Assembly (NCBI GenBank): GCA_027069135.1
Contig: JALXFE010000515.1
Location: 1 to 38,605, forward strand
DNA length: 38,605 bases
Direction: 5' to 3'
Origin: Thermoanaerobaculia bacterium
GTDB lineage: Bacteria; Acidobacteriota; Thermoanaerobaculia; Multivoradales; JAHZIX01
Each line of letters begins with the position of its first letter. The first letter of the stretch is position 1. The notes under the pieces were generated by a model. The model saw nothing but the letters and a program-made list of their open reading frames with translations, made no database searches and had not been told where the DNA came from. This document shows, piece by piece, positions 1-38,605 of the stretch. Both the position numbers and the translations under genes were made by a program.

Positions 1-248
1 GCCCCGTGGAGAGTCTGGATCTGTACCCCGGCGACCGCCCGCCCGAGGTGGCGCACCAGGCTTTCTGCGAGATGGAGCCTCAAGGATCGGGAAGGGACGA
101 TCACTCGGATCGGCAAGGCGAGATCCTCTCGGCAAGGCAGCCTCCCCGGCGTCGGCATCAACGACTCCAAGGCCGCCAAGAGAACTTCCTGTGCTACCCG
201 GGATCCGGGAGTTCTCTCGAACCGTCGGGGGGAGTCTTTACGAGCTAT
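1..248 (-). CDS. AddB-like / PD-(D/E)XK-associated DNA repair protein, N-terminal part
   Basis: The minus strand is open from 248 to the window edge (82 codons), so the gene continues to the left and only its N-terminus is visible. The translation contains IRVIVPSRSLRLHLAESLV followed by GVQIQTLHG. This is the arrangement at the N-terminus of AddB/RexB-like inactive helicase-nuclease subunits and UvrD-type proteins, where a degenerate P-loop strand precedes an Ala/Gly-rich helix and a TLHG strand. Such proteins act with a helicase partner in double-strand-break resection. It lies 45 nt downstream of the phosphofructokinase gene on the same strand. The reading frame is closed by TGA just upstream, and the only codon well placed behind the strong AGAGGAGGAG ribosome site is ATA at 248-246. 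ATG, GTG and TTG occur only well inside the frame. Family assignment from about 80 residues is tentative. Confidence 0.55.
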   Translation of the reverse strand, partial: MARKDSPRRFERTPGSRVAQEVLLAALESLMPTPGRLPCREDLALPIRVIVPSRSLRLHLAESLVRHLGRAVAGVQIQTLHG

Positions 249-292
249 GGTCGCTCCTCCTCTCTCAGGTCACAGATCACTTCGGTCTCGGC

Positions 293-1384
293 TCAATCAC
301 CCAAGGATGTCCCGAGATCCCGAGCGGTCTGCAGCACGTCGGAATCTAACGGAACGGTCCGGATCCGCCGGGTCGCCTCTTTGAGGGATACCGAGCGGAT
401 AGAGCCACCCTGGAGGGCGACCATTTTCCCGAAGTCCTCCGCTTCGATGCAGCGTACCGCGGCGGCACCGAAGCGCAAGGACAGCAGCCGGTCCCGAGCG
501 CTCGGCTGACCTCCTCGCTGCAGATGCCCCAGGGCCAGATGGCGGGTTTCTTTTCCCGTTCGCCGGGTGATCTCTCGGGCCACTCGCTCTGCGATGCCTC
601 CCAATTGGACCTCGCGCCCAGGACCCTGATCCTTCGCTACGACCAACTCCCCGCCCCGGGGAGTCGCTCCTTCGGCGACCACCACGATGCTGAAATGCCG
701 CCCAGAACTCTCCCGGCTTAGGATCTTTTGGCATACGGCTTCCATCGAAAACGGAATCTCCGGCACGAGGACGATGTCCGCCGTTCCCGCCACCCCGGCA
801 TAGAGGGCGATCCAGCCCGCGTAGCGACCCATGAGCTCCACCACCATGACCCGTTGGTGGCTCTGGGCGGTGGGATGAAGCTTGTCGATAGCGTCGGTGG
901 CGGTGGCAACCGCCGTGTCGAACCCGAAGGTGGATTCCGTCGCCTCCAGATCGTTGTCGATGGTCTTGGGAACCCCGACCACAGGCAGGTCGTAACGCTG
1001 GTGGAGATCCTTGGCGATCGACAGACTGCCATCGCCCCCTATGGCGATCAAAGCATCGAAACCATGAGAGTGGAAACGTTCCACGACCTGAGCGCTGCGG
1101 TCTTCGACGGTGCCGTCGGGAAGAGCGATCTTGAAGGGATTCCCCCGATTGCTGGTCCCCAGGATCGTCCCCCCGGTATGGGTGATCCCCCGTACCGAGT
1201 CGGCGTCCAAAGGCAGAACCCCGGTCCCATCTCCCATCAATCCATCGTAGCCGGAACGAATCCCCCAAACCTCCCAGCCCCGACGCAAAGAGCATAGAAC
1301 CGCCGCACGGATCACGGCGTTCAAGCCTGGGGCGTCCCCTCCTCCGGTATTGATGACGATCTTACGCTTCCGGGTCTGACTCAT
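293..1384 (-). CDS. pfkA: 6-phosphofructokinase, clade III type
   Basis: This enzyme phosphorylates fructose 6-phosphate to fructose 1,6-bisphosphate in cytoplasmic glycolysis. The 363-residue protein shows GGGDAPGLNAV at residues 14-24, the nucleotide-site motif GGDGS at 116-120, the catalytic motif PKTIDND at 139-145, TFGFDTA around 152-158 and MGRYAGW near 185-191. The Gly of GGDGS (position 104 in E. coli numbering) indicates ATP as donor. The PK before TIDND is the form seen in clade III and pyrophosphate-linked enzymes, where E. coli has GG. The family assignment is secure, but the phosphoryl donor is inferred from one residue. The ATG at 1384 follows GGAG about 10 nt upstream. The gene is divergent from the DinB-like gene with about 200 bp between them, and it is first in a possible operon with the AddB-like gene. 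Confidence 0.93.
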   Translation of the reverse strand: MSQTRKRKIVINTGGGDAPGLNAVIRAAVLCSLRRGWEVWGIRSGYDGLMGDGTGVLPLDADSVRGITHTGGTILGTSNRGNPFKIALPDGTVEDRSAQVVERFHSHGFDALIAIGGDGSLSIAKDLHQRYDLPVVGVPKTIDNDLEATESTFGFDTAVATATDAIDKLHPTAQSHQRVMVVELMGRYAGWIALYAGVAGTADIVLVPEIPFSMEAVCQKILSRESSGRHFSIVVVAEGATPRGGELVVAKDQGPGREVQLGGIAERVAREITRRTGKETRHLALGHLQRGGQPSARDRLLSLRFGAAAVRCIEAEDFGKMVALQGGSIRSVSLKEATRRIRTVPLDSDVLQTARDLGTSLGD

Positions 1385-1586
1385 TCTCTTGCTCTCCGAA
1401 GGAAGGCCTGGGCTGTTCCAAAGAAGGAACCGTAAGCCCCATCGCCTCGAGGGTCAAGGGGCGTGTTGGAGAGACTCCGGTGGAACCCGGCGTGCTACTC
1501 TTTGGAATTGCCCAGACAACGAAATCGTTCGAGCTCCCCAAGATCGATCGAATCCGGGCGACTCAATCAAGAAGGAGATCGAAAGA

Positions 1587-2177
1587 ATGAGAAAGCTCAT
1601 AGCCTTGTCTTGCCTCGGAGCCCTCACCTTGGCCGCCCTCGCCCTACCGGTTCACGCCGAAGGGGAAATGTCGGGATTTCATAAGGACCTGGTCGGAAAT
1701 ATGAGCTTCACCGCCCGGCAACTTCTCTCCCTGGCCGAAGCGACGCCCGCGAATATGTTCTCCTGGCGCCCGACCAAGGATGTCCGCACGGTGAGTGAGG
1801 TCTACATGCATATCGTCGGGACCAATATGCTCTTCCCTATGGCGCTGGGCGCCGCACCGCCGGAAGGCCTCGAGATCCCGAAGACCCCGGGGGAATCCTT
1901 CGGTCTCATGAAGGAATGGGAAGAGACCGTCACCACCAAAGAGGCGGTCATCGCCAAGCTGAAGGAATCCTTCGAGTATGCCGCCAAGGCCTTCCCGCAG
2001 ATCCAGGACCTGGATACGGAAGTCGGCCTTTTCGGGCCGCCCCAAACGAAGCGAGCCTTTCTCTTGATCATTCAGGGCCACGCTCACGAGCATCTGGGCC
2101 AATCGATCGCCTACGCCCGCAGCATGGGCGTTGTCCCGCCCTGGAGCCAGCAGCAGTCCAGCGGCGACGACGGCTGA
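1587..2177 (+). CDS. Exported DinB-fold protein
   Basis: This is a 196-residue protein with a Sec-type signal peptide: basic MRK, a hydrophobic stretch to about residue 20, and a likely cleavage after VHA near residue 24. The mature part is a DinB/YfiT-like four-helix bundle. The expected metal-ligand histidines are visible: H75 in VYMHIVGTN, and H165 and H169 in GHAHEHLGQ, the typical helix-4 HxxxH-(L/R)GQ motif. DinB-fold proteins include metal-dependent thiol transferases and many members of unknown function, so no reaction can be assigned. The start at 1587 is chosen over longer in-frame starts because it directly precedes the signal peptide and has GAAGGAGAT seven nt upstream. Export suggests a periplasmic or outer-surface role. 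Transcription ends at the hairpin at 2202-2235. Confidence 0.85.
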   Translation: MRKLIALSCLGALTLAALALPVHAEGEMSGFHKDLVGNMSFTARQLLSLAEATPANMFSWRPTKDVRTVSEVYMHIVGTNMLFPMALGAAPPEGLEIPKTPGESFGLMKEWEETVTTKEAVIAKLKESFEYAAKAFPQIQDLDTEVGLFGPPQTKRAFLLIIQGHAHEHLGQSIAYARSMGVVPPWSQQQSSGDDG

Positions 2178-2201
2178 GTCGTCACAAAGGCATGTCGAAT
2201 C

Positions 2202-2235
2202 GAAAACGGCCGGCAAATCCTTGCCGGCCGTTTTC
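2202..2235. terminator. Bidirectional rho-independent terminator
   Basis: A perfect 15-bp inverted repeat, GAAAACGGCCGGCAA at 2202-2216 and its complement at 2221-2235, is separated by the loop ATCC. The arms begin with AAAA and end with TTTT, so either transcript forms a GC-rich stem flanked by a U run. It lies between the convergent DinB-like gene (stop at 2177) and fadA (stop at 2262) and can serve both. Confidence 0.93.
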
Positions 2236-2261
2236 ATGTCTATCAGAATCTCTTCGGCGCG

Positions 2262-3425
2262 TCAGGGACGTTCCAGAAGGTAGGCAAAACCCATCCCGCC
2301 ACCGATGCACATGGTGACGACACCGCGCTTTGAGTCTCGGCGCTGCATCTCCCCCAGGAGCTTGCAGGTGAGAATCGCTCCGGTGGCCCCTAAGGGATGT
2401 CCCGTCGCGATGGCCCCGCCGTTGACGTTGACTTTCTCTTCATCCAAGCCGAGCTCCCGGATGCAGTAGATGGACTGGGAGGCGAAGGCCTCGTTGAGCT
2501 CGAAGAGGTCGATGTCCCCAACCCCGAGCCCTCGACGTTCCAGCAGCTTGGGCACCGCTGCTGCCGGACCGATGCCCATGATCTCCGGCGGTACGCCCGC
2601 CGCCGCCCAGCCCCGAATATAGGCCAGGGGCTCCAATCCGAGCTCCCGGGCTTTTTCCTCCGCCATGACCACCACGAAGGCGGCCCCGTCGCTGAGCTGG
2701 GAGGCAGTGGCAGCGGTAACGGTCCCCCGAGGGTCGAAGGAGGGGCGCAGCTTCGCCAGGCCTTCCGCCGTCGAGCCCGCGCGGGGGCCTTCGTCCGTAT
2801 CGAAACGGCGCTTCTGCCAGGCTCCTCCGTTCAGGATCTCGACCTCCAGGGGTACGATCTCGTCTTTGAACTTGCCCGCCGCAACGGCTGCCAGAGCCCT
2901 CTCGTGAGACCGTAGAGAGAAGGCTTCCTGGTCTTCCCGGGAAACCTTGAACCGCCGGGCGACCTCTTCCGCCGTCGCCCCCATGGAATCGTAGGCGGAA
3001 GGGTTCTCGGCCAGGAGCCCCGGTTCCGCTACGGGTTTGTATCCACTCATGGGAACCATGGACATGGATTCAACACCGCCGGCGATGATGATCTCGGCAT
3101 TGCCGGAACGGATCACATCCGCCGCCCAGGCGATGGTCTGGGAACCGGAGGAGCAGAAACGATTGCAGGTGGTGGCCGGAACCTCTACCGGAAAACCCGC
3201 CCGCAACGCGATGAGCCTCCCCATGTTGAGGCCCTGCTCCCCTTCCGGCATGGCGCAGCCGACCATGACGTCGTCGACCATGGCACTCTCGAGGCCCGGT
3301 GTGCGTTCCACCACGGCTTTCAAGACAGCGGCGCCAAATTCCACTGGCTGTGTGTCTTTGAGACTCCCCTTGTTGGCCTTGCCGACGGGAGTCCGTGCAT
3401 AGGAAACGATGACAGCTTCTCTCAT
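2262..3425 (-). CDS. fadA: Acetyl-CoA C-acyltransferase (3-ketoacyl-CoA thiolase)
   Basis: This enzyme cleaves 3-ketoacyl-CoA with CoA to give acetyl-CoA and a shortened acyl-CoA, the last step of beta-oxidation. The 387-residue length is typical of the family. The nucleophilic cysteine is C91 in CNRFCSSGSQ, the histidine motif GHPLGATG lies near residue 343, and the second cysteine is in CIGGGMG near residue 373. The start has GAGGGA seven nt upstream. It sits only 13 nt behind the stop of the fadN-like gene, so the two are almost certainly one operon. This matches the fadN-fadA order known from Bacillus. The operon ends at the hairpin at 2202-2235. Degradative rather than biosynthetic function is inferred from the partner gene. 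Confidence 0.94.
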   Translation of the reverse strand: MREAVIVSYARTPVGKANKGSLKDTQPVEFGAAVLKAVVERTPGLESAMVDDVMVGCAMPEGEQGLNMGRLIALRAGFPVEVPATTCNRFCSSGSQTIAWAADVIRSGNAEIIIAGGVESMSMVPMSGYKPVAEPGLLAENPSAYDSMGATAEEVARRFKVSREDQEAFSLRSHERALAAVAAGKFKDEIVPLEVEILNGGAWQKRRFDTDEGPRAGSTAEGLAKLRPSFDPRGTVTAATASQLSDGAAFVVVMAEEKARELGLEPLAYIRGWAAAGVPPEIMGIGPAAAVPKLLERRGLGVGDIDLFELNEAFASQSIYCIRELGLDEEKVNVNGGAIATGHPLGATGAILTCKLLGEMQRRDSKRGVVTMCIGGGMGFAYLLERP

Positions 3426-3438
3426 GACGATTTCCCTC

Positions 3439-5856
3439 TTAGTTCCGCAGTGGTTTGCCGGTCTTCAACATATGCTCGATGCGCTCGTGAGTCTTCGGCT
3501 CTCCACACAGAGAAAGGAAGGCTTCGAGCTCTAAATCGAGGATGTTCTGCTGGGATACGGCAGCCTGGATCGTCGTATCGCCGCCACAGAGAATCCGCGC
3601 CACATGGGTTGCGATGGTCTTGTCGTGCTCCGAGATCCAATGAGTGATCTGCATGTTGTGGAGCCCCATGCCCAAGGTCGCTATCCCCTTGCGCCCCGGC
3701 AGCTGGAAAGTCATCGGCAGCGGGGGCCGATAGCCGATCTCCGCCAGACTCGAGGCCATGCGTTTGGCGGTCCAAAGCTGCCGATCCCGGTTCGGCTCGA
3801 TATGATCCGCTTCGCGCAAGAAACCCAGGTCCCGACATTCTTCCGCCGAGGTCGCGGTCTTCGCCATGGCGATGGTTTCAAAAGCTCTCTGGATCAAGGG
3901 CATATTGTCGTTGAAAGGCTTGTCGACTCCGGCGAGGAGCCGCTCCAACAGAAATAGATGCCCACCACCGGCAGGAACCAGGCCGACACCGATCTCCACG
4001 AGGCCCAGGTAGGTCTCACTATGAGCACAGACCCGATCCCCCCCCATGGTCAGCTCCGCGCCCCCGCCCAGGGCATAGCCGAAGGGCGCCGTGACCACCG
4101 GAATAGACGCTTGGCGCAGAGAGGTCGTCACCCTCTGGAACATCCGAATCAGGGATTTGATGTCGTCCCACTTCCCCGCCTGAGCCGCTTGCAGGACCCC
4201 GAGAATGTTGGCGCCGGCACAGAAATTCTGCCCCTGGTGATGGACCACGGCACCGACGAATTGCGTCTCCGCCTGCTCGAGACCCCGATGGAGGCCTTCT
4301 AACATGGCGTCGTCCATGGGGTTCATGAGGGGCTGGAATCGGGAGGTGAACTCGAGACATGCGATGCCGTCGCCCAGATCGATGAGCTTGGCTCCTTCGT
4401 TCTCGTAGGCCACCGCCCCCGAACCCTCGAGCTCCGAGAGGACGACGAAACTGGCAGGGCGATCTACGGCCTGATACTCACCGGATCGGACGTCGAAGAA
4501 CTCCGGCCCCGAGGCACCGGAGCGATAGAAGCTCGTGGAGCCCGCCGCCAGCATCTCTTCGACCCAGGGGGCCGGTTCGACACCTTCGGCCTTCATTTTC
4601 TCAACGGTCTGGGCGACACCCAGAGCGTCCCAGGTCTCGAAGGGGCCGAGCTCCCAGTTGAAGCCCCAACGGATCGCTCGGTCGATGTCGACCAAGGTAT
4701 CCGAGATCTCCCCCAGCCGCCGAGAGGCGTAGACCAAAGTATCCCGGAGAATTCGCCACGCAAAAACACTGCCTCGGTCGTCGCCGGAAAGAAAGGTTCG
4801 GATCCGCTCCGCCGGGTCGTGGAGCTTCTTCAGGCCGGCGAGGGACGGCACCCGAGGCTTTTCCTCCGGTCGGTACTCCCCGCTCTTCCAATCCAGGACC
4901 AGGAGGTTCTTCTTGCCCCCGGGCCCTTTCTCCATGCGATAGAAACCGGCACCGGTCTTGCGGCCCAGGGCGCCGGCCTCCACCAAGCCGGTGATGAACT
5001 CCGGCGGCGTGTAGTAGGGCAGGCCCTCATCATCCGGGCATCCTTCCCGGGAGGTGCGAAAGGTGTGGAGAAGGACATCGATCCCCACAAGATCCGAGGT
5101 GCCAAAGGTCGCGCTCTTGGGACGTCCCAGGGCAGGGCCGGTGAAGCCGTCAACCTCGTCGATGGCATAGTCCATCTCGGTCATGGCGGCGATGGTGGCG
5201 GCGATCCCATAGATACCGATGCGGTTGCCGACAAAATTCGGGGTGTCCTTGCCATAGACGACACCCTTGCCGAGGCGGAACCGGCCGAAGTCCGCCATGG
5301 CTTCCAAGACCTCCGGCAGAGTGTCTTCCCCCAGGACGACCTCCAGGAGCTTCATGTAGCGAACCGGGTTGAAGAAATGGGTCACCAGGAAATGCTGGCG
5401 GAAGTCTTCGCTGCGGCCTTTCCCCATGTCTTCGATCGACAGACCGGAGGTATTTGAGGAGACGATGGTTCCCTTCGAGCGGACGTTGTCGATCCGCTCC
5501 ATGACCTGCTGCTTGATGTCCAGCCGTTCGACCACGGCTTCGACGATCCAATCGCATTCGGCCAACCGGTCCCAGTCGTCCTCGAAGTTGCCCAACTCGA
5601 TCAAGGGCAGGAAACGCTTCGAGGACAGCGCTGCCGGCCGTGACTTCTTCATGGCTTCGAAGCCACGTCGAACGATTTTGTTGCGGAACCGGGGATCTTC
5701 CTGGGTGAGGCCACGGGCTTCATCTTCCGGCGTAAGCTGCCGGGGCGCGATGTCCAACATCAGCACGGGAATGCCTGCGTTGGCCAAATGCGCAGCGATA
5801 CCGGAGCCCATGACTCCGGAGCCCAGGACTGCGACTTTGCGAATAGGTCGAGCCAT
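3439..5856 (-). CDS. fadN: 3-hydroxyacyl-CoA dehydrogenase / enoyl-CoA hydratase fusion, FadN type
   Basis: This 805-residue bifunctional enzyme hydrates enoyl-CoA and oxidises the 3-hydroxyacyl-CoA product. The order of parts is dehydrogenase first, hydratase last, as in Bacillus FadN and opposite to E. coli FadB. The Rossmann motif GSGVMGSG is at about residues 12-19. SSNTSGLSIEDM and the catalytic THFFNPV lie in the N-terminal third. The C-terminal hydratase part has the oxyanion segment GQNFCAGANI, and both expected glutamates are present in GGGAELT and LVEIGVGLVP. The ATG at 5856 is preferred over an upstream in-frame ATG at 5979 because AAGGAG lies at the right distance and the Rossmann strand begins at once. 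It is followed by fadA after 13 nt. Its promoter and a possible operator are at 5911-5932. Confidence 0.93.
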   Translation of the reverse strand: MARPIRKVAVLGSGVMGSGIAAHLANAGIPVLMLDIAPRQLTPEDEARGLTQEDPRFRNKIVRRGFEAMKKSRPAALSSKRFLPLIELGNFEDDWDRLAECDWIVEAVVERLDIKQQVMERIDNVRSKGTIVSSNTSGLSIEDMGKGRSEDFRQHFLVTHFFNPVRYMKLLEVVLGEDTLPEVLEAMADFGRFRLGKGVVYGKDTPNFVGNRIGIYGIAATIAAMTEMDYAIDEVDGFTGPALGRPKSATFGTSDLVGIDVLLHTFRTSREGCPDDEGLPYYTPPEFITGLVEAGALGRKTGAGFYRMEKGPGGKKNLLVLDWKSGEYRPEEKPRVPSLAGLKKLHDPAERIRTFLSGDDRGSVFAWRILRDTLVYASRRLGEISDTLVDIDRAIRWGFNWELGPFETWDALGVAQTVEKMKAEGVEPAPWVEEMLAAGSTSFYRSGASGPEFFDVRSGEYQAVDRPASFVVLSELEGSGAVAYENEGAKLIDLGDGIACLEFTSRFQPLMNPMDDAMLEGLHRGLEQAETQFVGAVVHHQGQNFCAGANILGVLQAAQAGKWDDIKSLIRMFQRVTTSLRQASIPVVTAPFGYALGGGAELTMGGDRVCAHSETYLGLVEIGVGLVPAGGGHLFLLERLLAGVDKPFNDNMPLIQRAFETIAMAKTATSAEECRDLGFLREADHIEPNRDRQLWTAKRMASSLAEIGYRPPLPMTFQLPGRKGIATLGMGLHNMQITHWISEHDKTIATHVARILCGGDTTIQAAVSQQNILDLELEAFLSLCGEPKTHERIEHMLKTGKPLRN

Positions 5857-5910
5857 GGAATTTCTTCTCCTTATGGTGAACGGGGGCGTCGGCGGTGGGC
5901 ACGAAGGCGC

Positions 5911-5932
5911 ATCATACCAAGGATCGATCCTT
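5911..5932 (-). promoter_or_regulatory. Predicted extended -10 promoter of fadN with overlapping palindrome
   Basis: Read on the minus strand, 5919-5911 gives TGGTATGAT, an extended -10 element. No good -35 is present. Immediately upstream, in the spacer, is the perfect 14-bp palindrome AAGGATCGATCCTT (5919-5932). A transcript would start near 5904, leaving about a 48-nt leader before the fadN ATG. A dyad in the spacer is where a repressor would act, perhaps one sensing acyl-CoA. The regulator is not identified. Confidence 0.5.
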
Positions 5933-6037
5933 CCATGGGCCGACGGCGAGACAGGTAAGATGGGGCGTAATCCCGACACCAGGGTAGGCCTCTAGGCACA
6001 GCTTTATCACCGAAACCCAGCGAAGGCGAGGCATCGA

Positions 6038-7321
6038 ATGACCATGACGAGACGTTCCATCTTCCGAATTGGAATCCTGGCCCTATGTATTGCGGGGAAC
6101 CTGGCGACCACCGAAGCCGGCGAGGAACATCTGGCCCTCAAAGCGGCTCATATGCTCGACGTCGAGAGCGGCAAGATCCTCGAGGACGTGACCGTTTTGG
6201 TGGCTGGCGAGACCATCGAAGCGGTGAACCCCACCAAGCTACCGAAGGGAGTCGAGATCCTGGACCTGGGCGACCGTACCCTGCTGCCCGGCTTGATGGA
6301 CCTTCATACCCACCTGCTCTACTCCCTCGAAGGAGATTGGGTACATCGGAAAGTCAAGGAGGGGCCCGCCGACGCCGCCTTGCGAGGGGTTCGCAACGCG
6401 GCCACCACCCTGAAGGCCGGCTTTACCACCGTGCGGGACGTCGGGGGGGCCGGTTTCGCCGATATCGCCCTGGCTCATGCCATCGAGCGGGGTACCATCG
6501 ACGGGCCTCATATGTTCCCCGCGGGTCATTCCCTGAGCATCACCGGGGGCCATTGCGATACCACCGGATACGCTCCGGGAATCGCCGAGCGGGGTCCGGA
6601 GCAGGGTATCGCCGACGGCGTTGATGAGGTTCTGAGAGCCGTCCGCTACCAGATTAAGCACGGAGCCAAGGTCATCAAGGTCTGCGCCACCGCCGGTGTC
6701 CTCTCCTTCGAAGGTCCCGTCGGGGCCCAGCAGTATTCAGAAGAAGAGCTCCGAGTCATCGTGGAAGAAGCTCGACGTCACGGGTTGAAGGTCGCCGCTC
6801 ACGCCCACGGTAGCGAAGGAATTCTGGCCGCCGTCAAAGCCGGGGTTTCCTCCATCGAGCACGGCTCGACCCTCACCGATGAAATCATTGAAGAGATGAA
6901 ACGCCGGGGCACCTACCTTGTCCCGACCACCTACCTGGCGGACGCTATCGACCTGGACAGCCTGCCAGCCCCCATAAGAGCCAAGGCTGAATCCATTCTT
7001 CCCGTCGCCAAGAAGAGCCTGAGCCGTGCCATTCGCGCGGGCGTCAACATCGCCTTCGGTACCGACGCCGCCGTCTATCCCCACGGTCTCAACGCCCGGG
7101 AGTTTTCCTCCCTCGTGGACCGTGGCATGACACCGATCGAAGCCATCCGCACCGCCACGATCTACGCCGCCGACCTCCTCGGAGTCCAAGACCGTGGCGC
7201 CATCCGCGTCGGCCTTCTAGCGGATTTGATCGCCGTCGACGGCAACCCCTTAGACGACGTCAGCACCCTGGAATCGATCGCCTTCGTCATGAAGGGCGGC
7301 AGGGTCTACCACCGTCCGTAG
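6038..7321 (+). CDS. Exported metal-dependent amidohydrolase (imidazolonepropionase/prolidase-like)
   Basis: This 427-residue amidohydrolase-superfamily protein is preceded by a signal peptide: basic TRRS, a hydrophobic stretch at about 10-22, then TTEAGEE. Metal ligands are visible as LHTH (H90, H92). A lysine follows in KVIKVCATAG, then histidines in AAHAHG and SIEHGST and an aspartate in FGTDAAVYPHG, the full binuclear-site set. The N- and C-terminal segments form the usual composite beta-sandwich (LPGLMDLHTH at the front, LLADLIAVDGNPLDD at the back). Exported relatives include Xaa-Pro dipeptidases and carboxypeptidase-like or organophosphate-acting enzymes, so the substrate is probably an amide or dipeptide but cannot be named. 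The GAGG upstream supports the ATG at 6038, with a second ATG two codons later. The gene is divergent from fadN. Confidence 0.88.
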   Translation: MTMTRRSIFRIGILALCIAGNLATTEAGEEHLALKAAHMLDVESGKILEDVTVLVAGETIEAVNPTKLPKGVEILDLGDRTLLPGLMDLHTHLLYSLEGDWVHRKVKEGPADAALRGVRNAATTLKAGFTTVRDVGGAGFADIALAHAIERGTIDGPHMFPAGHSLSITGGHCDTTGYAPGIAERGPEQGIADGVDEVLRAVRYQIKHGAKVIKVCATAGVLSFEGPVGAQQYSEEELRVIVEEARRHGLKVAAHAHGSEGILAAVKAGVSSIEHGSTLTDEIIEEMKRRGTYLVPTTYLADAIDLDSLPAPIRAKAESILPVAKKSLSRAIRAGVNIAFGTDAAVYPHGLNAREFSSLVDRGMTPIEAIRTATIYAADLLGVQDRGAIRVGLLADLIAVDGNPLDDVSTLESIAFVMKGGRVYHRP

Positions 7322-7604
7322 AACCCTTGGCTCCGAATCCAGCCCCGGGCATTCGCATTCGCCGAGAAAAAATCAAGGCTACATATACCCATGTCGCTAA
7401 GCATTGCGCTGACACGCGAAACATCTCAGGGAATGATATGATAGATAGTGAAGTCCCTTCAGATTTCAAGCGGTCCCTGTCCCAAACGTATTGAGGATCA
7501 GCGATTTACTCGACGCGAAGAGCACAGACCCGCTATCACCAAATCTGGAGGTTATCGGAAAACCGTGGGATCCGGGTGTTTCACCTGGATGAAAGGGGGG
7601 GTCC
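7322..7604 (+). other. AT-richer intergenic region upstream of the small orphan gene
   Basis: No gene is visible here. Hand counts give 28 G or C in 60 bases for 7381-7440, clearly lower than most of the window. A TATGAT hexamer at 7437-7442 could be a -10 element, but I see no matching -35. Just before the ribosome site of the next gene is an 8-bp hairpin: ATCCGGGT at 7570-7577 pairs with ACCTGGAT at 7583-7590, with one G-U pair and a five-base loop. Confidence 0.4.
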
Positions 7605-7940
7605 ATGCAAGATAGAGATGACAGCTTCGGTGCAAAGGTCATTGACGCCGTAATGGAAGCATTCCGCGATGGTGCGGGCGAAACGAAGATTTCTGCTGAG
7701 GCGGAAAAAGAAATTCGAGCCTATTGGCAGGGCCGATGGGACAAGGTCTGGAAGGATGTCCAGGAGAACTGGGCAAGAAAAGAAAAAGATGTCATCGCAA
7801 AAGTCAAGAAAATGGGGAAACTGGCCGCCGACGAAACGAAGGGACAAGAGGACGGCTCATCCATCGAGTTGAAGGACTTCCTTGCAGCCAAATCGACGGC
7901 AAACAGTTTTGAGAACGGTGACTACTCTCCTTGGTGTTAG
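7605..7940 (+). CDS. Small charged orphan protein ending in SPWC
   Basis: I do not recognise this 111-residue protein. It is highly charged and mostly helical in character, with no signal peptide and no membrane segment. A tryptophan-containing amphipathic stretch at about residues 40-60 (AYWQGRWDKVWKDVQENWAR) is followed by a lysine-rich helix. A polar tail ends in ENGDYSPWC, so Cys is the last residue and Trp the one before it. Translation is well supported: a GAAAGGGGGGG stretch lies three nt upstream of the ATG. Only 29 bp separate it from the membrane kinase gene on the same strand. Position and size fit a signal, a regulator or a modified-peptide precursor for that kinase (inference). 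The base composition is low for this window. Confidence 0.7.
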   Translation: MQDRDDSFGAKVIDAVMEAFRDGAGETKISAEAEKEIRAYWQGRWDKVWKDVQENWARKEKDVIAKVKKMGKLAADETKGQEDGSSIELKDFLAAKSTANSFENGDYSPWC

Positions 7941-7969
7941 ACTATAGCCTGAAAGAGGGATGAGTTAGC

Positions 7970-10612
7970 TTGGAGATTGCGAGACCAACAGAGGCGCCCG
8001 GCGCCGTACGCCTGATTGTCGCCATCGCAGCAATGAAGGTGCTAGTTGGTCTCGCAGCCTCTCCGTGGATCGACCCGGAACAGCTCGGGAGCAACCTAGC
8101 AGGGTATGGGGCTTTTCCTCCTGCGCTCAACTTCCTCTGGGCTGTAGTCTTTGCTGCAGCAGGAGGATTGCTGGTAGTAGGAGGGCGGAGAGATCTTCGG
8201 GCGGTCCTCCTTGGTGGTTTTTTTCTCTGCGTCGCTGCGATGGTTGTGGATCGTCCTTTGGATTGGCTAAAGGCATCCGAGAGTCCTTGGCCTTCCAACC
8301 TTATTGGCGCCTTCCGTTGGCTTCCTGCTAGCGCCCCTATTCCTTTCTTTTTCTGGCGTTTCTTTAGTCTGTTTCCACAGGCCCCAGCTCACCCGTCCAT
8401 GAACAGGCTTCTGAGCCTTGGTATCAGGTTCTCAATTCTGACCGGAACGTTGATGGTCATGCTCAGTGTTCCACTCCTCTTCGACACTTTGGATCCAAAT
8501 TTTGTGGCCCACGGGTTCTTTAGAGAGTTCGACCACCTGACCTCCACTAGGGGTATCCACGACTGCATCTTGGTCTTCTCCGTCATCACAGCAATTGGGG
8601 TAGGTATCTGGCGGTCTCGTCAGGCAGGGATCGAAGAGAGAAGACGCGTTGGCATTCTCGTAGCCGGTCTAGCATTCGGCCTTACTCCTTTTGTCGTCGC
8701 GATCTTCCTTGAATTTCTAGTACCGCCTTTCGGGGACTGGGTGCAGCCGTTCTCGAATCGTCGGCTAATCGGCTATGCAGCCATCTATCCGGCGATGTTC
8801 TCCATCCCTTTCTCCACTGCCTATGCCGTCCTCGTCCAACGCGCCCTGGACGTGCGCCTCATCGCCCGCAAGGCCCTGCAGTATGCCCTGGCTCGCTACA
8901 CAGCGTTGGCCTTCGCGGCGGTGCCTCTGGTGGGGTTGGGAATCTACCTCTACCGACGGCGCTCGGAGAGCCTGGAGCATCTTTTTTCTGGGTCGAGCGC
9001 GATCCTGATGACACTGACCGCGGGTCTCGGGGTCTCGTTGTTCGTCAAACGTCAGGACCTCCTCGATGCCGTGGATCGGAAGTTCTTTCGGGATCAGTAC
9101 GACGCCCGGCAGATCCTGACACCTCTTGTGGAACACATCCGAAACACTTCGGATCGGGCGGAGCTGTCGGATTTGGTCTGCCACGGGATCGATCGGGCAT
9201 TGCACCTGGAAACCATCACTTTGTTGATCGAGGCACCGGAGCGGGGAGAGTTGGTGGATCCGACCAAGCGGCGGCGGCCGCTGATGCTCTCAGGGCCGTT
9301 GGTGTCTCTCGTTGCGGCGAGCCGAGAACCCCTCGACATCGACCTCGAAAAGCGCCCTCGGGAGCTTCCCCACCTCTCGAGCTCAGATCGGGATTGGCTC
9401 ATCGATGGAGAGTTCCATCTGCTGGTCCCCATCGTCTCTTTCGGCGGAGACCTCTTGGGAATCATCGCCATAGGGGAGAAGAAAAGCGGCCTCCCCATCC
9501 TCAAGGAGGACCGGCAGCTGCTGGCCGCCACCGCCAACTCGGCGGCCTTAGCCCTCGAGGTCCAACGATTGCGCCGACAGGGGGTAGGAGATTCATCCTC
9601 GACGGACACCCCGGCGCCGTCCCTGCCCACCGCGAACCCGGCCCAGGAATGCTTCGGCTGTGGGCGCCTATATCTACCCCACAATCAGAGTTGCCCGACC
9701 TGCGAGCGGGAGTTGGAGCCCGCCCTCGTCCCCTACGTGATGCCCGGTCGTTTCCGCTTCGAGCGACGCCTGGGGGCTGGAGGAATGGGAGTCGTCTACA
9801 AAGCGGTAGATCTCTCCCTGAGTCGCCCGGTCGCCATCAAGACCATGCGCCGGGTCTCGGTGGATGATGCCCTGAGGCTACGCCGGGAAGCCCGGGCCGC
9901 CGCAGCGGTCGTGCACCCGAATCTAGCCTTCATCCATCTCGTCGAAAGTTGGCAGGGCAACCCCATGATCGTTATGGAATTCCTGGAAAAGGGCACCCTC
10001 AGTGACCGCCTGCTCCAGGAAGTTCTGAGCCCCAAAGAGACCCTCGCTCTGGGCGTTGCCATGACCAGCGCTTTGGAAAAGTTGCACAGTGCCAACATCC
10101 TCCACCGGGATTTGAAACCCAGCAACATCGGCTACAGTCTCGACGGAAGCCCCAAGCTCATGGATTTCGGGATTGCTCGCCTCCAATTCGACCAGCGGCG
10201 CGAAGCTGCCGTCCTGACCGACGGTCCCACCGCCGTGCCGGGTTTGGAGTCCATGGGCTGGGCTCAGATGGCGACTCCCGCGACGGCTTCGAAACAATTG
10301 GTGGGAACTCTCCACTATCTTTCCCCGGAAGCCGTACAGGGCCTGCCGCCGGACCCCACCTTCGACCTTTGGAGCCTGACCGCCGTGCTTCATGAGTGCC
10401 TGACCGGCGACCGGGTCTTTCGCGGCACCCTCGGTGAGGTGATGGCGGCCATCGGGAAGGCGGAGATCCCCTCCCTCCACGAACGGCTCCCGAATTGCCC
10501 GACCATGCTCGTGGACTTCTTCTCCCAAGCCCTGCACCTGGAAAGGAGCCGCCGGCCGGCCTCCGCCAGCGAGCTGCGGGAACAACTCGAATTTCTGGAG
10601 AAAAAAATCTAG
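7970..10612 (+). CDS. Polytopic membrane GAF-domain Ser/Thr protein kinase
   Basis: This 880-residue sensor kinase has four parts. Residues 10-360 hold about nine hydrophobic segments (near 11-33, 50-72, 78-95, 122-135, 150-171, 198-214, 227-251, 265-288, 306-328 and 343-360; the fourth is weak). The segment YAVLVQRALDVRLIARK and the following KFFRDQYDAR resemble the junction found in ComP-like and other polytopic sensor kinases. Residues 375-535 are a GAF-like domain. A zinc ribbon follows, with C561, C564, C575 and C578. The kinase at 594-880 has GAGGMG at 602-607, the ATP lysine K624 in VAIK, HRDLKPSN at 712-719 and DFG at 732-734, all intact. The start is TTG at 7970 with AGAGGGA nine nt upstream, and an in-frame TGA precedes it. 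It is probably co-transcribed with the small orphan gene. Its ligand and substrates are unknown. Confidence 0.9.
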   Translation: MEIARPTEAPGAVRLIVAIAAMKVLVGLAASPWIDPEQLGSNLAGYGAFPPALNFLWAVVFAAAGGLLVVGGRRDLRAVLLGGFFLCVAAMVVDRPLDWLKASESPWPSNLIGAFRWLPASAPIPFFFWRFFSLFPQAPAHPSMNRLLSLGIRFSILTGTLMVMLSVPLLFDTLDPNFVAHGFFREFDHLTSTRGIHDCILVFSVITAIGVGIWRSRQAGIEERRRVGILVAGLAFGLTPFVVAIFLEFLVPPFGDWVQPFSNRRLIGYAAIYPAMFSIPFSTAYAVLVQRALDVRLIARKALQYALARYTALAFAAVPLVGLGIYLYRRRSESLEHLFSGSSAILMTLTAGLGVSLFVKRQDLLDAVDRKFFRDQYDARQILTPLVEHIRNTSDRAELSDLVCHGIDRALHLETITLLIEAPERGELVDPTKRRRPLMLSGPLVSLVAASREPLDIDLEKRPRELPHLSSSDRDWLIDGEFHLLVPIVSFGGDLLGIIAIGEKKSGLPILKEDRQLLAATANSAALALEVQRLRRQGVGDSSSTDTPAPSLPTANPAQECFGCGRLYLPHNQSCPTCERELEPALVPYVMPGRFRFERRLGAGGMGVVYKAVDLSLSRPVAIKTMRRVSVDDALRLRREARAAAAVVHPNLAFIHLVESWQGNPMIVMEFLEKGTLSDRLLQEVLSPKETLALGVAMTSALEKLHSANILHRDLKPSNIGYSLDGSPKLMDFGIARLQFDQRREAAVLTDGPTAVPGLESMGWAQMATPATASKQLVGTLHYLSPEAVQGLPPDPTFDLWSLTAVLHECLTGDRVFRGTLGEVMAAIGKAEIPSLHERLPNCPTMLVDFFSQALHLERSRRPASASELREQLEFLEKKI

Positions 10613-11475
10613 GAGGCGCAGCGGTCAAGAAAGCCGAGCAATGCCTGCCGGTACGCTTCCCCACCTTTCAGATAGAGGTCGCTATGCCCGCCGCGTTCTA
10701 CGGCGAAGAACTCCTTCGGGTCCGGCGAAGCCTCGAAGAGCTGGCGCCCCATGGCGAAGGGGACGGTCTTGTCCCGAGTACCATGGATGAAGAGCTTCGG
10801 CATGGGAATGTCGGCGATCTTCGAAAGGCTGCGGAATTCGTTGCGTGCCAGCCAATGGGCCGGGACGATGGGAAAGCGGACCCGCGCCATCGAGCGAATA
10901 TCGGTAAACGAAGCTTCTACCACCAAGCCGGCGGCGGGGAGATCCAGGGCACCATCGATGGCGACCGCCCCCCCCAGAGAATGACCGAAAAGGACAATGC
11001 TTCCCGCGGCGACCCCTTGGACCTCGACGAGATATCGGAAAGCCGCCCGGACATCTTCGAAGAGCCCTGGCTCACTGGGACGCCCCTCACTCCTGCCGTA
11101 GCCCCGATAGTCGAAAGCGAAGAGACTGACCGGCAGCTCAGCCAGATGCCGAAGTACTTTGACCCGCTCCGCAAGGCTACCGCTATTCCCATGGCAGTAG
11201 AGAACGCATTGCTCGGAACGAGGGTGAGGTCGCCACCAACCGTGGAGCTTCAACCCGCCGGTCGACTCAAACCAACGGTCCTCGACCGGAAAACCTTCCC
11301 GTTCGGGATGCCAATCCTCCGACGGGAAGCGACGTGGGGAAAAAACCTGACCTCGTTGGAGCCGGCCGCGCGCGTAGCCCAGGGCACCGACGGTACCGAA
11401 GGCAGCGAGGACCGGCAGGCCCATCTGTACAATTCGCTTCCGCTGCTGCCGGGTCTCTGTGGGTTTTTCACTCAT
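10609..11475 (-). CDS. Membrane-anchored alpha/beta hydrolase (ABHD17/BEM46-like)
   Basis: This is a 288-residue serine hydrolase. A short basic N-terminus is followed by a hydrophobic anchor (VQMGLPVLAAFGTVGALGYA). The fold then shows the oxyanion motif YCHGNSGS, the nucleophile elbow GHSLGG, the acid in HGTRDKTVP and the histidine in ERGGHSDL, a complete triad. Relatives include BEM46-like and ABHD17-type acyl hydrolases, but the substrate is unknown. I chose the ATG at 11475; a TTG three codons upstream is possible and neither has a clear ribosome site. The stop overlaps that of the convergent kinase gene: the palindrome CTAG at 10609-10612 supplies TAG to both strands. Confidence 0.85.
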   Translation of the reverse strand: MSEKPTETRQQRKRIVQMGLPVLAAFGTVGALGYARGRLQRGQVFSPRRFPSEDWHPEREGFPVEDRWFESTGGLKLHGWWRPHPRSEQCVLYCHGNSGSLAERVKVLRHLAELPVSLFAFDYRGYGRSEGRPSEPGLFEDVRAAFRYLVEVQGVAAGSIVLFGHSLGGAVAIDGALDLPAAGLVVEASFTDIRSMARVRFPIVPAHWLARNEFRSLSKIADIPMPKLFIHGTRDKTVPFAMGRQLFEASPDPKEFFAVERGGHSDLYLKGGEAYRQALLGFLDRCAS

Positions 11476-11570
11476 GGCTACCAAGAATATAGACTCTGGT
11501 CCTGCGACACATCTTCCTCACGGGATGAAAAACGGCCCAAGCGACGGACATATTCCGGGAAACACATAGA

Positions 11571-12467
11571 TTAGAGTTCGGCGGGAGTCCAGGCGAGAAC
11601 CTCAAGGGCCAAAGTCCTTTCTTGGGAGGTCGCCACGTGTACCAGCTTGTAGTTGGCCAAGAAGACGAGCTCGCAGGTGAGGTCTGCGCCTAGAGGGAAA
11701 ACGGGCAGGACGACGTCGAAGCTCCCGGGCACCTCCAGGCTGCGGACCGCCCCGCTGCAGCTACTGGTAATTTCCAGGCTGGGTGAATCCTCCTCCCCGC
11801 GGAGCTGCCAACCGCCAGCTCCTGCCTCATCTCCCGGAACCGTTACCCGCAGTTTCACCGTCCCCGGCACCTCCAAATTGAGCACCTGGATGGAACCCTC
11901 GCCGCGCAACCAGCGACGGCCGAGAACCTGGAGGTCTCCTCCGGGTTCCAAGGCTTGCCAGGCGGCCGAAAACTCAAAGGCGGGAGCCTCCGGGCCCACC
12001 GACGGTACCGAGACCCGTGCTACTTTGTACTCCCAACGGGGCAGCTCCGAGGCTCCGGGGATCTCGAGAGGCCACCGCCGGCCATCGGCTCCGTAAAGCC
12101 CCAGGACCAAATCGTAGTCTCCCGCCCCAAGAGGGGGCCCAAGGGCAGATTGGTAGATCTCGATGTCGTATTGAATCTCGCTTCCGACGGCCCACTCTTG
12201 CGGAAAGGAATGGTCAAAAGTCCTTTCGAGCTTTCCGTCTTCACTGAGGAGATGAAGGAAGACCGAGGGCGTTCCTTCCGCCCCCAAAGGCGAAGAAGGC
12301 CGCCACTTCAAGCCCAGGCTACGCCACTCAGGAAACGGAAGCTCAGCCTGGGCAAGAGCCACTTCGACGGTCGCCACCGGCGGCGGGGGAGGTTCCGGTG
12401 CGGAGCAACCGGACACAAGGACAACGCAGGAGAGGATCCAGCAAGGAGTGGGCGACAAACGACACAT
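11571..12467 (-). CDS. Predicted lipoprotein of unknown function
   Basis: This is a 298-residue protein with a lipoprotein signal: a hydrophobic stretch, then the lipobox VSGC with the lipidated cysteine at position 21, then a proline-rich linker (EPPPPP). The mature part is rich in beta-strand-like sequence with several phrases such as GAGDYDLVLGLYGADG, typical of immunoglobulin-like or beta-sandwich surface domains. I recognise no enzyme motif. The C-terminal half contains two cysteines (in SSCSG and LTCEL) that could form a disulfide in the periplasm. GAAGGA upstream supports the ATG. It is expected to be anchored to the inner or outer membrane. The gene stands alone, preceded by a gap of about 110 bp from the pterin enzyme gene on the same strand. 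Confidence 0.75.
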   Translation of the reverse strand: MCRLSPTPCWILSCVVLVSGCSAPEPPPPPVATVEVALAQAELPFPEWRSLGLKWRPSSPLGAEGTPSVFLHLLSEDGKLERTFDHSFPQEWAVGSEIQYDIEIYQSALGPPLGAGDYDLVLGLYGADGRRWPLEIPGASELPRWEYKVARVSVPSVGPEAPAFEFSAAWQALEPGGDLQVLGRRWLRGEGSIQVLNLEVPGTVKLRVTVPGDEAGAGGWQLRGEEDSPSLEITSSCSGAVRSLEVPGSFDVVLPVFPLGADLTCELVFLANYKLVHVATSQERTLALEVLAWTPAEL

Positions 12468-12577
12468 GGTGAGTCCTTCTTTCTTAAAACTCTAAACGCC
12501 TCTCCGGTCAACGTCAATAGGCGTCGACGAACCCAGCTCTGAGAACGAGGAATTGGCGACCGGAGGCTCGACAGACT

Positions 12578-12970
12578 CTACGCGAGGGAATCGGGATCCC
12601 GCCCCGGTCGATAGGAAGCCGAACAGGTCGGCCCTTCCCAGACCCGGACTCCGACGAAGGGAGCCGCCGGCAACTCTTGAACGAGACGGTCGAAGAACCA
12701 ACGGGCCAGGCGCTCCGTCGTCGGGCTGAGCCGGTCGAAGGGAGGGACGTCGTTGATATGGCGATGATGGAATCTCGCCACCAGGCCTTTGAGCGCCGTT
12801 TCGATCTCGACGAAATCGAAGCCCATTCCTTCCGCGTCCAGCTCCCCCGTCTGAAGCTCCGCTCGGACCCGCCAGGAGTGGCCATGAATGGGCTCCATCT
12901 CTCCTCGGTAGGAGGTCAGATGGTGGGCCGCCTCGAAGCGACTCTCGACGTGCAAAGTGTAAATACTCAT
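12578..12970 (-). CDS. 6-pyruvoyl-tetrahydropterin synthase / QueD family protein without the usual catalytic Cys
   Basis: This 130-residue protein belongs to the COG0720 family, which acts on 7,8-dihydroneopterin triphosphate in the queuosine, biopterin or folate pathways. The zinc histidines are clear: H16 in FEAAHHL, and H29 and H31 in HGHSW. The late glutamate (VWEGPTCSA, E112) is present. In QueD the segment before HGH carries the catalytic cysteine (CxxxHGH). Here it reads GEMEPIHGH, with Met at that position and glutamates beside it. The Asp of the usual DHH-like segment also differs, since the sequence reads FHHRHIND. Loss of Cys with nearby Glu recalls the PTPS-III branch, which can replace dihydroneopterin aldolase (FolB) in folate synthesis. 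I therefore do not call it queD. The start at 12970 is chosen because it begins the first beta strand. Confidence 0.85.
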   Translation of the reverse strand: MSIYTLHVESRFEAAHHLTSYRGEMEPIHGHSWRVRAELQTGELDAEGMGFDFVEIETALKGLVARFHHRHINDVPPFDRLSPTTERLARWFFDRLVQELPAAPFVGVRVWEGPTCSASYRPGRDPDSLA

Positions 12971-13176
12971 GATTGGCCGCGGATCATACCAGGGCACGCT
13001 GGCTAGCCGTCGGAGTCGCCGGTCAAATGAAGTTGCTAGAATCGTAGGCGTTGACGTATCCCTTTTGAAGCCCGTCGTGAACGTCGACGGGAATTAAGAC
13101 ATCTGGTAGTGAATCGAGGGAGGGGTCCTCACCGAGCCCTCGGTCGGCGTTTCAAGATGGAGATGGCAAGGACAGA

Positions 13177-14949
13177 ATGGAATCCCTGATACTCCTGGCA
13201 ATTCTTGGTTTCATGGTGGCGGCCTTCGCCCTTGAGTGGATGCCCATCGACCAGGTGGCCTTGGTTTGCCTGGCGCTCCTCCTGATCTTCGATCTGGTAA
13301 CTCCGGAGGAGGCTATCGCCGGATTCAGCAACCCGGCGGTCATCACTGTCATGATGATGTTCATCGTCAGCGAGGGCCTCGTGCGTAGCGGCGTTATCGC
13401 AACCATGGCCAACCGCCTGGCAAGCTTCGCGGGCACCTCGAAGCGGACGGCCAGCGCCGCTCTCTTGGCCCTCTCGGGATCTCTCTCCGCCTTCATCAAC
13501 AATACGGCGGCGGTCGCGATCTTCATGCCCGTCGCCATCCATCTGGCGAAGCGGTTCAAATTCAGCCCTTCAAAGATCCTCTTACCGCTCTCCTATGTCT
13601 CGATTTTCGGTGGCGCTTGTACCCTGATCGGCACCTCGACCAACCTGCTGGTGGGAGCCATGGCGGCAGAACACGGGGTTCCGGGCATCGGGGTCTTCAC
13701 CTTCGCTCCCATGGGTCTGATTCTCTTCGCCATCGGTCTCCCCTACACGATCTTCCTGGCCCCTCGGATTCTGCCGTCGCGAAGCATCATCTCCAGCCTT
13801 ACCCGGCGCTACCATCTGCACGCCTTTCTCACCGAGCTCAAAGTAACAAGCGCCTCTTCCCTCGTCGGTACGACTGTATTCTCGGAACGGACGAGCGACC
13901 GCTTCCAGCTCAACGTCCTGGAGATTCTTCGCGGCAAGGAGAAAATCTCTCAGAATCTGCGCAATACGGCGATCGCCCCGGGAGATGTGCTCATCGTCCG
14001 GGGCAGCATGGAGGACATTCTAGGCTTCAAGCAACAGTACAACCTTCTGCTGCTGACCGACATCAAGCTCCGGGACAGCGATCTCAACGACGAGAACAAC
14101 ATCTTGGCCGAGGTCCAACTGTATCCAAGGTCGGAGCTCGAGGGTCAGACGCTCAAAGAAGTGAACTTCCGGAGGCGTTTCGGCTGCTTCGTGTTGGCCA
14201 TCAACCGTTCCGGGGAGACGATCCGCGACAAGGTCGCGATGATTCCCCTCAAGCGTTGGGACTCCTTTCTCGTCTTCGGGCCCAGGCCTCGAGTGGAGGC
14301 CCTACGAGAAACCGACCATTTCGTCTCTCTCGAGGAACGGGATCTTCACCTCCACCTGGCGTCCCGGTGGTGGGTCGGTGCCTTGATCGTGCCGTTGGTC
14401 GTCTTGATGGCGGCAACGGGCCTGATGCCGATCTTGAAGGCGTCGATCCTCGGCGCCGTCGCCATGATCGTCACCGGACGCCTGCGCATCCAACAGGCCT
14501 ACAAGAGCATCAACTGGACGGTCATCTTCCTCGTCGCCGCCATCCTTCCCATGGGCACGGCCATGGAGAATACGGGCCTATCCGCCCGCATCGGTGAAGC
14601 GATCGCCCACGTATCCCATAACTTCGCCCCCGTCGTGGCCCTCTCCGTGGTCTATATGGTCACCGCCGTGCTCACGGAATTCATCTCCAACAACAGCACC
14701 GTCGTCCTGATGGTGCCCATTTCTCTGAGTGTCGCCCAGGGTCTCGGCGTCAGCCCCATGCCCCTCCTCATGGCGGTGGCTTTCGCGGGCTCTTCGAGTT
14801 TCCTCACCCCCATGGGTTACAACACCAACGCCATGGTCTTCTCTCCCGGGGGATACCGCTTCGCCGACTACCTACGCCTGGGCTGGCCCCTCAAGGTCGT
14901 ATTCTGGCTCCTGGCCTGCTTGCTGATTCCCGTGATCTGGCCGTTCTGA
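13177..14949 (+). CDS. SLC13-type anion permease with two TrkA-C (RCK_C) domains
   Basis: This is a 590-residue inner-membrane transporter. The N-terminal half has several membrane helices and two conserved family signatures, SAFINNTAAVAIFMPVA and CTLIGTSTNLLVGAMA. The C-terminal half repeats the theme with VLTEFISNNSTVVLMVPIS and SSSFLTPMGYNTNAMVF. This inverted-repeat architecture is that of divalent anion:sodium symporters. Between the halves lie about 170 soluble residues forming two TrkA-C domains (roughly residues 205-290 and 300-380). This is the layout of SLC13/SAC1-like sulfate or dicarboxylate permeases. The substrate could be sulfate, a dicarboxylate or another oxyanion; nothing nearby settles it. 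AAGGACAG lies just upstream of the ATG. It is convergent with udk across a highly structured intergenic region. Confidence 0.9.
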   Translation: MESLILLAILGFMVAAFALEWMPIDQVALVCLALLLIFDLVTPEEAIAGFSNPAVITVMMMFIVSEGLVRSGVIATMANRLASFAGTSKRTASAALLALSGSLSAFINNTAAVAIFMPVAIHLAKRFKFSPSKILLPLSYVSIFGGACTLIGTSTNLLVGAMAAEHGVPGIGVFTFAPMGLILFAIGLPYTIFLAPRILPSRSIISSLTRRYHLHAFLTELKVTSASSLVGTTVFSERTSDRFQLNVLEILRGKEKISQNLRNTAIAPGDVLIVRGSMEDILGFKQQYNLLLLTDIKLRDSDLNDENNILAEVQLYPRSELEGQTLKEVNFRRRFGCFVLAINRSGETIRDKVAMIPLKRWDSFLVFGPRPRVEALRETDHFVSLEERDLHLHLASRWWVGALIVPLVVLMAATGLMPILKASILGAVAMIVTGRLRIQQAYKSINWTVIFLVAAILPMGTAMENTGLSARIGEAIAHVSHNFAPVVALSVVYMVTAVLTEFISNNSTVVLMVPISLSVAQGLGVSPMPLLMAVAFAGSSSFLTPMGYNTNAMVFSPGGYRFADYLRLGWPLKVVFWLLACLLIPVIWPF

Positions 14950-14986
14950 AATCTCGACTCCGGACTCGGACAAGACGTGGCTCGAG

Positions 14987-15022
14987 CTTCCGCCACGGGT
15001 GGCTAGCTGCCCGTGGCGGAAG
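14987..15022. repeat. 13-bp perfect inverted repeat downstream of the permease gene
   Basis: CTTCCGCCACGGG at 14987-14999 and its complement at 15010-15022 enclose a 10-base loop containing the palindrome GCTAGC. It lies 37 nt after the permease stop. There is no T run on either side, so it is not a standard rho-independent terminator. It may be a transcript-end stabiliser or a REP-like element. Confidence 0.8.
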
Positions 15023-15053
15023 TCAGGCGCTAGCGAGAGCGAGGAGTATTCGA

Positions 15054-15120
15054 GCCGAATCAAGGCGGAAAACCGCAGATGATTCTTAGAATCATCGAGG
15101 TTTGACAACGAAGATTCGGC
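15054..15120. repeat. Nested inverted repeats, possible multi-branch structure
   Basis: The outer arms GCCGAATC (15054-15061) and GATTCGGC (15113-15120) enclose two inner hairpins: GCGG-AAAA-CCGC at 15065-15076 and GATGATTC-TTA-GAATCATC at 15078-15096. All stems are perfect. The arrangement would fold as a three-way junction in RNA. No coding sequence is seen here. It may be part of one composite element with its neighbours at 14987-15022 and 15127-15171. Confidence 0.65.
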
Positions 15121-15126
15121 CGGATA

Positions 15127-15147
15127 GAACCGCTCGGAGCGCGGTTC
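15127..15147. repeat. 7-bp hairpin followed by a short T run
   Basis: GAACCGC (15127-15133) pairs with GCGGTTC (15141-15147) around a seven-base loop. On the plus strand it is followed by GACTTTTG. It could act as a weak terminator for transcripts coming from the permease side. Confidence 0.5.
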
Positions 15148-15154
15148 GACTTTT

Positions 15155-15171
15155 GCCACGGGCTGCTAGCC
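15155..15171 (-). repeat. Inverted partial copy of the 14987-15022 element overlapping the udk stop
   Basis: These 17 bases are the reverse complement of 15001-15017 with one mismatch. They cover the udk stop codon at 15166-15168. The same motif thus marks the 3' sides of the two convergent genes, in opposite orientation. Confidence 0.6.
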
Positions 15172-15783
15172 TTGAAGGAGCTGCTCGACGCGAGCGATGA
15201 CCATCGCGAGGGCGACGCGGTTCTCGCCGCCCTCCGGAATGATGACGTCGGCCCACCGCTTGGAAGGCTCGACAAATTCCAGGTGCATGGGCCGAACTGT
15301 CTTCTCATACTGACTCAGGACATCGTCGAGCTTGCGGCCACGATCGGCGATATCCCGGCGCAAGCGCCGGATCAGACGGATATCCGAGTCGGTATCGACA
15401 AAAATCTTGAAATCGAGGAGGTCCCGAAGCTCTGCCTCGACGAAAAGCAGAATCCCCTCCAACAGGATCACCGGCCGGGCTTCGACGGCGTGGGCCTCGG
15501 GAAGGCGTCGGTGGTGGACGAAGTCGTAGACCGGCGATGCGACCTCTTGGCCACTGCGAAGACGACGTACATGGTCGATGAGGAGCTCGTGGTCGATCGC
15601 CGCCGGATGGTCGAAGTTGTGATGACGAGCCTCCTCCGGGCTCGACCAATCGACATCTCGGTAGTAGCTATCCTGGGCGATAAAGGCGATGCGATTGCGC
15701 CCGACGGTATCCAAGATGGCCCGCGCCACCGTGGTCTTGCCGGAGCCGGACCCACCGGCCACGCCCAAAACGACGGGTGTCAT
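15166..15783 (-). CDS. udk: Uridine kinase
   Basis: This enzyme phosphorylates uridine and cytidine with ATP or GTP in pyrimidine salvage, in the cytoplasm. The 205-residue length matches the family. The P-loop is GGSGSGKTT at residues 10-18. Other landmarks are the QDSYYRD segment, NFDHPAAID, the base-binding YDF segment followed by RRLP, the LLEGIL strand, and RLIRRLRRDI with the following D-rGR lid region. The ATG at 15783 directly precedes the first strand. It follows mutM on the same strand with a gap of 133 bp containing a tandem repeat (15847-15888), so it probably also has its own promoter. Its stop lies inside a repeat shared with the 3' region of the convergent permease. Confidence 0.93.
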   Translation of the reverse strand: MTPVVLGVAGGSGSGKTTVARAILDTVGRNRIAFIAQDSYYRDVDWSSPEEARHHNFDHPAAIDHELLIDHVRRLRSGQEVASPVYDFVHHRRLPEAHAVEARPVILLEGILLFVEAELRDLLDFKIFVDTDSDIRLIRRLRRDIADRGRKLDDVLSQYEKTVRPMHLEFVEPSKRWADVIIPEGGENRVALAMVIARVEQLLQG

Positions 15784-15846
15784 GGAAGTCTTCCTTTGCC
15801 TAGTGATGAAGGTCGCGAACCTTCCAGGTTCGTGAAACGTCGCCCA

Positions 15847-15888
15847 AGTATAGCGGCCCGAGTATAGCGGCCCGAGTATAGCGAGCCC
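15847..15888 (-). repeat. Three 14-bp tandem repeats carrying TATACT boxes
   Basis: AGTATAGCGGCCCG occurs twice exactly (15847-15860, 15861-15874) and once with one change (15875-15888). Read toward udk, each copy holds TATACT, a good -10 hexamer, at 14-bp spacing. The block lies about 65 to 105 bp upstream of the udk ATG. It may be a multi-start promoter or simply a slippage repeat. Confidence 0.7.
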
Positions 15889-15916
15889 CTCCGCTCCGAG
15901 GCCACCGGCAGCGAAG

Positions 15917-16741
15917 TCAATGTTGGCAGGCGGGACAGTAGAAAGTGCTGCGGTTGGCCTGGACTATGCGGCGAATCGTAGTCTGGCATCGAGGACAGGA
16001 CTCCCCCTCCCGGCCATACACCCACAGAGAGACCTGAAAATAGCCGGCCTGACCGTCACCATCTGCGAAATCGTTGAGGGTGGTTCCCCCTTCTCGGATG
16101 GCGCCCCCTAGAACCTTCCGCACCTCGCCTGCCAGGAGCTCCCAGCGGCGGCGGCTGATTCGAGCCACGGAACGCTTCGGGTGAATACCGGCTCGAAAAA
16201 GGGCCTCCGCTACGTAAATATTACCCAAGCCGACGACCACTCGGGCATCCATGAGGAAGGTCTTGACCGGCCCCCGCCGCCGCTTGGCCGCATCCTTCAG
16301 CCGCTGCCCGTCGAAGTCTCCCCCCAACGGCTCGACACCCAGATGAGCGAAATGCCGCCCGTCTTCGAGGCCCCGGGTGGGACGGCTGAAGACCATCCCG
16401 AAGCGGCGGGGGTCACGGAATCGAAGCCGCTGACCGGAATCAAGAAAAAAAGCCAGATGCTCATGGGGTTCGGCAACCTCTTCGGCTTCCACGAGCGTCA
16501 AGCGACCCGTCATCCCCAGGTGGACGATGAGCGTCCGGTCACCTTCGAGATCGATGAGGAGGTATTTCGCCCTCCGGCGAAGAGCGAGCACCCGGCGACC
16601 CACGCAATCCCTATCCAGGCGAGCGGCGGAAACCGGCTCCCGAAGCTTGGGGTTGTACACCTCGACCCGCTCGATGCGCTGTCCTGGCAGCCGCGGCACC
16701 AGACTCCGGCGCAGGACTTCGACCTCCGGTAACTCAGGCAT
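15917..16741 (-). CDS. mutM: Formamidopyrimidine-DNA glycosylase
   Basis: This bifunctional glycosylase/AP lyase removes 8-oxoguanine and formamidopyrimidines from DNA. The 274-residue protein has the catalytic N-terminus MPELPEVE (P2 becomes the nucleophile after Met removal, with E3), the conserved lysine K59 in RRAKYLLI, HLGMTGRL, and the H2TH signature around VGLGNIYVAEALFRAGIHP. A C-terminal zinc finger begins CPRC, contains the DNA-contacting arginine in ANRSTFYC and ends CPAC. All catalytic and zinc residues are intact. The start is fixed by the PE requirement. It is divergent from the radical-SAM-like gene and lies upstream of udk on the same strand. Confidence 0.96.
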   Translation of the reverse strand: MPELPEVEVLRRSLVPRLPGQRIERVEVYNPKLREPVSAARLDRDCVGRRVLALRRRAKYLLIDLEGDRTLIVHLGMTGRLTLVEAEEVAEPHEHLAFFLDSGQRLRFRDPRRFGMVFSRPTRGLEDGRHFAHLGVEPLGGDFDGQRLKDAAKRRRGPVKTFLMDARVVVGLGNIYVAEALFRAGIHPKRSVARISRRRWELLAGEVRKVLGGAIREGGTTLNDFADGDGQAGYFQVSLWVYGREGESCPRCQTTIRRIVQANRSTFYCPACQH

Positions 16742-16797
16742 GGCAGGGCATTCTACGCGAGGAGGCGCACTCCCCGGGAGAAGGCGAGGTGGGGGGG

Positions 16798-16826
16798 TTG
16801 ACAGGAATGGAAATGAGGCGTAACTT
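16798..16826 (+). promoter_or_regulatory. Predicted sigma-70-type promoter, possibly giving a leaderless mRNA
   Basis: TTGACA at 16798-16803 is a perfect -35 hexamer. After exactly 17 bp comes TAACTT at 16821-16826, matching the -10 consensus at T1, A2 and T6. The predicted transcript start (about 16832-16834) lies only two to four nt before the ATG at 16836, which has no ribosome site. Confidence 0.5.
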
Positions 16827-16835
16827 AGGCGTAAG

Positions 16836-17876
16836 ATGTTTATTCAAGCCGCACTCCCGCTTCCAGCCCTCGCCCATCCGGCCCCCCAATCGCCGGAGAA
16901 CCGCTCGTCTTCCCCATTCGGACGAGCCCGTGCCCAACCGGCCGCAGCACTCCCCTCGGCGCGGGGGCCGGGGCGGTCGGACCTAGACATCGACTCAGTC
17001 CGCAGCACTTTCGAGGCCGAGTATCTGGAGCTGCGAACCCGCAGCCTCCTGGAGCGAGCCCGGGTTTCCGGTCGCGGCGGCGCCTGGACTCTGGATCCGT
17101 ATCGGGGCTGTGAATGGGAAGATCCTTTCGAGGCTCAGAGATTCGCCCGACGGGCACCCCATCGACACCACCGCCAGGGCTCCCGGCAACGCATCTTCGT
17201 CAAATCGAAGGCTGCAGCGGTCTTGGGGCGTCAGCTTCGCAGTGAGCGATTCCGTGGCCGGTCGATCCTCATCGGTGCTGGAACCGACCCCTACCAGCCG
17301 GCGGAAAAGCATTTCGGGGTGACCCGCTCTATCCTGGAGGAACTTCTCGAATTCCGAGGGCTAAACCTCTCTATCGAAACCCGCTCCCCCCTCATCGCCC
17401 GGGACCTCGACCTCCTCGCCGAACTCGATACCCGCCATACCGTCGAGGTCAGCATCCGGCTGGCGGCCCTTCATCCAGCGCTCCTCGGGAAATTGGAACC
17501 CCGGGCACCCAGCGCAGAGGCACGCCTCAGAACTTTGGGCAAGATCGCCCGGGAAGGACTCTCTTCCCGACTTTCCTGCGACCCCCTCCTACCGGGAATC
17601 AACACCTCGGAGGATCTGCTACGCCCCCTCTTCACCGCCGCCCTCGAGGCCGGCGCTCGAGACGTCACCGGGACACTCTTCTCCTTGCCACCTTCTAGTC
17701 GAAGCTGGTTTTTCCCCTGGCTCGAAAGAGAGTTCCCGAACCAAGCAGGGCAGTACCGACAGCTCTTTGGCTGGCGAGACCACCTCTCGCCGATGCAGCA
17801 CCAGGTCACTCTGGCGCCGTTTCAACAGCTTCGTCTCGAAATGGGATTCCCCCGCCCCTTCCTCGGCCGCGGCTGA
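16836..17876 (+). CDS. SplB/Rv2578c-like radical-SAM homologue lacking two cluster cysteines
   Basis: This 346-residue protein follows the COG1533 (spore photoproduct lyase-like) radical-SAM pattern. DPYRGCE stands where the family has NPYRGC(x)HxCxYC, followed by RIFVKSKAAAVLGRQL, an IGAGTDPYQPAE strand, TRSILEEL, and LEPRAPSAEARLRTL, each in the usual order. The cluster motif is broken: the first Cys is there (RGCEWEDPFEAQRF), but Asp and Glu occupy the second and third Cys positions of CxxxCxxC. The DNA is unambiguous and no other frame restores the cysteines. It should not bind a normal 4Fe-4S/SAM centre and may be a pseudoenzyme. The first 47 residues are low-complexity and Pro/Ala/Arg-rich, but no other usable in-frame start precedes the motif. 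It is convergent with holA. Confidence 0.75.
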   Translation: MFIQAALPLPALAHPAPQSPENRSSSPFGRARAQPAAALPSARGPGRSDLDIDSVRSTFEAEYLELRTRSLLERARVSGRGGAWTLDPYRGCEWEDPFEAQRFARRAPHRHHRQGSRQRIFVKSKAAAVLGRQLRSERFRGRSILIGAGTDPYQPAEKHFGVTRSILEELLEFRGLNLSIETRSPLIARDLDLLAELDTRHTVEVSIRLAALHPALLGKLEPRAPSAEARLRTLGKIAREGLSSRLSCDPLLPGINTSEDLLRPLFTAALEAGARDVTGTLFSLPPSSRSWFFPWLEREFPNQAGQYRQLFGWRDHLSPMQHQVTLAPFQQLRLEMGFPRPFLGRG

Positions 17877-17888
17877 CGCCGGAGCGCC

Positions 17889-19328
17889 TTAACAACCCAC
17901 GAGGCGAAGAATCAACCCCTGAAGGGCTCCGTCAGCGTCGCTGCCTTCGCCCTTCAGAAGAAGCTCTGTCTCCAGCACTCTCCAGGGGAGGCGATTGAGC
18001 TCCGCCTCCGGGAGGCGACTCGCAGCCAGGTAGGCCTTGTGCAAACGAAAGGGATGCATCCCTGCGAGCGGATTCTTCCCCCCGGCCGGAGGAGCCGCGA
18101 GCAGCCCCGGCGCATGGCGCTCTTTGAAACGGGGGTAGCTTCGTTCCCCAGGCGGAATTCTTGCCAATCGCATCATGGCCCGCACCGCGGTCAGGTGACG
18201 GCAAAAGCTGGCCAGCAAGGAAAAGAACGACAAGCGAAGAGCGATGGCGTCACCGCCGCTCGCCAGGTACCTGCGCAGCCGCGACAAAGCCTCCGGAGCC
18301 TTCCCGGCTCCGATGGCGTCGAGAATCTTCCAGACGTCTTCCTCGCCCCGGTCCAGGACCGTCGACTCGATGAGGGCACGATCGATACGGCCGGCGTTGG
18401 CAAGATTGGCCAACTTGCGATATTCCCCGGCGAGCCGAGCCGTCGAGGTCCCGTCTACGGAGGCATCTCCCCACCCTCCCTTTTGTCGGAGGGTTCGACG
18501 AGCCAACTCGTGGAGGGCATCACGGGTAATGGAGGCTCCGGTCTCCTCTTCCATCTGGCGGGCTAGGAGATCTAAGCCCCGCCAACCACCCCGCTTCTCA
18601 CTCGCCACTCCACCCACCGCCACCACGGCCCCTCGCTCAGCCAGGGTTACGACCAAGGGATGATCCTTGGGAGCCGAACGCTCCGCCAGAATCAGGCAAT
18701 GATTCTTGGGCAATCCGCCCTGGACGACCTCCCCGAGGCGTGCCAGATCGCTCTCGGACCAACCTGCGAGCTCTTCTTCCCGGGCCCTGCGAAGTAACTC
18801 GCCCAGCTCGCCCCGCAGAGTCGAAACCTGCTTCTTGGTCAACTTGCGGCTTCGGCCGCCGGATTTCTTCCCTCCCCCGGCGAGGGCCCAATCCGGAAGC
18901 CCGCCCAGAGCCTGCTCGGGGGTGCCGGCCAAGGGATCGACGTCGAAAAGGCGTACGGTTTGGAGCAGGCGGGACGCAGCTCGTCTCTCTCGGCCCGTCA
19001 AGCTTTGGGACTCACCCACTGGAAGGACTTCCCGCACTTCATCGATCAAGGCGGCGGCGGCGGCCCGGTCTGCACAGATCGTGCTGTCGATCACCAAGGT
19101 GACCTTGGCTGGAGTGAAGAGAGAGTAGGTCTGCAGATCTTCGAGAATCGGGCTCAAGCCAGTCGGCCGTCGACGCTCCTCTACCGGCGAGCCGGCGAGC
19201 TTGCCGATACCCTCTGCCAGCTTGCGGGCCGCCGGCTCCGCCAACACCAAATCCCCGTGGATCAAATACACCGGCCGGGGGGGGGCTTCCTCCAGGCCCT
19301 TCAGAAGAAGCTCGATCGGATCGGCCAT
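17889..19328 (-). CDS. holA: Probable DNA polymerase III delta subunit, long form
   Basis: HolA opens the sliding-clamp ring within the clamp loader. The evidence is pattern-level: an N-terminal PVYLIHGDLVLAE strand-loop where HolA has a degenerate P-loop, a second strand AKVTLVIDST, the helical lid segment around LARRTLRQKGGWG and YRKLANLAN, the typical EDVWKILDAIGAGKAPEALSRL segment, and a C-terminal helix ending LLLKGEGSDADGALQGLILRL. At 479 residues it is well over 100 longer than a usual HolA. The extra length lies mainly around residues 105-230 and includes a basic stretch GGGKKSGGRSRKLTKKQ. It lies 19 nt downstream of the LapA-LapB fusion gene on the same strand. Divergence makes the name probable rather than certain. 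Confidence 0.72.
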   Translation of the reverse strand: MADPIELLLKGLEEAPPRPVYLIHGDLVLAEPAARKLAEGIGKLAGSPVEERRRPTGLSPILEDLQTYSLFTPAKVTLVIDSTICADRAAAAALIDEVREVLPVGESQSLTGRERRAASRLLQTVRLFDVDPLAGTPEQALGGLPDWALAGGGKKSGGRSRKLTKKQVSTLRGELGELLRRAREEELAGWSESDLARLGEVVQGGLPKNHCLILAERSAPKDHPLVVTLAERGAVVAVGGVASEKRGGWRGLDLLARQMEEETGASITRDALHELARRTLRQKGGWGDASVDGTSTARLAGEYRKLANLANAGRIDRALIESTVLDRGEEDVWKILDAIGAGKAPEALSRLRRYLASGGDAIALRLSFFSLLASFCRHLTAVRAMMRLARIPPGERSYPRFKERHAPGLLAAPPAGGKNPLAGMHPFRLHKAYLAASRLPEAELNRLPWRVLETELLLKGEGSDADGALQGLILRLVGC

Positions 19329-19347
19329 GATCTATTCAGAGACTCGC

Positions 19348-20748
19348 TCAGGAGCTCTCGGAAGTTGAGGTCACCGGGTAGGCACCCCAGACCGGGGCCT
19401 CTTGCACCCCGAGCTCCGCCGGGCTCATGCGCTCTTCATGAAAATCCATCTCGATGGAGTTCCAGGAACCACAGCGCTCGCATCGCGCCCGCCAATCCGG
19501 ATAGTGGCCTCCGCAAGCCAAGCAGGCGTACTCACGTTCCGGAACCCCGGCTTGTTGTGCGGCGGCCAGGTATTCTTCGAGGGCCCGGTCCGGGTCTTGC
19601 TGCCGTTCGTAGATTCGCGCCAGAAGGTAATGATAGGTAGGCGAAGAGACCACTCGGCCCTCGATGCTGCGGAGCACCTTGAGAGCTTCGGAGTGCATTT
19701 CCAGTCGATAATAGAAGCGGCCCAGGACGAATCTCGGCAGGAGGTCGTTGTCTGCCGTTCCGATCAACGACCAGAAGGTCTCGATCGCCTGCTCCGGCTG
19801 AGCCTTCTCGATGAAATGATCCTCGATCCGCCGAAGAAAGGTAGGGCTGCCGCTGGTCTCGTAACCGTGCAACCAAGCAGCGACGGCCTCAGCTTCTCGT
19901 TCCACCAAGATCTTCGCTTCCCCGAGCATGATCGCCGCGGGAATGAACCTTGGCTCGTCATCGAGAAGACCCTGGAAAATCTCGGCAGCTTCGTCTCCCC
20001 GATCCTCTTCCAAGCGGCGTACGCCCTGTTGGTATCTCAAACCCAGCTCGTAACGCTCCTGAGATGTACCGGCAATAGCACTCTTTCCGAAAAGCTCTTC
20101 GATCTGCCGCTGTAGGGACGCTGCCGAGCGCCATCGCTCGCCCTCGAGAGCTCGGTCTCGGCGCCGGCTCAGGACTTGAAGGCTGGCATGGGGATGCTCG
20201 CGCGCGATGCGACTGTAGAGCTCCTCCGCGACTTCTTCTTCCCCCAGGGCTTCGTAGTCCAAGGCCATCTGATAGAGGAATGCGACGCTCTGCGGAAAGA
20301 GCACCGCCGCCCGTCGATGAACTTCCAGAGCTTCCCCAGGCCGATCGGCCTGTCGTAGACAAAGACCGTACCGCAGCAAGGCTCCGAATTCGTTGGGGCG
20401 CCCCTTGAGGACCACTTCGAGCTCTTCGACAGCCTTCGCCCATTGGCCGTCGGTCTGTGCGTCGACGGCTCTTTGGAACGCCCGGTCGAGGCTATCGATC
20501 TCCCGGGCACCGCGGCGGTTCCGTCGGACCTCCAAATCCCGACGGACGCTCTGCACCAGGAGCAAGGTCGCGGTCGGCAAGAAAGCGGTCAGGAAGACAC
20601 CCAAGAGCAGGGCGTAGAAAGGAACCTCCGTATCCCGGGTGATCCGGAAGGAAGCCAGGAGGAGATCCTTGTTCAGTTGGGTCAGGATTGCGGCCGACAC
20701 CACCACGAGAAGGCCCAAAAGAATCCCGAGGTAAGTTCGAACTCGCAT
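19348..20748 (-). CDS. LapA-LapB-type fusion: membrane-anchored TPR protein with C-terminal rubredoxin-like zinc site
   Basis: LapB (YciM) is the inner-membrane TPR adaptor that controls LpxC turnover and LPS assembly in Gram-negative bacteria; LapA is its small two-helix partner. In this 466-residue protein, residues 1-80 form two membrane helices (about 6-24 and 43-67) followed by a basic RRDLEVRRNRRG segment, the LapA pattern. Residues 85-400 are a series of TPR-like helix pairs with gaps between them. Residues 407-428 form the metal knuckles YACLAC and CERCGSW (C409, C412, C423, C426), as in LapB. E. coli encodes LapA and LapB as neighbours; here they appear fused. The start lacks a ribosome site but begins the first helix. 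Upstream lie rlmH and a repeat-rich 243-bp gap; holA follows. Confidence 0.82.
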   Translation of the reverse strand: MRVRTYLGILLGLLVVVSAAILTQLNKDLLLASFRITRDTEVPFYALLLGVFLTAFLPTATLLLVQSVRRDLEVRRNRRGAREIDSLDRAFQRAVDAQTDGQWAKAVEELEVVLKGRPNEFGALLRYGLCLRQADRPGEALEVHRRAAVLFPQSVAFLYQMALDYEALGEEEVAEELYSRIAREHPHASLQVLSRRRDRALEGERWRSAASLQRQIEELFGKSAIAGTSQERYELGLRYQQGVRRLEEDRGDEAAEIFQGLLDDEPRFIPAAIMLGEAKILVEREAEAVAAWLHGYETSGSPTFLRRIEDHFIEKAQPEQAIETFWSLIGTADNDLLPRFVLGRFYYRLEMHSEALKVLRSIEGRVVSSPTYHYLLARIYERQQDPDRALEEYLAAAQQAGVPEREYACLACGGHYPDWRARCERCGSWNSIEMDFHEERMSPAELGVQEAPVWGAYPVTSTSESS

Positions 20749-20769
20749 GAGGTTTGGCTTAGGCTTTTC

Positions 20770-20787
20770 TAGGGCCCGCAGGCCCTA
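20770..20787. repeat. 7-bp hairpin upstream of the LapA-LapB-type gene
   Basis: TAGGGCC (20770-20776) and GGCCCTA (20781-20787) enclose the loop CGCA. It lies about 22 nt upstream of the ATG at 20748 and would form in the leader of that gene. There is no T run, so a terminator is unlikely. Confidence 0.5.
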
Positions 20788-20800
20788 TTTGGCTTTCATT

Positions 20801-20860
20801 TGAAACTCGACACAGACTCTTGAAACTCGACACAGGCTCTTGAAACTCGACACAGACTTT
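20801..20860. repeat. Three 20-bp tandem repeats
   Basis: The unit TGAAACTCGACACAGACTCT is repeated at exact 20-bp spacing from 20801, 20821 and 20841, with one change in the second copy and one in the third. It lies in the promoter region of the LapA-LapB-type gene. The near two-turn period would place the copies on one face of the helix, as for an array of regulator sites. There are no spacers, so it is not a CRISPR array. Confidence 0.8.
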
Positions 20861-20910
20861 GGCCCAAAATACCACCTGGAGTCGTTTCAAGCCAATAGGT
20901 TGACCGGATT

Positions 20911-20928
20911 CCTAAGAAATTTCGTAGG
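20911..20928. promoter_or_regulatory. 18-bp near-perfect palindrome, possible operator
   Basis: CCTAAGAAATTTCGTAGG is self-complementary except for one symmetric mismatch pair. It lies between rlmH and the tandem repeats, about 165 bp upstream of the LapA-LapB-type start. It may be a dimeric regulator site; nothing identifies the regulator. Confidence 0.4.
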
Positions 20929-20933
20929 TTCCC

Positions 20934-20972
20934 CTCTCGAATCGCTCGAGAGCTTCCCGGTCCAAAACCGGG
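20934..20972. repeat. Two adjacent hairpins just downstream of rlmH
   Basis: CTCTCGA-ATCGC-TCGAGAG (20934-20952) and CCCGGT-CCAAA-ACCGGG (20956-20972) are perfect stems of 7 and 6 bp, three bases apart. They lie 20 nt beyond the rlmH stop. No U run follows on the minus strand, so if they end transcription it would not be by the classic rho-independent mode. Confidence 0.5.
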
Positions 20973-20991
20973 TACAACTTCTGCAAGGCCA

Positions 20992-21468
20992 TCAGAACCG
21001 GGGCCGATGATAATTTATTCCCTCCTGGATCCCCAGAGCCCGATACAACTGCTCATAGAGAACCAAGCGGGCCAACTCGTGGGGAAGGGTCATGGGGCCG
21101 AACGATAAAACCTCCCGAGACCGCTCGACGACCCCTTTATCGAGCCCCAAATCCGACCCGATATAGAAGACGATGGGGTGGGGCCATTCGTCCCGCAGGC
21201 GTCTCAGGTGGGCAGAGAGATCTTCCGAGCTTCGGGTTCGCCCTCCGGAGTCCAGAGCGACGCCCCAACACGTCTTGGGTGCCGCGCCGAGCAGTCGCTC
21301 CCCTTCAAGCCGGCGGCGGCGTACATCGTCGGCGCTTCCCGGCGTCCTTACCGGAACATCCCGAATCGGCATCCACCGCTCGATCCGCCTTCGGTAATCG
21401 CTACAGAGGGTTTCCCAGGCGGACCGTTGGTGCCGCCCGGCCCAAACGATGGTCAATTCCTGAGCCAA
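20992..21468 (-). CDS. rlmH: 23S rRNA (pseudouridine1915-N3)-methyltransferase
   Basis: RlmH methylates pseudouridine 1915 in helix 69 of 23S rRNA, acting on assembled 70S ribosomes. The SPOUT-type C-terminus is clear: VALDSGGRTRSSEDL, the cofactor-loop segment FYIGSDLGLD, then LSFGPMTLPHELARLVLYEQLYRA and the terminal YHRP. The family usually has a second Gly where this protein has Ser (IGSD). I place the start at the TTG at 21468, giving 158 residues, close to the normal 155. GGGG lies six nt upstream, and the following QELTIVWAG is the first strand. The frame continues open upstream for over 200 codons, but that part is antisense to the hydrolase gene and shows no protein character. A repeat-rich gap separates it from the LapA-LapB-type gene. 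Confidence 0.88.
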   Translation of the reverse strand: MAQELTIVWAGRHQRSAWETLCSDYRRRIERWMPIRDVPVRTPGSADDVRRRRLEGERLLGAAPKTCWGVALDSGGRTRSSEDLSAHLRRLRDEWPHPIVFYIGSDLGLDKGVVERSREVLSFGPMTLPHELARLVLYEQLYRALGIQEGINYHRPRF

Positions 21469-21600
21469 GACCGTCCCCAGAAATCCGGATGAATGTTGCG
21501 TGTCTCCATGGTGCTGATTTCTACGGCTGATTATACGGACCTTCCGTCGTGCTGAGCTCATGCTCCCCGGAGACCCCACCGTGGTAGTCTCTGAGGTCTT

Positions 21601-22605
21601 ATGGCCGCTAGCACTCCCGAGGAAATTCAAAGAACTGCGCGCCGCCGCAGGCTCGTCCGAGGTCTGATGATCGGCGCCGCTGCCGTGGGCGTCCCCGCCC
21701 TGGCCAATGCCTGGGTTCGACGGCGGGCCGGCCGCCTCGAGGCCCCCACTTGGGGACGGCCCCGGTTCTACGCCTTCAAACACGGAGAAGTCGCCTTTCA
21801 GCAATTGGGAGAAGGGCCTCCGCTCCTCCTCCTTCACTCCTTCGGCCCAGGGCATGACTCCACCGAATGGCAGAGGACGGCGGAGCTCATGGCGGAGACC
21901 CACCGGGTCTTTGCCATCGACCTCCTGGGTTGGGGCCGCTCCGAGAAACCACGGCTGACCTACGACGGTGAGATCTACATCCAGCTGGTGCGAGATTTTC
22001 TGGAAGACGTGGTGAGGGAACGGGCCTTGGTCGCCGCGGCCGGGCTCTCGGCGGCCTATGCCATCCAGCTGGGCGTCGACCGGCCGGAGCTGGTGAGCTC
22101 TCTGGCTTTGATCTGCCCCTTGGGCCTGGACCTCCACGGCGAGGAGCCAGACCTGAAAGACGCCCTGCTCCACCGATTCTTAAGGCTTCCGATCCTGGGC
22201 ACTTCTGCCCTGAATATCTTCTCGAGCCGCAGCGGGATCGGCAACCATCTTCGCAACGAGGTCTACTCTGCGCCGGAGCGGGTCGACGCCGCCTTGGTCG
22301 AGCACCACTATCGGGCGAGCCATGAACCCGGCGCCTCGGCCGCCCTGGCGGCGTACCTCGCCGGCTATCTGAACCACAGCACCTCCGACATCCTGCCCCG
22401 CCTCGGCCAACCGGTCTGGATCGGCTGGGGTCGGCAGGCCAAGAGCCCTGCCGTGGATCGTTCCGACCAATGGCTAAAGCACCTGCCAGAGGCACATCTG
22501 GAAGTCTTCGAGGGAGCTGGATGTCTCCCCCACGCCGAGACGCCAGTGGCCTTCAGCCGCCTCCTCTCCGCCTTTTGGGCGGAGCAACGCAGCGCGGAAG
22601 CCTGA
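21601..22605 (+). CDS. Membrane-anchored alpha/beta-fold hydrolase
   Basis: This 334-residue protein has a basic N-terminus (TARRRRLVRG), one hydrophobic anchor at about 20-38, and an alpha/beta-hydrolase fold: LLLLHSFGPGHDS at the oxyanion strand, FAIDLLGWGRSEKP, the nucleophile elbow AAGLSAAYA, and a histidine in GAGCLPHAETP. At the usual acid position, after strand 7, the sequence reads GWGRQAKSPAVD with no Asp at the standard spot. An Asp four to six residues later may substitute. The substrate is unknown. The gene starts after GAGG in a short region divergent from rlmH and is followed 36 nt later by the phosphomannomutase gene, so the two may be co-transcribed. Confidence 0.82.
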   Translation: MAASTPEEIQRTARRRRLVRGLMIGAAAVGVPALANAWVRRRAGRLEAPTWGRPRFYAFKHGEVAFQQLGEGPPLLLLHSFGPGHDSTEWQRTAELMAETHRVFAIDLLGWGRSEKPRLTYDGEIYIQLVRDFLEDVVRERALVAAAGLSAAYAIQLGVDRPELVSSLALICPLGLDLHGEEPDLKDALLHRFLRLPILGTSALNIFSSRSGIGNHLRNEVYSAPERVDAALVEHHYRASHEPGASAALAAYLAGYLNHSTSDILPRLGQPVWIGWGRQAKSPAVDRSDQWLKHLPEAHLEVFEGAGCLPHAETPVAFSRLLSAFWAEQRSAEA

Positions 22606-22641
22606 ATCAAAACCGGCCCAGTGGAGGGATCTCAAAGAGTC

Positions 22642-23997
22642 ATGGGTGGAATTTTCAAAGCGTATGATGTCCGGGGCCTGTACCCGGAGGAGCTCAACGA
22701 AGCTCTGGCCCGGAAGATCGGCCGCTCGTTTCAATTCGTTCTCGATGCCGAAGACCGAGCCCGAGGAAACTCCGTCGTGGTGAGCCGCGATATGCGTTCC
22801 CACAGCGAGCCCATCTCGCGGGAGCTGATCGCCGGCCTGACGGAATCCGGCTTCGACGTCATCGATATCGGGCTGGCGACGACGCCCATGAACTATTTCG
22901 CCGTCGGAAGCCTCGACACCGCCGGGGGCATCCAGGTCACGGCCTCCCACAACCCCGCTCGCTATAACGGCCTCAAATTCAGCCGCCACGGCGCCCGGCC
23001 GGTCTCCGGGGACCACGGGATTCCGTTGATGGAGGAAAAAGTTGCCTCGGGCGATCTGCCGCTGGCCAAGGCTCCGGGTTCGATCTCCACCGCCGAGATC
23101 TTCGATGCCTACCGGATCCACGTACTCGGCTTTCTCCGTCGCCCGGAAGGCGCCCGCCGCCTCAAGGTCGTGGTCGACGCCGCCAACGGCATGGGGACGA
23201 TCTATCGACCCATTCTCGAAGAGTTGGGCATCGAGTTGATTCCCCTGTATTTCGAGCTCGACGGAAGCTTCCCGAACCATGAGGCCAACCCTCTGAAGCT
23301 CGAGAATCTACAGGATCTCTCGGCCGCTGTTCTGGCCGAAGGTGCCGACCTCGGGGTCTCCTTTGACGGAGACGCGGACCGCGCGGCCTTCGTCGACGAG
23401 AAGGGAGAACCCATCGGCTGCGATCTGACGACCGCCTTGATCGGAGGCGAGATCCTAGGTCGGGAACCGGGCAAACACGTGCTCTTCGACCTGCGCTCCT
23501 CGCGGGCGGTGGCCGAGTACATCGAGGAGGCCGGTGGAATCCCCGTTCGGGAACGGGTCGGGCACTCCTTCATGAAAGCGACCCTACGGGAAAAAGACGG
23601 CATCTTCGGCGGTGAGCTCGCCGGCCACTATTACTTCCGGGACTGCTACAACGCCGACTGCGCCATCCTCGCGGTGGTGGAAATTCTCAACGTTCTGTGG
23701 CATACCGGAAAATCCATGTCCGAGCTGGCCGCACCGCTCCTACGCTACTCCAAGACACCGGAAATCAACTTCCAGGTAGAGGATAAGCAGGGCAAGATGG
23801 ACGCCCTGGCCGAGCGCTACGCAGACGCCGAAATCGACTACCTGGACGGCATCACGATCCAATATGCGGATTGGTGGTGCAACGTCCGGCCGTCGAATAC
23901 CGAACCCTACCTTCGACTGGTCCTAGAAGCGTCTACCCCGGAGGAGATGGAACGCCGCCGGGACGAGCTCATCGAGCAGCTCGGCCAACCGGTCTGA
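22642..23997 (+). CDS. manB: Phosphomannomutase/phosphoglucomutase
   Basis: This enzyme interconverts hexose 1- and 6-phosphates (mannose and/or glucose), feeding nucleotide-sugar synthesis for LPS and polysaccharide. The 451-residue protein shows the four alpha-D-phosphohexomutase landmarks: the phosphoserine loop TASHNP (S102), the metal loop DGDADR (residues 242-247), the sugar-specificity loop GELAGHYYFRD, and the phosphate-binding RPSNTEPYLRL. GEmSGH-type loops such as this are typical of dual-specificity PMM/PGM. The ATG at 22642 is chosen because the family begins with IFKAYDVRG. A GTG seven codons upstream is possible. It probably follows the hydrolase gene in one transcript and is convergent with the zinc protease gene, with 20 bp between the stops. 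Confidence 0.93.
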   Translation: MGGIFKAYDVRGLYPEELNEALARKIGRSFQFVLDAEDRARGNSVVVSRDMRSHSEPISRELIAGLTESGFDVIDIGLATTPMNYFAVGSLDTAGGIQVTASHNPARYNGLKFSRHGARPVSGDHGIPLMEEKVASGDLPLAKAPGSISTAEIFDAYRIHVLGFLRRPEGARRLKVVVDAANGMGTIYRPILEELGIELIPLYFELDGSFPNHEANPLKLENLQDLSAAVLAEGADLGVSFDGDADRAAFVDEKGEPIGCDLTTALIGGEILGREPGKHVLFDLRSSRAVAEYIEEAGGIPVRERVGHSFMKATLREKDGIFGGELAGHYYFRDCYNADCAILAVVEILNVLWHTGKSMSELAAPLLRYSKTPEINFQVEDKQGKMDALAERYADAEIDYLDGITIQYADWWCNVRPSNTEPYLRLVLEASTPEEMERRRDELIEQLGQPV

Positions 23998-24017
23998 CGG
24001 CGGCGACCTTACGTCCC

Positions 24018-24707
24018 TCAGCCCCGGCGGCCGCCCAGGAGTCCGGATCTCATCAAAAAATAGAGAAGCGTCAGGATCGAGGAGATGGCCGCGGCGACGT
24101 AGGTCATGGCCGCGGCGTTGAGGACCTTGTCGATCCCGATGCGTTCCTGGGGCTGCACGATCCCGTACTCGACGGCCAAGACCTTGGCTCGCCGAGAGGC
24201 ATCGAATTCCACCGGCAGCGTGACCAATTGGAAGAGCACCACGGCAGAAAAGAGCACGGCCCCGGCCAAGACCAGCCACTGGCTGAAGAAGAGGCCGAAC
24301 ATCATCGCGTAGATCCCCAACTTCGAACCGATACCCGCGGTCGGCACCAGGGCCGAACGCAGCCACAGAGGCTTGTAGCTGCGGGCATGTTGGATGGCAT
24401 GGCCAGCCTCGTGACAGGCGACGCCGACCGCCGCGATGCTGGGAGAGGCGTAGACCGATTCGGAGAGAGCCAAGGTCTTGGTCATGGGGTTGTAGTGATC
24501 GCTCAAAAATCCTCGCGTCGCCTCGACTTTCACGTCTGTGATCCCTGCCCTGTGCAGGAGGCGCTGCGCCGCCTGGGCTCCCGTATACCCATTCATCGTC
24601 CGAACCTTGGAGTATTTGTTGAAGGCGGCCTTCGTCTTCATGCTCGCCCAGCCGGACAGGAGCAGGCCCGGAAGCATCACCCAAAGTACGTAGGAAAGAT
24701 TGATCAA
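24018..24707 (-). CDS. YugP-like membrane zinc metallopeptidase
   Basis: This 229-residue inner-membrane protein of the COG2738/YugP family has a hydrophobic N-terminus (YVLWVMLPGLLLSGWASM), then the soluble segment with YSKVRTMNGYTGAQAAQRLL, and LSDHYNPMTKTLALSESVY. The zinc motif HEAGHAIQH follows, then two or three further membrane helices. The third ligand is probably in the VEFDASRRAKVL region. Its cellular substrate is not known for most members. I choose the TTG at 24707 because GGAG lies nine nt upstream and the length then matches the family. A longer reading with about 30 extra residues is open but has no membrane-protein character. It is convergent with manB. Confidence 0.85.
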   Translation of the reverse strand: MINLSYVLWVMLPGLLLSGWASMKTKAAFNKYSKVRTMNGYTGAQAAQRLLHRAGITDVKVEATRGFLSDHYNPMTKTLALSESVYASPSIAAVGVACHEAGHAIQHARSYKPLWLRSALVPTAGIGSKLGIYAMMFGLFFSQWLVLAGAVLFSAVVLFQLVTLPVEFDASRRAKVLAVEYGIVQPQERIGIDKVLNAAAMTYVAAAISSILTLLYFLMRSGLLGGRRG

Positions 24708-24945
24708 GGTTGCGATCTCCGTAGGTCGACAGTGGTTTGATTCTTGGATGGCCGAGAAGCCGGAATCGGCCTTCGGGACCGACGGCTCTCCCGTCAACCC
24801 TTAGAACAGCAGGCCTTGCAAGGAAATTCCCGTCCTGGCCTGCGGCCTGGTCTGCGGCTCGACCCCGAGTCCGGAATCATATCCTGGTAGTCTCCGCCGG
24901 TGCAGCCGGCCAGCGAAGACCCATATTCCAAAGAGGAGACGACTC

Positions 24946-25347
24946 TTGAGCTCGAAAGATTCCCCAGACTGCGAACGGATCCCCGCCATCCGGGTCATGC
25001 TGATGCCCAAAGACACCAACGCCATGGGTACGATCTTCGGAGGCATCATCCTCTCCTACATCGACCAGGCGGGAGCTGTTGACGGCTACCGTTTCGTTTC
25101 CGGGCGGCTGGTGACGGCCTCCATGCGGGAAGTGGAATTCCACTATCCGGTATTCGTGGGAGATGTGGTCAGCTTCTATACAGAGGTGCTCCGCTTCGGC
25201 AATACCTCGATGACCGTCAAGATCACCGTCGAGGCGGAGCGTCGGGTGCGGGGGCAGGGCAAGGTCAAGGTCACCGAGGCGGAGGTGGTCTATGTCCATG
25301 TCGACGACCACAACCGCCCCATCCCCATCGACCGCAAACCTGCCTAG
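24946..25347 (+). CDS. Acyl-CoA thioesterase, YciA-like hotdog protein
   Basis: This 133-residue single-hotdog thioesterase hydrolyses acyl-CoA to free acid and CoA. The family signature is clear: IRVMLMPKDTNAMGTIFGGIILSYIDQAGA, with the catalytic Asp in the MPKDTNAxGxxFGG loop, then SMREVEFHYPVFVGDVVSFY. It probably acts as a hexamer in the cytoplasm. The start is TTG at 24946, supported by AGAGGAG at 24932-24938, seven nt upstream. A role beside the beta-oxidation genes of the window is plausible but the genes are far apart. It is convergent with tdk, with six bp between the stops. Confidence 0.9.
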   Translation: MSSKDSPDCERIPAIRVMLMPKDTNAMGTIFGGIILSYIDQAGAVDGYRFVSGRLVTASMREVEFHYPVFVGDVVSFYTEVLRFGNTSMTVKITVEAERRVRGQGKVKVTEAEVVYVHVDDHNRPIPIDRKPA

Positions 25348-25353
25348 CCTGAA

Positions 25354-25911
25354 TCAAGGGGAAAACGGCACGTAGCACCGTCGACAGCGGGCTTCGTAGG
25401 CCTCGACATCGCCGACCTGAACCTGCTCCGCCCCGCCCGCCGTGCGCTGGCTGTAATGGGCCGGACGGCCGCAGCGCACGCAGATGGCATGCATCTTGTC
25501 GACGTACTCCGCCAGGGAAAGGATCGCCGGCATCGGCCCGAAGGGCTTGCGCAGGAAATCCTGATCCAATCCCGCGACGATCACCCGTACCCCGGCATCC
25601 GCAAGCTCCATCACGAGATCGACGAGAGCCCCGTCAAAAAATTGCACCTCATCGATGCCGACGACGTCGACGCCAAAATTGAGCTTGCCCCTAAGCTCCC
25701 GGCTATCCTTGACGGAGACTGCATCCAGAACGCGATTGTCGCGGGTGATGAGCTGCTGCGGATCGTGACGGGTATCTGCCATGGGCTTGAATACCTGCAC
25801 GCGTTGCCGAGCGATGACAGCCCTTCGCAGACGCCGAACCAGCTCCTCGCTCTTGCCGGAGAACATGCCCCCGGCGATGACTTCGATATGGCCTTGAGAT
25901 CTTTCGTTCAT
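25354..25911 (-). CDS. tdk: Thymidine kinase (type II)
   Basis: This enzyme phosphorylates thymidine with ATP in salvage. The 185-residue protein has the P-loop GGMFSGKS (residues 14-21), the Walker-B-like DVVGIDEVQFF with the catalytic Glu, the VAGLDQDFLRKPFG segment, the lasso region around the zinc site with CVRCG and CRRCY, and the ribosyl-binding QVGDVEAYEARC. All key residues are present. It lies 125 bp downstream of the HAD phosphatase gene on the same strand and may share its transcript. Together with udk it provides pyrimidine salvage. Confidence 0.95.
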   Translation of the reverse strand: MNERSQGHIEVIAGGMFSGKSEELVRRLRRAVIARQRVQVFKPMADTRHDPQQLITRDNRVLDAVSVKDSRELRGKLNFGVDVVGIDEVQFFDGALVDLVMELADAGVRVIVAGLDQDFLRKPFGPMPAILSLAEYVDKMHAICVRCGRPAHYSQRTAGGAEQVQVGDVEAYEARCRRCYVPFSP

Positions 25912-26036
25912 AGCGTTTCAGAACGACAGATCGTATCGCAGAATGCGCCGGTTCGGAAACTGTGGGGATGGCGATGAAGAAGGCTTCGAGGGCCGAGCGA
26001 GGGCCGAGCACCCACCCCGTAGACCGGCGACTCTTC

Positions 26037-26750
26037 CTAGAAACCGCTGCCGCCGACCCCGCCGTAAAGCTCCCTGAGCCGCCTCAAAGTGACGGTCGCG
26101 AGACTCCCCACGACCGCGTCGGCAATGGCCAACTTCTTTGCCGGGTACGTCTGGGCGACCCCCAGAGTCGTCAGGCTCTGGGATCGTGCCGCCTCCAAGC
26201 CGGCGGGAGAATCCTCGATGACCAATACTTCGTGGGGGTGCACCAGGCGCCCGGGCAAAGGCGGACGGGAGCTCAAGCTTTCCAGCCCCAACCGATACCC
26301 CTCCGGGTCCGGCTTGCTCTCCTTCACATCCTCCGCCGTGATGATGAGCTTGAAGACCCCACGAACCCCAGCCTGGTCCAGCGCTCCTTCCACCTCATCT
26401 CGTAGGGCACCGCTGACGATTCCCAACATGAGCCCTGCCTCCGCGGCCTCCCGCACCAACTCGAGGGCCCCGGCGAAGAACGGAAAGCCCTGCTGGTGTA
26501 TCGCTTCAGAGTAATAGGCCGACTTGCGCGTGATCAAGCGCATCACCCGACCGATGTCGGCGGGCTCTCCCGCAGACTCGAGAACTGAAGTGAAGCAGTC
26601 CCGGTCGTCGAAGCCGAGATACTTCTCGTAGTAGTCCTCCTTGGAGAGAGACATGCCCTCCTCTGAGAGAACCCGCTGAAAAAGCTCCAGATGGAGCGGC
26701 TCGTCATCGACGAGGACACCGTTGAAATCAAAGAGAATCGCGCGCAGCAT
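26037..26750 (-). CDS. HAD-family phosphatase (beta-phosphoglucomutase/phosphatase-like)
   Basis: This is a 237-residue HAD hydrolase. Motif I is DFNGVLVDDEP, with Asn in place of the more usual Asp or His between the two positions. The cap follows (ELFQRVLSEEGMSL). Motif II is IVSGALR, motif III is the lysine in KESKPDPEGY, and motif IV is VIEDSPAGLEAA. This pattern is that of the beta-phosphoglucomutase/sugar phosphatase branch, but the substrate cannot be deduced. An insertion of about 10 residues (SSRPPLPGRL) lies before motif IV. It is upstream of tdk on the same strand; a 249-bp gap separates it from the divergent Fe-S carrier gene. Confidence 0.88.
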   Translation of the reverse strand: MLRAILFDFNGVLVDDEPLHLELFQRVLSEEGMSLSKEDYYEKYLGFDDRDCFTSVLESAGEPADIGRVMRLITRKSAYYSEAIHQQGFPFFAGALELVREAAEAGLMLGIVSGALRDEVEGALDQAGVRGVFKLIITAEDVKESKPDPEGYRLGLESLSSRPPLPGRLVHPHEVLVIEDSPAGLEAARSQSLTTLGVAQTYPAKKLAIADAVVGSLATVTLRRLRELYGGVGGSGF

Positions 26751-26900
26751 GGGCCGGATGATACCGCTGGTCCACCGTCCTAAGGAAGCGTCCGAGCTTC
26801 GCGGCGTGAGAGCTCAGGCGGCCACCCTCTACCTCGCCTCCTACCTCGAAGCGGGGCGTTCCAGCAGGAAGGCCGCCCAGTATCTCGGAAATCGGCGCCA

Positions 26901-26929
26901 TTGACTTCCGCTGTCTGCAGGGCTAGGTT
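26901..26929 (+). promoter_or_regulatory. Predicted sigma-70-type promoter of the A-type Fe-S carrier gene
   Basis: TTGACT (26901-26906) and TAGGTT (26924-26929) are separated by exactly 17 bp. The predicted start is near 26936, giving a leader of about 64 nt with AGAAGG eight nt before the ATG. The rest of the region between 26751 and 26999 shows no gene that I can support. Confidence 0.5.
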
Positions 26930-26999
26930 TACCATGAGTACATCTCCAGCGACCTTCCGTTGGACATGACCGAACTCTTCGAAAGAGAAGGTACACAGC

Positions 27000-27398
27000 A
27001 TGGCATCAACAGAACTCAGTACCGCTGCTCCCAACGATCTCGCTGCGGAAACCAATATTCCTGAAGAGGCTCCGGTTCGCCTGACCGACAAGGCCGTCAC
27101 CATGATCAAGATCACCCGTGAGCAGGAGGGCATCGACGCCTCCTTCGGCCTCCGGGTAGCCGTTCGAGGAGGTGGCTGCAGCGGTTTCGAATACGCCCTG
27201 GATTTCGAGGAAGGCCCCCGCGAGACCGATTGGGTCTATGACCAAGGGGATCTCAAGGTCATGGTGGATCCGGTCAGCGCGCGGTATCTCGAGGGTACCG
27301 AGATCGATTACGTCCTCGGGACCACCGGCGCCGGTTTCAAATTCAACAACCCGAAGGCCGTCGGAAGCTGCGGCTGCGGCTCTTCCTTCTCGGTCTAG
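27000..27398 (+). CDS. A-type iron-sulfur carrier (IscA/ErpA/SufA family)
   Basis: This protein delivers Fe-S clusters to client enzymes. The 132-residue protein has an N-terminal extension of about 25 residues, then the A-type core with VRLTDKAVTMIK, GLRVAVRGGGCSGFEYAL and SCGCGSSF. The three ligand cysteines C60, C124 and C126 are all present. It is not possible to tell IscA from ErpA or SufA by sequence alone here. It has its own promoter (26901-26929) and faces ygfZ tail to tail with four bp between the stops. YgfZ also serves Fe-S enzymes, so the pairing is functionally sensible. Confidence 0.92.
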   Translation: MASTELSTAAPNDLAAETNIPEEAPVRLTDKAVTMIKITREQEGIDASFGLRVAVRGGGCSGFEYALDFEEGPRETDWVYDQGDLKVMVDPVSARYLEGTEIDYVLGTTGAGFKFNNPKAVGSCGCGSSFSV

Positions 27399-27402
27399 CT
27401 TC

Positions 27403-28407
27403 CTAGTCGGACGGCAGCCCTCGAACGGTCGCCGTCCCGCCGGTGGACAGCTCAAGCTCCGTACCGGGCTCGAAAGCGCGCCGTTGAATCAAGCCGATGC
27501 CGAAGGCCGTTTCCCCTTCCGGTAGGGCGGCGGCGCTGGTCAACCGACCCGCCGAGCGGCCCTCCAACGACAATTCACTCGGAAGCGACGGCACCTGCGA
27601 GGTCGAGAGCTCAAGCCTTCGCAACTGCCGACTCACCTGCCCCCGATAGTGCAAGCGGGCGACCACCTCCTGGCCCAGATAGCATCCCTTGGAATAGCTG
27701 ATCGCTTCCTCGATACCGGTCTCCTGGGGGAGATTCTCGGGACCGAAATCCTGACCGAATCGGCTCATCCCGACCTCGACACGAAAAGCTTCGAAGGCGC
27801 TTTGCCCAATTCGTCGGCAATCGGCAGCCTCGGCGAGGCGTCCCAGGACCTCCTCTGCGGCGGATTCCGGGAGCCATAGAGACCAGGCAGCCTTGCCGAG
27901 ACGCCCCTCCCGGATCAACCATCCCGATCGGCCCTCGAGCTCGACCGGTCGATGGCCCCACACTTCGGCAGGCACAGACACCCCGAGGAGGGCCGCCAAC
28001 GCTTCTTCGGCACCGGGACCGAGGAAAGAAAGACGGACGGACGGCGCAGGCTCGGCGATCTCGACCCGGTCGACGATGATGTAGCGTTCCAAGCGCTCTC
28101 GGATGGCGGCCCCGAGCCCCGGAGGCAAGACGAGAAGCAGATGGTCTTCCTGAGCCAATACGGTGGCGTCGGCCTCGATCCGGCCCTTGACGGTGGTGAG
28201 GAAACCGTAGATTCCCTTTCCCGGAGCGAGATCCGAGACGTCACAGGTAATCTGGCCGTTGAGAAAACGGCGACCGTCTTCGCCGCGCAGGATCAGCCGG
28301 TCCGCGGACGGACCGAGGATCACGCCACAGCCATGGCGCAGACTCCAGGCCTCGGCCTGGGGTTCACCGTAGTCGAGAGGGAGGGAAGCATCGGGAAAGT
28401 CATTCAT
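27403..28407 (-). CDS. ygfZ: Folate-dependent Fe-S maintenance protein YgfZ (GcvT-like fold)
   Basis: YgfZ uses tetrahydrofolate and supports a subset of Fe-S enzymes, including the tRNA thiolase MiaB. The 334-residue protein has the GcvT-like fold (LNGQITCDVSDL, FLTTVKGRIEADATV) and the defining motif KGCYLGQE at residues 240-247, with the essential Cys242. C-terminal residues form the usual beta-barrel ending (GRLTSAA, AFGIGLIQR). Length and motif order are normal. The ATG at 28407 is in a 59-bp region divergent from the hydrolase gene. Confidence 0.9.
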   Translation of the reverse strand: MNDFPDASLPLDYGEPQAEAWSLRHGCGVILGPSADRLILRGEDGRRFLNGQITCDVSDLAPGKGIYGFLTTVKGRIEADATVLAQEDHLLLVLPPGLGAAIRERLERYIIVDRVEIAEPAPSVRLSFLGPGAEEALAALLGVSVPAEVWGHRPVELEGRSGWLIREGRLGKAAWSLWLPESAAEEVLGRLAEAADCRRIGQSAFEAFRVEVGMSRFGQDFGPENLPQETGIEEAISYSKGCYLGQEVVARLHYRGQVSRQLRRLELSTSQVPSLPSELSLEGRSAGRLTSAAALPEGETAFGIGLIQRRAFEPGTELELSTGGTATVRGLPSD

Positions 28408-28466
28408 AGGATGAGGAGTCTAGCAGCGGCGACATCCAACCGGCTTGCGGGGTAGAATCGCCAACC

Positions 28467-29309
28467 ATGAATGAGCCGATACCCTTTACTCTCGAATCCG
28501 CTCCCGGAGTCGTGCTCCACGGCCTCCTGAACCTTCCGGAGATCTCCGGCCCACGGCCCGCCGTGGTGCTCTGCCACGGCTTCAAGGGCTTCATGGAATG
28601 GGGCTTTTTTCCGGCCCTGGCCGAGCTCCTGTCGGCGCGGGGCTTCGTCACCCTGCGCTTCAACTTCAGCGGCTCCGGCATGGAACCCGGGCAAGATATC
28701 GCGACGGACCTCGAGGGTTTCCGCAACAGCACCTTCAGCGGGGATCTGAGGGACCTTCTTGCCGTTCTCGAAGCACTCCCGTCCTTGGCCCAGGGACGTG
28801 CCGACCCGGATCGCATCGGCCTTCTGGGACACAGCCGCGGCGGCGGCGGAGCGCTCCTGGGAGCTGCCCACGAGGCCTGGAAAGACCGGATTCGAGCCCT
28901 GGTGACCTGGGCTGCGGTCTCGACCTTCGACCGTTTCTCCGACGAGCAGAAAAGCGCCTGGAGACGCTCGGGAGAGATCCTCATTCCCAACGCCCGCACG
29001 GGCCAGGAGCTCCCCATAGGGTTGGGCTGGCTCGAGGATTTGGAGAAGAATCTCTCTTCACTGGATCTGCGTGCTGCCGCGGGACGGCGAGCGGCCCCCT
29101 GGCTCATCCTCCACGGCGACGCCGACGAGACCGTCCCCGTGTCGGAGGCTCAAGCCCTGCGATCTGCTGCTTCAGACCCTACGAGTCTGGAGGTCATCCG
29201 CGGCGCCAGCCATACCTTCGACTGCCGACACCCGTTTGTCGGGCCCACTCCGGCCCTGATTGCAGCGATGAACGCCACCCAGGGCTGGTTCCGGCGTCAT
29301 CTCGGCTAG
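28467..29309 (+). CDS. Soluble alpha/beta hydrolase (dienelactone-hydrolase/acyl-esterase-like)
   Basis: This is a 280-residue serine hydrolase of the YqkD/FrsA-like group. It has the oxyanion strand VVLCHGFKGFMEW, FNFSGSGMEPG, the nucleophile elbow LGHSRGGGGAL, the acid in LHGDADETVPV and the histidine in GASHTFDC, all in the expected order. No signal peptide or membrane segment is seen, so it is cytoplasmic. Relatives act on esters of small acids or lipids; the substrate is unknown. It is followed 15 nt later by the nicotinamidase gene and probably co-transcribed with it. Confidence 0.85.
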   Translation: MNEPIPFTLESAPGVVLHGLLNLPEISGPRPAVVLCHGFKGFMEWGFFPALAELLSARGFVTLRFNFSGSGMEPGQDIATDLEGFRNSTFSGDLRDLLAVLEALPSLAQGRADPDRIGLLGHSRGGGGALLGAAHEAWKDRIRALVTWAAVSTFDRFSDEQKSAWRRSGEILIPNARTGQELPIGLGWLEDLEKNLSSLDLRAAAGRRAAPWLILHGDADETVPVSEAQALRSAASDPTSLEVIRGASHTFDCRHPFVGPTPALIAAMNATQGWFRRHLG

Positions 29310-29324
29310 AGGAATCCTCGGTCC

Positions 29325-29993
29325 ATGGTTCAAAGCCCTAGATCCCTCATTTTCTGGGATGTCGACACCCAGGCGGATTTCATGCTGCCGGAGGGTGCCC
29401 TCTACGTTCCGGGCGCCGAAGAATTGCTACCGACCCTCGCAGACCTCGATAGGGCGGCTCGTCGGCACGGAATTCCGGTCGTGGCCTCAGCAGATCGCCA
29501 CTCCCTATCCGATGTTGAAATCACCGACTCACCGAATTGGAAGACGACCTTTCCTCCCCATTGCATGGCCGGGACTGCCGGGTCAGAAAAGGTGCCTCAA
29601 ACGCGGCTGGGTGCTCCTCTCGTTCTGGGTTCCGAGAAGCGAGAGCCCGAGAAAATCGCCCTCGGATTGAGCGCGACGAGACCGGAAGTTCTTCTCGAGA
29701 AGCAAGCTCTCGACGTCTTCTCCAATCCCAATACCGAAACCGTTCTCCGGCTTCTGGCGCCCCAGAGGGTCGTCGTCTACGGAGTGGCCCTGGACTTCTG
29801 CCTTCGCAAGACCGTCGAAGGCCTCTGGTCGCGGGGGTATCGCGATCTGGAAGTGGTCGTCGATGGAACCCGGGCCATCGATGGTGACGAGGGATCCCGC
29901 CTCCTTGAAAGCTGGCGGGATCTCGGTGTGAACATGGTCGGGGCCGCCCAGATCATCGAAGGCCTCGAAAACGCGCCCAAGATTTCCAGCTAG
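29325..29993 (+). CDS. Nicotinamidase-like cysteine hydrolase
   Basis: This 222-residue member of the isochorismatase-like fold carries the nicotinamidase (PncA) residue set: the catalytic Asp in VDTQADF (D14), metal ligands D57 and H59 in ADRHSLSD and H79 in FPPHCMAG, the catalytic lysine in LLEKQALDVF, and the nucleophile Cys in YGVALDFCLRKTV. PncA converts nicotinamide to nicotinate for NAD salvage. The metal site favours nicotinamidase over other members. A Gly often next to the oxyanion cis-peptide is replaced by the VALD segment, which is within the family range. It is the second gene behind the alpha/beta hydrolase. Confidence 0.8.
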   Translation: MVQSPRSLIFWDVDTQADFMLPEGALYVPGAEELLPTLADLDRAARRHGIPVVASADRHSLSDVEITDSPNWKTTFPPHCMAGTAGSEKVPQTRLGAPLVLGSEKREPEKIALGLSATRPEVLLEKQALDVFSNPNTETVLRLLAPQRVVVYGVALDFCLRKTVEGLWSRGYRDLEVVVDGTRAIDGDEGSRLLESWRDLGVNMVGAAQIIEGLENAPKISS

Positions 29994-30028
29994 AACGATC
30001 CGCGAAAGCCTCAGATCGTGCCCGGCTG

Positions 30029-32146
30029 CTAGCGCACCGTCTTGGACCTCTCGGCCCGCCAACGCTCCAGCAACGGCTTTGGCGTGCCATCCCAGCCGCG
30101 TAGCCCCATGGATGCAAAGGCCTTGAAGAGAAACTCGCCGGGGACCGGGCCGAGAAGCTGCCGGAAGAGATCGAGCAGCGGGCAGAAGCCGTTGGGGTCC
30201 GCGCAAGGGCAGCTTGTGACCACGCTCTCGGGCAGCACATCGCGATTCGACCACCAGGTAAGGAGGTCCATCTCCCAGCGCTCGGCGGCGTCGGTCAAGG
30301 CGTCGAAATACTCCTCTTGACGGGAATCGGAGAAGCTCTGAAGCTCGACACAGGCCGGAGCCTCCGCGGTGCCGGTGTTGATGACGAGGGGGAAGGATGG
30401 ATAGCCGGTCTCGGCCACGACCGGTCCCTCGCCAAGGGTGCGGCTCAAGACCTCCTCGAGAAGAGCGGAGGCATCCACCGGTCGCCCGGCTGCTTCCAGC
30501 AGGTGGGGGTACAGGCTGATGGCGAAGCGATCCCGCTTGAGGGAAGCGCTGCGGGCCAGGTTGGCTTCGATGCAGGGGCCGGGATCCCCCTCGGCGCAGG
30601 CTCCTCTAAGGTCGGCGAGAAAATCGATCTGAAACGAAGGGAAAACGGCAAGCTCCGGGTCGGCGGTCTTCGCCACCCGATAGGCATCGTTGAGCACTCC
30701 CACCAGGGCGTCGTAGGCCCCGGGATCGGTGGCGTCGCAGCTGGCTTGAAAGAGATTGACCTCGATGCCAGGGGTCAGATAGCGGGGTCTGAAGCGCTCG
30801 ACCATGAAGCGCACGTAGGCCCGGTAGGCCGCCCGCCAACGGGGGCCGTCGGGATGAGTGGCAAAGTTGAAACAACGTTGACTCCACTCCTCTTGAGTGC
30901 CCAGGCCCGCCGAGGTCTCCACCGACCGGGCGGCCAGATAGGCGCGGCCATCGCCGCCGACGAGCGCCAGCGACAAATAGACCGGCAGCCCCTGGGAGTC
31001 GGCCAGCTCCGCCGCGTGGTCCATCCGTTCGATCCACGCTGTCGGCGGCTCGGTGCCGTCCGCGAAAGCCTGCCACGGCACGCCGTAAAAATCCTGGTGG
31101 AGCGACGCTACGTCAACGTCCCCGGCGAGATCGAAATCTCGAAAGGCGAAGAGCAGGGGATCCCCGACGGCGGCCTGCACCGGTGTCGAGGCGAAGGCGG
31201 GGCCGGCAAGCGCGGCGGCGCAGACCTCCGGATCGTCGCAGAAGGCGGCGGTGTCGCCCCGACCGCAGAGGTTGCCCGGAGGGTTGGTGTAGAGGCGCTC
31301 GGCACCGGTCACCATATCGGTCACCCGCAGCCGGTAGCCCACATCGCTGAGGGCCCCGTAGAAGAGCCAGAACCGCCCGTTGACACCCCGGCCGTCCAGG
31401 GCCTTGACCACCAACTCAACGTTGTCGGGACGAAAGAACCAGAAAAACCCACTCCGCCCGGCCCCGTCGGTCCCGGGAATGGCACCCCCTAAGCCGGTAG
31501 AACCGCTGCGCGGATCCCGCCAATCGACCTCCACCCGGAAACGGCCATCGAGCAAGCAGAGAGTCCGGGGCCCGGGGACGCAGCTCCCGGACCCGGAGGC
31601 CGGTGCGGCGGCTGTCCTGAGAGCACCCGCACCGGCGGAGAATCCCCCCGACGGAAAGCCTAGAGCCGGTGCTGGACCGCCTCCCGCCCGAGCCCCGCCT
31701 TGGACGGGAAACGCCTGGGTATCGCCCCGGCCACAGAGATTGCCAGCGGGATTCTCGTAGACCCGTTCGTTCCCCGTGGCCGTGTCACGGACGTGCAGGG
31801 TGTACTGCACGTCCGACAGGGCACCGTAGAAGAGCCAGAAGTGACCGTTGGCCCGCTGGCCGTCCAGAACCTTGACCACGAGCTCGACGTTATCGGAGCG
31901 AAAAAACCAGAAGAACCCGCTTCGCCCGGTCGGATCGGTGCCCGGGATGGCACCGCCGACGCCGGAGGTGCCGTTGCGGCGATTCATCCATTCGACCCGG
32001 AGCTCGAAGCGAGCGTCCAGGAGGCACAGAGTGTTACCGTCGGCGATGCAAGGCGACGGCTGGGCGGCGGCTGGAGAGGGCACTAGGCCAAGAATGGCGA
32101 AAGCGAGAAAAGCTCCGGCGAGAACCAGAAATACCCGTCGCCTCAT
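30029..32146 (-). CDS. Secreted protein: duplicated beta domain plus glycosidase-like barrel
   Basis: This is a 705-residue exported protein. A signal peptide covers about residues 1-29 (cleavage after AAAQ or nearby). Residues 33-145 and 189-301 are two copies of one domain, each running C...LCLLD-RF, SGFFWFF, NVELVVK-LDG, FWLFYGALSDV and GNLCGRGDT-AF. They are joined by a Gly/Ala/Pro-rich linker. I have seen this domain as an add-on in acidobacterial exported proteins; its role is probably binding or attachment (inference). The remaining 400 residues look like a clan-A-type glycosidase barrel, with an acid-like TPGIEVNLF and a nucleophile-like VVAETGYPSF, but I cannot name the family or substrate. 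The ATG at 32146 is chosen for the signal peptide, with AAGGAAAGGAAAGG upstream. Confidence 0.78.
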   Translation of the reverse strand: MRRRVFLVLAGAFLAFAILGLVPSPAAAQPSPCIADGNTLCLLDARFELRVEWMNRRNGTSGVGGAIPGTDPTGRSGFFWFFRSDNVELVVKVLDGQRANGHFWLFYGALSDVQYTLHVRDTATGNERVYENPAGNLCGRGDTQAFPVQGGARAGGGPAPALGFPSGGFSAGAGALRTAAAPASGSGSCVPGPRTLCLLDGRFRVEVDWRDPRSGSTGLGGAIPGTDGAGRSGFFWFFRPDNVELVVKALDGRGVNGRFWLFYGALSDVGYRLRVTDMVTGAERLYTNPPGNLCGRGDTAAFCDDPEVCAAALAGPAFASTPVQAAVGDPLLFAFRDFDLAGDVDVASLHQDFYGVPWQAFADGTEPPTAWIERMDHAAELADSQGLPVYLSLALVGGDGRAYLAARSVETSAGLGTQEEWSQRCFNFATHPDGPRWRAAYRAYVRFMVERFRPRYLTPGIEVNLFQASCDATDPGAYDALVGVLNDAYRVAKTADPELAVFPSFQIDFLADLRGACAEGDPGPCIEANLARSASLKRDRFAISLYPHLLEAAGRPVDASALLEEVLSRTLGEGPVVAETGYPSFPLVINTGTAEAPACVELQSFSDSRQEEYFDALTDAAERWEMDLLTWWSNRDVLPESVVTSCPCADPNGFCPLLDLFRQLLGPVPGEFLFKAFASMGLRGWDGTPKPLLERWRAERSKTVR

Positions 32147-32192
32147 GAGTAGATCCTTTCCTTTCCTTTTCTCTGCGTGCTCGGGCGTAGCG

Positions 32193-32456
32193 CTACAGCC
32201 CGCCGACCTCAAAGACTTCCCATCCGTCGGAACCGACGGATCGGACATAAACTTCAAGCAGCCTCATCTCGGCCGTTTCCGGATCCATCAACCGCGGAAC
32301 CGGAAGGGCACCCCGAACCTTGAAGGCGTGGTCTCCGTCCGGAAGCGGCTCTCGAGGGGCGGCGCGGACCAGGGTCAGCAGATCCTCTTCCAGAATCAGA
32401 GCCTGTTTGAGGCTCAGTTTGAGATCTTGTGCGATTCGAATGGGGTCTTGCATCAT
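32193..32456 (-). CDS. Small protein coupled to the HAD phosphatase gene
   Basis: I do not recognise this 87-residue protein. It starts MMQDPIRIAQDLKLSLKQALILEEDL, a helical segment, and ends in a beta-rich part with ELEVYVRS-like character (MRLLEVYVRSVGSDGWEVF). Its ATG overlaps the stop of the HAD gene as ATGA (32456-32453), a sign of translational coupling and the best evidence that it is real. The 46-bp gap to the secreted protein gene downstream suggests a common transcript. No membrane segment or signal peptide is visible. Confidence 0.65.
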   Translation of the reverse strand: MMQDPIRIAQDLKLSLKQALILEEDLLTLVRAAPREPLPDGDHAFKVRGALPVPRLMDPETAEMRLLEVYVRSVGSDGWEVFEVGGL

Positions 32457-33151
32457 CTCTTTGGACCTCGAGCCATGAATGCCAGAATTCTCTCCGTCGC
32501 GGCGGGGAGGTTGGGAAATACCCAATGAGCACCCGCTGCCGCCAAGTCCTCCGCCGTGGTCGAGCCCGTTGTCACCGCCAGGACGGGAGCTCCGTGAGCT
32601 CGACCACAATCTACATCCAGCACGGAGTCGCCCACCAACAGAGTCTCCTCCCGATCAAAGGAACACCCGGTCTCCTGCCGAGCTCTCGACCAGGCCTGGG
32701 GCAACAGATCTTGTCGGACGAATCCATCGTCTCCGAACGCTCCGAAGGAGAAAAACCGATTCAGGCCAAATCTCCCAAGCTTTGTTCGAGCGCCTCCCTG
32801 CCAGTTTCCCGTCAAGAGACCGAGAGTGATCTCCCCCTGGGTCTCGAGGTTCTCCAACAAGCGGATCACCCCCGGTAGAAGTCTCATCTCGGATAGATCC
32901 AAAGATTGCTCCAGGCGATCCAGATACAGGCGACGCATCCGCGGGAGACCCGCCACCACCGATTCCTGCTCCACGCCTGCCGCAGTCATCAAATCCAGCA
33001 CGATTCCCGGATCGGTTCGGCCGGCGAAGCTATAGCCCTCGAGATCGCCGACGGTGCCATAGACCTCCCGCAAACACGAGAGAAAGACCTCCGCCACCTG
33101 TCGGCCGCAACGAAGCAAGGTACCGTCGATATCGAAGAGAATGAGGCGCAT
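32453..33151 (-). CDS. HAD hydrolase, phosphoglycolate-phosphatase-like
   Basis: This is a 232-residue HAD phosphatase with motif I DIDGTLL (preceded by ILF), a four-helix cap (VFLSCLREVYG, FAGRTDPGIVLDL), motif II LLTGN, and motif IV LLVGDSVLDVDCGRAHG. The motif III lysine is less obvious; the ARTKLGRFGL segment may supply it. This branch includes phosphoglycolate phosphatase and pyrophosphatase-like enzymes, and the substrate is not predictable. Its stop overlaps the start of the small protein gene. It lies 46 nt behind the YfhO-like gene on the same strand. Confidence 0.87.
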   Translation of the reverse strand: MRLILFDIDGTLLRCGRQVAEVFLSCLREVYGTVGDLEGYSFAGRTDPGIVLDLMTAAGVEQESVVAGLPRMRRLYLDRLEQSLDLSEMRLLPGVIRLLENLETQGEITLGLLTGNWQGGARTKLGRFGLNRFFSFGAFGDDGFVRQDLLPQAWSRARQETGCSFDREETLLVGDSVLDVDCGRAHGAPVLAVTTGSTTAEDLAAAGAHWVFPNLPAATERILAFMARGPKR

Positions 33152-33197
33152 CTTTGAATCTTCGTTAGAGATCCTACCTCGGAAGCCGCCATCCTGC

Positions 33198-35519
33198 CTA
33201 CTTCTCGTACCGTCGCAGGATCAACCCAGCCCCGAAGACACCTACACCGAACAGGATCCAGCCCAGTCTCCAGGACTTTGGTGCGTAGCGGAAAGCCACC
33301 TCGTGTCGGCCCGGTTGGACCAGGGCTCCCAAGAAGGCTCCGTTGACCCGCACCGGTTCCCGTTCCTTGCCGTCGACCCATAACCTCCAGCCGGGAATCG
33401 CCGGCTGACTGGTGGCGACCAGAGCCAACCCTCCGGCAGCGACTCGGGCCTCGAGGCGACGCGGCGCGACCTTTAGACCTGAAATCTCGAGGGCTCCGTT
33501 CGGATAGCGGCCGGGAGAGGGCAGCCCATCACCCGACGCCACCGCCTGGAGGTGAAAATCTTCCAGGGCCTTGACCCGCTCCAGGGCGAGATCGGCGGTA
33601 GCCACCACCTCTACGTTCTCGGGCCGGAATATCCGCTTGAAGGCCCGAGGGTTCTCAAACACCATCGCGTCCTCGCCCTCATAGACCTGAAGCACTCCCG
33701 GATGGTGAAAGATATACATCGTCGGATGATCGAAGAGGAAACGGACCCCCAGGAAATCCAAGGCCGGATGGGCCCAATCTTCGATTCGGCCCCAACCGGG
33801 ACGACGCACCCGGCTGAAAATCTTCGAGAACTCGACATAGGGAGCAAAGGCCAAAGGATCGTAGCCTCGGACATCTTCGAGCCCAAAAAAGGCGGCCGAA
33901 TGAGGGGTCAGACTGGCACCGAGGCCACTCACCCGATAGCCCTCGGCTCGCTCCTGGACAAAATCCACCGCCGGGGTCACCGGGTAAAAGCTCAGGCTTG
34001 AAGAAAGGGGGATCCAATCCCTCAAAAGCGCTACGCGGGGCACCAAGAGCAGGGTCACCAGGAGAACCGGCGTCCACTTCTTGGAGGGTCGGCTGCAGAC
34101 GAGCACCACCGCGACGAGTTGTACCAGATGCCCTGCGACCCGTGCCGGCGAGGAGGGCACCGGACCCCAGACGGCGAGAACCTCGAGCAGCGCAGCCAAA
34201 CCGAGAGCGGCGCCTAAGACCGCACCGCGCCCCCGACCTCGCAGGAGATTTCTTGCCGCAAACCCCACTAGCACACTGCCGGAGATGACCCACCAAAGGG
34301 ACAGACGTTTCAGGAGGGTGTCTTGGAGCCCGGGAACCCAGCCGAAGGGAATAGAGATCCAGGGCATATGGGCACCGACCAGGAGTCCCGCGAGGCCCAG
34401 ACACAGCCAACCCAACGCCCGTCGCCGCGTTCGCCGCCAGGTGAAAGCGGCGGGGATCAAGGCCAGTGCTACGAGGGCCAAGGAGCCTCCGCCGACCTCG
34501 GCGAGGTTCTCCGGACCGACCCAGGTTCCCGCCCGGGGATCTCCCAACGCCAGGAAATCGAGAGCCGGGGACAGCCGCTCTAGGGCCTCCGGCAAAGGCG
34601 CTTCCACACTCTGGTGTGCGGCCATCTGACGCTGCTTCCACTCATAGGACACCTGCAGGTTTTCCAAGAAAACGAGGAGCGCCGGGGCTGCCAGGAGCCC
34701 CGACAGGATCGCAGCCACACAAGCCCAGAGCACGACCTTTCCCGTCCGCCGAGGGCGACGAAAACAGATGGGCAGCACGACCAGGCCCCCGAAAACCAAC
34801 ACTTGCAGGAGGGTCTCCGGGTGACCGGCAAACACACCGAGGGCCCCCAAGACCGCCAAGAGCACCGCTCTTCCCGCTGAAGGCCGCCGCACCAAAGCGA
34901 CCAGGACTACGAGAATCCAGGGCGCCAGCGCCACGACATAGCTCAAGGTATGTAGGCGCCAGATCTGGACGAAGGAGCTCCCGAGGAACGCCGTCACCGC
35001 CAGGAGGGAGGCGATTTCCGGCTGCGCCAAGCTCCGGCAGAAAAGGAACATGCCCCAGGCCGCCAGGAGAAGACGGGCCACCTGAAGAAAGGTCGTTGCC
35101 CGAACCGGCGGCAGCAGCCGAGCCAGGACCTCCAGGGGAAAGAGGCCAGCGGCCTGCCCGTTGCCCAGGAGGGCTGCTCCGGCGCTGGCCGCCGGGTTGA
35201 AGAGCAGATCATGCCGGCTCGCCTCCCGCCAGGGCTCCATCTGGGAGAGGGGATCTACCAGGAGGGGGTTGGCGGGAGTGGATTCCTTCTCGATCTGCTC
35301 CACCAAATCCGGATGGCTCCAGGGGGGAATTCCTGCCAGAGCCACCGTCGGGCCGAGCACCTTGCCCGGCAACAGGCCCGCCGCGGTGAACGTCAGGGGA
35401 AGGAGGGTCAAGACCGTGCTCGCCACAAGGCTCGGGCGCCGCCGACTCCATAGGCCCACGGCCCCCGCAAGGGCCAGGCTCAAGACCCCGTAGAGCAGCA
35501 GCAGCAGGACGGTGCCCAT
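33198..35519 (-). CDS. YfhO-like polytopic membrane protein
   Basis: This is a 773-residue integral membrane protein with about a dozen hydrophobic helices in the first 500 residues, plus one at the C-terminus (LGWILFGVGVFGAGLIL). A soluble domain of about 240 residues ends with IPGWRLWVDGKEREPVRVNGAFLGALV and QPGRHEVAFRYAP, the hallmark of YfhO-family proteins. YfhO is a GT-C-fold protein linked to lipoteichoic-acid glycosylation in Bacillus; the function in Gram-negatives is mostly unknown. A role in glycan or lipid-linked sugar transfer at the periplasmic face is inferred. It follows the enoyl-CoA hydratase gene after 44 nt. Confidence 0.83.
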   Translation of the reverse strand: MGTVLLLLLYGVLSLALAGAVGLWSRRRPSLVASTVLTLLPLTFTAAGLLPGKVLGPTVALAGIPPWSHPDLVEQIEKESTPANPLLVDPLSQMEPWREASRHDLLFNPAASAGAALLGNGQAAGLFPLEVLARLLPPVRATTFLQVARLLLAAWGMFLFCRSLAQPEIASLLAVTAFLGSSFVQIWRLHTLSYVVALAPWILVVLVALVRRPSAGRAVLLAVLGALGVFAGHPETLLQVLVFGGLVVLPICFRRPRRTGKVVLWACVAAILSGLLAAPALLVFLENLQVSYEWKQRQMAAHQSVEAPLPEALERLSPALDFLALGDPRAGTWVGPENLAEVGGGSLALVALALIPAAFTWRRTRRRALGWLCLGLAGLLVGAHMPWISIPFGWVPGLQDTLLKRLSLWWVISGSVLVGFAARNLLRGRGRGAVLGAALGLAALLEVLAVWGPVPSSPARVAGHLVQLVAVVLVCSRPSKKWTPVLLVTLLLVPRVALLRDWIPLSSSLSFYPVTPAVDFVQERAEGYRVSGLGASLTPHSAAFFGLEDVRGYDPLAFAPYVEFSKIFSRVRRPGWGRIEDWAHPALDFLGVRFLFDHPTMYIFHHPGVLQVYEGEDAMVFENPRAFKRIFRPENVEVVATADLALERVKALEDFHLQAVASGDGLPSPGRYPNGALEISGLKVAPRRLEARVAAGGLALVATSQPAIPGWRLWVDGKEREPVRVNGAFLGALVQPGRHEVAFRYAPKSWRLGWILFGVGVFGAGLILRRYEK

Positions 35520-35563
35520 GGAGAGCTACCCTTCCTTTGTGCCGGAGGGGAACCCGGGCACCC

Positions 35564-36400
35564 TCACTCCCGCCAACGGGGGGCTTTCTTGGTCTTCAAG
35601 AAGGTCGAGATTCCGTGGCGGCAGTCCTCGGTACCTCGGGAAAGAGCATTGACCTCGGCCGCATGCCGGAACCGGTCCCCAAGATCCCGGCCAAAGAGGT
35701 CCAACAACAACGTCTTGGTACGGGCGATGGACTCGGAGCTGGCATTGGTGAGCACTTCCACTGCCAGGGCCTCGCCAGCCTCCTGCAACGATCCGCCCTC
35801 GGTGATTCGATTGATCAACCCGATCTCCAAGGCTCGCGGCGCATCCAAGAGCTGGGGATTTAGCAAAAGCTCCCGGATGTGGGAGCCCCGCAGACGCAAC
35901 GTCAGGTAGGTTGCCACCAGGGCGGCGACGAAACCGATCTTGACCTCGCTGTAGAGAAAACGGGCTTTCGGGTCTGCGATGACGTAATCGTGGGCGGTCG
36001 CGAGGCCGCATCCTCCCGCCACACAGGCTCCCTGGACGAGGGCGATCGTCAAGGCATCCTGGCGAAGAACCGACTCGAAGAGCCGGCGCAGACCCTCTGA
36101 ATCCCGTCGGTTTTCCTCGAGACCCGCGTCTTTCAAGGATGCCAGGTGGTCGAGGTCGGCGCCGGCAGAAAAATGCTTGCCTTCGCCACACAGCAGCACC
36201 GCGCGGACGCCGTCACGGCGCAAGGGCCGCGAATAAAGATCTGTAATCTCTCCCAGCATCGCCGGGGACAGAGCGTTGGCCTTCTGCGGATCGTTGAGGC
36301 TTACCCAAAGCAAATCCCGGTCTCGGCGAATCTTCAAGGTGCGAAAAGACGTTGCGTCGAAACTCGGATTTGACGCCGTGCTGATCGACGGATCAGCCAT
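35564..36400 (-). CDS. Enoyl-CoA hydratase/isomerase family protein, LiuC/AtuE-like
   Basis: This is a 278-residue crotonase-fold protein. The oxyanion segment GEGKHFSAGADL is present. The segment VAGGCGLATAHDYVIAD lacks the first catalytic Glu (G in its place), while the second is present in YSEVKIGFVAAL. This single-Glu arrangement is typical of methylglutaconyl-CoA and isohexenylglutaconyl-CoA hydratases (LiuC, AtuE), which hydrate the carboxylated intermediate in leucine or acyclic terpene breakdown. The link to AtuA and to the AtuA C-terminal gene, whose stop overlaps its start by eight nt, supports that role. No carboxylase genes are in the window, so the pathway is inferred. Confidence 0.85.
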   Translation of the reverse strand: MADPSISTASNPSFDATSFRTLKIRRDRDLLWVSLNDPQKANALSPAMLGEITDLYSRPLRRDGVRAVLLCGEGKHFSAGADLDHLASLKDAGLEENRRDSEGLRRLFESVLRQDALTIALVQGACVAGGCGLATAHDYVIADPKARFLYSEVKIGFVAALVATYLTLRLRGSHIRELLLNPQLLDAPRALEIGLINRITEGGSLQEAGEALAVEVLTNASSESIARTKTLLLDLFGRDLGDRFRHAAEVNALSRGTEDCRHGISTFLKTKKAPRWRE

Positions 36401-36761
36401 GGGCAGAGTCCCCGAGACTCTTCAGCTGATCCTCCGGAACCTCTACTTCGAGCTGTAGCAGGCCCTGGCCGTGCGTCTTGCCTTGGGCATCGATCTTCAG
36501 ACTCTCGGTTCCTCCGCCGCCCAGGGAGTCATGGAGGAGGAAGTTGAGAGCCAAGAGATTCGGGACTTCGAAGCGCTCCACCGGGCCGAGGCATACTTGA
36601 GCGAAATGCTCCTTCACCCGCTCCGCCGTCACTTGCTGTCGCAGGACCTTAAAACCCTCCGGCGTGTAGGCGATGAGGCCGATATTGCTACCGTCCCCTT
36701 TGTCTCCGGAACGGGCGTGGGCGATACGGTGCAACGGAATCTTCAACGGGATGTCCTCCAT
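36393..36761 (-). CDS. AtuA C-terminal (ferredoxin-fold-like) domain protein
   Basis: This is a 122-residue stand-alone protein corresponding to the C-terminal part of AtuA in organisms that have both parts on one chain. The strongest match is IPLHRIAHARSGDKGDGSNI, followed by LIAYTPEGFKVLRQQVTAE and the tail VPNLLALNFLLHDSLGGGG. Its biochemical role is not known. The ATG at 36761 is chosen because the core domain begins there; it overlaps the end of the membrane protein gene by 19 nt. Its stop overlaps the start of the hydratase gene by eight nt, so the genes are translationally coupled. Confidence 0.85.
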   Translation of the reverse strand: MEDIPLKIPLHRIAHARSGDKGDGSNIGLIAYTPEGFKVLRQQVTAERVKEHFAQVCLGPVERFEVPNLLALNFLLHDSLGGGGTESLKIDAQGKTHGQGLLQLEVEVPEDQLKSLGDSAHG

Positions 36762-37180
36762 TTCCAAGGCTGTGTCGAGGCGAGGGCGGCTCCCAGGCCA
36801 CAGGCGATTCCCAGGCCATAGATGGCACCGGGACGAGAGATCCAGGGGTGGTAGAGGCCGGGGAGAAAGGCTCGGTAACCGAGATCCAGACTTCCCTGGT
36901 GCCGAGCGACGAGCCACGCTAGGACCAGAAGGGAGGCTGCGGCCCCCAAGAGACCGAAGGTCACCGGCGTACCCACCTCGAAGCCGTGACGCAGGGCCCA
37001 GGAATAGACCGTAGCAGCCGCCAACCCCCAGCCCACGAAGATCAGCCGATCCGCCAAGGCGCTGAAGGTGAAACCGATCCCCATGGCGGGCAACCAACCG
37101 GCTCCCAAAGCCAAGAACCAGCTCCGGGAGCTGCCACCGCGGCTCCCCTTCGCCGCCGTTGCGGTCTGCTGAATCAACAT
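36743..37180 (-). CDS. Four-helix membrane protein between the two AtuA parts
   Basis: I do not recognise this 145-residue protein. It has four hydrophobic segments: LALGAGWLPAMGIGFTFSAL, IFVGWGLAAATVYSWAL, VTFGLLGAAASLLVLAWLVA and AIYGLGIACGLGAALA. A short cytoplasmic-looking N-terminus (TATAAKGSRGGSSRS) precedes them. Its ATG overlaps the atuA stop (37180 to 37174), and its end overlaps the start of the AtuA C-terminal gene. Being locked between both parts of AtuA by overlaps suggests a role in the same process, for example substrate entry or an anchor for the pair (inference). Confidence 0.75.
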   Translation of the reverse strand: MLIQQTATAAKGSRGGSSRSWFLALGAGWLPAMGIGFTFSALADRLIFVGWGLAAATVYSWALRHGFEVGTPVTFGLLGAAASLLVLAWLVARHQGSLDLGYRAFLPGLYHPWISRPGAIYGLGIACGLGAALASTQPWKWRTSR

Positions 37181-38541
37181 TCTTCCACCGAGATCTGCAG
37201 CCGGTCTTCGACCACCTCCCGGGCCAGCAGAGCCGGCCAATAGGCGACGACCTTCTGGGGTTTCGGGCGACCTTGGGCGAAACCGGTGACGCCGGGCGGT
37301 CCGGCGGTGACGAGAGGGGCGATTTCTTTCCCGAAGCGCTCGACGCGGGCCGGGTCCGGATCCCGAACCCCGAGTCTCAGAACCACTTCCGGGGGCTCCG
37401 GCGGCGCTTCGAGGAGACCCGGTAGGCAGGCACCGACGCCGAGGATCTCCGTGCTGCGGTTCTCCTCCTCGAAGGCGACCCCCGAGCGCTCCAGGCGCTT
37501 CCAGACAATCTCGGCGGAAAGCTGGGCTTTCTCAACTGCCCGCGGTCCACAGATGGTGATCTCCCCGGAAGCCTTGTAGCCCGCGAGATAGGAGGCCGAA
37601 ACCTTCAAAAACGGGGTACGGGGCCGACCCTCGATACCGCTGACCCCCACCCTATCCGGCCCGTCCTGGTGCAATCGGATGCTGGAGAAATCCGCGATCA
37701 CATCCGGCGTGATGTACTCCTCCGGATTGCCCATTTCGTAGAGCAGCTGCTCCGAGACGGTTTCCGTGGTGACCATTCCCCCGGTCCCCGCGTTCTTGGT
37801 GACTATGAACGTCCCGTCCTCACGAGCTTCGACGACCGGGTAGCCGACGTTCCAGAGGTCCGGCACCTCCCACCAGCGACTGAAGTTGCCACCGGTGCAT
37901 TGGGGACCGCACTCCAAGATATGGCCAGCGATCGTGCCGCTGGCGAGGAGGTTCCAATCGTCTTCCTTAAAGCCGAACTCATGGATCATCGGGGCCAGCG
38001 CGAGGGCTGTGTCGGTGATCCGTCCACAGAGAACGATGAGGGCATCTTTCTTCAGAGCCTCGACCACCGGTCGGGCTCCCAGGTAGGCGTTGACGCTCGT
38101 CGCCTTCTCGGCGAAGGGAGCCAGCGGCTCGCCCGTATCCATATTGTCGAAAGAATGGCCACTGGCTAAAAGGCCCGGCAGGCGCCCGAGGAGATCGTCA
38201 CCCTCGACGACCCCGACGCGGACCCCGGAGACTCCTAGCTCCCGAGCGACTTCGAAGATCTTCTCCCGGCAGGCTTTGGGGTTCAGGCCCCCGGCGTTGG
38301 TCAGGACCCGCACGTTGCGCTCTTTGAGCTCCGGTAGAACACGGCGGATGAAGTCTATGAAATCCGTCGCATACCCCAGCTCTGGGTTGCGCAGCTTCTG
38401 GCGCATCATGATGGAGAGGGTCACCTCCGCCAGGTAATCCATTCCCAGATAGTCCAGGGGGCCGCCCCGGAGTAGCTCTACCGGAGCGTCCACGTTGTCG
38501 CCCCAAAATCCCTGACCGTTCCCAATCCGTACGGTTTTCAT
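37174..38541 (-). CDS. atuA: AtuA family acyl-CoA metabolism protein (DUF1446 part)
   Basis: This is a 455-residue AtuA protein. The first residues KTVRIGNGQGFWGDN are highly typical, followed by LAEVTLSIMMRQK, VRVLTNAGGLNP, GRITDTALALAPMIHEFG, and LASGTIAGHILECGPQCTGGNF. AtuA is required for acyclic terpene (citronellol, geraniol) use in Pseudomonas and occurs widely with leucine and isovalerate genes; its reaction is unknown. Here the usual C-terminal domain is encoded separately (36393-36761). The ATG at 38541 is chosen because AGAGAGCAGG lies just before it; another ATG five codons upstream has no ribosome site. It is probably the first gene of the operon. The promoter region runs to the right edge of the window and I see no clear promoter in the bases present. 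Confidence 0.9.
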   Translation of the reverse strand: MKTVRIGNGQGFWGDNVDAPVELLRGGPLDYLGMDYLAEVTLSIMMRQKLRNPELGYATDFIDFIRRVLPELKERNVRVLTNAGGLNPKACREKIFEVARELGVSGVRVGVVEGDDLLGRLPGLLASGHSFDNMDTGEPLAPFAEKATSVNAYLGARPVVEALKKDALIVLCGRITDTALALAPMIHEFGFKEDDWNLLASGTIAGHILECGPQCTGGNFSRWWEVPDLWNVGYPVVEAREDGTFIVTKNAGTGGMVTTETVSEQLLYEMGNPEEYITPDVIADFSSIRLHQDGPDRVGVSGIEGRPRTPFLKVSASYLAGYKASGEITICGPRAVEKAQLSAEIVWKRLERSGVAFEEENRSTEILGVGACLPGLLEAPPEPPEVVLRLGVRDPDPARVERFGKEIAPLVTAGPPGVTGFAQGRPKPQKVVAYWPALLAREVVEDRLQISVEEC

Positions 38542-38605
38542 CCTGCTCTCTTTCATCTTGAGGTCAAGTTATTGCATTTCAGATCATTGCTTCTAAGATC
38601 CGTAG

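Follow-up and report, generated by a model that had tools for sequence, protein, structure and literature searches.

A conserved gene pair of a polytopic membrane Ser/Thr kinase and a small protein with a predicted histone-like fold in Acidobacteriota and Gemmatimonadota

In ComQXPA quorum sensing, the membrane half of the sensor kinase ComP is variable and spans the membrane with about 10 helices, and the pheromone ComX has a Trp placed 5-10 residues before its C-terminus (PMC4008528). Hanks kinases with a dedicated neighbouring partner are a known kind from the ECF43 sigma factors (PMC13147305). A survey of prokaryotic histones lists 17 categories, and its main text is silent on Acidobacteriota and Gemmatimonadota (PMC11390915). 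The C-domain of AAA+ proteins has been described as matching half of a histone dimer on superposition and as the likely precursor of histones (PMC1847821). Our literature search for papers joining the histone fold with Hanks-type kinases found none among the papers it covered.

We analysed a window of 38,605 nucleotides, the whole stretch of contig JALXFE010000515.1 from position 1, in the genome of a Thermoanaerobaculia bacterium (7.17 Mb, 626 contigs, 97% complete). An earlier note made from the letters of this DNA had proposed a ComX/ComP-like signal-sensor pair, in which an orphan small protein ending in Trp-Cys precedes a membrane kinase of the Ser/Thr type. The features of this pair are as follows.

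7605..7940, + strand: small protein, 111 aa, with a predicted histone/AAA+ C-domain-like fold and an aromatic-Cys tail (ORF, profiles, model)
7620..7676, + strand: helix 1 of the small protein, residues 6-24, terminating at the conserved Gly23 (model, alignment)
7695..7841, + strand: small-protein helices 31-47 and 49-79 with a hinge between them and the conserved Trp56 and Gly71 (model, alignment)
7869..7910, + strand: final helix of the small protein, residues 89-102 (model)
7911..7937, + strand: C-terminal tail of the small protein with the SPWC end; Cys111 is invariant in the family alignment, mostly after W/F/Y (alignment)
7970..10612, + strand: membrane Ser/Thr kinase, 880 aa, TTG start (ORF, Pfam)
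7970..9037, + strand: polytopic membrane half of the kinase, residues 1-356, with about 10 hydrophobic segments (hydropathy)
9158..9556, + strand: GAF domain of the kinase, residues 397-529 (Pfam)
9641..9728, + strand: zinc ribbon of the kinase, CFGC...CPTC, about residues 558-586 (weak Pfam match)
9755..10567, + strand: Ser/Thr kinase domain, residues 596-866, catalytic motifs intact (Pfam Pkinase, 131 bits)

The small ORF starts with ATG, encodes the C-terminus ...NGDYSPWC and lies upstream of the kinase ORF on the same strand with a gap of 29 bp. The layout that had been claimed for the pair, with its GAF domain, zinc ribbon (a weak match) and intact Ser/Thr kinase, is present; the kinase motifs GAGGMG, VAIK, HRDLKPSN and DFG can be read by eye, and the Pkinase match stands in place of a histidine kinase domain, of which there is none. 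The count of about nine membrane segments is also fair, since hydropathy gives 8 peaks in the window kinase and about 10 membrane positions in the family average. The lower GC described for the small gene and the membrane half holds by GC3, which is 0.57 for the small gene and 0.58-0.59 for the membrane half versus 0.74-0.79 for the linker, GAF and kinase. Among 19 loci, 17 have a small gene with GC3 below that of the kinase domain, 17 have such a membrane half, and the window is one of the strongest cases. Sequence searches found no relative of the membrane half in Pfam, in plasmids or in the PDB. The immediate neighbours of the pair are an Amidohydro_1 amidohydrolase and an alpha/beta hydrolase, and neither an ECF sigma gene nor a protease adjoins it. 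In the window genome as a whole 78 matches to the kinase query were obtained, almost every one falling on the kinase domain, and this genome therefore has a very large set of Ser/Thr kinases.

The small protein had been called an orphan, a description that does not survive profile searching, which uncovers a family of about 30 homologues. When the small protein was searched as a single sequence against 99 relatives, only weak matches came up, the best of them directly upstream of orthologous kinases, and the family emerged from small ORFs with a common pattern read upstream of the kinase orthologues. Alignments of 8, 12, 15 and then 23 members were made, and two Gly, one Trp and one near-C-terminal Cys are common to them; in the 15-member alignment three residues are the same in every member (Gly23, Gly71 and Cys111, numbered as in the window protein) and a fourth, Trp56, in nearly all. 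The small ORF is not a chance frame, because about 30 homologues occupy the same position. A profile search at E 1e-4 finds it in 10 of 396 sampled genomes of the phylum, including other classes, and the named contigs that carry it come from Acidobacteriota (Thermoanaerobaculia, Holophagales, strain Mor1 and others) and from records named Gemmatimonadetes. One further candidate, G053:C36, was rejected as a partial match within a 335-aa frame. No family in Pfam, PHROGs, PADLOC or NCBIfam covers the small protein, and the window copy has no Pfam domain. In two relatives (L024, 4788-5237; L088, 2826-3275) the small gene, 150 aa in total, extends past the kinase start in a different reading frame, an overlap common to both. 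Another locus (L023, G007:C23, 5291-11450) has a tandem small-kinase-small-kinase order, which recurs, broken by contig ends, in G015 and G028.

A first contig scan with the kinase sequence alone gave no match. We then collected 82 distinct kinases with a common linker-GAF region, checked each neighbourhood for a small gene and an ECF sigma gene, and placed the kinases in a tree (IQ-TREE quick search, SH-aLRT support only). The window kinase falls in a 30-member clade with an SH-aLRT of 100 and a stem length of 0.82. Co-occurrence in related genomes, which the earlier note had proposed looking for, is what this clade displays: 24 loci are small-gene positive by profile, and three profile-negative loci (L136, L140 and, least surely, L152) have a similarly built small neighbour by eye and are counted as probable. 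One locus is truncated by the end of its contig (L146), and two are without the small gene (L098, L101). None of the 52 kinases outside the clade has a small-gene neighbour in the stretches covered, some of which end near the kinase gene. The small gene and this kinase are thus a conserved pair across two phyla, Acidobacteriota and Gemmatimonadota. Two orphan small genes have no nearby kinase (G355:C121, G347:C6), so the partnership is not obligatory.

At L098 the kinase, from genome G008, is missing its first eight membrane segments and keeps the last two, and the small gene was not detected in the whole of that genome. This runs in the direction expected if kinase and small gene belong together, and it is one case only. 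In the same-genus genome G001 the small gene and the sensor half are both missing. The other clade member without a small gene (L101, G060:C3) is on a long branch and has a divergently placed sigma-like gene beside the kinase.

In support of the earlier note, both the small protein and the membrane half are fast-evolving, with mean identities of 22-32% and 28-32% versus 42-57% for GAF and kinase. Specific covariation of the two was looked for and not seen: with GAF and kinase controlled, small-protein divergence against that of the membrane half gives a partial rho of -0.13 to 0.11, and against the cytosolic GAF domain 0.35-0.47, all values being descriptive since the pairs are non-independent. 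The C-terminal Trp-Cys of the window protein proved to belong to a conserved motif. Across 31 members the residue preceding the tail Cys is W/F/Y in 21 and L/V/I in 6 more, as in the ends SPWC, NWCDF and CPWCK, and some members have a second Cys shortly ahead of it. The window Trp is at position 110 of 111, and the invariant tail residue of the family is the Cys, which lies 0-49 residues from the C-terminus.

These data bear on the ComX-like reading, by which an aromatic-Cys peptide would be released from the C-terminus of the small protein, modified, exported and sensed by the membrane half of the kinase. We regard this as improbable. It draws on the position of the small gene, immediately ahead of a kinase with about 10 membrane segments, on ComP, which likewise combines about 10 helices and a variable membrane half with a ligand whose Trp is 5-10 residues from the end (PMC4008528), on the conservation of the aromatic-Cys tail, and on the peptidase genes that adjoin several members. 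Against this, the small protein has no evident signal peptide, as the earlier note had seen, and no adjacent transporter gene; the adjoining amidohydrolase and alpha/beta hydrolase are not the ComQ-like prenyltransferase that the note had also found missing; the tail Cys sits anywhere from 0 to 49 residues before the end; its motif is conserved and not diversified; a folded domain is kept across two phyla; and the small protein does not covary specifically with the membrane half. The proposal of a ComX/ComP-like pair therefore stands as to the conserved pairing of small gene and kinase and is not supported as to the secreted peptide, given the lack of an evident signal peptide, the predicted folded domain and the variable Cys position. 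With no evident signal peptide, a tail Cys at varying distances from the end and divergence that tracks the GAF domain, the best reading is that the small protein is a partner of the kinase rather than its signal.

What kind of partner this may be is suggested by its predicted structure. AlphaFold models were made for the window protein (15 sequences) and for the relative L087 (23 sequences), with mean pLDDT of 86 and 89 and pTM of 0.80 and 0.81, respectively. Both consist of helix, short strand, helix, break, long helix, short strand and helix. The family profile against the PDB has the Methanopyrus kandleri histone 1f1e as its top match (E 5e-4, then 1e-4 with 23 sequences), the first motif aligning on the first repeat and the second motif on the second, and below it come FtsH lids and HMfB. 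Foldseek ranked 1f1e first with the L087 model (probability 1.00, E 0.04, where Foldseek E-values never pass 0.001) and gave no convincing match with the window model. The histone match has VIA Z of 8.0 and 9.0, a score of which middling values arise by chance between helical proteins, and AAA+ lid domains fill most of the following ranks among the families that VIA lists. Three members give weak matches to NCBIfam archaea_histone. The small protein is predicted with fair support to have the histone / AAA+ C-domain fold at superfamily level, matched as half of the 1f1e pseudodimer; this assignment rests on the agreement of several moderate signals because no single signal is decisive. Read from secondary-structure strings and alignments, the predicted topology is the unswapped single-chain AAA+ C-domain form, because strands or bridges are assigned within a single chain and both monomer models have a break in the central helix (at residue 48 in one and residues 52-53 in the other).

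A histone-like fold raises the reading of a DNA-binding regulator, in which the kinase would phosphorylate the small protein and so change transcription or local DNA packing, as PknS activates EcfK. ECF sigma genes stand by the same kinase type in the paralogue of the window genome and at other loci, neighbouring Hanks kinases directly phosphorylate ECF43 sigma factors (PMC13147305), and a minority of small-protein members are strongly basic (pI about 10). We nevertheless hold this to be unlikely. The window protein is acidic, with a net charge of -4 and a pI of 5.0, as are the majority of its close relatives; it reads GSSIELKD where prokaryotic histones carry RKTxxxD (PMC11390915); and its predicted topology is the single-chain C-domain and not the swapped dimer. 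Since the window protein and most near relatives are acidic, packaging of DNA by the small protein would be unlikely.

Wider modules occur at some loci. A second copy in the window genome (G000:C143, about 12091-18260; L092, 92-6261) comprises an ECF sigma gene, a kinase, a small protein, an S8 subtilase with apparent catalytic residues, and a second small protein, and ECF genes are also found beside the kinases of L093, L094, L137 and L225. The idea that the small gene substitutes for the ECF gene was rejected, as ECF-type loci have the small gene downstream of the kinase. In Acidobacteria bacterium Mor1 (L137, CP011806, 2316-8485) an acidic and a basic small histone-like gene flank the ECF sigma gene by the kinase, with a trypsin-like protease downstream. 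At L124 (G481:C66, 679-6616) a membrane-anchored S8 protease gene is followed by a beta-rich N-terminal domain fused to a histone-like domain, then by the kinase; this is the sole fusion of the small domain that we saw.

The peptidases suggest a protease adaptor in a conflict or stress module, where the small domain would recruit or restrain a subtilase, trypsin-like or papain-like protease under control of the kinase. Peptidases of three unrelated folds do recur beside the small gene or the kinase. An S8 peptidase is beside the L124 pair and between the two small genes on C143; at L125 (G247) and L144 the order is kinase, small protein and a C39-like papain-fold peptidase, the two peptidases being mutually related; and trypsin-like peptidases with apparent His/Asp/Ser lie beside L136, L137 and L140, the call being Pfam-supported for L137 only and made by motif and mutual similarity for L136 and L140. 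An exchangeable protease with a small helical adaptor recalls the effector-associated domains (PMC7159879). However, a defining trait of these domains is the fusion of copies to both core and effector proteins, and we saw no peptidase fused to the small domain; PADLOC matches are to the generic kinase domain alone; and no protease adjoins the window pair or those of its closest relatives, so that the window copy would have to be a reduced form or act on a protease encoded elsewhere. We think an adaptor of this kind unlikely here.

We put at about an even chance the reading in which kinase and small protein form a signalling pair dedicated to each other, the small protein being a soluble intracellular histone-like partner with an aromatic-Cys tail. 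In this pair the kinase would read a membrane-borne or GAF-bound cue, with the Ser/Thr kinase as its output. The partner, which we take to be a folded soluble protein because of its conservation and predicted fold, would be a free-standing four-helix domain of two helix-strand-helix motifs and a hinge, ending in a short flexible tail in which the Cys of the conserved aromatic-Cys motif may have a role. Its most likely binding site is the cytosolic face of the kinase encoded next to it, and it would either gate this kinase or be its first substrate. The signal would then pass to a lineage-dependent output, probably an ECF sigma factor and/or a protease elsewhere and something unlinked in the window.

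The new element is the histone-like partner of a Hanks kinase, as a kinase with a dedicated partner is already a known kind. More tentatively, and with the balance of likelihood against it, Acidobacteriota and Gemmatimonadota may have retained a free-standing unswapped histone-like protein with the proposed topology of the histone ancestor, which serves a polytopic membrane Ser/Thr kinase as its dedicated partner, the aromatic-Cys tail of this protein being the working end and sigma factors or proteases the exchangeable outputs, which would make it an undescribed kind of signalling. The pair links bacterial Hanks-kinase signalling to the origin of histones, two fields that rarely meet. The predicted single-chain hinge topology is the stage that Alva et al. 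put before domain-swapped histones (PMC1847821), and if this topology and the histone-like sequence are true the domain-swapping scenario could be tested on a living protein. An uncharacterised clade of membrane kinases also gains a partner gene to assay, and since natural variants bring in a sigma factor or a protease, its output is traceable.

Compared with known systems, the window pair resembles ComQXPA in its small upstream gene, its variable membrane half with about 10 segments, its conserved cytoplasmic half and the aromatic residue near the C-terminus of the small protein. It differs in having a Ser/Thr kinase and no ComQ next door, where ComQXPA has a histidine kinase and an adjacent ComQ, and in that its small protein is a predicted folded protein of 111 aa without an evident export signal. 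It shares with the ECF43 pairs (EcfP-PknT, EcfK-PknS) a membrane Ser/Thr kinase and a dedicated neighbouring partner gene, but its partner is histone-like and no ECF gene is adjacent, whereas other members of the clade do carry one. The M. kandleri double histone 1f1e and HMfA/HMfB are the best sequence-profile and fold match, with the same helix-strand-helix pairs, and many family members have the loop 'RVS' and 'TIxxxDVxxA' patterns of archaeal histones. Unlike 1f1e, HMfA and HMfB, the small protein has a predicted C-domain topology, with one chain of about 100 aa hinged at its centre, and unlike archaeal histones it is bacterial, mostly acidic, extended by an aromatic-Cys tail and adjoined by a kinase gene. 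With the prokaryotic histones (nucleosomal, alpha3, DUF1931) it would have the fold in common at superfamily level, whereas their DNA-binding residues and positive charge are absent in the window protein; the central helix, uninterrupted in their swapped dimer, is broken in our two models of the monomer. The C-domain (lid) of FtsH, Rpt subunits, RuvBL and Lon, which gives the next best structural and sequence matches after the histone, has the same four helices in two helix-strand-helix motifs with a hinge as the models; there the domain has an ATPase domain attached, whereas the small protein is free-standing, its 111 aa being the whole protein.
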